DNA of 64,000 nt, taken from NCBI GenBank assembly GCA_002840405.1, contig PHAR01000004.1, positions 1 through 64,000 on the forward strand. The letters run 5' to 3'. Shown piece after piece: positions 1 to 64,000 of this stretch (positions within the stretch are counted from its first letter, which is position 1; each line of letters opens with the position of its first letter). The notes below the pieces were generated by a model. That model was given only the letters and a program-made list of their open reading frames with translations, made no database searches and was not told the origin of the DNA. This DNA is from Deltaproteobacteria bacterium HGW-Deltaproteobacteria-8. GTDB taxonomy: Bacteria > Desulfobacterota > Desulfovibrionia > Desulfovibrionales > Desulfovibrionaceae. The translations under genes were made by a program, and so were the position numbers.

Positions 1-76
<76 letters not shown>

Positions 77-666
77 ACGTCGTTGGGTGTGAATGTCTAG
101 CCGCAGGCAGGGGGTGGTGTCAAGGAGACAGGCGTAGAATTCCTGTTCATGGGGGCAACGATCTGGTGCCAGCCTGCGGCCGCTCCACTGATATGAACTC
201 CAGTGCGGTGCTCAACGAGGAGAACCGGGCCAACGGCCTTTGCCTCGGCCAAGGCCTTCAGAAGGTCCCTGGCAACGCTCCAGCCCAGCGCCACCATTAC
301 TGGAGCAGGCACTCTTAGAAATTATTCCTGTTTTGTGTTCGCACCAAGGCGGACAGCCCTTGACGTTTTGACAGGATGGTGATCTAGAATTGGTATTATT
401 GGAGGCATGTCATGAGATCGCATCCCCCTTCCCTTCACCCCTTAAGTCCAGGCGACTTGTCGCTGCCCTTCGCAGGACTTGGGCTGGACACGGCCAAGGT
501 ACGGCGCAAGGTCTCCGGCCTGATGCTTCAGGAGGTTCCCAGAACAGGAACCGTCTTCGTTCAGACTTGGGACGCCCCCCACCCAATGCTTTACGGCTAC
601 GGCCTTCTTCTCAGGCTCAACCGTGAAACGCTGGGCAGTTGACCTGCACTTAATCAAGGAGGCACT
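77..666. other. Intergenic region upstream of fdhA
   Basis: No recognisable gene. A possible sigma70-type promoter lies at 368-396 (TTGACA, 17 bases, TGGTAT). A 76-codon frame at 412-642 starts 6 bases after GGAGG but resembles nothing I know, and its codon use is not clearly that of the neighbours. A 71-codon minus frame (97-312) likewise has no recognisable features. The fdhA Shine-Dalgarno AAGGAGG sits just before its ATG. Confidence 0.5.
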
Positions 667-3600
667 ATGAACCTTTCCCGCAGAGGGTTCCTCAAACTCT
701 CCGCCGCAGCAGCCCTCACCACCGCTTTCGGCGGACTTGGCCTGGCGGCCAAGCCCCAGGCAGCCAAGACCGCCGTCGACCGCATCGCCCAACTCAAGCC
801 TGAGTGGAGCCGAGAGACCACCAGCGTGTGCTGCTTCTGCGCCGTGGGCTGCGGGCTCATCGTCAACACCGCGCTTTCCGGCACCAAGCGCGCCCTGAAC
901 GTCGAGGGCGACCCGGAGCACCCCACCAACGAGGGCGCCCTCTGCCCCAAGGGCGGCAGCATCTGGCAACTGGCCGAGAGCACCCCGCGAATTCAGAAAG
1001 TCATGTACCGCAAGCCCGGCGGCACCAAGTTCGAGCCCAAGTCCTGGGACTGGGCGCTGACACAGATCGCCAAGCGCGTGAAGCGTGACCGCGACGCAGC
1101 CTTTGAGACCAAGAACGCCAAGGGCCAGGTGGTGAACCGCTGCGAGTCCATCGCGCACGTCGGCTCCGCCGCCCTGGACAACGAGGAGGCCTGGGCCCTG
1201 CAGGCCTTCATGCGCTCCCTGGGGCTGACCTACATCGAGCACCAGGCGCGCATCTGCCACAGCTCCACCGTGCCCGCCCTGGCCGAGAGCTTCGGCCGCG
1301 GCTGCATGACCAACCACTGGCTGGACCTGAAGAACAGCGACGTGATCCTGATGATGGGCAGCAACCCGGCCGAGAACCACCCCATCTCCTTCAAGCACGT
1401 CACCCGGTGCAAGGTGGCCGGGGGCACGCTGATCCACGTGGACCCGCGTTTCTCCCGCACCAGCGCCAAGGTCGACCTTTACGCGCCCCTGCGCTCCGGC
1501 ACGGACATCGCGTTTCTGGGCGGCATGATCAACTACATCCTGGAGAACGACCTGATCTTCAAGGAGTACGTGGTCAACTACACCAACGCCTCCTTCATCG
1601 TGGGCCCAGGCTACGACTTCAAGGACGGCCTGTTCAGCGGCTTCGACGCGGCCACCCGCAGCTACGACAGGTCCAAGTGGGCCTTCGCGCTGGACGACAA
1701 GGGCGTGCCCCAGCGCGACAACACGCTGACCAACCCGCGCTCGGTGTACCAGCTTTTGAAAAAGCACTACAGCCGCTACACGGCCAAGGACGTCTCCGAC
1801 ACCACGGGCACGCCCCTGGACAAGCTGCTGGAGGTGTACAAGGTCTACAGCGCCACGGGCAAGCCGGATAAGTCCGGCACGGTCATGTACGCCATGGGCT
1901 GGACCCAGCACACCGTAGGCGTGCAGAACATCCGCGCCATGGCCATGGTCCAGCTGCTGCTCGGCAACATCGGCGTGGCCGGTGGCGGGGTCAACGCCCT
2001 GCGAGGCGAGTCCAACGTCCAGGGCGCCACGGACCATGCCCTGCTCTACAACAGCCTGCCCGGCTACCTCTCCGTACCCACGACCACCGACGCCACCCTG
2101 GCCGACTATCTGAAGGGGACCACGCCGGTTTCCCACGACCCCAAGAGCATGAACTGGTGGAAAAACCGTCCCAAATACGTGGCCAGCTTCCTGAAGGCCA
2201 TGTACATGGACGCCGAGCCCGAGAAGGCCTACGCCATGCTGCCCAAGCTGGAGCCCGGGCAGGACGGCTCGTGGCTGGTGCTCTTCGACGAGATGCTCAA
2301 GGGCCGCTTCAAGGGCTGCTTCGTCTGGGGCATGAACCCGGCCGTGGGCAGCGCCAACGCTGGCAAGACCAGGCAGGCCCTGGGCAAGCTCGACTGGATG
2401 GTGGCCGTGAACCTCTTCGACAACGAGTCCTCGTCCTTCTGGCGGGGCCCCGGGGTCGATCCGGCCAAGGTCAAGACCGAGGTCTTCCTGCTGCCCTGCG
2501 CCACCTCCATCGAGAAGGAAGGCTCAGTGACCAACTCCGGCCGCTGGCTGCAGTGGCGCGTGCCCGGTCCGCAGCCCCTAGGCGAGAGCAAGCCCGACGG
2601 CGAGATCATGTACCAGCTGGCCCAAAAGCTCCAGGAGCTCTACAAGAAGGAGGGCGGCCCCTTCCCCGACGCCCTCATGGGCCTGAACTGGGCGGGCATG
2701 ACCGAGAAGGGCGCATACAGCGCCCAGGCCACGGCCCGGCTTATCAACGGCGCCTACACCCGCGACGTGACCGTGAAGAACCCCGACGGCACGGAGAAGA
2801 CCTTCAAGGCCGGGACCCAGGTGCAGAGCTTCGCCGCGCTGCGCGACGATGGCTCCACCTCCAGCGGCAACTGGATCTATTGCGGCTCCTACATCACCAC
2901 CGACCCCAAGACCGGCAACCTGGGCATGCGCCACGACCGCAACCAGACGCCTGAGCAGGCCAAGATCGCCCTGTTCCCCAACTGGACCTGGGCCTGGCCG
3001 GTGAACCGACGCATCATGTACAACCGCGCAAGTGTGGACATGGCTGGCAAGGCCTATGCCCCGCAGAAGCCCGTGCTGGCCTGGGACGGCAAGGCCTGGA
3101 GCATCGACGTGGTGGACGGCGGCGGCGCACCCGGCAGCGTCCATCCGTTCATCATGAACACCCACGGCATGGGGCAGATCTACACCCCCGGCCTGAAGGA
3201 CGGCCCCTTCCCCGAGCACTACGAGCCCATGGACTGCCCGGTGACCTCACAGGTGTTCTCCAGCGTGCTGAACACTCCCTGCGTGCTCAAGTTCGACGGG
3301 GAGAAATACGCCCAGGCCGACCCCCGCTTCCCGCTGGTCTGCTCCACCTACCGCGTCACCGAGCACTGGCAGACCGGCGCCGTGACGCGCCGCATGGCCT
3401 GGCTGGTGGAGGCCGAGCCGCAGATGTTCTGTGAGCTGAGCGAAGAGCTGGCTGCGGAGCGCGGCATCAAGAACGGCGAGAAGATCTGGGTGGAGAGCAT
3501 ACGCGGCAAGGTCTGGGCCATCGCCATGGTCACCAAGCGCATGAAGCCCATGCAGGTGCAGGGCAAGACCGTGCACCAGGTGGGCCTGCCCTGGCAGTTC

Positions 3601-3720
3601 GGCTGGAATGCTCCCAAGAACGGCGGCGACGCCGCCAACCTGCTGTCGCCGTCCGTGGGCGACCCGAACACCGGCATCCCCGAGACGAAGGCCTTCATGG
3701 TCAACGTCAGCAAGGCCTAA
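667..3720 (+). CDS. fdhA: Formate dehydrogenase alpha subunit, molybdopterin, Tat-exported, Cys-type
   Basis: Large catalytic subunit (1017 aa) of a periplasmic formate dehydrogenase that oxidises formate to CO2 at a bis-pterin Mo/W centre. The N-terminus has a twin-arginine signal (SRRGFLK at residues 4-10) followed by a hydrophobic stretch. A 4Fe-4S motif follows, C55-x2-C58-x3-C62 with C93 in CPKG. The metal ligand that is usually selenocysteine is Cys197 in QARICHSS, encoded by TGC at 1255-1257, so no recoding is needed. The rest matches the FdnG/FdhA family in order and length. The start is fixed by AAGGAGG 5 bases upstream. It is followed 12 bases later by the iron-sulfur subunit, with no cytochrome or maturation gene, which fits the soluble two-subunit Desulfovibrio type. 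Confidence 0.93.
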   Translation: MNLSRRGFLKLSAAAALTTAFGGLGLAAKPQAAKTAVDRIAQLKPEWSRETTSVCCFCAVGCGLIVNTALSGTKRALNVEGDPEHPTNEGALCPKGGSIWQLAESTPRIQKVMYRKPGGTKFEPKSWDWALTQIAKRVKRDRDAAFETKNAKGQVVNRCESIAHVGSAALDNEEAWALQAFMRSLGLTYIEHQARICHSSTVPALAESFGRGCMTNHWLDLKNSDVILMMGSNPAENHPISFKHVTRCKVAGGTLIHVDPRFSRTSAKVDLYAPLRSGTDIAFLGGMINYILENDLIFKEYVVNYTNASFIVGPGYDFKDGLFSGFDAATRSYDRSKWAFALDDKGVPQRDNTLTNPRSVYQLLKKHYSRYTAKDVSDTTGTPLDKLLEVYKVYSATGKPDKSGTVMYAMGWTQHTVGVQNIRAMAMVQLLLGNIGVAGGGVNALRGESNVQGATDHALLYNSLPGYLSVPTTTDATLADYLKGTTPVSHDPKSMNWWKNRPKYVASFLKAMYMDAEPEKAYAMLPKLEPGQDGSWLVLFDEMLKGRFKGCFVWGMNPAVGSANAGKTRQALGKLDWMVAVNLFDNESSSFWRGPGVDPAKVKTEVFLLPCATSIEKEGSVTNSGRWLQWRVPGPQPLGESKPDGEIMYQLAQKLQELYKKEGGPFPDALMGLNWAGMTEKGAYSAQATARLINGAYTRDVTVKNPDGTEKTFKAGTQVQSFAALRDDGSTSSGNWIYCGSYITTDPKTGNLGMRHDRNQTPEQAKIALFPNWTWAWPVNRRIMYNRASVDMAGKAYAPQKPVLAWDGKAWSIDVVDGGGAPGSVHPFIMNTHGMGQIYTPGLKDGPFPEHYEPMDCPVTSQVFSSVLNTPCVLKFDGEKYAQADPRFPLVCSTYRVTEHWQTGAVTRRMAWLVEAEPQMFCELSEELAAERGIKNGEKIWVESIRGKVWAIAMVTKRMKPMQVQGKTVHQVGLPWQFGWNAPKNGGDAANLLSPSVGDPNTGIPETKAFMVNVSKA

Positions 3721-3732
3721 AGGAGGCGCGCC

Positions 3733-4461
3733 ATGAGTGACAAGAGCTTCCTCGTCGATCTGACCCGATGCATCGGTTGCCGCGGCTGCCAGATCGCTTG
3801 CAAACAGTGGAAAAAGCTTCCCGGTGAAGAGACGAAAAATACCGGCAGCCACCAAAATCCGCCGGACTTCTCGTATCAGACCCTGCGCACCGTGCGCTAC
3901 AGCGAGCAGGTGCCGGACGGCAAGCTGCGCTGGCTCTTCACCCCTGACCAGTGCCGCCACTGCATCGACCCGCCCTGCAAGGCGGCCACCAACGACCCCC
4001 TGTCCGTGCTGCACGACACCGAGACCGGGGCAGTGGTCTACAACGACCGCACGGCCAAGGAGCCCTTCGACATGATGCGCGGCGCCTGCCCCTACAACGT
4101 GCCCAGGCAGAACCCCAAGACCAAGGTCGTGGTCAAGTGCGACATGTGCAACGACCGCGTGCACGCGGGCAAGCTGCCCGCCTGCGTCAAGGCCTGTCCC
4201 ACGGGGACCATGAACTTCGGCGACCGCGACGCCATGCTCAAGCTGGCCGCCGAGCGGCTGGCAGAGGCCAAGAAGGAGTTCCCCCAGGCCCAACTGGTGG
4301 ATGCGGAGACGGTCCGGGTCATCTTCCTCGCGGCCTTTGACCCCAAGCTGTACGCCCCGAACCTCATTGCCGACGCGTCCGACGTGCGCGGCCCGCGTGG
4401 ATACACCCGGCAGGAGCTCTTCGCCAAGCTCGCCAAGCCGGTGAAGAGCATCCTGGGCTAG
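3733..4461 (+). CDS. fdhB: Formate dehydrogenase iron-sulfur (beta) subunit
   Basis: Electron-transfer subunit (242 aa) that should carry four 4Fe-4S clusters from the catalytic subunit to a periplasmic acceptor, typically cytochrome c3. Visible cysteine groups are CIGCRGCQIAC near the N-terminus, CRHCIDPPC, the CPYNVP region with CDMCNDR, and CVKACPTG. There is no signal peptide and no C-terminal membrane anchor, so it would be exported piggy-back with the Tat-signal alpha subunit. An AGGAGG site precedes the ATG. It is co-transcribed with fdhA and closed by an intrinsic terminator about 20 bases after the stop. Confidence 0.93.
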   Translation: MSDKSFLVDLTRCIGCRGCQIACKQWKKLPGEETKNTGSHQNPPDFSYQTLRTVRYSEQVPDGKLRWLFTPDQCRHCIDPPCKAATNDPLSVLHDTETGAVVYNDRTAKEPFDMMRGACPYNVPRQNPKTKVVVKCDMCNDRVHAGKLPACVKACPTGTMNFGDRDAMLKLAAERLAEAKKEFPQAQLVDAETVRVIFLAAFDPKLYAPNLIADASDVRGPRGYTRQELFAKLAKPVKSILG

Positions 4462-4482
4462 CCAGCGCGCCCCCAGCAAGCC

Positions 4483-4519
4483 GGCCGCCGTCACGTTGCT
4501 CCGTGGCGGCGGCCTTTTT
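4483..4519 (+). terminator. Rho-independent terminator after fdhAB
   Basis: A 12-base stem (GGCCGCCGTCAC / GTGGCGGCGGCC, one G-T pair) with an 8-base loop is followed directly by TTTTT. It lies between fdhB and the convergent nifA gene. Confidence 0.88.
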
Positions 4520-4586
4520 GCGTTCCAGCACTGCGGGATGCCTGGCTTTGTGGCCCCTGCGCGGGCCAGGGTCGGGGGAGAAGGCC

Positions 4587-6161
4587 CTAGCGGCCGCCCG
4601 GCGAGTGCGCGGACTGCTTCTCGATGATCGAGGACAGCCCGTACTTCTTGATGCGGTAGCCGATCTGGCGCGGGGTGATGCCCAGTTCCTCGGCGGCCTT
4701 GTACTGCACCCAGCCGTTGCGCCGCAGCGCCGCGATGACCTCGTTGCGCTCCATGGTCCGCAGCGGCGTGCCGCTCGCGGCATGCGCGGCCTGGCCGCGC
4801 TCCTGCTGGACGTGGCTCTGCATGCCCGCCGGGTTCAGGTAGGGCTTGAGGAACACCGCGTCCACCCGCTCGCCATCGCTCATGATGACCAGCCGCTCGA
4901 TCAGGTTCTCCATCTCGCGCACGTTGCCCGGCCAGTCGTACATGGTCAGGTCCGAGAGCGCCCTGGGCGTGAAGGACAGGATGCGGCCGTACTCGCGCGA
5001 GACCATGTCGATGAAGTGGTTGAGCAGGGCCGGGATGTCGCCCTTGCGCTGGCGCAGCGGCGGCACCTGGATGGGAAACACGGACAGGCGGTAGAACAGG
5101 TCGGCCCGGAAGCCGCCGCGCTCGGCCAGCTCGCCCAGGTCGCGGTTGGTGGCGGCCACCACGCGCACGTCAACCTTGCGCGTCAGGTTGGCCCCCAGGC
5201 GCTCGAACTCCTTCTCCTGCAGCACCCGCAGCAGCTTGGCCTGGATGCCCAGCGGCAGCTCGCCGATCTCGTCCAGGAAGATGGTGCCGTTGTGCGCGTC
5301 CTCGAAGCGGCCGGGCTTGGAGCCCGTGGCCCCGGTGAAGGCGCCCTTCTCGTAGCCGAAGAGCTCGCTCTCCAGCAGGTTCTCGGGGATGGAGGCGCAG
5401 TTGACCTTGATGAAGGGGTGGTCCTTGCGCTCGGAATACTCGTGGATGATCTTGGCGATCAAGGTCTTGCCCGTGCCGGACTCGCCCAGGAGCAGCACGC
5501 TGGCGCGGGTGGGCGCGACCTTGAGGATCTGCCGCTCGACCTCCTGCATGGCCATGCACTTGCCGACGATGTACGGCCCGCGCCGCTCGCGGGTGATCTG
5601 CGAGCGCAGGGACACGTTCTCGCGCACCAGGGCCTGCTCTCTGGCCTTGATCTTCTCGTTCAGGGACAGGAACTGGCCGATGAGCGTGGCCACCACGGTG
5701 AGGAAGCTTAAGTCCTCGTCGCAGCTCACCTCGTCTCCGAAGAGCCGGTCCACGTTGAGCACGCCCAGGCAGCGCCCGTGGGAGGAGATGGGCACGCCGA
5801 TGAAGGACACCCTGCCCTTCTCCAGGTGGCGCGAGCCGGTCTTGTCCAGGAACAGGGGCTCGTGGCGGATGTCGGGCACCACGTAAGGCTTGGCGGTCTG
5901 GAAGATGAGGCCGGTGACGCCCTCGTCCAGCTCGTACACGCCGCGCACGCGCTCCTCTTCGGTCAACCCGTGCGACGCGCTGATGACCAGGAGCTCGTTC
6001 TCCGGGTCCATGAGCGTGATGGTGGCGCGCTCCATGCTGAGCGTCTCGGACAGGATGCGCAGGACCTCGGACAGGGCGCGCTCAAGGTCTAGGGCCGTAT
6101 CGATGATCTGACAGATGGACGAGAGCACCTGCAGTTTGAGATTGCCAAGCATGAGTGTCAT
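4587..6161 (-). CDS. nifA: NifA-type sigma54-dependent transcriptional activator
   Basis: Activator of nitrogen-fixation promoters (524 aa from the chosen ATG). Domain order is an N-terminal GAF domain (about residues 20-165), an AAA+ ATPase with Walker A GESGTGK, the sigma54-contact loop GAFTGA, the arginine-finger region FRADLFYRL, then a Fis-type helix-turn-helix at the C-terminus (ITPRQIGYRIKKYGL). An in-frame TTG lies 12 bases upstream and another ATG 9 bases downstream. No start has a strong ribosome site, so the exact N-terminus is uncertain. It sits beside the nif/mod genes, whose divergent promoters are of -24/-12 type. I see no cysteine-rich linker typical of oxygen-sensing alphaproteobacterial NifA. 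Confidence 0.88.
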   Translation of the reverse strand: MTLMLGNLKLQVLSSICQIIDTALDLERALSEVLRILSETLSMERATITLMDPENELLVISASHGLTEEERVRGVYELDEGVTGLIFQTAKPYVVPDIRHEPLFLDKTGSRHLEKGRVSFIGVPISSHGRCLGVLNVDRLFGDEVSCDEDLSFLTVVATLIGQFLSLNEKIKAREQALVRENVSLRSQITRERRGPYIVGKCMAMQEVERQILKVAPTRASVLLLGESGTGKTLIAKIIHEYSERKDHPFIKVNCASIPENLLESELFGYEKGAFTGATGSKPGRFEDAHNGTIFLDEIGELPLGIQAKLLRVLQEKEFERLGANLTRKVDVRVVAATNRDLGELAERGGFRADLFYRLSVFPIQVPPLRQRKGDIPALLNHFIDMVSREYGRILSFTPRALSDLTMYDWPGNVREMENLIERLVIMSDGERVDAVFLKPYLNPAGMQSHVQQERGQAAHAASGTPLRTMERNEVIAALRRNGWVQYKAAEELGITPRQIGYRIKKYGLSSIIEKQSAHSPGGR

Positions 6162-6343
6162 GCTCTGACACAAGCAATATCAATGCCGCAGGCAATTGCA
6201 CCCAGAGATTCGCACACTACCCTGGAATAGCTTGGCAATTCACATTGCGCGAGGAATCTTCAAAAAAGGCGTAATGACAATTTTGAAAATACAGCCCGCC
6301 CGCCATGTCTTCGTCTCACAGAATTGAAGAATCCCGCGCCGCC

Positions 6344-7090
6344 TCAGCCATAGGCGCTGAAGCGCTCGCCCAGGACCAGCTCGCGCGCGTCGGCCCCGCC
6401 TTCGGGACCATCGGCAAAGGCCTCCACCCGGCGCACCCGGCCCTGGTCGTAGAGCACCACCGTGCCGCCGAACTCGGCCACGTCCTCGGGGTCGTGGGTG
6501 ATGAGCAGCGTGGGCGTTCCCAGGGCCTGGCACATGGTGCGCACCTCGCGGCGCATGCGGGCGCGCAAGAGCGGGTCCAGGGCTGAGAAGGGCTCGTCCA
6601 GCAGCAGGGCGTGCGGGCTGCGGGCCAGGGCGCGCAGGAGCGCCACGCGCTGGCGCTGGCCGCCGGAGAGCCGGTTCGGAGAGGCCTCGGCCAGGTCGGT
6701 CAGCCCGGCCAGGTCGAGCAGCTCGGCCACGCGGGCGCGCGCAGCGGCGTCCAGGCGACCCAAAAGGCCCCGGCCCAGCCCGAAGCCCACGTTGTGGGCC
6801 ACGGACAGGTGCGGGAACAGCGCGTAGTCCTGGAACATGAGCCCCACGCCGCGCTCGCGGGCCGGGACATCCAGCCCGCGCTCGGCGTCGAACAGGCAGC
6901 GCCCGTCCAGCTCGATGCGCCCGGCGTCCGGGGCCATGAGCCCGGCCACGGCGCGCAGGGTGAGGGTCTTGCCCGAGCCCGAAGGCCCGAAGAGCACGAT
7001 GGACCGCCCCTCTGATTCGAAGGACACGGACAGTTCGAACTCTTGGGCCTCGGACCGGAGCGTTTTTCTGATTTCCAGGCGGAGCGCCAC
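6344..7090 (-). CDS. modC: Molybdate ABC transporter ATP-binding protein (short, no MOP domain)
   Basis: ATPase of the molybdate importer (248 aa). It has Walker A GPSGSGKT, the Q-loop MFQDYALFPHL, the signature LSGGQRQR, Walker B ALLLDEPFSALD and the switch His in LLITHDPEDV. The protein ends soon after the ATPase core, so the C-terminal molybdate-binding MOP domain found in longer ModC proteins (about 350 aa) is absent. I chose the GTG start because AAGGA lies 6 bases upstream and it falls 10 bases after the modA stop. It is the last gene of the nifV-modBAC unit. Confidence 0.9.
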   Translation of the reverse strand: MALRLEIRKTLRSEAQEFELSVSFESEGRSIVLFGPSGSGKTLTLRAVAGLMAPDAGRIELDGRCLFDAERGLDVPARERGVGLMFQDYALFPHLSVAHNVGFGLGRGLLGRLDAAARARVAELLDLAGLTDLAEASPNRLSGGQRQRVALLRALARSPHALLLDEPFSALDPLLRARMRREVRTMCQALGTPTLLITHDPEDVAEFGGTVVLYDQGRVRRVEAFADGPEGGADARELVLGERFSAYG

Positions 7091-7100
7091 GTGAGTTCCT

Positions 7101-7853
7101 TTAGGGCTTCTTGAAGCCGAAGGTGCCGAGGATGCGCTGGCCTTCGGCGCTGAGCAGGTAGTCCGTGAAGGCCTTGGCCCCGGCCTTCTTGCTGTTGGCG
7201 CCGATGGCCACCGGGTACAGGGCCGGGGTTTTGCCGTCGGCGGCCTGCACCACATGCACCTTGGGTCCAGCCTTGATGGCGTCGGTGGCGAAGACAAAGG
7301 CCGCGTCCACTTCGCCGCGCGTGACGTAGTCCAGCACCTGACGGACGTTGTTGCCAAAGATGTACTTTTTCGTCAGCACCGGCCACTGGCCGGACATCTC
7401 CAGAAATTCCTTGGCGTAGCGCCCGGCGGGCACGATCTCCGGGTTGCCCAGGGAGATGCGCGCCACGCTCGGCAGGGCCAGGTCGGCCGCGCTCTTCAGG
7501 CCCAGCTTCGAGTCCGCCGGGACCACCAGCACCACGGAGTTGCGCACGAAGTCGCGACGCGTGGCCTTGTCCACCAGACCCTTTTCCGCAGCCTGGTCCA
7601 TGGTCTTCTGGTCCGCGCTGGCGAACACGTCCACCGGCGCGCCGCTCTCCATCTGCTTGAGCAGGGCTCCGGAGGCGGCGTAGTTGGTCACCACGGTCAC
7701 GCCGGGGTGCGCGGCCTCAAAGCTCGTCTTCACCGCGTTGAACGCGTTGGTCAGGCTGGCTGCTGCGGAGACGATGATGTCCTCGGCATGGGCAGGGACA
7801 ACGAGGATCAGCGTCAGGGCCAGGGCTCCCAGAACACATCTCATTTTCCGCAT
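7101..7853 (-). CDS. modA: Molybdate-binding periplasmic protein
   Basis: Substrate-binding component (250 aa) of the molybdate ABC importer. A signal peptide (MRKMRCVLGALALTLILVV, cleaved near AHA-ED) is followed by the ModA pattern: an early IIVSAAASLTNAF segment, the ASADQKTMD segment and the VLDYVTRGEVDAAFVFATDA region. A Shine-Dalgarno AAGGAG precedes the ATG. The gene lies between modB and modC with short gaps. As it appears to be transcribed from the sigma54 promoter in front of nifV, molybdate capture would rise with nitrogenase synthesis. Confidence 0.93.
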   Translation of the reverse strand: MRKMRCVLGALALTLILVVPAHAEDIIVSAAASLTNAFNAVKTSFEAAHPGVTVVTNYAASGALLKQMESGAPVDVFASADQKTMDQAAEKGLVDKATRRDFVRNSVVLVVPADSKLGLKSAADLALPSVARISLGNPEIVPAGRYAKEFLEMSGQWPVLTKKYIFGNNVRQVLDYVTRGEVDAAFVFATDAIKAGPKVHVVQAADGKTPALYPVAIGANSKKAGAKAFTDYLLSAEGQRILGTFGFKKP

Positions 7854-7869
7854 GTCGATCTCCTTTGGT

Positions 7870-8562
7870 TCAGGTTTGGGGGGAGAGCTTGAGAAATTTG
7901 CCCGAGGCCAGCAGCAGCAGGATGCACACCAGGGAGGTCAGCACCACCAGGAACATGGCCTCATTGTCGCGCCCGGCCTGGGCCGCGTCGTAGATGGCCA
8001 GGGAGAGGGTCTGGGTTCGGCCCGGCAGGTTCCCGGCGATCATCAGGGTAGCCCCGAACTCGCCCATGGCCCGGGCCAGGGCCAGCATGGTGCCGGAGAG
8101 CACCCCGCGCCAGGCCAGGGGCAGACTCACACGCAGGAACACGCTGCCCTCGCAGGCGCCCAGGCTGCGCGCGGCGTGCTCCAGGTTCTGGTCCACGCCC
8201 TCAAAGGCCGTGCGCGCCGCCTTGCAGACCAGCGGAAAGGCCACCACGCAGGCGGCCAGGGCCGCGCCCTGCCAGGTGAAGACCAGGCTCACGCCAAAGG
8301 TTTCCTGCAGCCACACGCCGAACACCCCGCGCCGCCCGAAGAGCACCAGCAGATAGTAGCCAATGACCGTGGGCGGCAGCACCAAAGGCAGGGTGCACAG
8401 GGCGTCCAGGAACTCGCGGCCGGGCATGTTGCGGCGCGACAGGGCGAACCCAGCCCCGATGCCGAAGAAGCAGGCCCCGGCCGTTGCCGTCAGCGAAACC
8501 TTGAGGGTCAGCCCTAGCGGGACAAGGGCTGGGAGGAGCAGGTCGGACAGGAACTCCGGCAT
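7870..8562 (-). CDS. modB: Molybdate ABC transporter permease
   Basis: Inner-membrane channel of the molybdate importer (230 aa, several hydrophobic helices). The cytoplasmic EAA loop that contacts ModC is seen as EHAARSLGACEGSVFLRVS followed by LPLAW. An upstream in-frame extension exists, but the ATG used here has AAGGAGGG 7 bases before it and gives the usual ModB N-terminus. The first 49 bases overlap the 3' end of a small frame that begins after nifV, so the two may be translationally coupled. Confidence 0.92.
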   Translation of the reverse strand: MPEFLSDLLLPALVPLGLTLKVSLTATAGACFFGIGAGFALSRRNMPGREFLDALCTLPLVLPPTVIGYYLLVLFGRRGVFGVWLQETFGVSLVFTWQGAALAACVVAFPLVCKAARTAFEGVDQNLEHAARSLGACEGSVFLRVSLPLAWRGVLSGTMLALARAMGEFGATLMIAGNLPGRTQTLSLAIYDAAQAGRDNEAMFLVVLTSLVCILLLLASGKFLKLSPQT

Positions 8563-8738
8563 GGCTCGCCCTCCTTGGGAAGCGTCTCGCAAGAAACCGG
8601 GTCAGGACAGGCCTGGCCCCAGCCCAGGCCAAGGGCCCCTGGCCCGAAGTCGTCCAGGCCGAGCTCTGCCGCAGCCCCGATGCCCCCCAAGGCCCACAGG
8701 GCATCCGTGATGTGTCTATAAACCGTTGCGAGGCTCAT
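8514..8738 (-). CDS. Small hypothetical protein between nifV and modB
   Basis: A 74-codon frame begins with ATG, 8 bases after AAGGA, just downstream of the nifV stop and on the same strand. The first half (LATVYRHITDALWALGG) could be a helix. The second half is Gly/Pro-rich with Cys residues (ACPDPVSC, CRSSCPTC). The 3' end runs through the modB ribosome-binding site and 49 bases into modB. I recognise no family. It could be a genuine small nif-regulon protein or a leader frame that only couples translation to modB. Confidence 0.35.
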   Translation of the reverse strand: MSLATVYRHITDALWALGGIGAAAELGLDDFGPGALGLGWGQACPDPVSCETLPKEGEPCRSSCPTCSSQPLSR

Positions 8739-8767
8739 GATGCATTCCTTCCGCCAGTTCAGGCGCG

Positions 8768-9916
8768 TTACAGGACTCCCAACAGTTCCGAATCCGTCAG
8801 CGGGCGGCCCAGGCGGCCAGCCAGCCCGCGCACGCGCTCCATGAGGCCGGAATCGCACCGGCAATCTTCACCGGGCAGCCTGCGCAGCCGGACCAGCGCC
8901 GACCCGATGGCGGCCTCCACCGCCGCGCCGCCGCTCTTGGCTCCCACGGCCATGCGCCGGGTGGCGCCCACTGCCTCCGGGGCAAAGGGCTCGAACAGGG
9001 CCGGGTCGCGCAGCAGGCCGTGCACGTGCAGACCCGACTCGGCCGCGAACACGTCCTCCCCGGCCACGGCCTTGTTGCGCGCCAGGGGCACCCGCGCGGC
9101 CTGGGCCGCCACGCGGCACAGCTCCCGCAGGGCCGGAACATCGTAGGCAGATACGGGGGCAGGTACGGGGCCGGGGCTGGCGCAAGTGCGCAGGGCCAGC
9201 CAGGCGGCCACCTCTTCCAGGGCCGCGATGCCCGCCCGCTCGCCCAGGCCCAGGGCCGAGACGTCGACAAAACTTGCGCCGCTCTCCAGGGCCGTCACCG
9301 CATTGGCCGTGGCCATGCCCAGGTCGTTGTGGCCGTGGAAGGCCACCGGAACGTCCAGCTCACGCACAAAGACCTCCACCAGCCGGGCCGTGGACAGGGG
9401 CGTGAGCACGCCCACGGTGTCTGATACGCGGATGCGCGCCGCCCCGGCCCCCAGGGCCGCGCGGGCCACGGCCAGGGCCTCGGGCAGGGCGGCCCGGGAG
9501 GCGTCTTCCAGCCCCACGGAAATGTAGGGGATCTTCCCGGCCCTGGCCGTGGCGACCACGGTGCGCACGCGCGCGCACATCTCGTCCAGGGTCAGCCCCA
9601 GGCGCTTCTGCCGGTGCGCGGCCGAGGACGGCGCGCCGATGCTCAGGCGGTCCACGTCCAGGCTGGCGGCCTCGCGCACGTCAGCCTCGCGGCAGGGGCA
9701 CCACAGGGACAGGGCCGGTCCGCCCTGCTCCGGCCGGGGCAGAGTGGCCCTGGCCCAGCCCAGGAACTCGGCCAAGCCGTCCTGGCCGAGCCAGCCGCAC
9801 TCGATCTCGTCCACGCACGCCGCGGCCAGAATCATGGCCATGCGGCGCCTGGCGCCCGGCGTGAAATAGACGCCATAGGCCTGAGCCCCTTCCCTGAGCG
9901 TGCTGTCGATGAGCAT
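8768..9916 (-). CDS. nifV: Homocitrate synthase (NifV)
   Basis: Condenses acetyl-CoA and 2-oxoglutarate to homocitrate, the organic ligand of FeMo-cofactor (382 aa). The family pattern is visible: N-terminal DSTLREGAQAYGV (the DxTLRxGxQ motif, with Ala where Glu is common), HGHNDLGMATANA for metal binding, the glycine-rich GLGERAG, and ESGLHVHGLL. The ATG was chosen because the DSTLRE motif follows at once and GGGAGGGG lies just upstream. A longer in-frame extension to 10015 would overlap the promoter. A -24/-12 promoter lies 30 bases upstream. It heads the nifV-modBAC unit, opposite nifH. Confidence 0.9.
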   Translation of the reverse strand: MLIDSTLREGAQAYGVYFTPGARRRMAMILAAACVDEIECGWLGQDGLAEFLGWARATLPRPEQGGPALSLWCPCREADVREAASLDVDRLSIGAPSSAAHRQKRLGLTLDEMCARVRTVVATARAGKIPYISVGLEDASRAALPEALAVARAALGAGAARIRVSDTVGVLTPLSTARLVEVFVRELDVPVAFHGHNDLGMATANAVTALESGASFVDVSALGLGERAGIAALEEVAAWLALRTCASPGPVPAPVSAYDVPALRELCRVAAQAARVPLARNKAVAGEDVFAAESGLHVHGLLRDPALFEPFAPEAVGATRRMAVGAKSGGAAVEAAIGSALVRLRRLPGEDCRCDSGLMERVRGLAGRLGRPLTDSELLGVL

Positions 9917-9945
9917 GGCCCCTCCCTTGTCTTGGAGAGGGGGAT

Positions 9946-9961
9946 TGCACCCTTGGTGCCA
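9946..9961 (-). promoter_or_regulatory. Sigma54 (-24/-12) promoter of nifV-modBAC
   Basis: The minus strand reads TGGCACCAAGGGTGCA: GG and GC dinucleotides with exactly 10 bases between, close to the TGGCAC-N5-TTGCA consensus. It lies 30 bases before the nifV ATG, so transcription would start near 9934. Confidence 0.82.
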
Positions 9962-10033
9962 TCCCCCTCTGGCGTTGGCAAAGGCATGGAATTTCAGTCT
10001 GTTGCCCCTGGACAAGCACAGCTCCCTTTCCGC

Positions 10034-10069
10034 CTACAAAAGTGTAGTTCCTACAAAATTGGCGTGTAG
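10034..10069. promoter_or_regulatory. Candidate shared upstream activator site: TGTAG/CTACA half-site cluster
   Basis: Four 5-base half-sites alternate in orientation: CTACA (10034), TGTAG (10043), CTACA (10051), TGTAG (10065). The middle pair forms the perfect palindrome TGTAGTTCCTACA. The cluster is about 115-130 bases from both the inferred nifV and nifH transcription starts, a usual distance for a sigma54 enhancer. It does not fit the classical NifA site TGT-N10-ACA (spacing here is 7), so the protein bound is inferred, not known. Confidence 0.5.
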
Positions 10070-10154
10070 GTCAGTGTCGGCATACTAGCCGATATCTACC
10101 TCTGTGGCGAGAAAAATCTGTTGATATCACGCTGTTACAAAAACGCGTGAGTCC

Positions 10155-10169
10155 TGGCACGACCCTTGC
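10155..10169 (+). promoter_or_regulatory. Sigma54 (-24/-12) promoter of the nifH operon
   Basis: TGGCACGACCCTTGC is an essentially perfect match to TGGCACG-N4-TTGC with GG-N10-GC spacing. It ends 43 bases before the nifH ATG, giving a predicted start site near 10181. Confidence 0.93.
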
Positions 10170-10200
10170 CCTAGGGGTCATGTTCCATAACCCATTTTGA

Positions 10201-11052
<852 letters not shown>

Positions 11053-11083
11053 CCCCAACGAAAAGACCGAGGAGGAAGCGAAT

Positions 11084-11428
11084 ATGATCATGGTGAGAGC
11101 AATCGTCCGTCCCGAGAAAGCCGACGACGTCCTGGCAGCCCTCATGGACGCCGGATTCCCCGCAGTGACCAAGTTCTCCGTGGCCGGACGCGGCAAGCAG
11201 CGCGGCATCAAGATTGGCGAAGTGACCTACGACGAGATCCCCAAGACCATGCTCATGAGCGTGGTCAAGAACACCGACCGCGACTTCGTCATCGAGATCA
11301 TCATGGCCGCAGCCCGCTCCGGCAAGAAGGGCGCCTTCGGCGACGGCAAGATCTTCATCAGCCCGGTGGACGAGGTCTACACCGTCAGCTCCGGCATCTG
11401 CGAAACGGCCACACCCGAGGAGGCGTAG
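11084..11428 (+). CDS. nifI1: PII-family nitrogenase regulator NifI1
   Basis: GlnB-like trimeric sensor (114 aa). In archaea and other organisms with this gene order, NifI1 and NifI2 bind dinitrogenase and switch it off when fixed nitrogen or ADP signals are present, relieved by 2-oxoglutarate. It has the PII fold pattern, an N-terminal MVRAIVRPEKADDVLAALMD, a T-loop-like region near residues 37-55 that lacks the GlnB uridylylation Tyr context, and C-terminal GKKGAFGDGKIFISPVDE. It lies between nifH and nifD with nifI2 5 bases downstream, the diagnostic position for nifI. Confidence 0.93.
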   Translation: MIMVRAIVRPEKADDVLAALMDAGFPAVTKFSVAGRGKQRGIKIGEVTYDEIPKTMLMSVVKNTDRDFVIEIIMAAARSGKKGAFGDGKIFISPVDEVYTVSSGICETATPEEA

Positions 11429-11433
11429 CCCTT

Positions 11434-11808
11434 ATGAAGGAAGTCATCGCGGTGGTGCGCATGAACATGATGAACCGCACCAAGCAGGCCCTCACCGACG
11501 CCGGAATCGACGGTTTCTTCGCCAACGAGGTGCTGGGCCGGGGCGTCGGCCTGACCAACCCCCACGTGCTCCAGGGAGCCGCCAGCGGCTACGAGGAGGC
11601 TGTCGCGCTCCTGGGCGAGAAAGGCAAGCTGTACCCCAAGCGCATGGTCACCGTGGTGGTGCCGGACAAGGCCGTGAAGACCGTGGTCAAGACCATCATC
11701 GAAGTGAACAAGACCGGCAAGCCCGGTGACGGCAAGATCTTCGTTCTGCCAGTCAGCGACGCCGTGCGCGTGCGCACCGCAGAAATCGGCGAAAAGTCCA
11801 TCATCTAA
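11434..11808 (+). CDS. nifI2: PII-family nitrogenase regulator NifI2
   Basis: Second GlnB-like partner (124 aa) that forms the regulatory complex with NifI1. The N-terminus MKEVIAVVRMNMMNRTKQAL and the C-terminal GKPGDGKIFVLPVSDAVRVR are typical of the family. A longer, basic T-loop region (residues about 40-75) distinguishes it from NifI1. It starts 5 bases after nifI1 and ends 35 bases before nifD, so all are in one transcript. Confidence 0.93.
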   Translation: MKEVIAVVRMNMMNRTKQALTDAGIDGFFANEVLGRGVGLTNPHVLQGAASGYEEAVALLGEKGKLYPKRMVTVVVPDKAVKTVVKTIIEVNKTGKPGDGKIFVLPVSDAVRVRTAEIGEKSII

Positions 11809-11843
11809 CGGCCCGTCATCATCAAGGGTAAGGAGCCGATATA

Positions 11844-13478
11844 ATGGCCATACAGAACAAGTCCGCGCAGTGGACCCCAGCCGAGGTCAAGGAGGAGATG
11901 CTGAGGAAGTATCCCCCCAAGGTGGCCCGCAAGCGCGCCTCGTCCATCCTCATCAATGAGGCTTTGTCCAACACCACGCCGGAGATCCAGGCCAACGTGC
12001 GCACTATCCCCGGCATCATCACCATGCGCGGGTGCACGTACGCCGGCTGCAAGGGCGTCATCATGGGCCCCACCCGGGACATCGTGAACCTGGTGCACGG
12101 CCCCATCGGCTGCAGCTTTTACGCCTGGCTGACCCGCAGAAACCAGACCGACGCGGGCGAGAACGGCGAGAACTACATGCCCTACTGCTTCAGCACAGAC
12201 ATGCAGGACTCGGACATCATCTTCGGCGGCGAGAAGAAGCTCAAGGCCGCCATCCAGGAGGCCTACGACCTCTTCCATCCCAAGGGCATCGCGGTGTTCG
12301 CCACCTGCCCGGTGGGCCTCATCGGCGACGACATCCACGCCGTGGCCAAGGAGATGAAGGAGAAGTTCGGCGACTGCAACGTCTTCGCCTTCTCCTGCGA
12401 GGGCTACAAGGGAGTAAGCCAGTCCGCCGGCCACCACATCGCCAACAATCAGGTCTTCAAGCACCTGGTGGGCCTGAACGACGAGAAGAAGCCCGGCGAG
12501 TACAAGATCAACCTGCTCGGCGAGTACAACATCGGCGGCGACGGGTTCGAGATCGACCGCGTGCTCAAGCTCTGCGGCATCAGCAACATCGCCACCTTCT
12601 CCGGCAACTCGAGCTACGACCAGTTCGCCAGCGCGCACACGGCCGACCTGTCCTGCGTCATGTGCCACCGGTCCATCAACTACGTGGCCGACATGCTGGA
12701 GACCAAGTTCGGCATCCCCTGGATCAAGGTGAACTTCATCGGCGCCGAGGCCACGGCCAAGAGCCTGCGCAAGATCGGCCAGTACTTCGGCGACAAGGTC
12801 CTGATCGACCGCATCGAGTCCGTCATCAATGCCGAGATGCCTGCGGTCAAGGCCGCCATCGACATCATCAAGCCCCGCACCCAGGGCAAGACGGCCATGC
12901 TCTTCGTGGGCGGAAGCCGCGCCCACCACTACATGGAGCTCTTTAACGAGCTGGGCATGAAGACCGTGAGCACGGGCTACGAGTTCGGCCACCGCGACGA
13001 CTACGAGGGCCGCGAGGTCATCCCGAACCTCAAGGTCGACGCCGACTCCCGCAACATCGAGGAGATCGAGGTCGAGGCCGATCCCGAGCGCTTCGCCCCG
13101 CGCAAGAACGCAGAGGAGCTGAAGGCTCTGGAAGACGGCGGTTTCGAGTTCAAGGACTACAAGGGGCTGATCCCGGACATGGAGAAGGGCACCCTCGTCA
13201 TCGACGACCTCAACCAGTACGAGGCCGAGAAGCTCGTCGAGCTGATCAAGCCCGACCTCTTCTGCGCGGGCATCAAGGAGAAGTACTCCATCCAGAAGCT
13301 CGGCATCCCCATGAAGCAGTTGCACAGCTACGACTACGGCGGACCCTACGCGGGATTCAAGGGCGCAGTGAACTTCTACAAGGAGATCGACCGCCTCGTG
13401 AACAGCAAGGTTTGGGGCTACATGAAGGCCCCTTGGCAGGAGAACCCCGAACTCTCGGCCACGTACGTCTGGGAATAG
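11844..13478 (+). CDS. nifD: Nitrogenase MoFe protein alpha chain
   Basis: Alpha subunit of dinitrogenase (544 aa), housing FeMo-cofactor. P-cluster cysteines are visible in GCTYAGCKG and HGPIGCSFY and around ATCPVGLIGDD. The FeMo-cofactor ligands are Cys274 (in MCHRSINY) and His494 (in LHSYDYGGPYAGF). The protein is about 50 residues longer than the Azotobacter type. The extra, acidic stretch before PDMEKGTLV resembles the insertion of clostridial-type (group III) NifD, which fits the intervening nifI genes. GGTAAGGAG precedes the ATG. Confidence 0.97.
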   Translation: MAIQNKSAQWTPAEVKEEMLRKYPPKVARKRASSILINEALSNTTPEIQANVRTIPGIITMRGCTYAGCKGVIMGPTRDIVNLVHGPIGCSFYAWLTRRNQTDAGENGENYMPYCFSTDMQDSDIIFGGEKKLKAAIQEAYDLFHPKGIAVFATCPVGLIGDDIHAVAKEMKEKFGDCNVFAFSCEGYKGVSQSAGHHIANNQVFKHLVGLNDEKKPGEYKINLLGEYNIGGDGFEIDRVLKLCGISNIATFSGNSSYDQFASAHTADLSCVMCHRSINYVADMLETKFGIPWIKVNFIGAEATAKSLRKIGQYFGDKVLIDRIESVINAEMPAVKAAIDIIKPRTQGKTAMLFVGGSRAHHYMELFNELGMKTVSTGYEFGHRDDYEGREVIPNLKVDADSRNIEEIEVEADPERFAPRKNAEELKALEDGGFEFKDYKGLIPDMEKGTLVIDDLNQYEAEKLVELIKPDLFCAGIKEKYSIQKLGIPMKQLHSYDYGGPYAGFKGAVNFYKEIDRLVNSKVWGYMKAPWQENPELSATYVWE

Positions 13479-13491
13479 CGAGGATCACACT

Positions 13492-14865
13492 ATGTTGCTC
13501 AGACACACACCCAAGGAAATCGTTGATCGCAGCGCCCTGGTCATCAACCCGGCCAAGACCTGCCAGCCCATCGGGGCCATGTACGCAGCACTCGGCATCC
13601 ACGGCTGCCTGCCGCACAGCCACGGCTCCCAGGGCTGCTGCGCCTACCACAGAAGTGCGCTTACCAAGCACTACAAGGAGCCCATCAACGCCGCCACCAG
13701 CTCCTTCACCGAGGGCGCCAGCGTGTTCGGCGGGCAGGCCAACCTGCTCCAGGCCATCGAGAACATCTTCACGGTCTACGAGCCGGAAGTCATCGCCGTG
13801 CACACCACCTGCCTGTCGGAGACCATCGGCGACGACATCAAGCAGATCCGCGACAAGGCTGAGAAGTCCGGCACGGTGCCCAAGGGCAAGCATGTCATCT
13901 TCTGCAACACGCCCTCGTACATCGGCTCGCATGTCACGGGCTTCTCCAACATGGTCAAGGGCATGACCGAGTTCGCCGAGAACACGGGCAAGAAGAACGG
14001 CAAGGTCAACCTCATCCCCGGCTGGGTCGAACCCTCGGACATGGAGGAGCTCAAGCGCCTGGCCGCACTGCTGAACGTGCCCATCACCATGTTCCCGGAC
14101 ACCTCCGGCGTCCTGAACGGACCGCTCTCCGGCGAGTTCAAGATGTTCCCCGAGGGTGGCGTGACCATGAAGGAGCTGAAGGAGTCCGGCGACGCCGTCG
14201 GCACCCTGGCCCTGGGCGAATGGTGCAGCGCGGACGCCGCGCGCAGCCTGGACACCCGCTGCAAGGTGCCCTGCAAGGTGCTGGACATGGCCTTTGGCCT
14301 CAAGGCCACGGACCGCTTCATCGACGCCCTGCGCACCATCGCAGGCACGAGCGTGCCCGAGGAGATCAACCGCGAGCGCGGCCAGCTGGTGGACATGATC
14401 AGCGACTCCCACCAGTACTTCTTCCAGAAGAAGGTGGCGCTCTTCGGCGACCCGGACCAGCTCATCAGTATGACCGAGTTCCTGGTGTCCATCGACATGT
14501 GGCCCATGCACATCGTCACCGGAACCCCGGGCAAGAAGTTCGAGAAGCGCATCCGGGAACTGACCGCGCACCTGCCCTATGAGGTCAACGTCAAGACCGG
14601 CGGGGACATGTTCCTGCTGCACCAGTGGATCAAGAACGAGCCCGTGGATCTGCTCATCGGCAACTCGTATGGCAAGTACATCGCCCGCGACGAGGACATC
14701 CCCTTCCTGCGCTGGGGCTTCCCCATCCTGGACCGCGTCGGGCACCAGTACTTCCCCACCGTCGGCTACAAGGGCGGCCTGCGCCTGCTGGAGAAGATCC
14801 TGGGCCTGATCCTTGACCGCAAGGACCGCGACGACTCCGAGATCCAGTTCGAGCTGACCCTGTAA
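13492..14865 (+). CDS. nifK: Nitrogenase MoFe protein beta chain
   Basis: Beta subunit of dinitrogenase (457 aa), contributing the other half of the P-cluster through cysteines in CQPIGAMYA, HGSQGCCAYHR and TTCLSETIGDD. It lacks the roughly 50-residue N-terminal extension of Azotobacter NifK, as in clostridial-type enzymes with a longer NifD. It starts 13 bases after nifD. Confidence 0.97.
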   Translation: MLLRHTPKEIVDRSALVINPAKTCQPIGAMYAALGIHGCLPHSHGSQGCCAYHRSALTKHYKEPINAATSSFTEGASVFGGQANLLQAIENIFTVYEPEVIAVHTTCLSETIGDDIKQIRDKAEKSGTVPKGKHVIFCNTPSYIGSHVTGFSNMVKGMTEFAENTGKKNGKVNLIPGWVEPSDMEELKRLAALLNVPITMFPDTSGVLNGPLSGEFKMFPEGGVTMKELKESGDAVGTLALGEWCSADAARSLDTRCKVPCKVLDMAFGLKATDRFIDALRTIAGTSVPEEINRERGQLVDMISDSHQYFFQKKVALFGDPDQLISMTEFLVSIDMWPMHIVTGTPGKKFEKRIRELTAHLPYEVNVKTGGDMFLLHQWIKNEPVDLLIGNSYGKYIARDEDIPFLRWGFPILDRVGHQYFPTVGYKGGLRLLEKILGLILDRKDRDDSEIQFELTL

Positions 14866-14959
14866 CCTCCCCTGTCCCCTGGTCCGGATCTCTCTGGTCC
14901 GGGCCGGGGGCGGGACAAACCTTCGCGGAACATCGTTACCGCACGAACAGGAGCCTCAC
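14866..14959 (+). other. nifK to NifB-like spacer with direct repeat
   Basis: This 94-base spacer is one of the longest inside the operon. CTGGTCCGG occurs twice 17 bases apart, and the second copy can pair imperfectly with the first as a small hairpin. There is no T-tract and no sigma54 site, so I read it as an intercistronic spacer and not a terminator. Confidence 0.4.
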
Positions 14960-16234
14960 ATGCCAGACGCCGCCAGCCCCTCCCGCTTCACCTCCCACCC
15001 CTGCTTCGCAGCCGGGGCGCGGGCGCATGCCGGGCGCATCCACCTGCCCGTGGCCACGCGCAGCAACATCCGCCGCCGCTTCGGCGAACCCGAGACCCCC
15101 GGCCGCACGCTGTCGCCCAAGGAAGTGCTGCTGTGGCTGGACCGCGTGCTGGCAGGCACGGCGGCCAATGCAGCGGGTGAGGGCAAGGAGGGCGGCGTGA
15201 GCATCTCCATGGTCGGCATCACCGGCCCTGGCGAGCCTTTGGCAGATCCCGGCCCGACCTTTGAGACCCTGCGTGCCGTTCGCGCGGCGCACCCCGAGCT
15301 GGCCCTGACCCTGGCCACCAACGGCCTCGCCGCCGCCGAGCACGCGGGCGAGCTTGCCAGCCTCGGCCTGTCCCACGTCACCGTGCTGGTGGACGCCGTG
15401 GACCCCGGCCTGGTGGAACAGCTTTACGCCTGGATCCGCCCGGGCCTGCGCACCCTGCCCCTGCCCGAGGCCTCGCGCCTGCTGGTGGACGCCCAGGCCA
15501 AGGCCATCCGCGCCCTGCGCGAGGCCGGGCTCTTCGTCAAGGTGAACATGACCGTGTACGCGGGCCTGAACGAGGAACACGTGGTCGACGTGGCCAACGC
15601 CGTGGCCGCCCTTGGCGCGGACATGCTGGCCCTGACGCCCTTTGCCCCGGCCTGCTGCGGCCCGGCCTGCTGCGACCCGGCACAGGAAGCGGAAAGCAGC
15701 CCCAAGGCGCCCTCCCCCGAGCGCATGGACGAGCTGCGCGCACTGGCGGGCCGGTTCATCGCCATGATGCCCGCCTTCGACTCCTGCGGCCAGAACATCG
15801 TCGGCCTGGAGAACGCCAGCCCTGATCTGTTCCTGACCCCGACCCTGCCCATGCCTTCGGGCGCGCGCGTCAACGTGGCCGTGGCCAGCGCCAGCGGCCT
15901 GGACGTGGACCTGCATCTGGGCCAGGCCATCCGCTTCCTCATCTTCGGCCCGCGCGAAAGCGACGGGCTGCCGAGCCTGCTGGGCACCCGCGAGGCCCCG
16001 GAGCCCATCTCCAGCGGCTCCCCCGCCGGGACCAACACCCGCTGGGAGGCCCTGGCCGAGACCCTGTACGACTGCTTCGCCATCCTGGCCGCCAGCGCCG
16101 GGGCGCCCCCGCGCGAGTTCCTGGCCACCAAGGGCATCACCGTGCTCACCGGCGAGGCCGAGATCCAGGGCGCGGTGGACGCGCTCTTCGGCGGCGGCAA
16201 GAAGGGCTGCAAAAAGAGAATCAAAGCAAATTAA
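14960..16234 (+). CDS. NifB paralogue lacking the radical-SAM cysteines, with C-terminal NifX-like domain
   Basis: This 424-aa protein aligns end to end with the true NifB at 20050. It keeps HPCF (Cys15), GRIHLPVA, GITGPGEP and the C-terminal NifX/NafY-like domain (VNVAVASASGLDVDLHLGQA), but the catalytic features are gone. The three SAM-cluster cysteines of NifB (C38, C42, C45) correspond to Ser35, Arg39 and Gly42. The GTCGR cysteine is Ala24, ESRPGV is missing, and CRRCRADAVG has become DSCGQNIVG. Extra cysteines appear in a CCGPACCDP segment. It therefore should not cleave SAM. As the operon has no separate nifX or nafY, a cofactor-carrier or scaffold role is my inference. The frame is intact, with codon use like its neighbours, so it is not decaying. 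Confidence 0.8.
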   Translation: MPDAASPSRFTSHPCFAAGARAHAGRIHLPVATRSNIRRRFGEPETPGRTLSPKEVLLWLDRVLAGTAANAAGEGKEGGVSISMVGITGPGEPLADPGPTFETLRAVRAAHPELALTLATNGLAAAEHAGELASLGLSHVTVLVDAVDPGLVEQLYAWIRPGLRTLPLPEASRLLVDAQAKAIRALREAGLFVKVNMTVYAGLNEEHVVDVANAVAALGADMLALTPFAPACCGPACCDPAQEAESSPKAPSPERMDELRALAGRFIAMMPAFDSCGQNIVGLENASPDLFLTPTLPMPSGARVNVAVASASGLDVDLHLGQAIRFLIFGPRESDGLPSLLGTREAPEPISSGSPAGTNTRWEALAETLYDCFAILAASAGAPPREFLATKGITVLTGEAEIQGAVDALFGGGKKGCKKRIKAN

Positions 16235-16291
16235 TCCGGATTGTTGAAGCCAAGAATCCATCAACACACATACTTGAGAAGGAGCATCATC

Positions 16292-16594
16292 ATGGCACTG
16301 CCCGAAAAACTCATCCTGGTCTGTCAGAGCTTCCGCCTCGGCAAGGAGCCCAAGGGCATCTGCCACAAGGGGACCGACGGCCTGCTGCAATACATCGAGG
16401 AAGGCATCCTGGACCGCGGCCTGGACGTGCAGGTGGCCACCACCGGCTGCCTCAAGCAGTGTGAGAAAGGCCCTGTCCTGGTCATCCAGCCCGACAACCT
16501 CTGGTTCAAAGGCGTGAACAGCGAAGAGGCCATCGACGCCATCCTGGACGGCCTGGAGTCGGGCGAGCCCGCTGCCGAGTACCTGCTGTCCTAG
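16292..16594 (+). CDS. Thioredoxin-like [2Fe-2S] ferredoxin
   Basis: A 100-aa thioredoxin-fold 2Fe-2S ferredoxin, the type often encoded beside nifE/N. Ligand cysteines are in VCQSFRLG, GICHKG and TTGCLKQCEKGPV (C-x3-C). I chose the second ATG because GAGAAGGAG precedes it and MALPEKLILVC is the family N-terminus. An 17-codon upstream extension is unlikely. Its place between the NifB-like gene and nifE suggests electron supply to, or redox poise of, cofactor assembly. Confidence 0.87.
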   Translation: MALPEKLILVCQSFRLGKEPKGICHKGTDGLLQYIEEGILDRGLDVQVATTGCLKQCEKGPVLVIQPDNLWFKGVNSEEAIDAILDGLESGEPAAEYLLS

Positions 16595-16624
16595 CTTGCG
16601 AAGAATAGACACGAGGAGCCGCAC

Positions 16625-17089
16625 ATGACCGCCGCCTGCATCATCCGCGAAGCCCGCACGAGCGACCTGGACGCCCTGGCCGGGCTGCTGGGCCTGCTCT
16701 TCGCCCTGGAGGCGGACTTCGCGGCCTGCGCGACGGACACGCAGCGGCAGAAGAGGGGCCTCACGCTGCTGCTCCAGGGCCGCCAGCGCCTGGTGCTCGT
16801 GGCCGATGCCGACGGCCTTGTCGTCGGCATGGCCACGGCCCAGGTGGGGGTCTCCACGGCCGAGGGCGGCCCGGCCCTCCTGGTGGAGGACGTGGTGGTC
16901 CGGCCCGAATCGCGCGGCCAGGGCATCGGCCGAGCCCTGCTCAAGCGGATCGAAGCCTGGGGCGCGGACCTGGGCGCCACGCGCCTGCAACTGCTGGCCG
17001 ACAAGGACAACGCCCCGGCCTTCGACTTTTACCGCGCCTGCGGCTTTCACACCACAAACCTCGTCTGCCTGCGGCGCACCCTGCCCTAG
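16625..17089 (+). CDS. GNAT-family N-acetyltransferase in the nif operon
   Basis: A 154-aa GNAT acetyltransferase. The acetyl-CoA loop is VVVRPESRGQGIGRALLKR, followed by the C-terminal DFYRACGFHTTN motif. The substrate cannot be read from the sequence. It stands 30 bases after the ferredoxin and 23 before nifE, on the same strand, so it would be induced with nitrogenase. It could acetylate a nitrogenase-related protein or a small molecule. This is inferred only from position. Confidence 0.82.
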   Translation: MTAACIIREARTSDLDALAGLLGLLFALEADFAACATDTQRQKRGLTLLLQGRQRLVLVADADGLVVGMATAQVGVSTAEGGPALLVEDVVVRPESRGQGIGRALLKRIEAWGADLGATRLQLLADKDNAPAFDFYRACGFHTTNLVCLRRTLP

Positions 17090-17112
17090 GGCAACGGGAA
17101 AGTGAGTCCACC

Positions 17113-18585
17113 ATGACCGAGACAGCCAAGGCCATCACACCGGAAATCATCGCCTGCCCCGACGAGAGCGTGGCCATCCCTGTGGAGCGTGTCGCCATAT
17201 TCGACGAGCGCAAGGACCAGATCCACCGCATCGGCGAGGGCGCATTCTCCATGGCCTGCAACCGCGACTCGCTCGCCGGGGCCGTAAGCCAGCGCGCCTG
17301 CGTGTTCTGCGGCTCGCGCGTGGTGCTGTACCCCATCGCCGACGCCCTGCACCTGGTGCACGGGCCCATCGGCTGCGCGGCCTACACCTGGGACATCCGC
17401 GGCGCGCTCTCCAGCGGCCCGGAACTGCACCGGCTGTCCTTCTCCACGGACCTGCAGGAACTGGATGTGGTCTTCGGCGGCGAGAAGAAGCTGGCCAAGG
17501 CTCTGGACGAGCTCATCCCGCGCTACGAGCCCAAGGCCGCCTTTGTCTACTCCACCTGCATCGTGGGCCTCATCGGCGACGACCTGGCCGCTGTCTGCAA
17601 GGCGGCCAGCGAACGCCACGGCATCCCGGTGATTCCGGTGCAGAGCGAGGGCTTCAAGGGCAACAAGCGCGAGGGTTACCTGGCCGCGTGCAAGGCCATG
17701 CGCACGCTGGTCGGCACCGGCGACATCTCGGACATCTCTCCCCTGTCTGTGAATATCATGGGCGACTTCAACCTGGCGGGCGAGACCTGGATCATCACGG
17801 ACTACCTGAACCGCATGGGCGTGGAGGTGGTGGCCGGGATCACGGGCGACGGCCGGGTGGACGACTTGCGCCGGGCGCACGGGGCCGGCCTGAACATCGT
17901 GCAGTGCTCCGGCTCCACCCAGGACCTTGCCAAGATGATGCGCGACGATTTCGGCATCCCGTTTTTGCGCGTGTCCTGGATCGGCATCGAGGACGTGGCC
18001 GAGAGCCTGTACGCCATCGCCGAGCATTTCGAGCTGACCCGGCCCGAGCTGGCCGGAAACATGGTGGAGCGCACGGCCGCCCTTGTCCGCGACGAGCTGG
18101 CCGCGCTCATGCCGCAGATCAAGGAATACCGCCGCGACCTCGAGGGCAAGAAGGCCGCGGTGTACGTGGGCGGCAGCTTCAAGGCCTTCTCCCTGGTCAA
18201 GGCCTTCCGGCACCTCGGCATGGAGGTGGTCATCGTGGGCTCCCAGACCGGCACCGAGGAGGACTACCGCGAGCTGGCCGCCATCTGCGCGCCCGGCACC
18301 ATCGTGGTCGACGACGCCAACCCGCTGGAGCTGGCCGCCTTCATCAAGGAGAAGGACGTGGACGTCTTTGTCGGCGGCGTGAAGGAGCGGCCCATCGCCT
18401 TCAAGCTGGGCGTGGGCTTCTGCGACCACAACCACGAGCGCAAGATCGCCCTGGAAGGCTTCATCGGCATGCTCAACTTCGCCCGCGAAGTGCACGCCTC
18501 GGTCATGAGTCCCATCTGGAACTTCGTGCCCCGCCGCGAGCTCCAGAACAGCAAGCCCGCCCTCAACGCAGGCGAGGAGGCGTAG
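17113..18585 (+). CDS. nifE: FeMo-cofactor scaffold protein NifE
   Basis: NifD-like half of the NifEN scaffold (490 aa) on which the NifB-cofactor is matured with Mo and homocitrate. The family cysteines are in RACVFCGSRVV, HGPIGCAAYTW and STCIVGLIGDD. The FeMo-cofactor His/Cys pair of NifD is not conserved in the same form. It is preceded by a short gap from the GNAT gene, and nifN starts 3 bases after its stop. Confidence 0.96.
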   Translation: MTETAKAITPEIIACPDESVAIPVERVAIFDERKDQIHRIGEGAFSMACNRDSLAGAVSQRACVFCGSRVVLYPIADALHLVHGPIGCAAYTWDIRGALSSGPELHRLSFSTDLQELDVVFGGEKKLAKALDELIPRYEPKAAFVYSTCIVGLIGDDLAAVCKAASERHGIPVIPVQSEGFKGNKREGYLAACKAMRTLVGTGDISDISPLSVNIMGDFNLAGETWIITDYLNRMGVEVVAGITGDGRVDDLRRAHGAGLNIVQCSGSTQDLAKMMRDDFGIPFLRVSWIGIEDVAESLYAIAEHFELTRPELAGNMVERTAALVRDELAALMPQIKEYRRDLEGKKAAVYVGGSFKAFSLVKAFRHLGMEVVIVGSQTGTEEDYRELAAICAPGTIVVDDANPLELAAFIKEKDVDVFVGGVKERPIAFKLGVGFCDHNHERKIALEGFIGMLNFAREVHASVMSPIWNFVPRRELQNSKPALNAGEEA

Positions 18586-18588
18586 GCC

Positions 18589-20022
18589 ATGAACGACACA
18601 GCCGTCCTGAACCCCGTCGCCGACAACCCCGTCATCGACAGCCCGGGCAACGAGTACAAGGGCCAATACAATGGTCCGTCCAACGTCTCCACCACCAACG
18701 CCTGCAAGCTCTGCACGCCGCTGGGCGCCACCCTGGCCTTCAAGGGCGTGGAGGGCGCGGTGAGCTTCCTGCACGGCTCCCAGGGCTGCGCCACCTACAT
18801 GCGCCGCTACATCATCAGCCACTTCCGCGAGCCCATGGACATCGCGTCCAGCGCGCTGGGCGAGAAGAACGCCATCTACGGCGGCGGGCCGAACCTCAAG
18901 AAGGGCCTCTTGAACGCCATGCAGAAGTACGGCGCGGGCGTCATCGGCGTGGCCACCACCTGCCTCACCGAGACCATCGGCGACGATGTGGCCCGACTGC
19001 TCATCGAGTTCCGCGAGGAGTTCAAGGACCTGCCCCTGGCCGAGCTGGTGCACGTATCCACGCCGAGTTACTCCGGCACGCACATGGACGGCTTCCACGG
19101 CGCGGTCAAGGCCATGGCCGACCAGCTGTGCGTGGAGAAGGCCCCGGCCAATTCCCGCGTGAACCTGTTCTCCGGCATGGTCTCCCCGGCCGACATCCGC
19201 CACCTGAAGGAGATCTGCCGCGCGTTCGGCATCGAGCCCATCATCCTGCCGGACTACTCCGAGACGCTCGATGGCCCGGCGCTGCTGGAATACGAAAACA
19301 TCCCCTCGGGCGGCACCCCGCTCTCCGACCTGCGGAGCATGTCCGGCGCGCGCGCCTCCATCGAGCTGGGCCGCGCCATCAGCGCGCAAGAGACCGCCGG
19401 CACCTCGCTGAGCGGGCGCTTCGGCGTGCCCCTGTTCCGCCTGGGCCTGCCCATGGGCATCCGCGAGACCGACAGCCTGTTCGCGGCGCTCAAGTCCATC
19501 ACCGGGGTGGAGACCCCGCGCGAGCTGGCCCTTGAGCGCGGCCGCTACGTGGACGCCCTGGTGGACGGCCACAAGTACGTGTCGGGCCTGAAGGCCGTCA
19601 TCTACGGCGAGGAGGACCTGTGCATCGGGCTCACCAGCTTCCTGGCCGAGATCGGCGTCACGCCGGTGCTGGTGGCCACGGGCGCCAAGAACCGCAACCT
19701 GGCCGCGCACATCGAGGCGGCCTGCGGCTCCGTGCTGCGGCATCAGCCCATCGTGCGCGAGGGCGCGGACTTCTTTGACATCGTGGAAGAGGCCAAGACG
19801 CTTTCGCCCGACCTGCTGGTGGGCCACAGCAAGGGCCAGCGGGCCGCGCGCGAGTGGAACATCCCCCTTCTGCGGGTGGGCTTCCCCATCCACGACCGCT
19901 TCGGCGGGCAGCGCCTGCTGCACCTGGGCTACCGGGGCGCGCAGAGCCTCTTCGACCGCCTGGTGAATCTCGTCCTGGAAAAGAAGCAGAACGATTCCGA
20001 CATCGGCTACGGATACCTCTAG
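18589..20022 (+). CDS. nifN: FeMo-cofactor scaffold protein NifN
   Basis: NifK-like half of the NifEN scaffold (477 aa). It has TTNACKLCTPLGATLAF, HGSQGCATYMRRY and TTCLTETIGDD, the NifN versions of the P-cluster regions. It is not fused to NifB, unlike the NifN-B fusions of some anaerobes. It starts 3 bases after nifE with GGCGAGGAGG overlapping the nifE 3' end, so translation is probably coupled. Confidence 0.95.
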   Translation: MNDTAVLNPVADNPVIDSPGNEYKGQYNGPSNVSTTNACKLCTPLGATLAFKGVEGAVSFLHGSQGCATYMRRYIISHFREPMDIASSALGEKNAIYGGGPNLKKGLLNAMQKYGAGVIGVATTCLTETIGDDVARLLIEFREEFKDLPLAELVHVSTPSYSGTHMDGFHGAVKAMADQLCVEKAPANSRVNLFSGMVSPADIRHLKEICRAFGIEPIILPDYSETLDGPALLEYENIPSGGTPLSDLRSMSGARASIELGRAISAQETAGTSLSGRFGVPLFRLGLPMGIRETDSLFAALKSITGVETPRELALERGRYVDALVDGHKYVSGLKAVIYGEEDLCIGLTSFLAEIGVTPVLVATGAKNRNLAAHIEAACGSVLRHQPIVREGADFFDIVEEAKTLSPDLLVGHSKGQRAAREWNIPLLRVGFPIHDRFGGQRLLHLGYRGAQSLFDRLVNLVLEKKQNDSDIGYGYL

Positions 20023-20049
20023 CTCTCGTCACTGGAAAAGGAGCCGAAC

Positions 20050-21345
20050 ATGCAGACCATCATCACTACTCCTGTCGACCCGAAGTCCGTCAAGCACCCC
20101 TGCTTCAACAAGGAGTCGTCTGGCACCTGCGGCCGCGTGCACCTGCCCGTGGCGCCCAAGTGCAATATCCAGTGCAATTACTGCAACCGCAAGTACGACT
20201 GCGTGAACGAGTCGCGCCCGGGCGTCACCAGCGGCATCCTGAAGCCCTTCCAGGCCCTGGAATACACCCGGCAGGTGCTGGACCGCGAGCCGCGCATCAC
20301 GGTCATCGGCATCGCCGGGCCGGGCGACCCCATGGCCAACCCGGCGGAGACGCTGGAGACCATGCGCCTCATCCGCACGGAATACCCGCACATGCTCTTC
20401 TGCCTGTCGAGTAACGGCCTGGCCATGCCCGAGTACCTGGACGACCTGGCCGAGCTGGGCGTGACCCACGCCACGGTGACGCTGAACACCGTTGACCCGG
20501 CCATCGGCGCCAAGATCTACTCCTGGGTGCGCGACGGCAATGTGGTCTACCGGGGCCAGGACGCCGCCGAGCTCATCCTGGAGCGCCAGCTTGCAGCCAT
20601 CGCAGGCCTCAAGGCGCGCGGGCTGGCCGTGAAGGTCAACACCATCGTCATTCCGGGCGTGAACGACACCCACATCCAGGCCGTGGCCGAGAAGGCCCAT
20701 GAGCTTGGCGTGGACCTCATGAACCTCATGCCCATGTTCCCCACCGAGGGAACCCCGTTCGGGAACCTCAAGGAGCCGGGCAAGGATGCCATAGAAGCCC
20801 TGCGCGCCGAAGCCGGGCCGCTGGTGGCCCAGATGACCCACTGCCGCCGCTGCCGGGCCGACGCCGTGGGCCTGCTTTGCAACGACCGCTCCACCGAGCT
20901 TGGCGGCGTCTTGGCCGCGTGCAGCAAGATGGCCCCGCAGGCCCAGAACGACCGGCCCTACGTGGCCATTGCCACCCGCGAGGGCCTCTTGGTGAACCTG
21001 CACCTGGGCGAGGCCAAGCGCTTCCAGATCTGGGGCCTTGCTGAAGGCGGTGCCTTCCGCCTGGTGGAAGAACGCCAGGCCCCGTCCGCGGGCTGCGGCC
21101 CCTCGCGCTGGGAGGACCTGGCCAAGCTGTTGTCCGACTGCCGGGCCGTGCTGGTGAGCGCCCTGGGCGACACCCCGCGCAAGATTCTGACCGAGCGCGG
21201 CACCCTGCCCGCAGCCTGCTCCGGGTTCATCGAGGACGCCCTGGCCCTGGCCTTCGGCGAGGACGGCGTGGCCCGGCTGGAGGCCCTGAAGGCGCGGCGC
21301 GGCGGCGTGGGCAAGTCCTGCTGCGGCACGGGCGACGGCTGCTGA
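20050..21345 (+). CDS. nifB: Nitrogenase cofactor biosynthesis radical SAM enzyme NifB
   Basis: Makes the 8Fe-9S-C precursor (NifB-co) from two 4Fe-4S clusters using SAM (431 aa). All hallmarks are present: HPCF (Cys18), GTCGR (Cys27), the radical-SAM triad CNIQCNYC (C38, C42, C45), ESRPGV, AGPGDP, TLNTVDP and CRRCRADAVG. A C-terminal NifX-like domain follows (residues about 310-410, VAIATREGLLVNLHLGEA), and the tail is rich in Cys. It is the catalytic counterpart of the cysteine-less paralogue upstream. GGAAAAGGAG precedes the ATG. Confidence 0.97.
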   Translation: MQTIITTPVDPKSVKHPCFNKESSGTCGRVHLPVAPKCNIQCNYCNRKYDCVNESRPGVTSGILKPFQALEYTRQVLDREPRITVIGIAGPGDPMANPAETLETMRLIRTEYPHMLFCLSSNGLAMPEYLDDLAELGVTHATVTLNTVDPAIGAKIYSWVRDGNVVYRGQDAAELILERQLAAIAGLKARGLAVKVNTIVIPGVNDTHIQAVAEKAHELGVDLMNLMPMFPTEGTPFGNLKEPGKDAIEALRAEAGPLVAQMTHCRRCRADAVGLLCNDRSTELGGVLAACSKMAPQAQNDRPYVAIATREGLLVNLHLGEAKRFQIWGLAEGGAFRLVEERQAPSAGCGPSRWEDLAKLLSDCRAVLVSALGDTPRKILTERGTLPAACSGFIEDALALAFGEDGVARLEALKARRGGVGKSCCGTGDGC

Positions 21346-21349
21346 GCCA

Positions 21350-21613
21350 ATGATGGATTCGTTGACGCTCTTCGGCCTGGCGGCCGTCAGCCTGATGCTG
21401 GCGTGCTACGCCCTGGAGGACAGGAGCCCCTGGTTCGTGCTGGCTTTCGCCGGCTCCTGCGCCCTGGGCTCGGTCTACGGGTTCCTGCAGGGGGCCTGGC
21501 CCTTCGGGCTGGTGGAGGCGGTGTGGTCCGTGGTGGCGGTGTTCCGCTGGCGCAGGCTGCGCCGGGAGCAGAACAGCAGGAGCCTGCTGAGCCTGCGCAG
21601 CGTGGCCAGCTGA
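21350..21613 (+). CDS. Small membrane protein at the end of the nif operon
   Basis: An 87-aa protein with about three hydrophobic segments (DSLTLFGLAAVSLMLACYAL, WFVLAFAGSCALGSVYGFLQ, FGLVEAVWSVVAVFRW) and a basic tail. The last segment resembles small uncharacterised membrane proteins found widely in proteobacteria. I know of no function. It starts 4 bases after the nifB stop, so it is almost certainly translated from the nif transcript. A terminator hairpin follows. Confidence 0.65.
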   Translation: MMDSLTLFGLAAVSLMLACYALEDRSPWFVLAFAGSCALGSVYGFLQGAWPFGLVEAVWSVVAVFRWRRLRREQNSRSLLSLRSVAS

Positions 21614-21641
21614 GTCCGGCTCATCATGAACACAACGAATA

Positions 21642-21676
21642 AGCGCCCGGCCTCCTTGAACAGGGGGCCGGGCGCT
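21642..21676. terminator. Bidirectional-type terminator hairpin between nif operon and aminotransferase
   Basis: AGCGCCCGGCC pairs perfectly with GGCCGGGCGCT across a 13-base loop, between two convergent genes. The plus side is followed only by CTCGTTTG, a weak T-tract. Confidence 0.7.
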
Positions 21677-21702
21677 CTCGTTTGCGGCGGAATGTCGGAA
21701 GC

Positions 21703-22641
21703 CTAGAAGGCCGTGCCGTTCTGGGCCAGGTCGGCCATGATCAGCGCGCGGATGCGCCTGCTCACCGGGCCGGGCTTGGCATCATGGATGGGCTTGCCGT
21801 TGTAGCGCACCACGGACACGCAGTCGAAGCTGGTGCCCACCATCATGACCTCGCGGGCGGTGAAGATCTCGTCCTCGGTGATGCCCTTGAAGAGGATGCC
21901 AAGCTCGTCCTTCACCAGGTCCACGGCGCGCATGAGGGTGGTGCCGGCAAGGGAGTTGGTGAACTCCGGGATCACCAGCCGCCCGGCCTCGTCCACCAGG
22001 CAGATGTTCTCTGTCGCACCCTCGGCCAAAAAGCCCTTGTCGTCGAAGCAGAAGGGGAAGTCGAAACCGCCCTTGATGGCCTCGCGCTTCATGAGCACGT
22101 TGGGCAGGTAGTTGGTGGTCTTGACCGTCGCCATCCAGGCCTGCTTGGCCGGAATGGACGTGCGGAAGGCCGTGACGCCCTTTTCGAAGTACGCTTCCGG
22201 CTTGATGTGCATGCGGTAGGCCACCAGGTACAGGCTCTGCACCGGGCTCTCGAAGGGGTCGATGCCGAAGCCGCCCGGCCCGCGCCCCAGCAGGATGCGG
22301 ATGAGGCCGTCGGGCTCGTTGCCCGCGCTGGCCACCTCGATGAGGGCCTGCTTGAGCTCCGCCCAGGAGCACGGCGGCTCCAGGTGGATGGCCTGGCAGG
22401 AGAGCTTCATGCGCCGCAGGTGCGGGTCGAGCTGGTACAGCTTGCGGCCCACGTACTTGATGGTCTCGAACACGCCGTCGCCCCGGTGCACCAGGTGGTC
22501 GTCCCAGGGCATGAGCATGAGCAGCGGGTCCGTGCCGATGACCCCGATGCGGTGGTCGTAGAAGGCCAGCACCTCCTCGGTGCCGGGCCGGATGGCCTCG
22601 AGCATGGCCTCCAGGTATTCCTTTGATGTGGCGACGCGCAT
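21703..22641 (-). CDS. Class IV aminotransferase (BCAT/D-amino acid/ADC-lyase family)
   Basis: PLP-dependent fold-type IV enzyme (312 aa). Visible family features are HRGDGVFETIKY near the N-terminus, the PLP-lysine region TVKTTNYLPNVLMKREA, FLAEGATENICLVD and LAGTTLMRAVDL. The family covers branched-chain, D-amino-acid and aminodeoxychorismate enzymes, and I cannot choose between them from sequence alone. AAAAGGAG precedes the ATG. It is co-directional with asd and metF behind it, suggesting an amino-acid metabolism unit. Confidence 0.85.
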   Translation of the reverse strand: MRVATSKEYLEAMLEAIRPGTEEVLAFYDHRIGVIGTDPLLMLMPWDDHLVHRGDGVFETIKYVGRKLYQLDPHLRRMKLSCQAIHLEPPCSWAELKQALIEVASAGNEPDGLIRILLGRGPGGFGIDPFESPVQSLYLVAYRMHIKPEAYFEKGVTAFRTSIPAKQAWMATVKTTNYLPNVLMKREAIKGGFDFPFCFDDKGFLAEGATENICLVDEAGRLVIPEFTNSLAGTTLMRAVDLVKDELGILFKGITEDEIFTAREVMMVGTSFDCVSVVRYNGKPIHDAKPGPVSRRIRALIMADLAQNGTAF

Positions 22642-22661
22642 GGCGTGCTCCTTTTGTTAAA

Positions 22662-23693
<1,032 letters not shown>

Positions 23694-23706
23694 TTCGTTT
23701 CCCCCG

Positions 23707-24582
23707 TTAGCGGATGATGATGTTGTTCATGATGGACAAGCAGGCCTCGGCGCGGTTGAGCGTGTACAAGTGCACGCCCGGCACGCCCGCGTCGAGCAGC
23801 CCCTGGACCTGGGCCGTGGCATGGGCAAGCCCCAGCTCGCGCACGGCCACGTCGCCGCCTTTGGCGAAAGTCGCCTCCAGCGTCTCGAAAAAACCGCCGA
23901 ACACCGCCCGGCCATTCAGCCCCGCGATGAACTCGGCAGACTTCATGCTCAAAATGGGCATGATGCCCGGCACGATGGGCACGCTGACGCCAAGGGCGCG
24001 CAGACGCTGCACATAGCCAAGGTACAGTTCGTTCTCAAAGAACAGCTGGGTGACCACGAACTGCCCGCCCGCGTCCACCTTGTGCTTCAGCCACTTGAGG
24101 TCTTCCTCGGGCGAGGCCGATTCCGGGTGCACGGTGGGAATGCCCGCCACGCCGATGCCCATGTCCGGGTAGTGCCTGCGGATGAAGCGCACCAGGTCCG
24201 AGGCGTGCTGGAACTCCTGGCCCTCGAAGGAGAAGTTCTCCACGTTCCTCGGCGGGTCGCCGCGCAGGGCCAGCACGTTCTGGATGCCCGCCTCGGTGAT
24301 GGCCTTGAGGAACCCGTGCAGGGCGTCGCTTGATGCGCCCACGCAGGTCAGGTGCGCCATGGGTTCGAGCCCCAGGTCGTTCTTCATGTGCGTGACGATG
24401 TCGAGGGTGTTGGCCTGGGTGCCGCCGCCCGCGCCATAGGTCACGGAGACGAAGAGCGGGTCGAGCACCTTGAGCTTCTCGACCTCCTCAAAAAACTTGG
24501 GCCAGGTGTCGCGCTCCTTCGGCGGGAAAAATTCCAGCGAGAGGAAGGGCTTGCGAGTTGGTATCAGGTCCGCGATGCGCAC
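23707..24582 (-). CDS. metF: Methylenetetrahydrofolate reductase
   Basis: Reduces 5,10-methylene- to 5-methyl-tetrahydrofolate with FAD (291 aa). It has the MTHFR pattern FLSLEFFPPKERDTW at the N-terminus, the VSVTYGAGG segment, AHLTCVGAS, LALRGDPPR and GVPGVHLYTLNRAEA at the end. The start codon is GTG, with AAGGAG 9 bases upstream. Transcribed with asd. I see no recognisable riboswitch in the 230 bases before it. Confidence 0.95.
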   Translation of the reverse strand: MRIADLIPTRKPFLSLEFFPPKERDTWPKFFEEVEKLKVLDPLFVSVTYGAGGGTQANTLDIVTHMKNDLGLEPMAHLTCVGASSDALHGFLKAITEAGIQNVLALRGDPPRNVENFSFEGQEFQHASDLVRFIRRHYPDMGIGVAGIPTVHPESASPEEDLKWLKHKVDAGGQFVVTQLFFENELYLGYVQRLRALGVSVPIVPGIMPILSMKSAEFIAGLNGRAVFGGFFETLEATFAKGGDVAVRELGLAHATAQVQGLLDAGVPGVHLYTLNRAEACLSIMNNIIIR

Positions 24583-24812
24583 GCGTCAGGGCTCCTTGGT
24601 TGTTGCAGCGCCGTGAAGGACAGGGTTCGGTCATCCGGGGTGGGCGCAGAAAGTAGGCGTGTATCCTTTCTTGGCCCGGCCCGCAACGTCTGCGCATGGT
24701 TTCACAATGTTCGGACCGACAGCGCTGCGACAGGGACGCTGCCCCTGGCATTCGACGCGAACAAACGGGGCGTCCAGAGGGCCTCAGGGCCTTTGGCCGC
24801 CAAAGGCGGCTC

Positions 24813-25238
24813 TTACGCCAGCGGCCAGCACAGCGCGGGCACGATGTCCGCGTTGGCGGGAAGGAAGATGGACACGTCGGCCGCGCCCGGAGCGAACCAG
24901 GCGAAGCGCTGGCCCTCCAGCGGGATGACCTCGCCGGAAAACGCCGTGACATGGAAGAAATGCAGGCGCACCGGCCCCTGCGGATACACGAAGCGCTTCT
25001 CGCGCCAGAAGACGAGCTCGGTGGAGGTGAAGGACAGCTCCTCCTCAAGCTCGCGGATGAGCGCCTCGGCCAGGGTCTCGCCGGCCTCCACCTTGCCGCC
25101 GGGAAACTCCCACCAGCCTGCGTGGGCCTTGCCCTCGGGCCGCTCCACGGCCAGGAACCGGCCATCCCGCCAGACCACCCCCGCCACGACCTGAAGGTCG
25201 GGGACGGATGTTGCCCCGGAGATCGGCGCGCTACTCAC
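24813..25238 (-). CDS. Nudix hydrolase (MutT-like)
   Basis: A 141-aa Nudix pyrophosphohydrolase, probably of the 8-oxo-dGTP sanitising type. The Nudix box reads GGKVEAGETLAEALIRELEE, preceded by GWWEFP, with the terminal glycine of the consensus replaced. I chose GTG as start: it overlaps the stop region of the ABC-F gene upstream, and GGAGG lies 6 bases before it, so translation is coupled. A longer ATG start would overlap the ABC-F gene heavily. Confidence 0.85.
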   Translation of the reverse strand: MSSAPISGATSVPDLQVVAGVVWRDGRFLAVERPEGKAHAGWWEFPGGKVEAGETLAEALIRELEEELSFTSTELVFWREKRFVYPQGPVRLHFFHVTAFSGEVIPLEGQRFAWFAPGAADVSIFLPANADIVPALCWPLA

Positions 25239-27288
25239 CAAAGGCCTCCATCCCGGTCTCCAGCTCGGCCTGGAGCGCGGCCATGCCGACCTCAAGCTCG
25301 GCCATGCGTTCCATGAGCTTCTCGGCCCAGTCGCTGACCTCGCGGTACTGGTTGTTCACCGCGATGGCCTCCCCGCCGCTCCCGTAGGTGGCCGGGTCGT
25401 TCATCTTGGCCTCCAGCTCGCCCTGCTCCAGCAGCACGCGCTCCAGATCATGCTCGCACTTGGCGTACTCCTCGCGCAGGGGCTTGAGCTTGCGCGAGAA
25501 GACGTTGCGCAGCTCGGCCTGGCGGCGCTTGTCCTCCTTGGACAGGCGCTTGCCGCCCTGCCCGTCCTCGGCTTCGAGACCGGAAACGACGGGGGCTGGC
25601 GCGCTGTCGGACTTGCTGTCGGACTTCTTGGCATCGCGCCGGGACTCAAGCCGGGCCTCCAAAAGCGCGGCGCGGCGCTTGGCGTCGAACTCCTCAAAGC
25701 CCTCGTGGTGCTGGCTGACGCCCTCCGGCCCCAGGGTCCAGATCTCCTCGGCCACCTCGCCCATGAGGTAGCGGTCGTGGGCGACCATGAGGATGGTGCC
25801 CTCGTAGTCCTTGAGCGCGGCCACCAGGCCCTCGCGGCTCTCCAGGTCCAGGTGGTTGGTGGGCTCGTCCAGGATGAGCAGGTTGGCCCGGCCCAAAAAC
25901 AGGCTGGCCAGCACCAGGCGGGACTTCTCGCCGCCGGAAAGCGCGGCCACGGGCCGCTCGAAATAGCCCTCGCCCAGGAGGAACAGACCGAGCACGCCCA
26001 TGAGCTGCTCCTCAGTGCACTTGGGGTCCGAGAGGCGGCGCATCTCCGCAATGACCGTGCTCGTGGGCCGCAAAATCTCGGTCTGGTGCTGGCTGAAGTA
26101 GCCGAGAGTGGTGCTGTTGCCGAGCTTGGCGTAGCCGTGGCTGGCGGCCAGCTCACCGGTGAGCACCTTGAGCAAGGTCGACTTGCCCGCGCCGTTGGGC
26201 GCCACCAGGGCGATCTTGCGGCCCCGGAAGACCTGGAAGCTCAGGCGCGGCCAGATGCGCTTGCCCGGACGCTCGGCGTAGGCGAACTCCAGGTCCACCA
26301 CGTTGACCGGCACCTTGTCGCCGCGCGTGGGCTCGGGCAGGCGGAAGGACAGCCTGTGGCCCGGCCGGGCGGCCAGCTGGTCGCCCTTGATGCGCGAAAG
26401 CTCGTCCTGCATCTTCTCCACGCGCTTGATCTTGCTCTGGGCCTGGGCGGCCTTGCGCGCCTTGACCCGGAAGCGGCGGATGAACTCCTGCTCGTGCTCG
26501 ATGCGCGTGGACAGGTTGGCGGCCTCGCGCACGCGCTGCTCCGCGTTCTCGGCCATCCAGGCCAGAAATTCACTGAAGGACCCGGCGCGCAGCACGGGCT
26601 TGGCCGTGCCCAGCACGAGCACGTGCGTGCCCACGCGTTCCAGGAAGATGCGGTCGTGGGCCACGTAGATGAGCGTGCCCTTGAAGTTCAGGAGGTAGTC
26701 CTCCAGCCACTCCACGGCCTCCAGGTCGAGGTGGTTGGTGGGCTCGTCCAAGAGCAGGATGTCCGCGCCCTGCAGGAGCACCCGGGCCAGCTTGGCGCGC
26801 TCACGCCAGCCGCCGGACAGCCACTCCAGCTTGCGCGAGAGGTCGTCGTCGGAGAACCCGAGGCCCGAGAGGATGGCCCGGGCCTTGTGCTCCGGGTGGT
26901 AGCCGAACTGCTGCTCCAGCCGGGCCTGACGCTCGCCCAGCTTGCGCAGCTTGGCCTCGTCGCGCTCCGCAACCGCGTGCTCCCACTCGCGCCAGAAGTC
27001 GCCCCAGTTGGGCAGCGCGGCCAGCACCCAGCCCAGCAGCGGCTCCAGCAGGTCGACCTTGGAGAGCTCCTGGGCCACGTAGCCGATGCGCGCGGCCTTG
27101 GTCAGCACCACGCTTCCGGAATCAGGCTCGGTGCGGCCGGCCAGGATCTTGAGCAGGGTGGACTTGCCCGAGCCGTTGGGTCCGGCCACGGCCAGGCGCA
27201 TGCCCGGCAGGGCCTCGAAGGACAGGGCGCTGAAGAGTTCTTCGCCCCCGTAGGATTTCCCGATGTTCTGGACAGTGATCTTGGACAA
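25231..27288 (-). CDS. ABC-F family ATPase (Uup/EttA-like)
   Basis: A soluble protein with two ABC ATPase domains and no membrane segment (685 aa), probably a ribosome-associated translation factor. Domain 1 has Walker A GPNGSGKS, signature LSGGWRERAKLA and DEPTNHLDLE. A charged linker follows. Domain 2 has APNGAGKS, LSGGEKSR and DEPTNHLDLE. A long charged, coiled-coil C-terminal tail follows, as in Uup. I took a TTG start (SKITVQNIGKSYGG) because GGAGG lies 7 bases upstream. An ATG 27 bases further upstream is possible. Confidence 0.88.
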   Translation of the reverse strand: MSKITVQNIGKSYGGEELFSALSFEALPGMRLAVAGPNGSGKSTLLKILAGRTEPDSGSVVLTKAARIGYVAQELSKVDLLEPLLGWVLAALPNWGDFWREWEHAVAERDEAKLRKLGERQARLEQQFGYHPEHKARAILSGLGFSDDDLSRKLEWLSGGWRERAKLARVLLQGADILLLDEPTNHLDLEAVEWLEDYLLNFKGTLIYVAHDRIFLERVGTHVLVLGTAKPVLRAGSFSEFLAWMAENAEQRVREAANLSTRIEHEQEFIRRFRVKARKAAQAQSKIKRVEKMQDELSRIKGDQLAARPGHRLSFRLPEPTRGDKVPVNVVDLEFAYAERPGKRIWPRLSFQVFRGRKIALVAPNGAGKSTLLKVLTGELAASHGYAKLGNSTTLGYFSQHQTEILRPTSTVIAEMRRLSDPKCTEEQLMGVLGLFLLGEGYFERPVAALSGGEKSRLVLASLFLGRANLLILDEPTNHLDLESREGLVAALKDYEGTILMVAHDRYLMGEVAEEIWTLGPEGVSQHHEGFEEFDAKRRAALLEARLESRRDAKKSDSKSDSAPAPVVSGLEAEDGQGGKRLSKEDKRRQAELRNVFSRKLKPLREEYAKCEHDLERVLLEQGELEAKMNDPATYGSGGEAIAVNNQYREVSDWAEKLMERMAELEVGMAALQAELETGMEAFGE

Positions 27289-27474
27289 AGCGTGGGCCTC
27301 CGGTTGCACGCCCATGGAAGCGGGCGGCGAGGTGCTGATATATCGCCTGCGGCGCCGTTGCAAGAGCCGGGGCAAGAGCTGACGGGGCAAGCGCCTGTCC
27401 GGGCTCCCACTGCCTGGCGGCTCGGCCTGGCGGTCCGGCTTGGCAATTCGGCCCACCAAGGCTATGCTCGCGCC

Positions 27475-27762
27475 ATGCCCGACTGGTCCGTGTACCTGCT
27501 CTCCTGCGCCGATGGCACGCTCTACTGCGGCGTGACCACGGACCTCGCACGCCGCCTGGCTGAGCATAACGCCGGAACAGCCAGCAAGTACACCCGCGCG
27601 CGCCTGCCCGTGGCGCTTGTGGCCAGCGCCCCCAGCGCGGACAAGGGCGCGGCCCTGCGCCTGGAGCTGGCCGTGAAGAAACGCCCGCGCGACAATAAGC
27701 TGGCCTTGCTGCTGGCGCAACCCGGTGCCGAACAGGCAGGGGCCGCATGCCCCTGCGCATGA
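27475..27762 (+). CDS. GIY-YIG nuclease superfamily protein (UPF0213-like)
   Basis: A 95-aa stand-alone GIY-YIG domain. The family pattern is seen as VYLLSCADGTLYCGVTTDLA followed by RRLAEHNAG and KYTRAR, and near the end the catalytic-type Glu in LRLELAVKK. Small proteins of this type are common and their substrates are generally unknown. Its 3' end overlaps the next gene by 16 bases. It is divergent from the ABC-F gene. Confidence 0.85.
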   Translation: MPDWSVYLLSCADGTLYCGVTTDLARRLAEHNAGTASKYTRARLPVALVASAPSADKGAALRLELAVKKRPRDNKLALLLAQPGAEQAGAACPCA

Positions 27763-28700
27763 ACACCCGCGACACAAACGCCCTGAGCGCCTGCACCCTC
27801 TGCCCGCGCGCCTGCGGCGTGGACCGGAAGGTGAAGCCCGGCCTGTGCGGCATGGGCGCGACCCTGCGCGTGGCCCTGGCCCAGCTGCATTACGGCGAAG
27901 AACCCTGCCTAAGCGGCACCAGCCCCGAAGCTGGAGGCAGCGGCACCATCTTCTTCTCCGGTTGCTCCTTGCGCTGCGTATACTGCCAGAACCACGACAT
28001 CAGCATGGGCAGGCCCGAGGGCGTCGGCCTGGGACACGACCTGAGCGTGGACGACCTCACGGCCCTGATGCTGGAACTGCAGCGCTCCGGCGCGCACAAC
28101 GTGAACCTGGTCACGCCCACGCACTTCACGCCCCTGGTGCGCCAGGCCCTTGTGCTGGCCAGGGCCAACGGCCTCAGGGTCCCCGTGGTCTGGAACTCCA
28201 GCGCCTACGAGACGGTCGATACCCTGCGCACCTTGGAGGGCCTGGTGGACATCTATCTGCCTGACCTGCGCTACATGGACAGCCAAGCCGCAGCCCGCTA
28301 CTCGGCCGCGCCGGACTATCCCGAGGTCGCGATGGCGGCCATCAAGGAGATGCACCGGCAAGTGGGCCAACTCGTGGTGGAGGTCGGCCCAGAGGGGCAA
28401 TTGGCCCGGCGCGGGCTGCTCATCCGCCTCCTGGCGCTGCCGGGAAACGCGGGCCGCGTGGACCTCGCGCTGGACTGGATCGCCGGAAACCTGGGTACAG
28501 GCACGGCCATCAGCCTCATGGGTCAGTACTACCCAGCCCACCGCACGCGCGAGTTCCCGGAGATTGACCGCGGCCTCAAGCCCATCGAGTACGCGGCCCT
28601 GCGCCGCCACATGGAGCGGCTCGGCTTTGAGAACGGCTTTGTGCAGCAGGTGGGCTCAAGCAGCAGCTTCACCCCGGACTTCCGCCAAAACGACGGCTGA
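27747..28700 (+). CDS. PflA/PflX-like radical SAM protein
   Basis: A 317-aa radical SAM protein. The SAM-cluster motif is CSLRCVYC (C-x3-C-x2-C) near residues 72-79. An N-terminal Cys set (CTLCPRACGVDR and GLCGMG) suggests an additional cluster or metal site. The layout matches the COG1313-type proteins related to pyruvate formate-lyase activase, whose substrates are mostly unknown. No glycyl-radical enzyme is adjacent. It overlaps the GIY-YIG gene; a second ATG 12 bases downstream could also be the start. Confidence 0.85.
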   Translation: MPLRMNTRDTNALSACTLCPRACGVDRKVKPGLCGMGATLRVALAQLHYGEEPCLSGTSPEAGGSGTIFFSGCSLRCVYCQNHDISMGRPEGVGLGHDLSVDDLTALMLELQRSGAHNVNLVTPTHFTPLVRQALVLARANGLRVPVVWNSSAYETVDTLRTLEGLVDIYLPDLRYMDSQAAARYSAAPDYPEVAMAAIKEMHRQVGQLVVEVGPEGQLARRGLLIRLLALPGNAGRVDLALDWIAGNLGTGTAISLMGQYYPAHRTREFPEIDRGLKPIEYAALRRHMERLGFENGFVQQVGSSSSFTPDFRQNDG

Positions 28701-28760
28701 AGCCCGCCCGAACTCGACGAAACGGGCGGAATCTGGCAAGCATTTGAAAAAAGGATCCCC

Positions 28761-29759
28761 ATGCTCACCTCGGAACAAGACTTCCTCAACATGATCGACC
28801 GCCACTTTCCGGTGCGCGCGGATGGCGTGCTCCTCGGCCGGGGCGACGACTGCGCCATCCTCGACGTGCTGGGCCCCCTGTGCGTGAGCACGGACCTGTT
28901 TGTCGAGGGCGCGCACTTCCGGCGCTCGTACTTCACCCCGGCGGACATCGGACACAAGGCGCTCGCCGCCGCCGCCAGCGACCTCGCGGCCATGGGCGCG
29001 GCCCCGGTAGCCTGCGCGCTGTCGCTGGTGCTTCCGGATGACATCGACGACGCCTTCCTGGACGAGCTGCTCGCAGGCATGGCCGCGCTGTCCCGTCGCC
29101 TGGGCCTGCCGCTCTGCGGGGGGGATTTGAGCCGTGGCCCGGCGCTGATCCTGGACCTGGCCGTGTTCGGACGGCCCGGCCCGGCCGGGGCGCTGCTGCG
29201 GCGCGGAACCCTGCGCCCCGGCGACGAGCTGGTGCTGGTGGGCGACGCCGGTCTGGCCAGGGCCGGACTTTACGCACTGGAAGAGTCCGGCCGCGACGCC
29301 CTGGAGCGCTTCCCCGCCGCCACAGCCGCGCACCTGCGACCCGAGCCACGCCTGAACGAGGGGCAACTTTTGGCGGGGCTGCCGGGGGTGCGCGCGCTCA
29401 TGGACGTGTCCGACGGCCTGGCCCGCGACATCCCGCGCCTGCTCGGCCTGGGCACAAATCTCAGCCAAGGCGGCGGCAAGGCCTTGGGCGCGGACCTGAC
29501 CATCGACGAGAGCCTGCTGCACCCGGAAGCGCTGCTGTTCTTCACCGCGCGCGCCCAGACCCTCGGCCAATCGCCCGTGGAGGCCTTTGTGCTTGGCGGG
29601 GAGGACTACGCGCTCCTGGCGGGCGTCGACCCGTCCGGGCTGGCGCTGGTGCTGGCGGCCATGCCCTCGGCCCGGCACCTTGGCACGGTCTCGGCCGTGC
29701 CTGGGCTGCGCGTGGGCGGCGAGGCCTTCACCCGCGCCGGGTTCGACCATTTCGGCTAG
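28761..29759 (+). CDS. thiL: Thiamine-monophosphate kinase
   Basis: Phosphorylates thiamine monophosphate to the active diphosphate (332 aa). The PurM/ThiL-like pattern is present: GRGDDCAIL at the N-terminus, VSTDLFVEGAHF, GHKALAAAASDLAAMGA, CGGDLSRGP, the mid-protein MDVSDGLARDIPRL and GGEDYALL. AAGGAT precedes the ATG. It lies upstream of the TrmO-like gene with a 13-base gap. Confidence 0.93.
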   Translation: MLTSEQDFLNMIDRHFPVRADGVLLGRGDDCAILDVLGPLCVSTDLFVEGAHFRRSYFTPADIGHKALAAAASDLAAMGAAPVACALSLVLPDDIDDAFLDELLAGMAALSRRLGLPLCGGDLSRGPALILDLAVFGRPGPAGALLRRGTLRPGDELVLVGDAGLARAGLYALEESGRDALERFPAATAAHLRPEPRLNEGQLLAGLPGVRALMDVSDGLARDIPRLLGLGTNLSQGGGKALGADLTIDESLLHPEALLFFTARAQTLGQSPVEAFVLGGEDYALLAGVDPSGLALVLAAMPSARHLGTVSAVPGLRVGGEAFTRAGFDHFG

Positions 29760-29772
29760 GAGGTTTGCACCA

Positions 29773-30201
29773 ATGGCCAAGACAGCGCCCGTCTCCCCCC
29801 GGCCCCCGATCAACGCCACCCTGACTGTTCTGGGGTACGTGCGCTCCAGCCTCAAGGACCGGGAGGGCGCGCCGAAATCCGGCGACGAGGGCGCGCCCGA
29901 GGCCTGGATCGAGCTGGACCCGTCCTACGCCCCGGCGCTCTTGGGCCTCACGGTGGGCAGCCGCGTCCTCATCGTCACCTGGCTGCACCAGGGCGACCGC
30001 ACGACCCTGCAATGCCACCCGCGCGCCGACCGAAACCGGCCCCTGCGCGGGGTTTTCGCCACGCGCTCGCCAGACCGGCCCAACCCGCTGGGCCTGCATG
30101 AGGTCGAAATCAGGGAGATCGTGGAACCGGCGCGGCTGCGGGTGTTCCCGCTGGAGGCCATCGACGGCACCCCGGTGGTGGACATGAAGAACGTGGGCTG
30201 A
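29773..30201 (+). CDS. TrmO/TsaA-family protein (putative tRNA N6-methyltransferase)
   Basis: A 142-aa TsaA/VirR-type beta-barrel protein. The family motifs are visible as TVLGYVRSSLKDREGAP, the long acidic IELDPSYAPALLGL, and the SAM-site block FATRSPDRPNPLGLHEVEI. E. coli TrmO uses SAM to methylate t6A37 in tRNA-Thr, but the short single-domain form here may have another target. AGGAGG lies 9 bases before the ATG. It overlaps nothing and probably shares the thiL transcript. Confidence 0.85.
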   Translation: MAKTAPVSPRPPINATLTVLGYVRSSLKDREGAPKSGDEGAPEAWIELDPSYAPALLGLTVGSRVLIVTWLHQGDRTTLQCHPRADRNRPLRGVFATRSPDRPNPLGLHEVEIREIVEPARLRVFPLEAIDGTPVVDMKNVG

Positions 30202-30209
30202 AAAGACGG

Positions 30210-30389
30210 CTATCTCTTGAGCAGTCTCGTGACCACGACTGCGGCGACAACAACCAGAACGACCAGGACCAGGACCCAATTGTCCTCAAAAAATACCTGA
30301 TAGTCCGGCTTCCTCGCCCTGTCGATATCCTGCAAGGCCTTCCCGATGACATCCGTCGCCGCGACGCTGATCTGCATGAAATTTCCCAC
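30210..30389 (-). CDS. Small single-pass membrane protein (59 aa)
   Basis: A 59-codon frame with an AGGAGG site 6 bases before its GTG start (or ATG four codons later). A soluble, charged N-terminal half (DVIGKALQDIDRARKPDYQ) is followed by one strongly hydrophobic helix (VLVLVVLVVVAAVVV) and a basic TRLLKR tail. It therefore looks like a tail-anchored or single-pass protein with the N-terminus outside the membrane helix. It ends 8 bases from the TrmO-like gene on the other strand. I recognise no family. Confidence 0.6.
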   Translation of the reverse strand: MGNFMQISVAATDVIGKALQDIDRARKPDYQVFFEDNWVLVLVVLVVVAAVVVTRLLKR

Positions 30390-30600
30390 GCCAAACCTCC
30401 TGCTCGTTACGATGTGTGGGTTCCACAGGGAACTCCAATCGTCATGAGCCTACGCTGGGCATCCACGCGCAGTCGGTGCTCCAGCGAACATTGCCGGATT
30501 CGGCCAGCATGTGCTGTGGCCTGTGCGCCGGGCGGCGCGGGGCGGGGAGAGGTGAAGAGCGTGAGGTGAGGCGCGGCCGCGACGTCCGGCCTTGCGGGCT

Positions 30601-31692
30601 TCAAGCCTGAGGGCTGCCCACGAGGCTCGCGAAATGGGCCTTGGTCATCCGGGCCAGTTCCGGGTCGGGGATGTGCATGGCCACCTGGTCGACCACGGGG
30701 CGGCCCTGGCGGCAATTGCGGCAGCAGGGCAGCTCGTTTTCCGTGTTCACGGTCTCGCGCACCTTGCGCCGCAGGGGGTGGTTCCAGACCTCTTCGAAGC
30801 TGTCGGTGTTGAGGTTCCCGGCCAGGCCCGCTCCGCCGCAGCAGATGGCTGCGGAGCCGTCCACGTTCACGGTCAGGGCCTGCCAGGGCACGATGCAGCG
30901 GTGCGTCTGGCCGGCCGACTGGGCGAACACCGGCTTCTCGGCAAACAGGGGGGGAATGCGCACCGCCACCCCGTGCCGGTCGCCCGCCGCCACCGCGCGC
31001 TGGAACTCCTGGTCCGCCAGCTCCGGGAAGAAATACAGGGATTCCCGCGCCATGTCCTCGGTGTCGGCCCGGAGCAGGAACACGGTGATGGCCGCAACGC
31101 CGATGCCGCCCGCCAGATGGACCAGGGTGGCCAGTTCCTCGATGTTCGAGCGCATGGCCACAAAATTGAACTCCAGCACGGGCCTGCGCACCATCCGCGC
31201 CGCCTTCAGCTCGGTCAGCAGCCGGATGTTCTTGATCAGGGCGTTGAAGTCGCCGCCCTGGCGGATGCGGTTGTAGGTTTCCGCCCTGCCCCCGTCGCAA
31301 CTGATCTTCACGATGCCCACGCCGTTCTTCAGGAGCATGCGGCGCTGCCGCTCCAGCAGCAGGGAGCCGTTGGTCTGCACGATGGGCGAGCACTGGCTCT
31401 GGTGGCACAGGTGGAAGAAATGGTCGATGTGGTCGTACAGGAAGGGTTCGCCGCCGGTGATGCAGACATTGTCCGCGTAGGGCAGCGCGCGGCCGATCTG
31501 CTCCAGCGCCGCCGCGCTGATCTGCGCCGAGGACTTGTGCGCCTGGTTGCACATGACGCAGCGGTAGTTGCAACGCTCCAGGGCCGTGATGGTCACAAGG
31601 GACGGGAAAGACTCCGCCTGGCCGACGTTGTGGAGCATTTCGTGCGAGATCTGGGCACGATTTTTTTCCTTCAGCTGGGGCAAAGCAGGCAT
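30601..31692 (-). CDS. Radical SAM/SPASM domain protein
   Basis: A 363-aa protein with the radical-SAM motif CNYRCVMC (residues about 41-48), GGEPFLYDHID, a TIM-barrel core, and a C-terminal SPASM-like region with cysteines in HRCIVPW, AICCGG and CCRNCRQG for auxiliary clusters. Such proteins modify peptides or assist cofactor or nucleotide-sugar chemistry. No obvious precursor peptide lies next to it. AAGGA precedes the ATG. A CAT-like acetyltransferase lies upstream on the same strand, about 105 bases away. Confidence 0.83.
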   Translation of the reverse strand: MPALPQLKEKNRAQISHEMLHNVGQAESFPSLVTITALERCNYRCVMCNQAHKSSAQISAAALEQIGRALPYADNVCITGGEPFLYDHIDHFFHLCHQSQCSPIVQTNGSLLLERQRRMLLKNGVGIVKISCDGGRAETYNRIRQGGDFNALIKNIRLLTELKAARMVRRPVLEFNFVAMRSNIEELATLVHLAGGIGVAAITVFLLRADTEDMARESLYFFPELADQEFQRAVAAGDRHGVAVRIPPLFAEKPVFAQSAGQTHRCIVPWQALTVNVDGSAAICCGGAGLAGNLNTDSFEEVWNHPLRRKVRETVNTENELPCCRNCRQGRPVVDQVAMHIPDPELARMTKAHFASLVGSPQA

Positions 31693-31797
31693 ATGCGTCC
31701 TTCGTGTGGAGGCTTGGGGGGGGCAGCACCCGGCAACAGGTGCAGTCTCCTTGACGCATGCAGATTCGAGGCCAACAGCGCGTGGACAAAATTGAGG

Positions 31798-32451
31798 CTA
31801 GGGGCGGGAAAGCCCCGCGAAAGCCGCCTCGGGAGCTGCGCAAAGCGCACTCAGCGCCTGCATGAATTGTGAAACGTGCGCGCCGTCCGCCAGGCCGTGG
31901 TGCACCTGAAGGCTGACCGCGAGGAGCGTTCTGTCGTCTCTCGGCTCAAAACGCCCCCACACGATGCGGGGGATGGCATCCGGCGGGGAGAAGCTCATGG
32001 GATGGCTGACGGAAGTGAAGTGAACCCAGGGAAGGCAACTGAGGTACAGCATGTCCTGTTCTGTCGATTCCAGCGAAGACTCCTGCGCGTTCTTCACCTG
32101 CTCCATGACCTCGCGGGTGCGGGCGATGAAGGTGTTCGGGTCCTCGGTGTAACGGGCCGAGCAGAAGTTCAGCTGCCCACGGCTGTTGAGGACGGTGAAG
32201 GACGGATGAACAACATCGCACATACACACGACATCGTCTACAATTCTCAGCCTGAGTTCTGGAACGCTGTTGGCTGCCTTGGTGACAAGGTAGATCATGC
32301 CGACGTATGACGGGATTGCACAGTCCGTCATGAAACGTCTTGCCAATGTAACATCAAGCTCACAGGTCAAAGCCCAATAGGGGTACTGCATTTTGCTGAA
32401 GTAATTGTACTGATCTCGCCTGCCCCATGTTTCCATATCAATGGGCTTCAC
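31798..32451 (-). CDS. Chloramphenicol acetyltransferase-like protein (type A CAT family)
   Basis: A 217-aa trimeric CAT-type acyltransferase. It retains the catalytic region VHHGLADGAHVSQF (equivalent to HHxxxDGxH of CAT) and the LPWVHFTS segment. The N-terminus RRDQYNYFSKM matches the family (W-R-xxF-x-F-Y pattern). Whether it acetylates chloramphenicol or another alcohol is not clear; many chromosomal homologues have unknown substrates. The start is GTG, with AGGAG 6 bases upstream. Possibly functions with the adjacent SPASM protein. Confidence 0.82.
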   Translation of the reverse strand: MKPIDMETWGRRDQYNYFSKMQYPYWALTCELDVTLARRFMTDCAIPSYVGMIYLVTKAANSVPELRLRIVDDVVCMCDVVHPSFTVLNSRGQLNFCSARYTEDPNTFIARTREVMEQVKNAQESSLESTEQDMLYLSCLPWVHFTSVSHPMSFSPPDAIPRIVWGRFEPRDDRTLLAVSLQVHHGLADGAHVSQFMQALSALCAAPEAAFAGLSRP

Positions 32452-32502
32452 GTATGTCTCCTGTGGACTTTTGCTTCTTGGGATGGGCAGCTCGACTCCT
32501 GC

Positions 32503-32799
32503 TCAGACGGCCTGCCCCTTGAGCACCAGGTTGCACTTGTTCAGCTCTTTGAGCGCCTTGGCGCGCAGCTCCGTGACTTCGTCGAGCTTGTCCTGCAGCT
32601 TGGCCACATTGCGCCGGGCGAGATCCTGAAATTTGGTGTGGCGGGGGTCCTTGCTGGTCTTGAAGGCGGGCTTGGCCTTCTCGTCGGCGATCTCTCTGGT
32701 CAGGTGCTTGATCCTCTTTTCAAAGTCCTGGATGCGGGTGCCAAGCACCTTCCGCCGCAGCTTCAGCGCCTCGGTATTGTCTGTCTTGCTCATGACCAT
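32503..32799 (-). CDS. Small charged coiled-coil protein, hypothetical
   Basis: A 98-aa, highly charged protein. It contains heptad-like stretches (LGTRIQDFEKRIKHLTREI and KLQDKLDEVTELRAKALKEL) that predict two helical coiled-coil segments around a basic loop (KTSKDPRHTKF). No family recognised. AAGGTG lies 5 bases before the first ATG, with another ATG two codons later. It precedes the CAT-like gene on the same strand. Confidence 0.6.
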   Translation of the reverse strand: MVMSKTDNTEALKLRRKVLGTRIQDFEKRIKHLTREIADEKAKPAFKTSKDPRHTKFQDLARRNVAKLQDKLDEVTELRAKALKELNKCNLVLKGQAV

Positions 32800-32905
32800 G
32801 GGGGCACCTTGGGGCTAGAACGTGATTGGGTGGACTGGGATGGCGTGACATCGCCCGTGGGCCGGGGTTTGTCAACCGCGAGAGGGGCGGGGCACGCGGC
32901 TGGCC

Positions 32906-33115
32906 TCAGGCGATGTCCATGACTTCGAGCTTGCGCACGAGGTCGGAGTAGCGCTCACGCGGCATGTTCAGCTCAACCGTCTGCCCCGCGCCCATGGTGA
33001 GCGTGACGAGCACGCGGTCATCGTCCACGTCCTTCGTCGTGATGAAGCGGACCTGGGCCAGGTTCACAAGCGTCTGGTTCTCTGGGTCCAGGGACAGGTC
33101 GCCGATCCAGGTCAT
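32906..33115 (-). CDS. Small hypothetical protein (69 aa)
   Basis: A 69-aa soluble protein. The sequence alternates like a beta-rich domain (VNLAQVRFITTKDVDDDRVL then VTLTMGAGQTVELN), ending with a helix (RERYSDLVRKLEVMDIA). No family recognised. I chose this ATG because AAGGAG lies 6 bases upstream. A longer frame exists but lacks a ribosome site. Confidence 0.55.
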   Translation of the reverse strand: MTWIGDLSLDPENQTLVNLAQVRFITTKDVDDDRVLVTLTMGAGQTVELNMPRERYSDLVRKLEVMDIA

Positions 33116-33176
33116 GCGTGGCTCCTTGCGCGGTTTGAGGTTGAAACTGCCGGAGACTAAGGGGTGAAACTTACAA

Positions 33177-33620
33177 TTACCACAATCCCTGTGCTGCAAG
33201 TTCATCCTTAATTTTGTTTGCTTCTGCCAACGCGACCTTGCCCCATCTTGCATGCTCACGCAGCAACTGTAGTGTTCTATCCAGCTGTGCCGGTGTCGCT
33301 GTAGATAGATCCATTCCTATGCTTGGATTTTTAACGCCATCCTCTACACCGTCTTGCCAGTCTGGCAAACATAGCAAACAAACCTTTAAATTGTTTTTAA
33401 TTACATCATCATGCGTGTGTTTCAACGCGAATATAAAAGAAGATTTAATTACATCTTTTGGATAAGGCAACAAACTCGTGTCAAGATATGAATACCCAGA
33501 AGTTGCTCTTTGCTCTACTGCGAGGGCGTATGCACGAATTATCTCAGCCACAGTTTCACCAGCCTGAAGACTTCGCGACATATCTTCTTTGTATTCCGAC
33601 AACCATTGGTTAATTGCCAT
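33177..33620 (-). CDS. AT-rich hypothetical protein (147 aa)
   Basis: A 147-aa, probably soluble and helical protein (INQWLSEYKEDMSRSLQAGE, then an A/V/E-rich helix, DLSTATPAQLDRTLQLL near the end). The frame is clearly richer in A+T than the genes on both sides, with codons such as AAT, TTA and ATA rare elsewhere in the window. This suggests recent acquisition. CAGGGGGG precedes the ATG. No family recognised. Confidence 0.55.
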   Translation of the reverse strand: MAINQWLSEYKEDMSRSLQAGETVAEIIRAYALAVEQRATSGYSYLDTSLLPYPKDVIKSSFIFALKHTHDDVIKNNLKVCLLCLPDWQDGVEDGVKNPSIGMDLSTATPAQLDRTLQLLREHARWGKVALAEANKIKDELAAQGLW

Positions 33621-33701
33621 CAGCCCCCCTGAATTGCTCAGCCCAAAAGACCGTGCAGTTACTAAACGATACCATAACAACATCCGTTCGCAACCCCCCA
33701 T

Positions 33702-33730
33702 AAAAAGGCCCGCCGCTTGCGCGACGGGCC
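33702..33730 (-). terminator. Rho-independent terminator after nrfHA
   Basis: On the minus strand, GGCCCGTCGC and GCGGCGGGCC pair across a GCAA loop and are followed by TTTTT. It is placed about 30 bases after the nrfA stop. Confidence 0.9.
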
Positions 33731-33760
33731 TCATCATTCAGCAGTTTCTAATCCGCCAGC

Positions 33761-35233
33761 CTAGAACTGGTCCTGCACGCCCGAGGGGTCCTTGAACTCC
33801 ACGGACTTGTCCCACATGATCTTCTTGGTGCCGCGGTTGTCCAGGTACTTGGCCAGCTCCAGGTCGACCTTGATGGGCACGTCCACGCCAGCCTTCATCA
33901 GCGCCTGGCGCAGATACCCCTCGGCCTTGGTGGCAAAGGCCGTGGAGTCGCCCAGCACGCGCTGCGCCTCAGTCGGGTTGTGGAAGCCCACAGAGTTCTC
34001 CGCGCCGATGAACAGCGAGCGGTAGAAGGCCTCCTCGTAGTAGTCGCGCGCCTTGTCGTACAAGGCCTTGTCGATGACCTTGCCCTCGGCCTGGGCCTTG
34101 TGCGCGGTCTCGATGAGCTTGGCCACCGTGGCCGTGGCATACCCCGCGCGGATCTGCATGGACGCGGTGCGGTCCTGAATGGTCGTCACCTGCTCCTTGA
34201 GCCAGGCCGCCGTCTCGGTGTGGCACTGCATGCAGGCCTTCATGTCGTTCTTGAGAGGGCTCATGACGCGGTGGTCGCTGAACTTGTGCACGCCCTGCTT
34301 GGTGTACGGCATGTGGCAGTCGGCGCAGGCGGCCCCGGCCTTCCAGTGCACGCTCTTGTTGCTGAACAGCTCAAACTCGGGGTGGCGCAAGAAGGCCATC
34401 TTGTAGCCGGTGACGCTCTGCTTCCACTCGCGGTTGGCGTCGTCCGAGCGGATGACCTTGATGATGTTCTCAATGGTGATCTCGCCCCACTTGCTGCCAG
34501 CCCAGGGGAAGAACAGGCCCACAGACTTCATGTCCTTGTCCTTGGGCACGTTGTAGGTCACGTGGCACTGGCCGCACACCAGGCTGCGCTTCTCCTGGCG
34601 GGTGAGCTTCTTCTGGTCCACCTTCATGGCGTCCAGCGCCGCGCCCAGCGTGAACCCGCGCGAGAGCTTGAGCCCCATGTCCTTGTTGTCGTGGCAGTCG
34701 ATGCAGGCCACGCCCAGCTCCCGGTTCTTCTCCGGGATCATGGCCAGAACTTCCTTGTAGGGCTTGGAGTAGTAGTCCGCGCCCATCTGCTTCTGGAGCT
34801 GCGGGGCGTAGGGCGTCTTGCACGACAGGCACACGCCGCCGCTCTTGAGGCGCGAGGCGTCGATGTCCAGCTGGTCGCGGATCATGCGCGAGTGGCCCTT
34901 GGGCTCGTTGTACTCCACGCCAAAGCCCCAGCCGTTGAACAACAGCGCCATGTACGGGTACTCGGCCAGCTTGTCGTAGGTCAGGTGGTCGGCGTCGAAA
35001 CCGCGCTTGTATTTGCTCTTGCCTGCGGGCTCGGGGTCGTTGGTCTTCTTCCAGGTCTCATATTCCTCGGGATAGGCCTTGCCCCAAACCTCCGGGTCGA
35101 TCTCGTTGTCCGGGATGACGACGGTCTTGACCATCTCCGGCTTGCTCGGCGCGCAGCCGTACGGGATGACCAGATACGCCAGCGCCAGCGCAACTCCGAC
35201 GATGAACAGGGTTCCCTTCTTCCTCAAAGCCAT
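33761..35233 (-). CDS. nrfA: Ammonia-forming cytochrome c nitrite reductase catalytic subunit
   Basis: Pentahaem periplasmic enzyme (490 aa) reducing nitrite to ammonium with six electrons. Five haem sites are seen: CLSCK (the lysine-ligated catalytic haem), CIDCH, CGQCH, CADCH and CMQCH, in family order. The N-terminus has a hydrophobic signal segment followed by GCAPSK, possibly a lipoprotein-like cleavage site. Electrons come from NrfH, encoded upstream. In sulfate reducers this system detoxifies nitrite. Confidence 0.96.
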   Translation of the reverse strand: MALRKKGTLFIVGVALALAYLVIPYGCAPSKPEMVKTVVIPDNEIDPEVWGKAYPEEYETWKKTNDPEPAGKSKYKRGFDADHLTYDKLAEYPYMALLFNGWGFGVEYNEPKGHSRMIRDQLDIDASRLKSGGVCLSCKTPYAPQLQKQMGADYYSKPYKEVLAMIPEKNRELGVACIDCHDNKDMGLKLSRGFTLGAALDAMKVDQKKLTRQEKRSLVCGQCHVTYNVPKDKDMKSVGLFFPWAGSKWGEITIENIIKVIRSDDANREWKQSVTGYKMAFLRHPEFELFSNKSVHWKAGAACADCHMPYTKQGVHKFSDHRVMSPLKNDMKACMQCHTETAAWLKEQVTTIQDRTASMQIRAGYATATVAKLIETAHKAQAEGKVIDKALYDKARDYYEEAFYRSLFIGAENSVGFHNPTEAQRVLGDSTAFATKAEGYLRQALMKAGVDVPIKVDLELAKYLDNRGTKKIMWDKSVEFKDPSGVQDQF

Positions 35234-35313
35234 GTCGCTCCTCCTCCCGTAAATCGTTATTCCCCTGCAACGGAGAAATTTGTGTTCGTCAGGTCCTGCT
35301 GCCCCGGCAACGG

Positions 35314-35775
35314 CTACTGCGTCTCCAGCGCGCCGCTGCGCTTGTGCATGATGCGGCGGTGGCAGTCGGTGCAGCTGCGCTCCTGGTCGATCATGTCCAC
35401 GGCCTCCGCATGGCAGCGGATGCAGTTGGCTTGCACCACCTTGCGGCCGTGCTCGGTGATGCGGATGTCGTCGGGCACGCGCCCGGCGTTGAACAGCACC
35501 AGGTCCTTCATGCCGTCGATGGACTTCCAGACGTAGTGCGCGGGCAGGCTGTCATTGGGCAGGTGGCAGTCCACGCAGGCCTTGCGCCGGTGCGCGCCCT
35601 GGTGGAACCAGGCCTCGTAGTGGGACTCGTGGATGTGGCAGGAGGCGCAGAAGTCCGGGGTTTCCGATTTGGCCAGGAGCTGCGGCGGCCCCAAAGCCAG
35701 GAACAGCGCCACGGCCAGGACCACCGCGCCCGCCAGAAGAACCATCCGCAAGCCGCGACGTTTCTCGTCACTCAT
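35314..35775 (-). CDS. nrfH: Tetrahaem membrane-anchored cytochrome c NrfH
   Basis: Quinol-oxidising partner of NrfA (153 aa). A single N-terminal membrane helix (VLLAGAVVLAVALFLAL) is followed by four haem-binding motifs: CASCH, CVDCH, CIRCH and CTDCH. The ATG used gives the usual short cytoplasmic N-terminus and has a G-rich ribosome site. An in-frame upstream extension is unlikely. nrfA begins about 80 bases downstream. Confidence 0.94.
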   Translation of the reverse strand: MSDEKRRGLRMVLLAGAVVLAVALFLALGPPQLLAKSETPDFCASCHIHESHYEAWFHQGAHRRKACVDCHLPNDSLPAHYVWKSIDGMKDLVLFNAGRVPDDIRITEHGRKVVQANCIRCHAEAVDMIDQERSCTDCHRRIMHKRSGALETQ

Positions 35776-35920
35776 TCCCCCACCCCTTTTAAGGCTAAAC
35801 GTCCCGCCCAGGCCACCCTGAACGGCTCTCCCCGCAGGCACATGGCACAACCAACTAGAATCATTGCACCCTGCAACAGCGCCTACATTTTTGCACCTTA
35901 CTCTATTCTCTGCCGGATGA

Positions 35921-35936
35921 CTTGACTTAAGTCAAG
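35921..35936. promoter_or_regulatory. FNR/CRP-type (possibly HcpR) operator upstream of nrfHA
   Basis: CTTGACTTAAGTCAAG is a perfect 16-base palindrome with TTGAC/GTCAA half-sites, the general shape bound by CRP/FNR-family regulators. In sulfate reducers HcpR, a member of that family, controls nitrosative-stress genes. A TAAGGT -10-like hexamer on the minus strand at 35895-35900 would put the site near -41 for nrfHA. Confidence 0.65.
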
Positions 35937-35976
35937 CGGACGGGAGAGGCGGAGCAAAAAACCGCCATAAACGAAA

Positions 35977-36011
35977 GCGCCCCCGCCAGTCTCAAGGACT
36001 CGCGGGGGCGC
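35977..36011 (-). terminator. Terminator after the sufCB genes
   Basis: GCGCCCCCGC and GCGGGGGCGC form a 10-base perfect stem, followed on the minus strand by TTTCGTTT. It lies about 40 bases past the SufB-like stop. Confidence 0.82.
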
Positions 36012-36049
36012 ATTGGTTTGCGTCCGGCTGGGAGCTCATGGAGCCGCCC

Positions 36050-37207
36050 CTACATGGCGCCTGAGTCGATCTGCTCCACCTGCTCCTGGATGGCTTTGGC
36101 AAGAGGCCCGTCCAGGCCCATGATGTCGACGTTGAGGAAGCCGCGCACGATGGTGGACGTGGCCTCGGCCTCGTCCATGCCGCGCGCCATCAGGTACTCG
36201 ATCTCGTCCTGGGCAATCTTGCCCACCGCCGCTTCGTGCGACAAATCCACGCCCTCGACCGTGGCGTCGAGCTCCGGGATGGCGAGCATCTGCCCGCCGC
36301 CCAGGATGAGCCCCTTGCACTCCAGGTGCCCCCGGCAGGGCACTGCATGGCCAGCGATGTGCCCGCGCGCGATGTTCGTGCCGCCGGTGGTGATGGTGCG
36401 CGCGATGATCTCGCAGCGGGTGTCGGGCGCGTTCATGATGACGCGGCTGCCGGTGTCCACGTGGGAGCCCTTGGGCGTCACGATGATGGAATTGAACCGG
36501 GCGATGGCCCCGCGACCGTTCAGGTAAATGGCCGGGTACATCTGCAGGGTGCCCACGGCGTTCATGAGCACGTAGTTGCTCTGGAACACGCCGCCCTCCT
36601 CCACCACGCCCACCGAGCGCGGACGCACCGTGGCGTTCTCGCCCCAGTTGTGGACCATGGTGAAGGTCAGCTTGCCACCCTTCTTGACGTAGAATTCGGT
36701 GATGCCCAGGTGCGCGGCGTGGGTACTGCCGTGGGCCGTGGAGCAGCCGGTCATTATGTGCACCTCGCTGCCCTCTTCCACCACAACGATGTTGTGCACG
36801 TTCTGGCCCGCGTTGTCGGCCTTGAGGAACAGACAGGACTGCACGGGCTTTGCGATCTTCGCGCCAGGCTTGGTGCGGATGAAATAGCCGCCGTGGGTGT
36901 TCCCGGCAACGTTCTTGGTGAACTCGTCCTTGTCGCGGTCAATGAGCTTCCAGGCGTACTCGGGCAGATTGTCGTAGCGCTTCATGGCCACGTTGAAGTC
37001 GAGCAGCTCCAGGCCCGGGTCGCGGGACTTGCAGTGCACGGTCGACTGGTCCATGTGCATGAACACGGCGCTGGCGTTGGCGGAGTCCACGTCCACCCCC
37101 GCGTGCAGGATGCGGTGCTTGTCGTTGGCGTCCAGGGTGCGCAGGTCGGCTATCTCGCCGCGCTCGATGCCGGTGAAGGCGAAGTCTTTCAGGTTGACGT
37201 CTTTCAT
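36050..37207 (-). CDS. sufB: SufB/SufD-family Fe-S cluster assembly protein
   Basis: A 385-aa SufB/SufD beta-helix protein that scaffolds Fe-S clusters with SufC. The C-terminal family core is visible: SHVDTGSRVIMNA, the cysteine/His region AVPCRGHLECKGLIL, LSHEAAVGKI and EIEYLMARGMDEAEA. It is shorter than E. coli SufB (about 495 aa) and resembles the compact type of anaerobes and archaea. AAGGA precedes the ATG, which overlaps the sufC stop by 4 bases. No sufD, sufS, sufU or regulator is adjacent. Confidence 0.9.
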   Translation of the reverse strand: MKDVNLKDFAFTGIERGEIADLRTLDANDKHRILHAGVDVDSANASAVFMHMDQSTVHCKSRDPGLELLDFNVAMKRYDNLPEYAWKLIDRDKDEFTKNVAGNTHGGYFIRTKPGAKIAKPVQSCLFLKADNAGQNVHNIVVVEEGSEVHIMTGCSTAHGSTHAAHLGITEFYVKKGGKLTFTMVHNWGENATVRPRSVGVVEEGGVFQSNYVLMNAVGTLQMYPAIYLNGRGAIARFNSIIVTPKGSHVDTGSRVIMNAPDTRCEIIARTITTGGTNIARGHIAGHAVPCRGHLECKGLILGGGQMLAIPELDATVEGVDLSHEAAVGKIAQDEIEYLMARGMDEAEATSTIVRGFLNVDIMGLDGPLAKAIQEQVEQIDSGAM

Positions 37208-38007
37208 GATGCGGTCCTTGTCACGTCGAGAGGCGTGAGCCCCGAGGGCTCGTTCAGGCACTTGATGCACTCCTGGTAGCCGAAGCTGCGGATGTGCTCC
37301 AGGATGTCGCGGGGCCGGGCCTCGCAGCAGAGGTGGCCCTCGTAGAGCACCTGGCCGCGGTCGGCGTTGATGTAGTCCAGGATGTAGCCGGTGTGGGTGA
37401 TGATGAGCCCGCTCGTGCGCAGCTTGCACTTGAGCGGCTTGGCGCACGCGCCCGGAGGCAGGTCCACCTCGCCGTCCAGCAGACGGCGCACCACCTTGCC
37501 GATGAGCTGCATGTTCTCCAAATCCACGCCGCTCTCCGGCTCGTCGAAGAGCACAAAGCTGGGCTTCTGGGCCATGAGCTGCAGGAGCTCCGAGCGCTTG
37601 ATCTCGCCGCCGGAGAAGCCGGAGTTGATGTCGCGCTCCAGGAAGTCCACGAAGTTGACCCTGGCGGCCATGGCTTCGGGGTCGATCTCGCGGCCGCGCG
37701 CGCACATCTGCACCAGGTGCCGGGTCTTGAGCCCGTGGATGGTGGGCGGGCGCTGGAAGCTCATGCCGATGCCTAAGCGCGCGCGCTCGAACATGGGCAT
37801 GTGCGTGATGTCCTGGCCGCGGAAGGTGATCTTTCCGCCGGTGACGGTGTAGCCGGAAAAGCCCATGAGCGTCATCAGCAGGGAGGTCTTGCCCGAACCG
37901 TTGGGGCCGAAAAGGATGAAGGTCTCGCCTTCCTTGATGTGCAGGTCGATGCCGCGCAGCACCTCACGTTCGCCAATGCTGACGCGCAGATCCTCGATCT
38001 TGAGCAT
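37204..38007 (-). CDS. sufC: SufC-like ABC ATPase
   Basis: ATPase of the SufBC complex (267 aa). Walker A GPNGSGKTS, Q-loop MSFQRPPTIHG, signature FSGGEIKRSELLQL, Walker B FVLFDEPESGVDLE and switch His in LIITHTGYILDYI are all as in SufC. A short insertion (LPPGACAKPLKCKLR) follows Walker B, and the C-terminus carries an extra Cys pair (CIKC). The start MLKIEDLRVS is the family N-terminus. It overlaps the SufB-like gene by 4 bases. Confidence 0.9.
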   Translation of the reverse strand: MLKIEDLRVSIGEREVLRGIDLHIKEGETFILFGPNGSGKTSLLMTLMGFSGYTVTGGKITFRGQDITHMPMFERARLGIGMSFQRPPTIHGLKTRHLVQMCARGREIDPEAMAARVNFVDFLERDINSGFSGGEIKRSELLQLMAQKPSFVLFDEPESGVDLENMQLIGKVVRRLLDGEVDLPPGACAKPLKCKLRTSGLIITHTGYILDYINADRGQVLYEGHLCCEARPRDILEHIRSFGYQECIKCLNEPSGLTPLDVTRTAS

Positions 38008-38178
38008 GGAAGCCTCGCCTGTGGCCGCCTGGTTTCGGTCCCTCGCGGGGCCAGCGGTCGCGGGCTGTTTCCTACCGATTTTGGCGGACGAAGTCCAGTT
38101 GCCGCCGCTGCGAACTCCCCGCCCGCGCCCTTTGCTCCCCGGACGCTTTGCTGTACACTCGCAAAAGCGAGGCACCCC

Positions 38179-38949
38179 ATGGCGAAGAAACTGACATCCC
38201 TGGATGATCTGAAGGACCTGAAGCTGCCCGGCGGCAAGGTCACCCCACTGGACCTGGCGCGGATCGCCATGAAGGGCGGCGCTGTCCCATCCAAGCCCAA
38301 GGTCCAGGCCAAGCCCGGCCCCAAGGCCGCGCAGCCCACTCCCGCCGACGACGCTGCCGAGGACTCCCTGTTCTTCAGCGCCATGCAGGGCGTTGCGCCC
38401 GTTGCCGGCAGCGGCCGGCAGATCCAGCCGCCCCCGCCTCCCGCGCCCGCCCTCGACCCCGAGGACGACGAGGACGCGGACGGCAAGCTCATGCGCCAGG
38501 CCGTGCAAGGCGCCATCGAGTTCGACCTGGAGCTCTCCGACGAGTACATGCGCGGGTTCGTGCGCGGGCTGGACTCCAAGATCTTCCAGCAGCTCAAGGC
38601 CGGCAGCCTCTCCGTGGAAGGCCACCTGGACCTGCACGGCCAGAACGCGGACCAGGCGCGCGACGCGCTGATGTTCTTCATGCGCGAGAGCTATCTGGCC
38701 GGTCGGCGCGTGGTGCTGGTGATCCCTGGCCGGGGCAAGAACTCGCCGGGGGGCTTAAGCATCCTGCGCGCGGAGATTCAAAGCTGGCTCACGCGCGAGC
38801 CGTTGCGGCGCATCGTTCTGGCCTTCTGCACGGCCCAGCCGCGCGACGGCGGCACCGGCGCGCTGTACGTTCTGCTGCGCAAGATCCGCAAAAGCCAGGG
38901 CAAGGTCGCCTGGGACACGCAGATGAACTGGGAAGGCCTGGAACGCTGA
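38179..38949 (+). CDS. Smr domain protein
   Basis: A 256-aa protein. The N-terminal half is Pro/Ala-rich and disordered (QIQPPPPPAPALDPEDDED). The C-terminal Smr (MutS2-C-like) domain has the motif LDLHGQNADQARDALM and the GRGKNSPGGLSILR loop that forms its nuclease-like site, ending with a helix. Stand-alone Smr proteins of this layout are common in proteobacteria, with presumed nicking or RNA-cleavage activity. It is divergent from sufC. Confidence 0.88.
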   Translation: MAKKLTSLDDLKDLKLPGGKVTPLDLARIAMKGGAVPSKPKVQAKPGPKAAQPTPADDAAEDSLFFSAMQGVAPVAGSGRQIQPPPPPAPALDPEDDEDADGKLMRQAVQGAIEFDLELSDEYMRGFVRGLDSKIFQQLKAGSLSVEGHLDLHGQNADQARDALMFFMRESYLAGRRVVLVIPGRGKNSPGGLSILRAEIQSWLTREPLRRIVLAFCTAQPRDGGTGALYVLLRKIRKSQGKVAWDTQMNWEGLER

Positions 38950-39037
38950 CCCCGTGCCCTGACAAGCCCTTGCCAGCGGGCCTGCCACAATGTATACACG
39001 CGCTCTCGAAACGGCATCAGCCCGCCTTCTCAAGTGC

Positions 39038-39131
39038 GGAGAGGTAGCGAAGCGGCCGTAACGCGCCCGACTCGAAATCGGGTTACGGACTAATAATCCG
39101 TACGTGGGTTCGAATCCCACCCTCTCCGCCA
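39038..39131 (+). tRNA. tRNA-Ser (CGA)
   Basis: Class II tRNA with long variable arm. The acceptor stem GGAGAGG pairs with CCTCTCC and CCA is encoded. The anticodon stem CCCGA/TCGGG encloses loop CTCGAAA (anticodon CGA, reading UCG). The variable arm pairs TACGGA with TCCGTA. The T-loop is GTTCGAATC. The 3' end is intact and I see no repeat or integrase beyond it. Confidence 0.95.
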
Positions 39132-39327
39132 TTTTCATTCAACAATTCATGCGGTTAAGACAAGCTGGTCCATCGTCCAGGCATAGGTTCTCCCGTTGAC
39201 TACCAGCGGCCCGAAGCGATCCTACCGCGCCCCCGGGCCTGACGTGAACTCCTTCTGCATGGCGACCTCCGGTACGTCAGAAAATGCAGAGGGCGGGGGC
39301 GGGGGTCGTCCCCCTGCGCGTGAACCG

Positions 39328-41253
<1,926 letters not shown>

Positions 41254-41607
41254 GGCGCCTTCCTTTCATACACGCGGCATCACAGGGGCTCAGATGCCGA
41301 TCCCTGCGATTGTCCGTATACCGTGACAGCGGAAATCCGCGTGTCACGGAATGCATCGGGGATCTTTATTTCAATTTCGCAATTGCATTTCAATTTTGAA
41401 AGTAGCCCCCAGCGCAGCCGTTGTCAACGCTCGCAACACACTGGAATAGCTGATGTTGCCGTGCAACTATAGTTGGCACGCTTCCTGCTTTTGTAAAAGT
41501 ATCAGCGGCTTGGCCTGTGGCCTGGACCGCATGCCCAGCATCGCCACCGTCTCCTCCAGGCAACGAGGGACACACGGCGCAACCGGAAGATCAGCGCAGG
41601 AGGCATC
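41254..41607. promoter_or_regulatory. Divergent control region of the DASS/rhodanese module
   Basis: A gene-free, locally AT-rich region. ATTTCAATTT occurs twice 19 bases apart (41368, 41387); around it lie the palindromes GCAATTGC (41379) and TTTCAATTTTGAAA (41388-41401), a plausible enhancer about 90-120 bases before the sigma54 promoter. GTTGCCGTGCAAC (41454-41466) is another inverted repeat. I see no RNA gene. Confidence 0.5.
41474..41488 (+). promoter_or_regulatory. Sigma54 (-24/-12) promoter of the DASS/rhodanese genes
   Basis: TGGCACGCTTCCTGC has the TGGCACG element and GG-N10-GC spacing, with CTGC in place of the more usual TTGC at -12. It lies about 120 bases before the transporter ATG. 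Confidence 0.82.
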
Positions 41608-43008
41608 ATGCAAGCCCTGAAGCGAGCGGCCATCCCAATCGGCCTAGGATTGCTCCTCTGGTTCCTTCCCGTTCCAACGGGACTTTCCGTCCAGGCCTGG
41701 CACCTGTTCGCCCTGATGGTGGCCATCATCGCCGGATTCATCTCCGCCCCGCTCCCCATCGGCGCAGTTGCCTTCATCGGCCTGACCATCACCGTTTTGA
41801 CCAACACCCTGAACATCAAGGAAGGCCTCTCCGGCTTCGCCTCCGGCTCCATCTGGCTCATCGTCGCGGCGTTCCTGTTCTCCCGCGGCTTCATCAAGAC
41901 CGGCCTTGGCAGCCGCATCGCCTATCTGCTGCTGCGGGCCATCGGCGACAGCACCCTCAAGGTGGCCTACGCCTTCACCTTGAGCGGTCTGGTGGTGGCC
42001 CCGGCCACGCCGTCGTCCACGGCCAGGGCAGGCGGAATCATCTACCCCATCCTGCGCAGCGTGATCTCGGTCCTCGGCTCCGAGCCGGGACCCAAGGCCC
42101 GCCGCGTCGGCGCCTTCCTCATCATGAGCTACTATCAGGTAGACGCGGTGCTCTCGGCCATGTTCATGACCGCCATGACCGGCAACCCTCTGGCCGTGGA
42201 ACTGGCCAAGAAGACCGCCGGCATCGAGCTGTCCTGGGGCATGTGGGCCCTGGCCGCCCTGGTGCCGGGCGTCATCGGCATCATCTGCGTGCCGCTGTTC
42301 GTCTACCTCATCTACCCGCCGGAGATTAAGCGCTCCCCGGAAGTGAAGAAGCTGGCCGCAGACAAGCTGGTGGAGCTCGGCCCCATCACGCTCACGGAGA
42401 TGATCCTGCTCGGCGTGTTCATCCTGGCCCTGCTGCTCTGGTGCAGCGGCCCAGTGACCCACATGAACCCGACCGTGGTGGGCCTCATCGCTGTGTGCAT
42501 CATGCTCATCGGCAAGGTCATCGACTGGAAGGACGTTTTGAACGAAACCGGGGCCTGGGACACGCTGATCTGGATGGGCGTGCTGGTGGGCATGGCCGGG
42601 CAGCTGTCCTCCAAGGGCTTCATCCCCTGGTTCGCCCAGACCGTGGCCGTGTCCATGTCCGGCATGGGCTGGCCCCTGGCCCTGAGCCTGCTCATGGTGA
42701 TCTACATTTACTCGCAGTATGGGTTCGCCAGCATGACCGCCCACGTTGCGGCCATGTACGCGGCATTCCTGGCCGTGGCCGTCAGCCTGGGCGCACCCGG
42801 CTATCTGTCGGCCCTGCTTCTGGCCTACTCCGGCTGCCTCTGCTACTCGCTCACCCACTACAGCTCCGGCCCCGGACCGATCTTCTACAACGCGGGCTTC
42901 GTACCGCTGCCCACCTGGTGGCGGATCGGCTTCCTCACCTCGCTGCTGCATATCGTGATATGGGCTGGCACCGGCCCCCTCTGGTGGAAGCTCCTGGGCC
43001 TGTGGTAG
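41608..43008 (+). CDS. DASS/SLC13-family anion:Na+ symporter
   Basis: A 466-aa polytopic membrane transporter, about 12 hydrophobic helices. The divalent anion/Na+ symporter pattern is seen: the early GSIWLIVAAFLFSRGFIKTG, the substrate/Na+ motif VVAPATPSSTARAGGII, and later TLIWMGVLVGMAGQL and the C-terminal SSGPGPIFYNAG. Close types include 2-oxoglutarate/malate and citrate carriers, and other members carry sulfate or sulfonates. The substrate is not readable. First gene of the sigma54-controlled pair; GCGCAGGAGG lies before the ATG. Confidence 0.87.
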   Translation: MQALKRAAIPIGLGLLLWFLPVPTGLSVQAWHLFALMVAIIAGFISAPLPIGAVAFIGLTITVLTNTLNIKEGLSGFASGSIWLIVAAFLFSRGFIKTGLGSRIAYLLLRAIGDSTLKVAYAFTLSGLVVAPATPSSTARAGGIIYPILRSVISVLGSEPGPKARRVGAFLIMSYYQVDAVLSAMFMTAMTGNPLAVELAKKTAGIELSWGMWALAALVPGVIGIICVPLFVYLIYPPEIKRSPEVKKLAADKLVELGPITLTEMILLGVFILALLLWCSGPVTHMNPTVVGLIAVCIMLIGKVIDWKDVLNETGAWDTLIWMGVLVGMAGQLSSKGFIPWFAQTVAVSMSGMGWPLALSLLMVIYIYSQYGFASMTAHVAAMYAAFLAVAVSLGAPGYLSALLLAYSGCLCYSLTHYSSGPGPIFYNAGFVPLPTWWRIGFLTSLLHIVIWAGTGPLWWKLLGLW

Positions 43009-43048
43009 GCCGCCCGAGTCAATGGCAACGGAAATAAAGGAAAACCAC

Positions 43049-44686
43049 ATGATAGCATCGACATCAATGACGGCGGCACTGGCCAAGGCGCTCTTTGCCA
43101 GACAGGGAGAGTTTGCTGTCCTGGACGTGCGCGAGCAGGAGGAGTTCTCCCGCAGCCACATGCTCCTGGCCAGCTGCGCCCCCTTGAGCCGTCTGGAGCT
43201 CCTGGTTCAGGACCTCGTACCCTGCAAACAAACCCCGGTGCTCCTGGCGGACAGCGGGCAGGAGACCGGCCCCTCGCGCGCTGGACGCGCCTACGACGTC
43301 CTGCTGGCTCTGGGCTACACGAACCCGATGGTGCTCGAAGGAGGAATGCAGGCCTGGAAGCAGGCGGGCTTCATCGAGTTCACAGGGGTTGGCGCGCTGA
43401 GCAAGGGCTTTGGCGAATATGTGGAGGAGAAGCTCCACACCCCGCGCTATGAGCCCCTGGTCATCAAGGCCCTGATGGATTCCGGCGAAAAATTCGCCGT
43501 CATCGACGTGCGCCCACGCGAAGAATACGCCAACATGAACATCCCCACCGGCATGAACGCGCCTGGCTGCGAGGTGCTCTACCGATTCGCCGACCTTGCG
43601 CCCGACCCCCAGGCCACAGTCGTGATCAACTGCGCCGGGCGCACCCGCAGCATCATCGGCACCCAGACCCTGCGCAACGCGGGCGTTCCCAACAAGGTGG
43701 TGGCCCTCAAGGGCGGCACCATGAACTGGCAGTTGGCGGGGTTCAACCTGGAGTACGGGACGCCCCGCCGCACGGCCCCGCCCTCGGCCAAGGCCCTGGA
43801 CTTCGCCCGCGAGCGCAGCGCCATGGTGGCCGAACGCTGCAAGATCGCCTTTGTCGACGCCGCGACCCTGGGCGACTGGCAGAGGCAGGCAGAGGCGCAG
43901 ACCCTGTACGTCTTTGACGTGCGTCAGCCCGAGGAATTCGAGGCCGGACACCTGCCGGGCTCGCGCAACGCCCCGGGCGGGCAGCTGGTGCAGGCCACCG
44001 ACGAGTACGCCGCGGTCCGCAACGGCCGCTACGTGCTGGTGGACGACACCGAGGTGCGCGCCGTCATGACGGCCCATTGGCTCAAGCAGCTGGGCCTGCC
44101 CGAGGTCTACGTGCTACGCGGGGGCCTTGGCGGATCTGGCCTTGGCAGCCAGGGGCTGGAAAGAGGGCCTGCGGCCCCCTGCGTGGTGAAGGCTCCGGAC
44201 ATTCCGGGCGTCACCGCCCTGGAGCTCAAGGCCCTGCGCGAAGGCCCCACGCCCCCACTGGTCATCAACGTGGGCGTCAGCCGGGTCCACCGGCAGGGGC
44301 ACATCCCCGGCGCGGCCTGGGTGACGCGGGGATACCTGGAGCGGGCCGTGGCCGCCTACCCTGACGCCAAGCACATCGTCGTCACCTCGGACAGCTGCCT
44401 CCACGCCGCCCTGGCCGCCCGCGATGCAACCGCGCTGTGGCCCGGAGCCAAGGTGCTCCGCTTCCGGGGTGGCACGCCCGCCTGGGCCAAGGCCGAACTG
44501 CCCCTGGCCGAGGGCATGCCCCTGGCCCTCTGCACCGAGGACGACATCTGGTACAAGCCCTATACAGACGTCAACGCCAAGCCCGAGGCCATGATGGGCT
44601 ACTTTGACTGGGAATTCGGCCTGGTGGAGAACATCATGAAGGACGGCGACGCCCACTTCGCCCTCATGGACCCGCACAACGGCTAG
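43049..44686 (+). CDS. Four-repeat rhodanese-like protein
   Basis: A 545-aa protein built of four rhodanese domains in tandem. Only repeat 2 has a catalytic cysteine loop (INCAGRTRS, Cys195). Repeats 1, 3 and 4 have ADSGQETG, VDDTEVR and TSDSCLH in the corresponding place, so they are probably structural or binding domains. This matches the known 4RHOD architecture, a putative sulfurtransferase. I chose the ATG with AAGGA 8 bases upstream; another ATG 27 bases earlier lacks a ribosome site. It lies 40 bases after the transporter, so both are from one transcript. No signal peptide, so cytoplasmic. Confidence 0.85.
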   Translation: MIASTSMTAALAKALFARQGEFAVLDVREQEEFSRSHMLLASCAPLSRLELLVQDLVPCKQTPVLLADSGQETGPSRAGRAYDVLLALGYTNPMVLEGGMQAWKQAGFIEFTGVGALSKGFGEYVEEKLHTPRYEPLVIKALMDSGEKFAVIDVRPREEYANMNIPTGMNAPGCEVLYRFADLAPDPQATVVINCAGRTRSIIGTQTLRNAGVPNKVVALKGGTMNWQLAGFNLEYGTPRRTAPPSAKALDFARERSAMVAERCKIAFVDAATLGDWQRQAEAQTLYVFDVRQPEEFEAGHLPGSRNAPGGQLVQATDEYAAVRNGRYVLVDDTEVRAVMTAHWLKQLGLPEVYVLRGGLGGSGLGSQGLERGPAAPCVVKAPDIPGVTALELKALREGPTPPLVINVGVSRVHRQGHIPGAAWVTRGYLERAVAAYPDAKHIVVTSDSCLHAALAARDATALWPGAKVLRFRGGTPAWAKAELPLAEGMPLALCTEDDIWYKPYTDVNAKPEAMMGYFDWEFGLVENIMKDGDAHFALMDPHNG

Positions 44687-45245
44687 CACCGCACCCGCGA
44701 ACCAATGGACAGGGGCCTGGAGCGTTTCCAGACCCCTGTCTCTCGTTACAAAACAGCGTGCTCGCCAGCCGGGTTGGCATTCCTCCACGCCAGGGTATCT
44801 CAGGCAATCGCCGTACAGCGCGATCTGGAAGGCCTCCCCCGACGAGCGTATGACATGGAGGATAGGGGCGCCCCCAAAATCAAGAGCATCGTGTAAGTCC
44901 TTCAGGCCCCCTGGACTGTCCTGCCCCTAACCTGCCCCTAAAAATCCGGACCGACAACAAATGGATTGGGCTTCACCCGCTCAAGGCTTGAAATGGCTGG
45001 AAAACGGAGAGCTGCAGGCAGATGGGACTTGGGTGCTGGTTCTCCAAAGAGGTCCGTTACATCCAGGGGGATCTTGGAAAAACCTGGGGCATGCACTTTT
45101 TCACATCAATATATGAGCCATGCCATTGGCTTGCCATGTTAAAGATTCGGCCCCACCCTCTGCCCTAGATACGTGGTTTTTAACAATTGGCCCCATACAT
45201 AGTTCGGAATATTGGTGTGATGTCGCGGGATGGTGCCCATTGCGC
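44687..45245. other. Gene-free stretch with terminator and possible IS21-like end remnants
   Basis: A hairpin at 44708-44740 (GACAGGGGCCTGGA with TCCAGACCCCTGTC) probably ends the rhodanese transcript. Further on no coding frame is convincing. Two related repeats, TTAAAGATTCGGCCCCA (45139-45155) and TTAACAATTGGCCCCA (45180-45195), resemble the multiple terminal repeats of IS21-family elements. No transposase frame is left. Confidence 0.4.
44708..44740 (+). terminator. Terminator-like hairpin after the rhodanese gene
   Basis: A 14-base stem with one mismatch (GACAGGGGCCTGGA / TCCAGACCCCTGTC) and a short loop. It is followed by TCTCGTT, a poor T-tract, so termination is likely but not certain. 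Confidence 0.65.
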
Positions 45246-47390
45246 TCATGTCGGCGTTCGGCTGGTGGACAGCCCGCGCATGCTCAACCCAATACGGCCG
45301 CGCGGCAAATCAACGTCTACGACGCGCACCAACACCTCCCGGCCCACTGACACCACTTCTGCGGGGTCCGCCACGAAGCGGTCCGCCAACTGGCTCACAT
45401 GCACCATGCCGTCTCGATGCACTCCGATGTCCACAAAGGCGCCGAATTTGGTGACGTTGGTGACGATGCCAGGGAGTTCCAGGCCAGGGGTCAAATCCTC
45501 GATGCGGTTCACGCCCTCGGCAAAGGCAAAAGCGCTAAACCCAGCCCTTGGGTCGCGGCCAGGTTTTTCCAACTCGGCCATGATGTCCGTTAGGGTCGGC
45601 AAGCCAATGTCTTCGGCGACGTAATCATCAAGGCTCACTCTGGCTCTCGCGGAGGCGTCGGAGAGAAGCTCCCGCACAGGGCATTTGGCGTCACGGGCCA
45701 TGCGCTTCACCAGGGCGTAGCGTTCGGGGTGCACGGCGCTTGCGTCCAGAGGCTCTTCACCACGCACGCGCAGAAAACCGGCGGCCTGCTCATAGGCCTT
45801 GGGCCCTAAGCGCTTGACCTTGCGCAGGGCGTCCCGAGTCTTGAAAGGACCCTGTTCGTCACGATGCGCCACAACGGCTTTGGCAAGGGCCGGGCCCAGT
45901 CCGGACACGAAGGTCAGCAGCTCCTGGCTGGCCGTGTTCACATCCACGCCCACAGCGTTGACGCAGCTCATCACCACGTCGTCGAGCGACTTGCGCAGCC
46001 CAGCTTGATCCACATCGTGCTGGTACTGACCCACGCCTATGGATTTGGGGTCCAACTTGACCAGTTCGGCCAGGGGATCCATGAGCCTGCGACCAATGCT
46101 CACGGAACCACGTACGGTCAGGTCCAGGTCCGGGAATTCCCGCCGGGCGATTTCAGACGCCGAGTAGATCGAGGCTCCGGCCTCGTTTACCAGGACAATG
46201 GGCAGCCCCAGCCCGAGTTCGCGCACAAAGGCTTCCGTTTCACGGCCGGCAGTTCCGTTGCCAATGGCGATGGTCTCTACCTGGAACCTGGAACACAGCG
46301 CCTTGACCTCGTTGGCCGAGGCCTCCCGCTGGCCGGGTGAAGTGGTCGGATATATGGTGGCGTGGTGCAAAAGCGTGCCCTGGGCATCCAGCACTGTCAG
46401 CTTGGCCCCAGTACGGAAGCCGGGATCCAGGGCCAGCACCCGTTTCTGTCCCAAAGGCGGCGCCATGAGCAGTCCACGCAAGTTGGTGGCGAACACCCTG
46501 ATGGCCTCAGCGTCTGCCCGAGCCTTCACCCCGGCTCTGGCCTCACTCTCTAAGGACGGAGCCAGCAAACGCTTGCAGCCATCGGCAAGGGCGGCCTCCA
46601 CCTCTTGTGCGTCCGATCCTCGACCACGCAAGAAGGCTCGCTTGGCCAACTCCAAAATCTCCTCTTCCGGCGGCCGCAGACACAGGGACAAGAAACCCTC
46701 AGCCTCCCCACGGAACATCGCCAAAGCGCGGTGTCCTGGGATGGACCGGAGCGGCTCATCCCAGACGAACCAATCGCGGAACGTGGCTCCAGCCTCCTGC
46801 TTGCCTTTGACCACCTTGGACTGGAACCGGCCGCGGCGGGTAAACAGTTCGCGCACAGTGGCCCGCAGTCGTGGGTCCTCGGCCATGTCTTCGGCCAGTA
46901 TATCCCGGGCCCCGGCAAGGGCGGACTCAAGGTCCGGAACGCCCTTGGCCGCATCCACAAAGGGCCGGGCAAGCACCTTTGGATCGCGCCCCAGCTGGGC
47001 CATGAGCGCCAGGGCCAGCGGCTCCAGCCCTTTCTCCCGGGCCATGGACGCTCTGGTACGCCGCTTGGGCCGAAATGGCAGATAGACGTCCTCCAGCCGG
47101 GCCTTATCCTGGGCTTTCTCCAGGTCCGCTTTCAGCTCCGCTGTGAGCAAACCACGCTCTTCCAGGGAGGCCAGCATGGCATCACGACGTTTATCCAACT
47201 CGGCCAGTTCTTCCAAACGGTCGCGGATGGCGGCGACGGCCACCTCGTCAAGCGAGCCTGTGGCCTCTTTGCGGTAGCGGGCGATAAAAGGAACCGTGGC
47301 CCCCTCCTCCACCAGCTTGGCCACGGCCGCCACCTGGGAAGCAGACAGGGACAGCTCCCCGGCGATGCGAGGAAAATACAGCTTATTCAC
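45246..47390 (-). CDS. tex: Tex-family RNA-binding transcription accessory protein
   Basis: A 714-aa Tex protein. An N-terminal helical Tex region (VAAVAKLVEEGATVPFIARY, RKEATGSLDEV) precedes the YqgF/RNase H-like core (ALDPGFRTGAKLTVLD) and the helix-hairpin-helix part (NAVGVDVNTASQELLTFVSG). A C-terminal S1 RNA-binding domain ends it (PGIVTNVTKFGAFVDIGVHR, DGMVHVSQLA). The start codon is GTG. Length is slightly below the usual 720-780 aa because the tail after S1 is short. Confidence 0.95.
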   Translation of the reverse strand: MNKLYFPRIAGELSLSASQVAAVAKLVEEGATVPFIARYRKEATGSLDEVAVAAIRDRLEELAELDKRRDAMLASLEERGLLTAELKADLEKAQDKARLEDVYLPFRPKRRTRASMAREKGLEPLALALMAQLGRDPKVLARPFVDAAKGVPDLESALAGARDILAEDMAEDPRLRATVRELFTRRGRFQSKVVKGKQEAGATFRDWFVWDEPLRSIPGHRALAMFRGEAEGFLSLCLRPPEEEILELAKRAFLRGRGSDAQEVEAALADGCKRLLAPSLESEARAGVKARADAEAIRVFATNLRGLLMAPPLGQKRVLALDPGFRTGAKLTVLDAQGTLLHHATIYPTTSPGQREASANEVKALCSRFQVETIAIGNGTAGRETEAFVRELGLGLPIVLVNEAGASIYSASEIARREFPDLDLTVRGSVSIGRRLMDPLAELVKLDPKSIGVGQYQHDVDQAGLRKSLDDVVMSCVNAVGVDVNTASQELLTFVSGLGPALAKAVVAHRDEQGPFKTRDALRKVKRLGPKAYEQAAGFLRVRGEEPLDASAVHPERYALVKRMARDAKCPVRELLSDASARARVSLDDYVAEDIGLPTLTDIMAELEKPGRDPRAGFSAFAFAEGVNRIEDLTPGLELPGIVTNVTKFGAFVDIGVHRDGMVHVSQLADRFVADPAEVVSVGREVLVRVVDVDLPRGRIGLSMRGLSTSRTPT

Positions 47391-47811
47391 TGGTGTGTAC
47401 CTTTACGATTATGGCGGCCGAGGTACGTCGGTTGTCAAACAGCATCGTTGCACACACATTCGGGGGAATCACTTGAGGAGCATGAGGGGCAGGAACGGTC
47501 AGATGTTTCGACATAAACTCATCCTAATTTCAAACTGAAATTAGTGCCATATGAAAATACGCGCTTATTCGGTACGCCGCTCGCAACCCAATGTCATGGC
47601 CTCGAACGCCATCCATATTCGGGAGCTATTCCCGTTCTCGGGAAATTTGCCCAGACAATGCACGCCATTCTCCATGGCAAATCAGTGCATCTCCCTATTT
47701 ACCAGACAGGACCCCATGCATACACGACACCATCATGGGAATCTCACCTAACGACACGGTTGCATCTTCCCTCTGCTGATTGGCGAGGATGCGGTCCTTG
47801 GAGGGGTCTGT
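47391..47811. other. Gene-free region upstream of tex with AT-rich palindrome
   Basis: No convincing frame. The outstanding element is CTAATTTCA-AAC-TGAAATTAG at 47523-47543, a perfect 9-base inverted repeat with 3-base spacer. It is about 135 bases upstream of tex and could be an operator or a small hairpin. Around it are AT-rich bases that could hold the tex promoter. Confidence 0.45.
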
Positions 47812-48006
47812 ATGTCACGCGATGCCGAATACGCGCAGAAGCAATTCCGTGCGGCAAAGGCCGAGAGAGCCAAAAGCGAACAGGTAGACAACGAACTGCG
47901 CGCATTGCGTAGCAAGCTGAAAGCCCTGGAGGAAAAGGTTTCCAGCCTCTCAACTGAGCTGACAACGAGAAGGGTCATTGGGGAGAACAAGCGCGGATTT
48001 TCCTGA
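47812..48006 (+). CDS. Small coiled-coil protein, hypothetical
   Basis: A 64-aa, very charged frame. The sequence SRDAEYAQKQFRAAKAERAK and KLKALEEKVSSLSTEL forms continuous heptad-like helices, so a coiled coil is likely. GGAGGGG lies 5 bases before the ATG, supporting translation. No family recognised. It stands alone about 120 bases before the glutamate-synthase-like gene, on the same strand. Confidence 0.45.
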   Translation: MSRDAEYAQKQFRAAKAERAKSEQVDNELRALRSKLKALEEKVSSLSTELTTRRVIGENKRGFS

Positions 48007-48130
48007 GAGCAGAATGTGAGCTGAAGAGCACTCGAGGTGCACTAGGTCTAGGGGGGCATTGCTCGGAAGAACACAGGAGCACGTGCCAAGGGCAAGATTA
48101 TCTGACGGTATCATTGTAACGGGAGGAAGT

Positions 48131-49771
48131 ATGTCTCAGTGGTCCAAAAACAACGACGTTCTGAACACTGTTAACCGGGGCAACCCCTGTGAATCCGGCC
48201 TGTGCACCCTGTGCCGCGCCGACTGCTCCGGCAAGTGCGAGACCTGGCTCTCCAGCCTCAAGGGCCGCAGCCTGCTCTACCCCCGCGATTTCGGCACCGT
48301 CACTGCGGGCAGCAACAACACCTGCCATGTCGGCGTCAGCTACAACTCCCTACGCATCCAAGGCTACAACTACGGTGCGGACGGCCTCGCCCAGAACATG
48401 TCCACCTCTCCAGACAACTGCCTGTTCACCAAAGTCAACCTGGAGACGAGCTTCGGCAACGAGGATCCGGTCAAATGCCGCCTGCCCCTCATGACGGGCG
48501 CACTGGGCTCCACCTTCATCGCCGCCAAGTACTGGGACTCCTTCGCCATCGGCGGCTCCCTTGTGGGCATCCCCGTGGTCGTGGGCGAGAACGTCGTTGG
48601 CGTGGATCGTCAGTCCAAGCTCTCAAGCAAGAAGATCACCAAGGCCCCGGAACTGGACCGCCGCGTAGAGACCTACCTGCGCTATCACGACGGGTATGGC
48701 GCCATCATCGTGCAGATGAACGTGGAGGACACCCGCAACGGCGTGGCCGAGTATGTCATCAATAAGTACGGCGACAAGGTCTGCATTGAGCTGAAGTGGG
48801 GCCAAGGCGCCAAGAACATCGGCGGCGAGATCGAGGTGGACAGCCTGGATTATGCCCTGTTCCTGAAGGACCGCGGCTACCTGGTGGACCCGGACCCAGA
48901 GGACCCCAAGGTCCAGCATGCCTTCAAGAGCGGCGCAATCCGCGGCTTCGCCCGTCACAGCCGCTTGGGCTACACCGACCTCTCCTCCGAGGCCCAGGTG
49001 CGCGAGAACTTCATGCAGTCCGTGGCCTACCTGCGCAAGCTGGGCTACAAGCGCATCTCGCTCAAGACCGGCTCCTACGGCATGGAAGCCCTGGCCATGT
49101 CCATCAAGTACGCCAGCGACGCCAACCTCGACCTGCTGACCATCGACGGCTCCGGCGGCGGCACGGGCATGAGCCCCTGGAACATGATGGAGACCTGGGG
49201 CGTGCCGAGCATCCTGCTGCACTCCAAGGCCCATGAATACGCCGCCCTGCTGGCCGCGCGCGGACGCAAGGTGGTGGATATGTCCTTTGCCGGCGGCTTT
49301 GCCCGCGAGGACCATATCTTCAAGGCCATGGCCCTGGGCGCGCCGTTCACCAAGCTCATTTGCATGGGCCGGGCCATCATGATCCCCGGCTTTGTCGGTG
49401 CCAACATCGAGGGTGCGCTCCATCCCGAGCGCAAGGCCCAGGTCTTCGGCAACTGGGACATCATCCCCAAGACCGTGAGCGACCTTGGCACCTCTCCGGA
49501 TCAGATCTTTGCTTGCTACGAGGACGTGAAGAAAAAGGTCGGGGCCAAGGAGATCAAGAACATTCCCTACGGGGCCATCGCCTTCTACACCCTGGCCGAC
49601 AAGCTCTCCTGCGGGCTGCAGCAACTCCTGGCCGGAGCGCGCAGGTTCTCCCTGTCCGAACTGTGCCGCAACGACATCGCCTCCGCCAACCGCGAGACCG
49701 CGCACGAGACGGGCATTCCGTTCATTACCACTGTGCAGGACGAGACTGCCAGGAAGATCCTGGAGTCCTGA
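48131..49771 (+). CDS. FMN-binding glutamate synthase-like protein
   Basis: A 546-aa protein of the glutamate synthase FMN-domain family, as in archaeal-type GltB. A cysteine-rich N-terminus (CESGLCTLCRADCSGKC) probably binds an Fe-S cluster. The barrel has the FMN/glutamate synthase signatures around EIKWGQGAKN-like ELKWGQGAKNIGG, TIDGSGGGTGMSPWNMMETW and the late SFAGGFAREDHIFKAMALGA. No glutaminase domain and no small subunit gene are adjacent, so the reaction may differ from classical GOGAT. GGGAGGAAG precedes the ATG. Confidence 0.85.
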   Translation: MSQWSKNNDVLNTVNRGNPCESGLCTLCRADCSGKCETWLSSLKGRSLLYPRDFGTVTAGSNNTCHVGVSYNSLRIQGYNYGADGLAQNMSTSPDNCLFTKVNLETSFGNEDPVKCRLPLMTGALGSTFIAAKYWDSFAIGGSLVGIPVVVGENVVGVDRQSKLSSKKITKAPELDRRVETYLRYHDGYGAIIVQMNVEDTRNGVAEYVINKYGDKVCIELKWGQGAKNIGGEIEVDSLDYALFLKDRGYLVDPDPEDPKVQHAFKSGAIRGFARHSRLGYTDLSSEAQVRENFMQSVAYLRKLGYKRISLKTGSYGMEALAMSIKYASDANLDLLTIDGSGGGTGMSPWNMMETWGVPSILLHSKAHEYAALLAARGRKVVDMSFAGGFAREDHIFKAMALGAPFTKLICMGRAIMIPGFVGANIEGALHPERKAQVFGNWDIIPKTVSDLGTSPDQIFACYEDVKKKVGAKEIKNIPYGAIAFYTLADKLSCGLQQLLAGARRFSLSELCRNDIASANRETAHETGIPFITTVQDETARKILES

Positions 49772-49778
49772 CCCGAAA

Positions 49779-49816
49779 GAGGCCCCTTCCTCATCTGGTG
49801 AGTGGGAAGGGGCCTC
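49779..49816 (+). terminator. Hairpin after the glutamate synthase-like gene
   Basis: GAGGCCCCTTCC pairs perfectly with GGAAGGGGCCTC across a 14-base loop, 7 bases after the stop. There is no T-tract, so it may act as an mRNA 3' stabiliser or partial terminator. Confidence 0.6.
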
Positions 49817-49895
49817 CACCCAGCTTGGCTCGGCACGATGGGCATGCTAGTGTCTGCACGTATCCCGGAATGGATCAGGGCATCAGGCGGAGCTT

Positions 49896-51062
49896 ATGCA
49901 CGACATGCGCAGAACCAAGGCTCAACTCATCGAGGAACTCCAACGGCTCCGCCACAGAGAGGCGCACACGGACGCCCTTGCCAGGGAACACGAGCGCGTC
50001 GAACGCGCCATGCGCGAGCGCGTAAAGGAGCTGAATTGCCTGTATGGCATCTCGCACCTGGCGCAAAACCGGGACCTGCCCCTGGATGAGATGATCCGGC
50101 AGGTTGGGGAACTGGTCTGCGCCTCCTGGCAGTACCCAGAGATAACCTGTGCCCGCATCCGCATCGAGTCTCAAGACAGCACCACCCGAAACTATCGCCC
50201 CAGCGCCTGGAGCCAGTCCAGCCCCATATCCATCCAAGAGGAACGCCTTGGCGAGATCGAGGTCCTTTACCTGGAAAAGCGCCCGGAGAGTGACGAGGGA
50301 CCGTTCCTGCGCGAGGAGCGCAACCTCATCGACGCCGTGGCCCACAAGCTGGGCCGCCTGGTGCAGGCCAGCCGCACCGAAGCCCACATGCGCGTCCTCT
50401 CACGAGAACTCATCAAGGCTCAGGAAAACGAGCGCCTGCGCATCGCCACGGAGCTGCACGACCATCTGGCCCAGGACCTGGCAGCGCTCAAGCTCGACCT
50501 GGGGGAGCTCATGGAGCAGCCCCCACCCCCCGGCCCGCCCATGCAACAACGTCTGGCAGAGCTGACAGAGGGGCTCTCCAAGGCCATAACCTCCATACGC
50601 GATCTGGCCTATGACCTGCTCCCACCCGGCTTGGAGGATCTGGGCCTCGTGCGCACCCTGGCGCGCTACTGCGCGGACTTCGCCAACCGCAGCGGGCTTG
50701 TGGTGGACTTCTTCGCCGATGGCATGGAGGGTGTGCGCCTGGGCTTCGAGACCCAGATCAACATCTACCGGCTGGTCCAGGAATCCCTGACCAACGTGCG
50801 AAAGCACGCCCAGGCTGGCCAGGCCACGGTGCGCATCATCCGTTCGTATCCGAGCATCATCGTGCGCATCGAGGACGATGGCCAGGGCGTTGACTTGGAG
50901 CCCCGCCAGGACGAATTTTATCAGGCCAAGAAGATGGGCATCTGGGGCATGCGCGAACGGGCCAGGCTCCTGGGTGGACGCATCACCCTGCGCTCTCGCC
51001 CAGGCCAGGGCATGCGCATCCACATCGAAATACCCCTGGAGAACATGAACAATGGTGCGTAA
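49896..51062 (+). CDS. Soluble sensor histidine kinase (NarL-type, HisKA_3)
   Basis: A 388-aa kinase without membrane segments. A coiled N-terminus is followed by a GAF-like sensor region (about residues 45-165, LNCLYGISHLAQNRDLPLDE), then the phospho-acceptor block with the His in ATELHDHLAQDLAAL, and the HATPase_c domain (QESLTNVRKHAQA, EDDGQGVD, GIWGMRERARLLGG). It senses a cytoplasmic signal I cannot name. Its 3' end overlaps the response regulator by 11 bases, so the two are a coupled pair. Confidence 0.88.
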   Translation: MHDMRRTKAQLIEELQRLRHREAHTDALAREHERVERAMRERVKELNCLYGISHLAQNRDLPLDEMIRQVGELVCASWQYPEITCARIRIESQDSTTRNYRPSAWSQSSPISIQEERLGEIEVLYLEKRPESDEGPFLREERNLIDAVAHKLGRLVQASRTEAHMRVLSRELIKAQENERLRIATELHDHLAQDLAALKLDLGELMEQPPPPGPPMQQRLAELTEGLSKAITSIRDLAYDLLPPGLEDLGLVRTLARYCADFANRSGLVVDFFADGMEGVRLGFETQINIYRLVQESLTNVRKHAQAGQATVRIIRSYPSIIVRIEDDGQGVDLEPRQDEFYQAKKMGIWGMRERARLLGGRITLRSRPGQGMRIHIEIPLENMNNGA

Positions 51063-51726
51063 ACACAAGCTGCTGGTCATAGACGACCACCCCATGTTCC
51101 GTGATGGGGTGAAGACCATCGTCCGGGCCAACCCGGCCTATGACATCATCGCCGAGGCCGGGACCTGCGCCGAGGGGCTCTCCCTGGCACGGAGCCTCCA
51201 GCCCGACCTTGTCATCGTGGACATCTCCCTGCCCGACGGCAATGGCATCGACCTTGCGCGCGACATCCTCGCCTGCACGCCTCAGGTCAAGGTGCTCATG
51301 CTCAGCATGCACACCAAGGTGGAATTCATTTCCACGGCCTTCCAGGCTGGGGTCTCGGCCTATCTGGCCAAGGATTCCAGCCGGGACCAGCTCCTGCAAG
51401 CCCTGGACGCGGTGGTGGCTGGTAAGCAGTACCTGGATGGCTCCCTCTCGCCCAAGGTGGTCAGCGAGTTGCTCGTGCGCACAAACTCGGAAACACACAT
51501 GGCGGATGCCTCCTACGGCAGGCTCTCACGGCGTGAGCAGCAGATATTGCGGCTTCTCGCCGAAGGGCAAGCTCCGGCGGCCATTGCCGAGCGGCTGTTC
51601 ATCTCCCGCAAGACCGTGGAGAACCACCGCACCAACATCCTCCACAAGCTCGACATCAAAAGCCCCGTGGCCTTGGTGCGCTACGCCGCGCGCATGGGTC
51701 TCATCGACCTGGACACACCTGAATAG
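51052..51726 (+). CDS. NarL/FixJ-family response regulator
   Basis: A 224-aa response regulator. The receiver domain has the acidic pair DDHPMF, the phosphorylation Asp in DLVIVDISLPDG and the Lys in AYLAKDSS. The C-terminal LuxR-type HTH reads LSRREQQILRLLAEGQAPAA and SRKTVENHRTNILHKL. It is partner of the upstream kinase, and its targets are unknown. The pair may regulate the glutamate synthase-like gene on the same strand, but I see no repeated operator. Confidence 0.92.
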   Translation: MVRKHKLLVIDDHPMFRDGVKTIVRANPAYDIIAEAGTCAEGLSLARSLQPDLVIVDISLPDGNGIDLARDILACTPQVKVLMLSMHTKVEFISTAFQAGVSAYLAKDSSRDQLLQALDAVVAGKQYLDGSLSPKVVSELLVRTNSETHMADASYGRLSRREQQILRLLAEGQAPAAIAERLFISRKTVENHRTNILHKLDIKSPVALVRYAARMGLIDLDTPE

Positions 51727-52118
51727 AATCGCACCCCACGGGCACTTGTGTGCGAATCTTGAGGTCTGGGCGAAAATCCCAGACCAACCCCTTGCTCTCC
51801 CCAGAAACGAACAGCGGGGTGACCTGCCCCCACGAGTTGTACCACTCATTGCGTTGTCTGGACTCCCTACTCGAGTCCAGAGGTGGCCCCCCAGGGGAGC
51901 ACAGCTCGAGGCCAAGCGGGAATATGCCCACCGTATTACTGGGCTGCATTCAAGCTGACAGGGATGGCCAGGATGACACTCCCCGTGTGGGGATTATTGG
52001 GCAAGGACTGTCCATGGTTGTCCAGGACAGCTGAAGTCGTTGGTGAAAATCCTGGGGGCATCCCCTGGACGAGCGCTTTGAAAGAGCCCGAGGCGTCAGG
52101 AAATCCGATCCGTCTTGC
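51727..52118. other. Gene-free region with a 9-base inverted repeat
   Basis: No convincing gene. TCTGGACTC and GAGTCCAGA (51857-51865, 51873-51881) form a hairpin with a 7-base loop and no T-tract. It lies between two convergent genes and may end either transcript. Short open frames on both strands show no recognisable motif. Confidence 0.4.
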
Positions 52119-53687
52119 CTAGGTTCGCGCAGCCTGCGCCTTGCCCACGCCCTTGCGGTAGATGACCTTGTCGTCGTCCACCGCATAGAATCCGGCCAGC
52201 CGGGCGCAGGCGACGTAGCCGTGCTTCTCGTAGAACCGCCGGGTGGGCTGGTACTGCTCGCGTGAGGACGTCTCGGCATAGATGCTGCGCGCGCCGCGCG
52301 CGGCCATGTCCGCCTCGGCCTGCTCCAGCACCCGCCCGCCCAGGCCCTGGCCCTGGCAGTGCGGGGCCACGGCGATCCAGTACAGGTCGAAGCTGTCCGC
52401 CGTGCCGGGCACCGGACCAAAGCAGGCGTACCCGGCCAGGCCCTCGCGGCCGTCGGCAAAAATGAAGAAATACCCGCTCGCCTCCCCTTTGGCGAGATGC
52501 TCCTGAACCAGCTCCCCAGCCACGATCACCTCTTCGGCGTTGAAGAAGCCCGTGGCCCCGGTGAGCCGCCGCACGGCCTCGGCATCGCCGGGCGCCACCG
52601 CGCCGCGCCAGCGCAAAGACTCTCCGTCTGCAGCAGGCCCAGCCACAAAAGGCGCGGCCCCGCAGGGAACCTGCCGGGGTTGGGCGCCCGCCTGGGCCGC
52701 CTGGACAATACGCGCCACCAGCGCGTCGAAATCGAGCCCGGCCTGCTGCCCTGCGGCCACGAAGCCAGCGTCCGGGGCCAGGCAGGGGTTGGCGTTCACG
52801 TCGATGATCTGCGGCTGGGACGAGGCGTCAAGGCGAAAGTCCACGCGGGCGTAGCCGGAGAGCCCGAAGACCCGCCACGCGGCCAGGGCAATGTCGGCCA
52901 GACGGGCGACGAGCTGAGGCTCGTCCAGCGGGAAAGACCGCGTGGTCTCCCGTGCGGCGGAGCTCTCCTCGATCCATTTTGAGGCATAGGTGAGCACGCG
53001 GGAGTCCTGTTGCCAATGCTCCGGAAAGAGCATCTCCGCCGGTGGCAGGGTCTCGGGCCCGCCTGGTCCGTCCAGCAGGGACACGGCGAACTCGCGGCCC
53101 GGCAGGTAGGCCTCGGCCAGGAAGGGAAAACCCAGGGCGTCCGCGCGCGCGCGCAGCAATTCGGCCAGGTGTGCGGTGCTGTCGGCCTGCACCACCGCGT
53201 CCTCGGCAATGCCCACGGAACCGTGCTCGAACTCGGGCTTGAGGATGTACGCTCCGGCCCCGGGCGCGGCATCGCCGGGCAAAAGCGCACCCGCCAGCCA
53301 GGGGGGCGTCGGCAGCCCGGCCTGACGCAGGCGGCGTTTGACCATGCTCTTGCCCGCAGTGGCCAGGAGCGCCGCAGCCGGGCTGCCGGTGCACGGGATG
53401 CCGAGGGCCTCCAGCAGGGCCGGGGCGGCAAAGGCCAGGCGGTCCAGCCCGGCCACGTTCTCCGCCAGATTGAAGGCCACATCCGGCCGTAAGCGCGTGA
53501 ACTCCGAGCGCATGGTTAAGAGGTCCGGCACGAAGGGCACCAGCCGGGGCCTGTGCCCCAGGCGCGCAAGCGCTCCGGCCACGGCCTCGGCCTGGACCAG
53601 GCTGTCCAGGCGGTCAGGCGGAGCATCCGGTCCGAGTGGGTCATGCAGCACCGCGATGCTCAGGGCCGGAGTCACGGCCGGGTTCAT
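52119..53687 (-). CDS. ATP-grasp ligase/GNAT acetyltransferase fusion
   Basis: A 522-aa two-domain protein. Residues 1 to about 310 form a D-Ala-D-Ala-ligase-like ATP-grasp domain (FNLAENVAGL, TGKSMVKRRLRQAG-like ATAGKSMVKRRL, ILKPEFEHGSVGI, ARVDFRLDASSQPQIIDVNA, NPC). After a linker, residues about 350-515 are a GNAT domain with the acetyl-CoA loop IAVAPHCQGQGLGGRVLEQA and RRFYEKHGYV. It starts with ATG overlapping the preceding ligase stop by 4 bases, so translation is coupled. It would ligate an amino acid and acetylate it or its product. The substrates are unknown. Confidence 0.82.
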   Translation of the reverse strand: MNPAVTPALSIAVLHDPLGPDAPPDRLDSLVQAEAVAGALARLGHRPRLVPFVPDLLTMRSEFTRLRPDVAFNLAENVAGLDRLAFAAPALLEALGIPCTGSPAAALLATAGKSMVKRRLRQAGLPTPPWLAGALLPGDAAPGAGAYILKPEFEHGSVGIAEDAVVQADSTAHLAELLRARADALGFPFLAEAYLPGREFAVSLLDGPGGPETLPPAEMLFPEHWQQDSRVLTYASKWIEESSAARETTRSFPLDEPQLVARLADIALAAWRVFGLSGYARVDFRLDASSQPQIIDVNANPCLAPDAGFVAAGQQAGLDFDALVARIVQAAQAGAQPRQVPCGAAPFVAGPAADGESLRWRGAVAPGDAEAVRRLTGATGFFNAEEVIVAGELVQEHLAKGEASGYFFIFADGREGLAGYACFGPVPGTADSFDLYWIAVAPHCQGQGLGGRVLEQAEADMAARGARSIYAETSSREQYQPTRRFYEKHGYVACARLAGFYAVDDDKVIYRKGVGKAQAART

Positions 53688-54691
53688 GGCCGCACCTTGC
53701 GCTCCTTGTCCAAGGCCAGCGGCAGGCGCTCCAGGGCCGACTGCATGATCATGCGCAGCAGGTCCTGGTACTGGATGCCATTCATGCGGCACACTATGGG
53801 CAGGTCCGAGATCATGGGGTTCAGGCCAGCCAGCGGGTTGACCTCCATGAAGCTGGCCTTGCCCGCAGCGTCCAGACGGATGTCCACCCGGCCGCCGTCG
53901 CGGCAGCCCAGACACCGCCACACCGCCAGCGCCAGGTCCTGGGCTTCGATGGCGGCCTCGTCATCCGCAGGCAGGTATTCCACGACCTCTTCGAAGTTGG
54001 CCTTGTTGGTGTAGGAATAGGCCCCGAGCTCCGCCGCGCCCGAAAGCGCCACCTCCATGATGCCCACGGCCCGGGCCAGCTCACCCGTGCCCACGATGCC
54101 CACGGTGAACTCGCGCCCCGGAAGATACTGCTCCACAAGCACGGGCTGCTGGAAGCGCTTGAGGAGCGCCCGGCAGATGGCCATGAGCTGCTTGCGGTCG
54201 CCCGCGCGGGAGGCCGCGCTGACGCCCTTGCCCGTACCCTCGGCCACGGGCTTTGCGAACACGGGGTACGGCAGGCGCACCTGCGCGATATCCTTTTCCG
54301 TGCGCACCAGGGCGAAGTCCGGGGTGGGCAGGCCCGCGTCGCGCACGAAGCGCTTGCACGCGGCCTTGTCCAGGCACAAGGCCATGACCAGCGGGTCGGA
54401 GAAGGTGTAGGGAATCTCATAGGCGTCAAGCAGGGCCGGCACCAGGGCCTCGCGGCCAGGGCCGAACAGGCCTTCGGCGATGTTGAACACCAGGTCCCAG
54501 CGGCGGCCCCCGGCCAGGGCGCAGACCAGGGACTTGGCCGAGCCCACGCGCTCCACTTCCAGGCCCAGGCCGGTCAAGGCCAGGGCCAGGGCTTCGATGG
54601 TGTCCTCCTTGTCGAACTCTGCGGTCTGCTCCTCGCTGTAGCCCTGGGCCAGGTATTCGGACCGCAGGTCATAGACCAGCCCGACAATCAT
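53684..54691 (-). CDS. D-Ala-D-Ala ligase-like ATP-grasp enzyme
   Basis: A 335-aa ATP-grasp ligase. Family elements are DLVFNIAEGLFGPGREALVP, the ATP-binding VFAKPVAEGTGKGVSAASRA, VEQYLPGREFTVGIVG, and the metal site RVDIRLDAAGKASFMEVNPL. It is not the housekeeping Ddl: context is an overlapping operon with an aminomutase and a second ATP-grasp protein. It overlaps the kamA stop by 4 bases and the next gene by 4. Such enzymes couple two amino acids or a carboxylate and an amine with ATP. Confidence 0.85.
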   Translation of the reverse strand: MIVGLVYDLRSEYLAQGYSEEQTAEFDKEDTIEALALALTGLGLEVERVGSAKSLVCALAGGRRWDLVFNIAEGLFGPGREALVPALLDAYEIPYTFSDPLVMALCLDKAACKRFVRDAGLPTPDFALVRTEKDIAQVRLPYPVFAKPVAEGTGKGVSAASRAGDRKQLMAICRALLKRFQQPVLVEQYLPGREFTVGIVGTGELARAVGIMEVALSGAAELGAYSYTNKANFEEVVEYLPADDEAAIEAQDLALAVWRCLGCRDGGRVDIRLDAAGKASFMEVNPLAGLNPMISDLPIVCRMNGIQYQDLLRMIMQSALERLPLALDKERKVRP

Positions 54692-56022
54692 ACGGCCACC
54701 TTGCGCCTTGCGGTTTTCAGCTGCGCGGCCCCGGCCCCGGCGTTGTCCGGGTAGTGGTTGTCCGGGTAGTGGTACAGGCCGCCCGCATAGTTCAGCAGCC
54801 GCAACCCCTCGCCATCATGCCCCTGCGTGTAGTCCGGGGCCAGGGGGATCTTTCCGCCGCCGCCGGGCGCGTCGATGACGAAGGTCGGCATGGCGTAGCC
54901 CGAAAGCCGGCCGCGCAGAGCGCGCAGGATCTCCACCCCGCAGGACACGGGCGTGCGGAAGTGCCCGGAACCGCTGATGGGGTCGCACTGGTACAGATAG
55001 TAAGGCCGCACCCGGAAGGCCAGCAGGCCCTGGAAGAGCCGCCCCATGACCGCCGGCTCGTCGTTGACCCCGGCCAGCAGCACGGTCTGGCTCCCCAGCG
55101 GGATGCCCGCGTCGGCCAGACGCGAACAGGCTTGGCGCGACTCCTCGGTGAGCTCGGCCGGGTGGGCAAAGTGCAGGCTCATCCACAGGGGGTGGTGTTT
55201 CTTGAGCATGCGCGTGAGTTCCGGGGTGACGCGCTGGGGCAGCACCGCAGGCACCTTGGTGCCGATGCGCACGATCTGGACGTGCGGGATGGCCCGAAGC
55301 CGCGTGAGCAGCCAGTCCAGGGCCTCGCTCGGCAGGGTGAGGGGATCGCCCCCGGAGAGGAGCACATCCTGCACCTCCGGGGTGCGGGCGATGTAGTCCA
55401 GGCCCAGCTCCCAGCGCGCGCGCAGGCGTCCGGCCTGGCCTGCGCCGCCCATGCCGCGCGAGCGCGTGCAGTAGCGGCAGTAGGTGGAGCAGAAGTCCGT
55501 GACCAGGAAGAGCACGCGGTTGGGGTAGCGGTGCACCAGGCCGGGAACCGGTGTGTTGTGGTCCTCGCCCAGCGGGTCGTCGGCCTCGCCCGGGGCGCGC
55601 ACGGTCTCCCAACAGGAGGGCAGCACCATGCGCCTCAAGGGCTGGTCTGGGTCTTTCGGATCGAGCAGACGTGCGTAATAGGGCGTCACCGCCAGCGGCA
55701 GAGTGGATTTGGCCAGGCTGATGGCACGGCCTTCCGTTTCGGAAAGGTCGAGCAACCGGCTGGCGGACTCAAGATCGGTGATGCGATGCTTGAGCTGCCA
55801 GCGCCAGTCGCGCCAGTCGCGCTCGGTGGCGCCGGGGAAATATTGGTGAAGGAACTCGGTCAGAGGCAGGGGGCGGTACTCGTTGCGGACCGTCAGGGGG
55901 CTTGCGGAGGGAATGGATAGCGAATGGGAGGGGGGCTCTTCGGGGTCCTGTGCGGACTTGATCCCGCACGCCCCGCTGTCCGGAGGTTCAGACTCGTCTG
56001 CGCCCAGTCTGCATGCTTCCAT
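54688..56022 (-). CDS. kamA: Lysine 2,3-aminomutase (KamA family)
   Basis: A 444-aa PLP-dependent radical SAM enzyme interconverting L-lysine and L-beta-lysine. It has the conserved N-terminal WRDWRWQLKHRI, the SAM cluster motif CSTYCRYC (C178, C182, C185), SGGDPL, and IDAPGGGGK with the PLP lysine Lys391. The two residues that bind the lysine side-chain amine in the clostridial enzyme (D293, D330) are present as Asp347 and Asp384, at the right spacing, so lysine, not glutamate or EF-P, is the probable substrate. The tail holds a perfect 15-base duplication giving HYPDNHYPDN. The first about 45 residues are not conserved, so a later start is possible. Confidence 0.88.
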   Translation of the reverse strand: MEACRLGADESEPPDSGACGIKSAQDPEEPPSHSLSIPSASPLTVRNEYRPLPLTEFLHQYFPGATERDWRDWRWQLKHRITDLESASRLLDLSETEGRAISLAKSTLPLAVTPYYARLLDPKDPDQPLRRMVLPSCWETVRAPGEADDPLGEDHNTPVPGLVHRYPNRVLFLVTDFCSTYCRYCTRSRGMGGAGQAGRLRARWELGLDYIARTPEVQDVLLSGGDPLTLPSEALDWLLTRLRAIPHVQIVRIGTKVPAVLPQRVTPELTRMLKKHHPLWMSLHFAHPAELTEESRQACSRLADAGIPLGSQTVLLAGVNDEPAVMGRLFQGLLAFRVRPYYLYQCDPISGSGHFRTPVSCGVEILRALRGRLSGYAMPTFVIDAPGGGGKIPLAPDYTQGHDGEGLRLLNYAGGLYHYPDNHYPDNAGAGAAQLKTARRKVAV

Positions 56023-56522
56023 GTTCTTACGATCCTGTGGTTTCGGATGTATTCCAGGAGGGCCTGGACCCGTCTACGGCCTCTGCGTCCGGGCTCCTTG
56101 GCCCAGCGCATTTGCGCTGGCCAGATCGTCACCCGCGCTCTGGATTATGATGTTCCAGCAGCTGTAAAGTGCGCTACGCTTGGTCCCGGCGAATGACAAG
56201 TCCAATCATTGAGGTCTCCGCGCAAGCGGTGTCGGCTTGGTTCCCCCCGCTTGGGCCTTGGCACTGCAAGCAGACGCGGAAAAGGTCCCCCCAAGCGATC
56301 GCCCGCCTGGAAGCCAAGCACATAACCAGCATCAATAACACACAATTCATGGCGCACCGCTGAATGGCACCCAAGGAGTTCTGGAACATACATCGGTTGA
56401 GAGGACGCCCTCAATACAGCCCAATAGCGTCTGCTGCCGTTCAATATATATCCCAGGGCGCCCGACGCGTCACAGCCACGCCAAGGGGCGTTTTCCGCCA
56501 GTGCCGTTGGCAGGAACCGCCC
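56023..56522. other. Gene-free region upstream of kamA
   Basis: About 500 bases without a recognisable gene; several short frames show no known motif. It must contain the promoter of the kamA operon, but I find no clear -24/-12 or -35/-10 pair. Codon-like structure is weak and the base composition slightly lower in G+C than neighbours near 56340-56460, so it may be degenerate insert DNA. Confidence 0.35.
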
Positions 56523-57752
56523 CTATTTCCCAGCGGTCCCTCTCGCTTCCACAGCTTGGACGACCTTGGACGGTCGAAGCTCCATGACCGCACGCAGCAG
56601 AGTGGCGTCATCATGGCGGCGGACAGGATCAAGGCCGGTCAAGTCTTTGAGCCGCCCCAGGCGGTAGGCCAGAGTGTTGCGGTGGATGCCAAGCGCGTAG
56701 GCTGTGGTCTCGAGCTCGAAGCGATTGTCGAACAACGCCTGAATGGTGGCCTTGAGCTCGGGCTTGCGGGGAAGGCACCGGCCCAGGCTTGCCGCCAGGG
56801 GACGCAGGATCATGCCCCCGGCTCCTGCCCCCAACTCCCGCAAGAGATAGCCCACTGACAGGGCCGGATCGTAGATGGAACGCAGGTCAGGCTCTTGTCC
56901 CAGGCCTTGCCCCCTGGCCTTGAGGCTGTATATGGCCTGACTGTACGAGGGCGGGTACTCGGCAAGGCTCAAGGCCAGACCACCGAGTCCAAAGCAGGCC
57001 TTGCCCTCCCCGAGGCGTCCCAGGCAGTCCACAGCCTGTCGGCCCCACTGCCGCGCCGCGTCTGCGGCGCCGTCCAGGGGCAGGTGCTTGAGCACGATGA
57101 GCCGTTCGTCGAGAACAACGGCCACGTCCTGCCCTGCGAGGGCCCCGCTCCCGGCCAGACCGGCCAGGATGGCCTCGGATGAGCGATCCAGCACCAGCTC
57201 CGAAGCTCCATACTGGGACTTGAACCCCGCGATGTGCGCGGAAATGTCGGCCACGGCCACGATCCTGGGCAGATCCAGGTCCAGGCCCAGCGCCTTGGCC
57301 GTGCGCAGAATCCGGCCCTTGGCTGGAGCCGGTCCCCCCCAAAGCAGCAGCTCCACCAGGTGCTCGGCCAGGCGCAGGCGGCTCTGGGTCTCCTGGTGCA
57401 GCAGTTCGCGCTCCAGGATGAGCTCCGTGATCATCTTGGTCAGCCGCGCGATGCTGCGCACCTTGTCCGGATCCCCGGTGACGCCGATGACGCCGACGGT
57501 CTGGCCGTCCAGGATGATGGGCAGGTTCACCCCCTCGCGCGCTCCCGGATACAGGGGCACCTCGCCGGGGTAGATCTCCACGGCAAAGCCGCTCTCCACC
57601 ACGTCCAGGGCGCCCTTGTGGAAGGTTCGCCGCCGGTCGGGCTGGGCGGTGCCGATGATGACGCCCTCCCGGTCCATGATGTTCACGTTGCAGTGGACCA
57701 GACAGGTGGCCGTGTCCACGATGCGCTGGGCCAGGATGTCGGGGATGATCAC
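56523..57752 (-). CDS. cdaR: CdaR-family sugar-diacid transcriptional regulator
   Basis: A 409-aa regulator. The N-terminal diacid recognition domain (residues about 1-125) has MDREGVIIGTAQPDRR and GVNLPIILDGQTVGVIGVTG. A middle region follows, and the C-terminus holds a PucR-type HTH (TTAYALGIHRNTLAYRLGRL). CdaR activates glycerate, glucarate and galactarate genes in E. coli. Here it is divergent from gntP and the glycerate kinase gene, which supports glycerate control. The start is GTG with GAGGGGG upstream. Confidence 0.87.
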   Translation of the reverse strand: MIIPDILAQRIVDTATCLVHCNVNIMDREGVIIGTAQPDRRRTFHKGALDVVESGFAVEIYPGEVPLYPGAREGVNLPIILDGQTVGVIGVTGDPDKVRSIARLTKMITELILERELLHQETQSRLRLAEHLVELLLWGGPAPAKGRILRTAKALGLDLDLPRIVAVADISAHIAGFKSQYGASELVLDRSSEAILAGLAGSGALAGQDVAVVLDERLIVLKHLPLDGAADAARQWGRQAVDCLGRLGEGKACFGLGGLALSLAEYPPSYSQAIYSLKARGQGLGQEPDLRSIYDPALSVGYLLRELGAGAGGMILRPLAASLGRCLPRKPELKATIQALFDNRFELETTAYALGIHRNTLAYRLGRLKDLTGLDPVRRHDDATLLRAVMELRPSKVVQAVEARGTAGK

Positions 57753-57980
57753 GGGTGCCCCCTCATTTTCAATGTTTGTGCATTATGACGAAAACCACCT
57801 ACCTCCCCCCTTCCTTTTTGTCCACCTTTCCAGTTGCGTTCCTTGGAGCTTCGCCTGTAGACAATTAACAATTTAAGGGAGTGTGGGGTTTGATTTGACC
57901 GCACGCGGCGTTCCGATTCCGTAGTCCTCCCGAGTGGGGGGCGTGGCGCGCGTCGTCAACAGCAACAAAAGGAGGGGTGT
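57753..57980. promoter_or_regulatory. Intergenic control region between cdaR and gntP
   Basis: Contains no gene. It holds AT-rich tracts (ACAATTAACAATTTAAGG near 57860-57877) suited to a promoter, and the strong AAGGAGG Shine-Dalgarno just before gntP. I do not see a convincing CdaR operator or catabolite site. Confidence 0.4.
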
Positions 57981-59312
57981 ATGGTTTCAGGCGCAACGGC
58001 TTTGGTCTTCCTGCTCTTCGCAGTCATTCTGATCGTGGTGGCCACGGGCAAATGGAAGGTCAACGCCTTCTTCGTGCTCATCGTCGTCGCATTTCTCTAC
58101 GGCCTGTCCATCGGCATGCCGCCGCTGGAGGTGGTCAAGGCGGTGCGCGTGGGCTTCGGCGGCACGCTGACCTACATCGGCATCGTCATCGTGGCCGGAA
58201 CCATCATGGGCTACATCCTGGAGAAAACCGGCGCGGCCCTGGTCATGACCCGGGCCATTCTGGGCCTGGTGGGCCAGAACCGCGCGCCGCTCGCCATGAA
58301 CATCGCGGGCTATGTGGTCTCCATCCCGGTCTTCTGCGACTCGGGCTACGTCGTCCTGACCCCGCTGAACAAGGCCCTGGCCTCGGAGTCCGGCAAGTCC
58401 ATGGCCGTGATGGCCGTGGCCCTGGCCACCGGCCTGTACGCCACGCACACCATGGTGCCGCCCACGCCCGGCCCGCTGGCCGCAGCCGCTGCTCTTAATG
58501 CCGACCTGGGCATGGTCATCGTCTACGGCCTCATCGCTGCGGTGCCCGCCTCCCTGGCCGGTTACTTCTGGGCCATCCACTTCGGCCAGAAGTACGACAT
58601 CAGGCCCGATGTTGAGGAAAGCTACAGCGACCTCATCCAGAAGTACGGCAAGCTGCCCAGCACCTTCATGAGCTTTCTGCCCATCATCCTGCCCATCGTG
58701 CTCATCCTGCTCAAGTCCGTGGCCGACTTCCCCACCAAGCCCTTCGGCACCGAAGCTCTGGCCAAGACCATGGACTTCATCGGCGACCCGGTCTCCGCGC
58801 TGATGCTCGGCGTGGTGTGCAGCCTGTTCCTGGTGCCGCGCAAGGACTTCGGCGAGGCCATCGACAAGTGGATGGGCCACGGCATCAAGGACGCGGCCAT
58901 CATCCTGGCCATCACCGGCGCTGGCGGCTCGTTCGGCAAGGTGCTGGCCGCATCGCCCATGAAGGACTTCATCGGCGCCAGCATGTCCACCATGAACCTG
59001 GGCCTGTTTTTGCCCTTCATGATCTCCGCCGCGCTCAAGACCGCCCAGGGCTCGTCCACGGTGGCCATCATCACCACGGCGGCCATCATGGCCCCCATGA
59101 TGGGTGTGGCTGGCCTGGACCCGGCGCTCACCGTGGTGGTCATCGGCGCGGGCGCCATGGTCGTGTCCCACGCCAACGACTCCTACTTCTGGGTGGTGTC
59201 CCAGTTCTCCAACATGCCGGTGAACGTGGCGTACAAGATATACACCACGGCCACGCTCATGGAAGGCGTTGTGGGCTTCGCGGTCTGCTACGCCATAGGC
59301 CTGTTCCTCTAA
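57981..59312 (+). CDS. gntP: GntP-family gluconate/glycerate permease
   Basis: A 443-aa polytopic transporter (about 12 helices) of the GntP family, which carries gluconate, glycerate and related hydroxy acids with protons. Family segments include IPVFCDSGYVVLTPLNKALA, LATGLYATHTMVPPTPGPLA, and the late SHANDSYFWVVSQFSNM. AAGGAGGGGTGT lies just before the ATG. With the CdaR regulator and the glycerate kinase gene it forms a probable glycerate uptake unit. Confidence 0.92.
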   Translation: MVSGATALVFLLFAVILIVVATGKWKVNAFFVLIVVAFLYGLSIGMPPLEVVKAVRVGFGGTLTYIGIVIVAGTIMGYILEKTGAALVMTRAILGLVGQNRAPLAMNIAGYVVSIPVFCDSGYVVLTPLNKALASESGKSMAVMAVALATGLYATHTMVPPTPGPLAAAAALNADLGMVIVYGLIAAVPASLAGYFWAIHFGQKYDIRPDVEESYSDLIQKYGKLPSTFMSFLPIILPIVLILLKSVADFPTKPFGTEALAKTMDFIGDPVSALMLGVVCSLFLVPRKDFGEAIDKWMGHGIKDAAIILAITGAGGSFGKVLAASPMKDFIGASMSTMNLGLFLPFMISAALKTAQGSSTVAIITTAAIMAPMMGVAGLDPALTVVVIGAGAMVVSHANDSYFWVVSQFSNMPVNVAYKIYTTATLMEGVVGFAVCYAIGLFL

Positions 59313-59321
59313 ACCTCTGTT

Positions 59322-59353
59322 CTTCGCGGCGCGGCGTTTGCCGCGCCGCGAAG
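59322..59353 (+). terminator. Perfect 14-base intercistronic hairpin
   Basis: CTTCGCGGCGCGGC and GCCGCGCCGCGAAG pair without mismatch across a GTTT loop, between the gntP stop and the TPR gene start. There is no T-tract, so it more likely protects the gntP mRNA 3' end or lowers read-through than fully stops transcription. Confidence 0.7.
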
Positions 59354-59362
59354 TGAGGCCCC

Positions 59363-60019
59363 ATGCTCAAGACGCTCATCTCACGCTTCACCGAGCGCCG
59401 GGCGCTCAACGCCTACACCGTGGGCGATTACGCCAAGGCCGAACAACTGTTTTCAGCCCTGCGCGCGCGTGAGGGCGAGACCCAGCGCGTGCTGCGCAAC
59501 CTGGGCCTGATCCGCATGGCCCAGGGCGACCTGGCCGCGGCCGAGGCCTATTTCGCGCGCGAGGTGGAAGCCTTCGGCCCTGCCCCGGACCGGCTCCAGG
59601 CCCTGGCCGATGTGGCCTATCTTTCCGGCGACCGGGTCAAGGCCAGGCAGCGCCTGCAAGAGGCCCTGGCCGACCCCGGCTGCACGGCCCGCGAACTGTT
59701 CCAGCAGCGCGCCGACATCTGCGCAGACGCCGCAGCCCACGCCCGGGCCATGCGCGGCAAGCAGGAGTTCGCCCAGGCCAATGCCCTGCTCGCGGCCAAG
59801 GAGGTGGACAAGGCGCTGGCCCTCTTCCGACGCGCCCTGGCCGCCGACCCCACGGATTTCATCGCCCTGAACAACATCGGCGGCATCCTGCTGAACCAGA
59901 AGGACGACCCCGCCGGCGCGGCCAAGGCCTTTTCCCAGGCCCTGGCCATGCAGAAGCTGCCCGTGCTCAAGATCAATCTGGACCGGGCCAAGGCCCGGCT
60001 CAAGGAAAAGGCCTCGTGA
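59363..60019 (+). CDS. Tetratricopeptide-repeat protein
   Basis: A 218-aa, all-helical protein with TPR-type repeats: NAYTVGDYAKAEQLFSALRA, NLGLIRMAQGDLAAAEAYFA, ADVAYLSGDRVKARQRLQEA, and DKALALFRRALAADPTDFIA. No signal peptide or membrane segment, so it is probably a cytosolic scaffold. It lies between the permease and the glycerate kinase on the same strand. GTGAGG precedes the ATG. Its role in the unit is not apparent. Confidence 0.82.
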   Translation: MLKTLISRFTERRALNAYTVGDYAKAEQLFSALRAREGETQRVLRNLGLIRMAQGDLAAAEAYFAREVEAFGPAPDRLQALADVAYLSGDRVKARQRLQEALADPGCTARELFQQRADICADAAAHARAMRGKQEFAQANALLAAKEVDKALALFRRALAADPTDFIALNNIGGILLNQKDDPAGAAKAFSQALAMQKLPVLKINLDRAKARLKEKAS

Positions 60020-60133
60020 CCGGCAAGACCGGACAAGCGCCTGAGCAGGCCGCGCTCTTTGCGGCCCACAGGACTGGCGACGTAACGACACTCCCCGGCT
60101 TGGCACTGCTCCAGCCGGGACAATGAGGATTGC

Positions 60134-61501
60134 ATGCGCGAACTTGACCATCTGCGAGAGATCTTCCAGGCAGCCCTGAACCGCATCGACCCCTACCAGA
60201 TGATGGTCGACCACATCCGGCTGGAGGGGGAGACCCTGGTGGTGGCCTTTGACGGCGAGCGGCATGCGGTGGACCTGACCGGCTTCAACCGGGTGCTCGT
60301 GCTCGGCGCGGGCAAGGCCTCGGCGCGCATGGCCAAGGCCGTGGAGGACATCCTGGGCGCGCGCATATCCCAGGGCCTGGTCTCGGTGAAGTACGGCCAC
60401 GCCGAGGTCTTGTCCCATGTGGAGATTGTGGAGTCCGGCCACCCCACTCCCGATGAGAACGGGGCCACCGCCGCCCTGCGCATGGCCGAACTGGTGCGCA
60501 CGGCCGACGAGCAAACCCTGATCCTGAACCTGGTGTCCGGCGGGGGCTCGGCCCTGCTGCCCTGCCCCCTGGTGTACAACGAGAACGGCACCGCCGTGCA
60601 CCTGACCCTGGCCAACAAGCAGGACATGACGCGCTGCCTGCTGGCCTGCGGGGCCGACATCGGGGAGATCAACTGCATCCGCAAGCACATCTCCGGGGTC
60701 AAGGGCGGACGCCTGCTGGAGCTCATGGCCCCGGCCCGCAGCCTGAACTTCATCCTCTCCGACGTGGTGGGCGACAGGCTGGACACCATCGCCTCGGGCC
60801 TGACCAGCGCTGACGAGACCACCTTCCAGGACGCGCTCGGCATCATCGAGAAGTACCGGCTTGAGGACAAGGCCCCGTCCGAGGTGCTCCGGGCCCTGAA
60901 CCTCGGCGTGCAGGGCCACATCCGGGAGACCCCCAAGCCCGGGGACCCGGCCACAACGCTCGCCACCAACATCCTCATCGGCACCAACCAGGCAGCGCTC
61001 TTGGCCGCCTGCGAGAAGGCCCGCGCCTTGGGCTACAACACAGCGGCCCTGACCTGCGCGCTCACGGGCGAATCGCGCGAGGCGGCCAAGTTCCTGTTCG
61101 GCATCGCACGCGACGTGCGCAAAAGCGAAATGCTGGTGAAAAAGCCGGCCTGCGTCATCGCTGGCGGAGAAACCGTGGTCACCCTCAGCGGCCTGGGCAA
61201 GGGCGGCCGCAACCAGGAGATGGCCCTGGCCTTCCTGGCCGAGATGGCCAAGGAAGAAGGCCGGGGCGCGAGCATAACCTTCCTGTCCGCCTCCACCGAT
61301 GGCAGCGACGGCCCCACGGACGCGGCCGGGGCCTTTGCCTCCGCCGCGATCCTGGGCCAGGCACGCCTGGCGGGACTGAACATCGACGCCTGCCTGCGGG
61401 ACAACGACTCCTACCACTTCTTCGAGAAGCTCGGACAGCTGCTCAAAACCGGCCCGACCATGACCAACGTCTGCGACCTGCACATGGTGCTCATCACCTA
61501 G
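60134..61501 (+). CDS. Glycerate 2-kinase (GckA/TtuD family)
   Basis: A 455-aa class II glycerate kinase producing 2-phosphoglycerate. It has the N-terminal domain with LVLGAGKASARMAKAVED and SVKYGH, the sugar-kinase-like SGHPTPDENG, LVSGGGSALL and the C-terminal MOFRL domain (GGETVVTLSGLGKGGRNQEM, ASTDGSDGPTDAAGAF). GAGG precedes the ATG. With the GntP permease and CdaR regulator it should feed glycerate into lower glycolysis. Confidence 0.9.
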   Translation: MRELDHLREIFQAALNRIDPYQMMVDHIRLEGETLVVAFDGERHAVDLTGFNRVLVLGAGKASARMAKAVEDILGARISQGLVSVKYGHAEVLSHVEIVESGHPTPDENGATAALRMAELVRTADEQTLILNLVSGGGSALLPCPLVYNENGTAVHLTLANKQDMTRCLLACGADIGEINCIRKHISGVKGGRLLELMAPARSLNFILSDVVGDRLDTIASGLTSADETTFQDALGIIEKYRLEDKAPSEVLRALNLGVQGHIRETPKPGDPATTLATNILIGTNQAALLAACEKARALGYNTAALTCALTGESREAAKFLFGIARDVRKSEMLVKKPACVIAGGETVVTLSGLGKGGRNQEMALAFLAEMAKEEGRGASITFLSASTDGSDGPTDAAGAFASAAILGQARLAGLNIDACLRDNDSYHFFEKLGQLLKTGPTMTNVCDLHMVLIT

Positions 61502-61950
61502 ACGGGAGGAACGCAGCCCCCCCTGCCCCGGCGCCTTGCAACCGGAAGCCATCCCGGCCTCCGGTGCTTGGCCTCGCCCAAGGAATGCCCTGGAGGAACA
61601 GGGGGGAGCCGGAGGAATCGATACCGCCCGGCAGCGCGCGACACTCACAACAGCAACGCAGAGCACAAGACGACTCGACTCCCCCTCGTGAAGACGTCCA
61701 GCATCGCCGACCACGCCCAGAGACCAGGCTGTCCTTCAGCCGGGCGCATTCGGGGCACAGGCCAAAGCAGTCCCCTGCAGCGCCCAACGGCTACAGACCA
61801 TGGGCCGCCAAAGTCGACAGACTTCGCGGCAGTGACTGCGCTCAAGCATACGCGCGCGCCATCCACACATTCCGCTCTTGCTGCTTGACAAAGCGGGCGC
61901 TCACGCAGAATTTGTTTCTGCCTCAAACCAACAAGTGTCCGGAGGATATA
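61502..61950. other. Intergenic region before the ABC transporter genes
   Basis: No recognisable gene. A TTGACA (61885-61890) with GAATTT 17 bases later (61908-61913) is a weak possible sigma70-type promoter, and GGAGG lies before the next ATG. An open frame runs through to the next gene, but its composition does not look coding. Confidence 0.4.
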
Positions 61951-63126
61951 ATGACCAGAGTCTTTCTGAGCGTGGCCCTGAGCCTCGTCCTCGCCATGCC
62001 CGCCATGGCGGAGCCCGTGGCCAAGCCCATCCCCATCGGCGTCGCCGTGGCCACCACCAGCAACATCGCCCTCTTCGGCCAGGAGCAGGTCAACGGCGCC
62101 AAGATCGCGGAGGCCTACTTCAACGCCCAGGGCGGCGTGAACGGCACGCCCATCAAGCTGGTCTTCCAGGACACCGCCGGGGACGAGGCCGGAGCCGTCA
62201 ACGCCTTCCAGAGCCTGATCACCACGGCCAAGGTCGTGGGCATCGTGGGCCCCACGCTGTCCCAGCAGGCCTTTGCCGCCGACCCCCTGGCCAACAGCGC
62301 CAAGGTGCCGGTGGTCGCGCCGTCGAACACGGCCAAGGGCATCCCGCAAATCGGCGACTACATCAGCCGCATCTCCGCGCCCATGACCGTGGTCGCCCCG
62401 AAATCGCTGCAGAAGGCCCTGGCTCTCAATCCCGGCATCAGGAAGGTCGCCGTGCTGTACGCCCAGAACGACGCCTTCTCGACCTCTGAAACCAGCGTTT
62501 TTCAGGAAGCGATCAAGACCCTGAACCTCAAGATCGTCTCGCTCCAGAAGTTCCAGACCACGGACACCGACTTCACCACCCAGGTCACGGCCGTGCTGGG
62601 CTCGGCCGCCGATCTCGTGGTCGTCTCCGGCCTGGCCGCCGATTCCGGAAACCTGGTCAAACAGCTCCGCCAGTTCGGCTACAAGGGCCCCATCGTCGGA
62701 GGCAACGGGCTGAACTCGCCGAACATGTTCCCGGTGTGCGGCGCCCTGTGCGAAGGCATCCTGGTGGCCCAGGCCTACAGCCCCCAGGCGGACCTCCCGG
62801 TGAACAAGGAGTTCGTCAAGCGCTTCGAGGCGGTCTACAAGAAGTCCCCGGCCCAGTTCTCGGCCCAGGCCTTCGCTGCGGTCCAGGCCATTGTCGAGGC
62901 CCTGCGCAAGGTGGAAAAGGACACGAAGAAGAAGATCACCGCCATGGACCTGGCCGCCGCGCGCCAGGCCGTCAACAAGGCGCTGCTCTCCGGCATGCTC
63001 CTCCACACCCCCCTGGGCGAGATCAGCCTTGACCCCAAGGGCGAGGTGAATCAGAAGCAGTTCTACGTTTCAACCATCCGGATGAATCCCGGCGGCAAGA
63101 CCGGGGCCTTTGTCCTGACGAAGTAA
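61951..63126 (+). CDS. Branched-chain amino acid-type ABC transporter substrate-binding protein
   Basis: A 391-aa periplasmic binding protein of the LivJ/LivK family (peripla_BP_6). An N-terminal signal peptide (SVALSLVLAMPAMA, cleaved near AMA-EP) is followed by the fold pattern: NGAKIAEAYFNAQGGVNGTP, VVGIVGPTLSQQA, VAVLYAQNDAFSTSE and VVSGLAADSGNLVKQLRQFG. These proteins bind leucine-type amino acids, amides, urea or aromatics; the ligand cannot be deduced. GGAGGATATA precedes the ATG. A permease gene follows. Confidence 0.9.
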   Translation: MTRVFLSVALSLVLAMPAMAEPVAKPIPIGVAVATTSNIALFGQEQVNGAKIAEAYFNAQGGVNGTPIKLVFQDTAGDEAGAVNAFQSLITTAKVVGIVGPTLSQQAFAADPLANSAKVPVVAPSNTAKGIPQIGDYISRISAPMTVVAPKSLQKALALNPGIRKVAVLYAQNDAFSTSETSVFQEAIKTLNLKIVSLQKFQTTDTDFTTQVTAVLGSAADLVVVSGLAADSGNLVKQLRQFGYKGPIVGGNGLNSPNMFPVCGALCEGILVAQAYSPQADLPVNKEFVKRFEAVYKKSPAQFSAQAFAAVQAIVEALRKVEKDTKKKITAMDLAAARQAVNKALLSGMLLHTPLGEISLDPKGEVNQKQFYVSTIRMNPGGKTGAFVLTK

Positions 63127-63138
63127 TCCATCGCGAGG

Positions 63139-63161
63139 GGGGGGAGTTTCCCCCCTTTTTT
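63139..63161 (+). terminator. Intrinsic terminator/attenuator between binding protein and permease
   Basis: GGGGGG-AGTTT-CCCCCC forms a tight hairpin followed by TTTTTT, 13 bases after the binding-protein stop. It would let the abundant binding protein be made in excess over the membrane components. Confidence 0.78.
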
Positions 63162-63216
63162 CAGCTCCCTGGCCCGCAACCCACAGCAAAACCCTTCCGG
63201 TTTCAAAGATGGCGGC

Positions 63217-64000
63217 ATGTCCCTAGCCTGGTTTCTGCAAAATCTCGTCAACGGGCTCTCCATCGGCAGCGTGTATGCGGTGTTCGCGCTGGGCTACACC
63301 CTGGTGTTCTCGGTGCTCGGCATCCTCAACTTCGCCCATGGCGCAGTGTTCACCCTTGGGGCCTACCTCACCTATGTGCTGGCCGTGGGCGAGTTCGGCT
63401 TAAACGGCCTGCTGGCCGGAATGACGCTGCCCTTCAAGCTGCCCTTTGCGCTGGCGCTGCTCGCGGGCGCGCTGCTCTCCGGCCTGGCCGGCGTGGCCGT
63501 GGAGCATCTGGCCTTCCGGCCGCTGCGCAAGCGCGGGGCGGACGCCCTGCTGGCCCTGGTGTCCAGCCTGGGCGTGGCGCTCATCCTGGTGAACCTGATC
63601 CAGTACCTCTTCGGCGCAGAGATCTACTCCTTCCCGTCCGATGTCCTGGGAACGCTCCCGCCGGCCGTGATCCTCCATGTGGGCGAGGGCCTGGTGGCCA
63701 TGCGCACCATCCAGGTGGTGCTGTTCGGCGTGAGCCTGCTGCTGCTCATCGGGCTGGCCTGGTTCATCCAGTTCACCAAACAAGGCAAGGCGCTGCGGGC
63801 CGTGGCGGAGAACCCGGACACCGCGAGCCTGCTGGGCATCAGCGTGGATGCGTTCATCCTGGGCACCTTCTTCATTTCCGGGCTGCTGGGCGGCCTGTCC
63901 GGCACGCTCATCGGGGTCAGCTTCGGGCTTTCCGGGCCGTACTTCGGCGTGGCCTATGGCCTAAAGGCCCTGGCCGTCATCGTCCTGGGCGGCCTGGGCT
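63217..64000 (+). CDS. LivH-type branched-chain amino acid ABC permease (partial)
   Basis: The frame is open to the window edge (261 codons), so the C-terminus is missing. It begins SLAWFLQNLVNGLSIGSVYA, has several hydrophobic helices, LEHLAFRPLRKRGADAL-like VEHLAFRPLRKR, and the conserved RAVAENPDTASLLGISVD loop typical of LivH. It belongs with the binding protein before it. The partner LivM and ATPase genes are expected to the right. Confidence 0.88.
   Translation, partial: MSLAWFLQNLVNGLSIGSVYAVFALGYTLVFSVLGILNFAHGAVFTLGAYLTYVLAVGEFGLNGLLAGMTLPFKLPFALALLAGALLSGLAGVAVEHLAFRPLRKRGADALLALVSSLGVALILVNLIQYLFGAEIYSFPSDVLGTLPPAVILHVGEGLVAMRTIQVVLFGVSLLLLIGLAWFIQFTKQGKALRAVAENPDTASLLGISVDAFILGTFFISGLLGGLSGTLIGVSFGLSGPYFGVAYGLKALAVIVLGGLG

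Follow-up and report, generated by a model that had tools for sequence, protein, structure and literature searches.

The window, that is, the whole 64,000-nucleotide stretch of DNA analysed here, contains a nif operon arranged as nifH-I1-I2-D-K, a gene related to nifB, a [2Fe-2S] ferredoxin-like gene, a GNAT gene, nifE, nifN, nifB and a small ORF, with nifV divergent (Table 1). We call the place between nifK and the ferredoxin-like gene the “slot”, and its occupant the slot gene. As the initial annotation stated, its frame is open and its codon use is normal (GC3 of 0.913 versus 0.92-0.95 for nifB, nifE, nifN and nifK), and the cluster contains no separate nifX or nafY. Several families share the GNAT gene (16625-17089), which keeps its place after the ferredoxin-like gene and ahead of nifE. 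The small ORF (21350-21613), located 4 bp after nifB, encodes a hydrophobic protein of 87 aa that occurs in several congeners (65-88% identity) and has no family match.

Table 1. Features of the slot gene and its neighbours (coordinates of the window)
Feature	Position	Strand	Remarks
NifB-derived, radical-SAM-dead paralogue, 424 aa	14960..16234	+	slot between nifK and [2Fe-2S] ferredoxin-like gene
Dead radical-SAM (NifB-type) barrel, residues ~10-230	14987..15649	+	HPCF, GRIHLPVA, GPGEP, ATNG, YAWIRPG kept
Retained K1-type ligands HPCF C15 and GRIH H28	14996..15043	+	third (NifB C118) is T117; ligand roles from PMC9692996
Site of the CxxxCxxC triad	15062..15085	+	now S35, R39, G42
Cys-rich loop ACCGPACCDP, residues 231-240	15650..15679	+	
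C276, second Cys of the former CxxCR site	15785..15787	+	kept in 12/12 aligned congeners and most related genera
NifX-like (Nitro_FeMo-Co) domain, residues ~303-411	15866..16192	+	
H319 in DLHLG, aligned with NifX H35 (NifB-co ligand)	15914..15916	+	67/67 orthologues; PMC13128457
Basic C-terminal tail GGGKKGCKKRIKAN	16190..16231	+	family-typical (57/67 by pattern)
nifK, upstream neighbour	13492..14865	+	94 bp gap to slot gene
[2Fe-2S] ferredoxin-like gene	16241..16594	+	6 bp downstream of slot gene; ORF as listed, start ~50 bp further in likely
GNAT acetyltransferase	16625..17089	+	often in the same operon position
nifE and nifN	17113..20022	+	
True nifB	20050..21345	+	catalytic motifs complete

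The slot protein is a NifB homologue by descent, since it shows both end-to-end homology and the NifB barrel. BLASTP aligns its residues 9-411 with residues 12-403 of the window’s true NifB (203 bits, 33% identity, E 2e-65), which bears out the full-length alignment proposed earlier, together with the retention of HPCF, GRIHLPVA, GPGEP and the NifX-like domain. Against the NCBIfam nifB model (TIGR01290) it scores 173.6 bits, under the cut-off of 343.65, while the true NifB reaches 393.5. An AlphaFold model of the slot protein remained of low confidence (pLDDT 44 with 6 sequences, mean pLDDT 56 with 12), and its best fold matches were the NifB structures 7jma, 7jmb, 7bi7 and 6y1x (Z 18.6-19.1 over 206-223 residues); the fold match is clear, and the side chains of such a model are unusable for ligand geometry. 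The whole protein matches PF02579 with 26.2 bits at a cut-off of 26.3, and with 28.6 bits, above the cut-off, in the genome search, while the nifX model TIGR02663 gave no match to it. Five more places in the genome match PF02579; the three proteins scanned there are MrpORP matches, and a rival nifX is not evident among them. At G000:C3:158594-162700 three PF02579 genes lie close by, one adjoining an Mrp/ParA-type ATPase and one a ferredoxin-bearing ATPase, which looks like an ORP/MrpORP-type locus.

The alignment with NifB confirms the substitutions read earlier at two sites: the radical-SAM triad C38/C42/C45 is replaced by S35/R39/G42, and CxxCRADA (the CxxCRxDAxG site) is reduced to DSCGQN, so that of the two cluster cysteines near the C-terminus one is replaced. 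Also missing are ExRP and the loop cysteine of YDC. From the published set of NifB motifs, HPC, ExRP, AGPG, TxTxN and CxxCRxDAxG (PMC5715403), the slot protein has HPC and, in the form TGPG, the GPG motif; the other three are absent. The replacement of the GTCGR cysteine by alanine is seen too (HAGR), but this cysteine is no listed ligand and is missing from both NifBs with a solved structure. The cluster ligands of MthNifB are C18, H31, C115 and E53 for K1 and C260 and C263 for K2; in MtNifB a fourth cysteine, C62, also ligates the radical-SAM cluster (PMC9692996). In the numbering of the window’s NifB, the slot protein retains C18 (its C15), H31 (H28) and C268 (C276), and the other cluster ligands are lost. 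The description of a paralogue stripped of its catalytic cysteines thus holds for the radical-SAM triad but goes too far for the K1 cluster, two ligand positions of which, C15 and H28, are still occupied.

To see how widespread this gene is, 59 related genomes were searched, followed by 288 of the family and then by ~300 and 400 of the phylum. The slot gene is present in most members of the window’s genus, in the genera g3, g5, g8, g14, g15, g39, g41 and g45 of its family, in a more divergent form in g11, g16, g17, g34 and g48, and in six other families of the phylum (f20, f21, f69, f82, f84 and f107). In nearly every locus read, including those with nifK in view, it follows nifK immediately and is itself followed by the ferredoxin-like gene. 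The slot is empty in Nitratidesulfovibrio vulgaris and in the f5 and f2 loci, and several nif clusters of the order are without the gene. A DNA search in plasmids returned distant nifK matches only. On the Nitratidesulfovibrio vulgaris RCH1 plasmid (L031), a gene listed as “NifB/NifX family” (15944-16237) ends together with a 518-aa open nifB frame (14681-16234), of which it covers only the last part; a complete nifB does not appear in the gene table of this locus, although that table is known to have gaps. L064 (G005:C36) is a further nif-like locus, which may encode an alternative nitrogenase: its nifD-like and nifK-like genes are divergent (32-34% identity), and it has a nifB of its own (62%).

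Residue conservation was counted in an alignment of 67 slot proteins, taken from the window’s genus, from numerous other genera in the family and from the six other families, with 78 NifBs. The cysteine-less form is conserved in the related nif clusters: CxxxCxxC is intact in only four of the 67 proteins, all from g11 and g16, and one more row is a fragment without this region. The g16 copies also keep CxxCRADA and have lost HPC and C118, and the g11 copies keep the radical-SAM triad without the K ligands. That the slot protein is still a radical-SAM enzyme, with a cluster bound through other residues, has a negligible probability. The GPG[DE] motif of the SAM-binding loop region persists in 66 of the 67 proteins, and the window’s genus has an additional Cys-rich loop, but the alignment contains no replacement cysteine triad conserved across the family, and this loop lies at the far end of the barrel and, among the sequences read, is confined to the one genus.

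Quick trees built from the radical-SAM part with archaeal NifB as root, which have long branches and SH-aLRT support only, place the slot proteins in one clade apart from NifB (98-99), and the g11 and g16 copies bearing CxxxCxxC as sister to all other slot proteins (95-96). The single clade speaks for one duplication, and the simplest reading of the trees is that the radical-SAM site was probably lost once, in the large branch. The initial annotation held that homologues with an intact CxxxCxxC would indicate a pseudogene; such homologues exist, as four orthologues of two genera, but as a sister group occupying the same slot they date the loss instead. Whole operons have likely been transferred between families.

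In the genus g32 of family f4 the slot is occupied by a stand-alone NifX domain of ~115-147 aa, and the barrel is absent. In the best-scoring cases this domain is 46-59% identical to the C-termini of slot proteins versus 36-40% to those of NifB, and it scores 21.3 bits against the nifX model TIGR02663 (cut-off 112). A tree of the NifX domain (109 columns) nests it with g39 (98), by which the f4 form may be a truncated slot protein from within the slot clade, but the AU test does not reject a tree that puts it outside the slot proteins (p-AU 0.58).

The slot gene is under purifying selection, looser than that on nifB: among congeners, dN/dS (Nei-Gojobori) is 0.26-0.44 for the slot gene, 0.15-0.26 for nifB and 0.12-0.25 for nifK. 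Both halves of the slot gene stay below 0.65, and the loop is its fastest part. Clearest of all is that constraint is inverted between the two proteins: the radical-SAM domain is better kept in NifB and the NifX domain in the slot family. The median identity between genera is 39% for the barrel and 55% for the NifX part of slot proteins, versus 65% and 57% for NifB of the same genomes, and of 1240 (non-independent) pairs, 99.9% have a lower barrel/NifX ratio for the slot proteins than for NifB.

Frames are open in nearly all genomes searched. The stops reported in a few g5 and g8 matches possibly represent the natural stop inside the matched range; the one that was read (G021) has an open frame of 389 aa. 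We reject a pseudogene or an artefact on account of synteny, dN/dS and the many genomes in which the frame is open, so that the earlier view of a maintained gene stands. A duplicate in slow decay, almost or wholly without function, would agree with an evolution faster than that of nifB, with motif erosion that varies by lineage and with the nif clusters that do without the gene. We consider it very improbable, since besides the open frames and dN/dS below 0.5 the family, present in several families of the phylum, has features of its own: the YAW[IV]RP motif (YAWIRPG in the window) occurs in 57 of 67 slot proteins and in none of the 78 NifBs, and the tail is basic (GGGKKxxKK), while NifB mostly ends in a Cys/Gly tail (70/78).

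The cluster ligands of the barrel differ between lineages. In g3, g5, g14, g15 and g41 (all copies) and in g8 (all but one), the radical-SAM cysteines are gone and C18, H31 and C118, which with the loop Glu make up the protein ligands of K1, are kept together with C268 (NifB numbering); the f21 proteins retain H31, C118 and a nearby N-terminal cysteine. In the window’s genus C118 is changed to T, S, A or H, and about half of the species have lost HPCF too. Seven of its 12 members (L060, L053, L054, L062, L055, L061 and L063) have a C-x4-C-x2-C-x5/6-C pattern in the loop between the barrel and the NifX domain, which is longer than ACCGPACCDP of the window. With the K1 set in several genera and a new Cys-rich loop in this one, the barrel may still bind a cluster. 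One can suggest on these grounds a pseudoenzyme with a K1-type [4Fe-4S] holding site, feeding or pairing with NifB and supplying precursor clusters instead of carrying finished NifB-co. This is improbable: the K1 ligands are lost in f107, f82, f84, f69 and partly in g39 and g1, though the slot gene is kept there, and f4 does without any barrel, while the histidine of the NifX domain is never lost.

This histidine (HLG) is present in 67 of 67 slot proteins. It aligns with H35 of NifX, in an alignment made with the f4 relative, and in the NifENX hand-over complex H35 is a ligand of NifB-co (PMC13128457). The equivalent ligand for FeMo-co is H121 of NafY, and the roles of NifX and NafY overlap elsewhere (PMC6428710). 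A carrier of the NifX/NafY class accounts most economically for a protein that has lost its enzyme site but never this histidine, and whose gene keeps its place in the nif operon. The shift of constraint to the NifX domain, the constant slot, the single clade, dN/dS, the stand-alone NifX domain in the slot of f4 and the lack of an evident rival nifX speak for it too. We suppose, with a probability of about 0.6, that the slot protein is a radical-SAM-dead NifB paralogue acting as such a cofactor carrier; its cofactor binding, its docking partner and the direction of transfer are what we infer. Most likely, although we propose it tentatively, it would deliver NifB-co from NifB to NifEN; delivery of FeMo-co to NifDK comes next and appears doubtful. 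The initial proposal of a duplicated NifB turned carrier is upheld in part, as the best reading of an old, maintained duplicate with an invariant NifX histidine, with the qualification that the K1 ligands and the Cys-rich loop leave room for cluster binding by the barrel.

The operon position can be read in another way. The slot gene directly follows nifK, as nifY and nafY do in Klebsiella and Azotobacter. Nor is it always beside nifEN, a point that the initial annotation wanted checked: in the split clusters of G030, G059, G488 and G599 it stays with nifHDK, and nifENB is elsewhere. NafY resembles the slot protein in build, its NifX-like C-terminal half, which has a FeMo-co-binding histidine, being preceded by an additional N-terminal part (PMC6428710). 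The slot protein may thus be a chaperone of the NafY/NifY type, which docks on apo-NifDK and delivers finished FeMo-co instead of taking NifB-co to NifEN. We regard this as possible but unlikely: all four splits break downstream of the slot gene, for which plain adjacency suffices, the descent from NifB suggests a first contact with NifB-co, and the aligned histidine cannot separate NifX from NafY.

The dead barrel could be used as a docking module, or could still hold a cluster. NifB docks in a valley of NifEN according to AlphaFold 3 and negative-stain EM (PMC13031127). NifX holds on to NifE with an acidic helix at its C-terminus; the slot protein lacks this helix and has a basic tail, so its docking must differ from that of NifX. 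Besides the missing helix, several points speak against a carrier. The true NifB has a NifX-like domain too, so that a second carrier is not obviously needed, and in Klebsiella NifB this domain is dispensable (PMC5715403). Some nif clusters of the order, including that of Nitratidesulfovibrio vulgaris, are without the slot gene. Finally, a barrel of 230 residues is superfluous for a pure carrier, yet most lineages keep it along with the family-specific motifs. Perhaps the slot protein is rather a maturation scaffold, in which the dead barrel was re-tooled to hold a metal cluster and, with the histidine of the NifX domain, stores and passes NifB-co; the cluster site would be the K1 set in some genera and, in the window’s genus, the four-Cys loop beside the retained C276. 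We give this scaffold only a minor chance, but if it is true, the family records a stepwise change from an enzyme to a carrier: a copy of NifB, loss of the radical-SAM site and loss of the barrel.

Compared with known systems, the slot protein shares with NifB (TIGR01290) the two-domain architecture, the end-to-end homology, the barrel fold, HPC, GPG and the NifX-domain motifs, and differs from it in having no CxxxCxxC, ExRP loop or CxxCRxDAxG, in scoring far below the cut-off and in its own motifs and basic tail. With NifX (TIGR02663) it has in common the NifX-type domain, the NifB-co-ligating histidine (by alignment) and the proposed function, whereas it carries a 230-residue dead NifB barrel, has no acidic NifE-binding helix and is encoded after nifK, not nifEN. 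NafY and NifY, the chaperones of FeMo-co and apo-NifDK, likewise combine a NifX-like C-terminal domain with a separate N-terminal part and a gene after nifK, but the slot protein has a NifB barrel at its N-terminus, which differs in origin from theirs. NifB3 and NifB4 of Paenibacillus are likewise extra, divergent copies of NifB, and some of them are without CxxCRxDAxG; these keep the radical-SAM motif as described, are regarded as possible pseudogenes and were described in Paenibacillus only (PMC8287671). A search of open-access papers brought up no account of a cysteine-less NifB family in sulfate reducers. A survey of 2017 discarded 28% of its putative NifBs because they lacked motifs (PMC5715403), so slot-type proteins may have been among those met with and dropped there.

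FeMo-cofactor trafficking is poorly understood where NifX-type carriers, and the NifX domain that is fused to NifB, are concerned. Since the NifX domain is the best-kept part of this dead NifB, the family represents a natural experiment separating the carrier from the enzyme. The finding would correct the automatic annotation of slot genes as NifB or radical SAM proteins, and for nitrogenase engineering it offers a candidate carrier co-evolved with one type of operon. If the slot protein is a carrier, it would explain how the cofactor moves in a large group of sulfate reducers without a recognised nifX or nafY.
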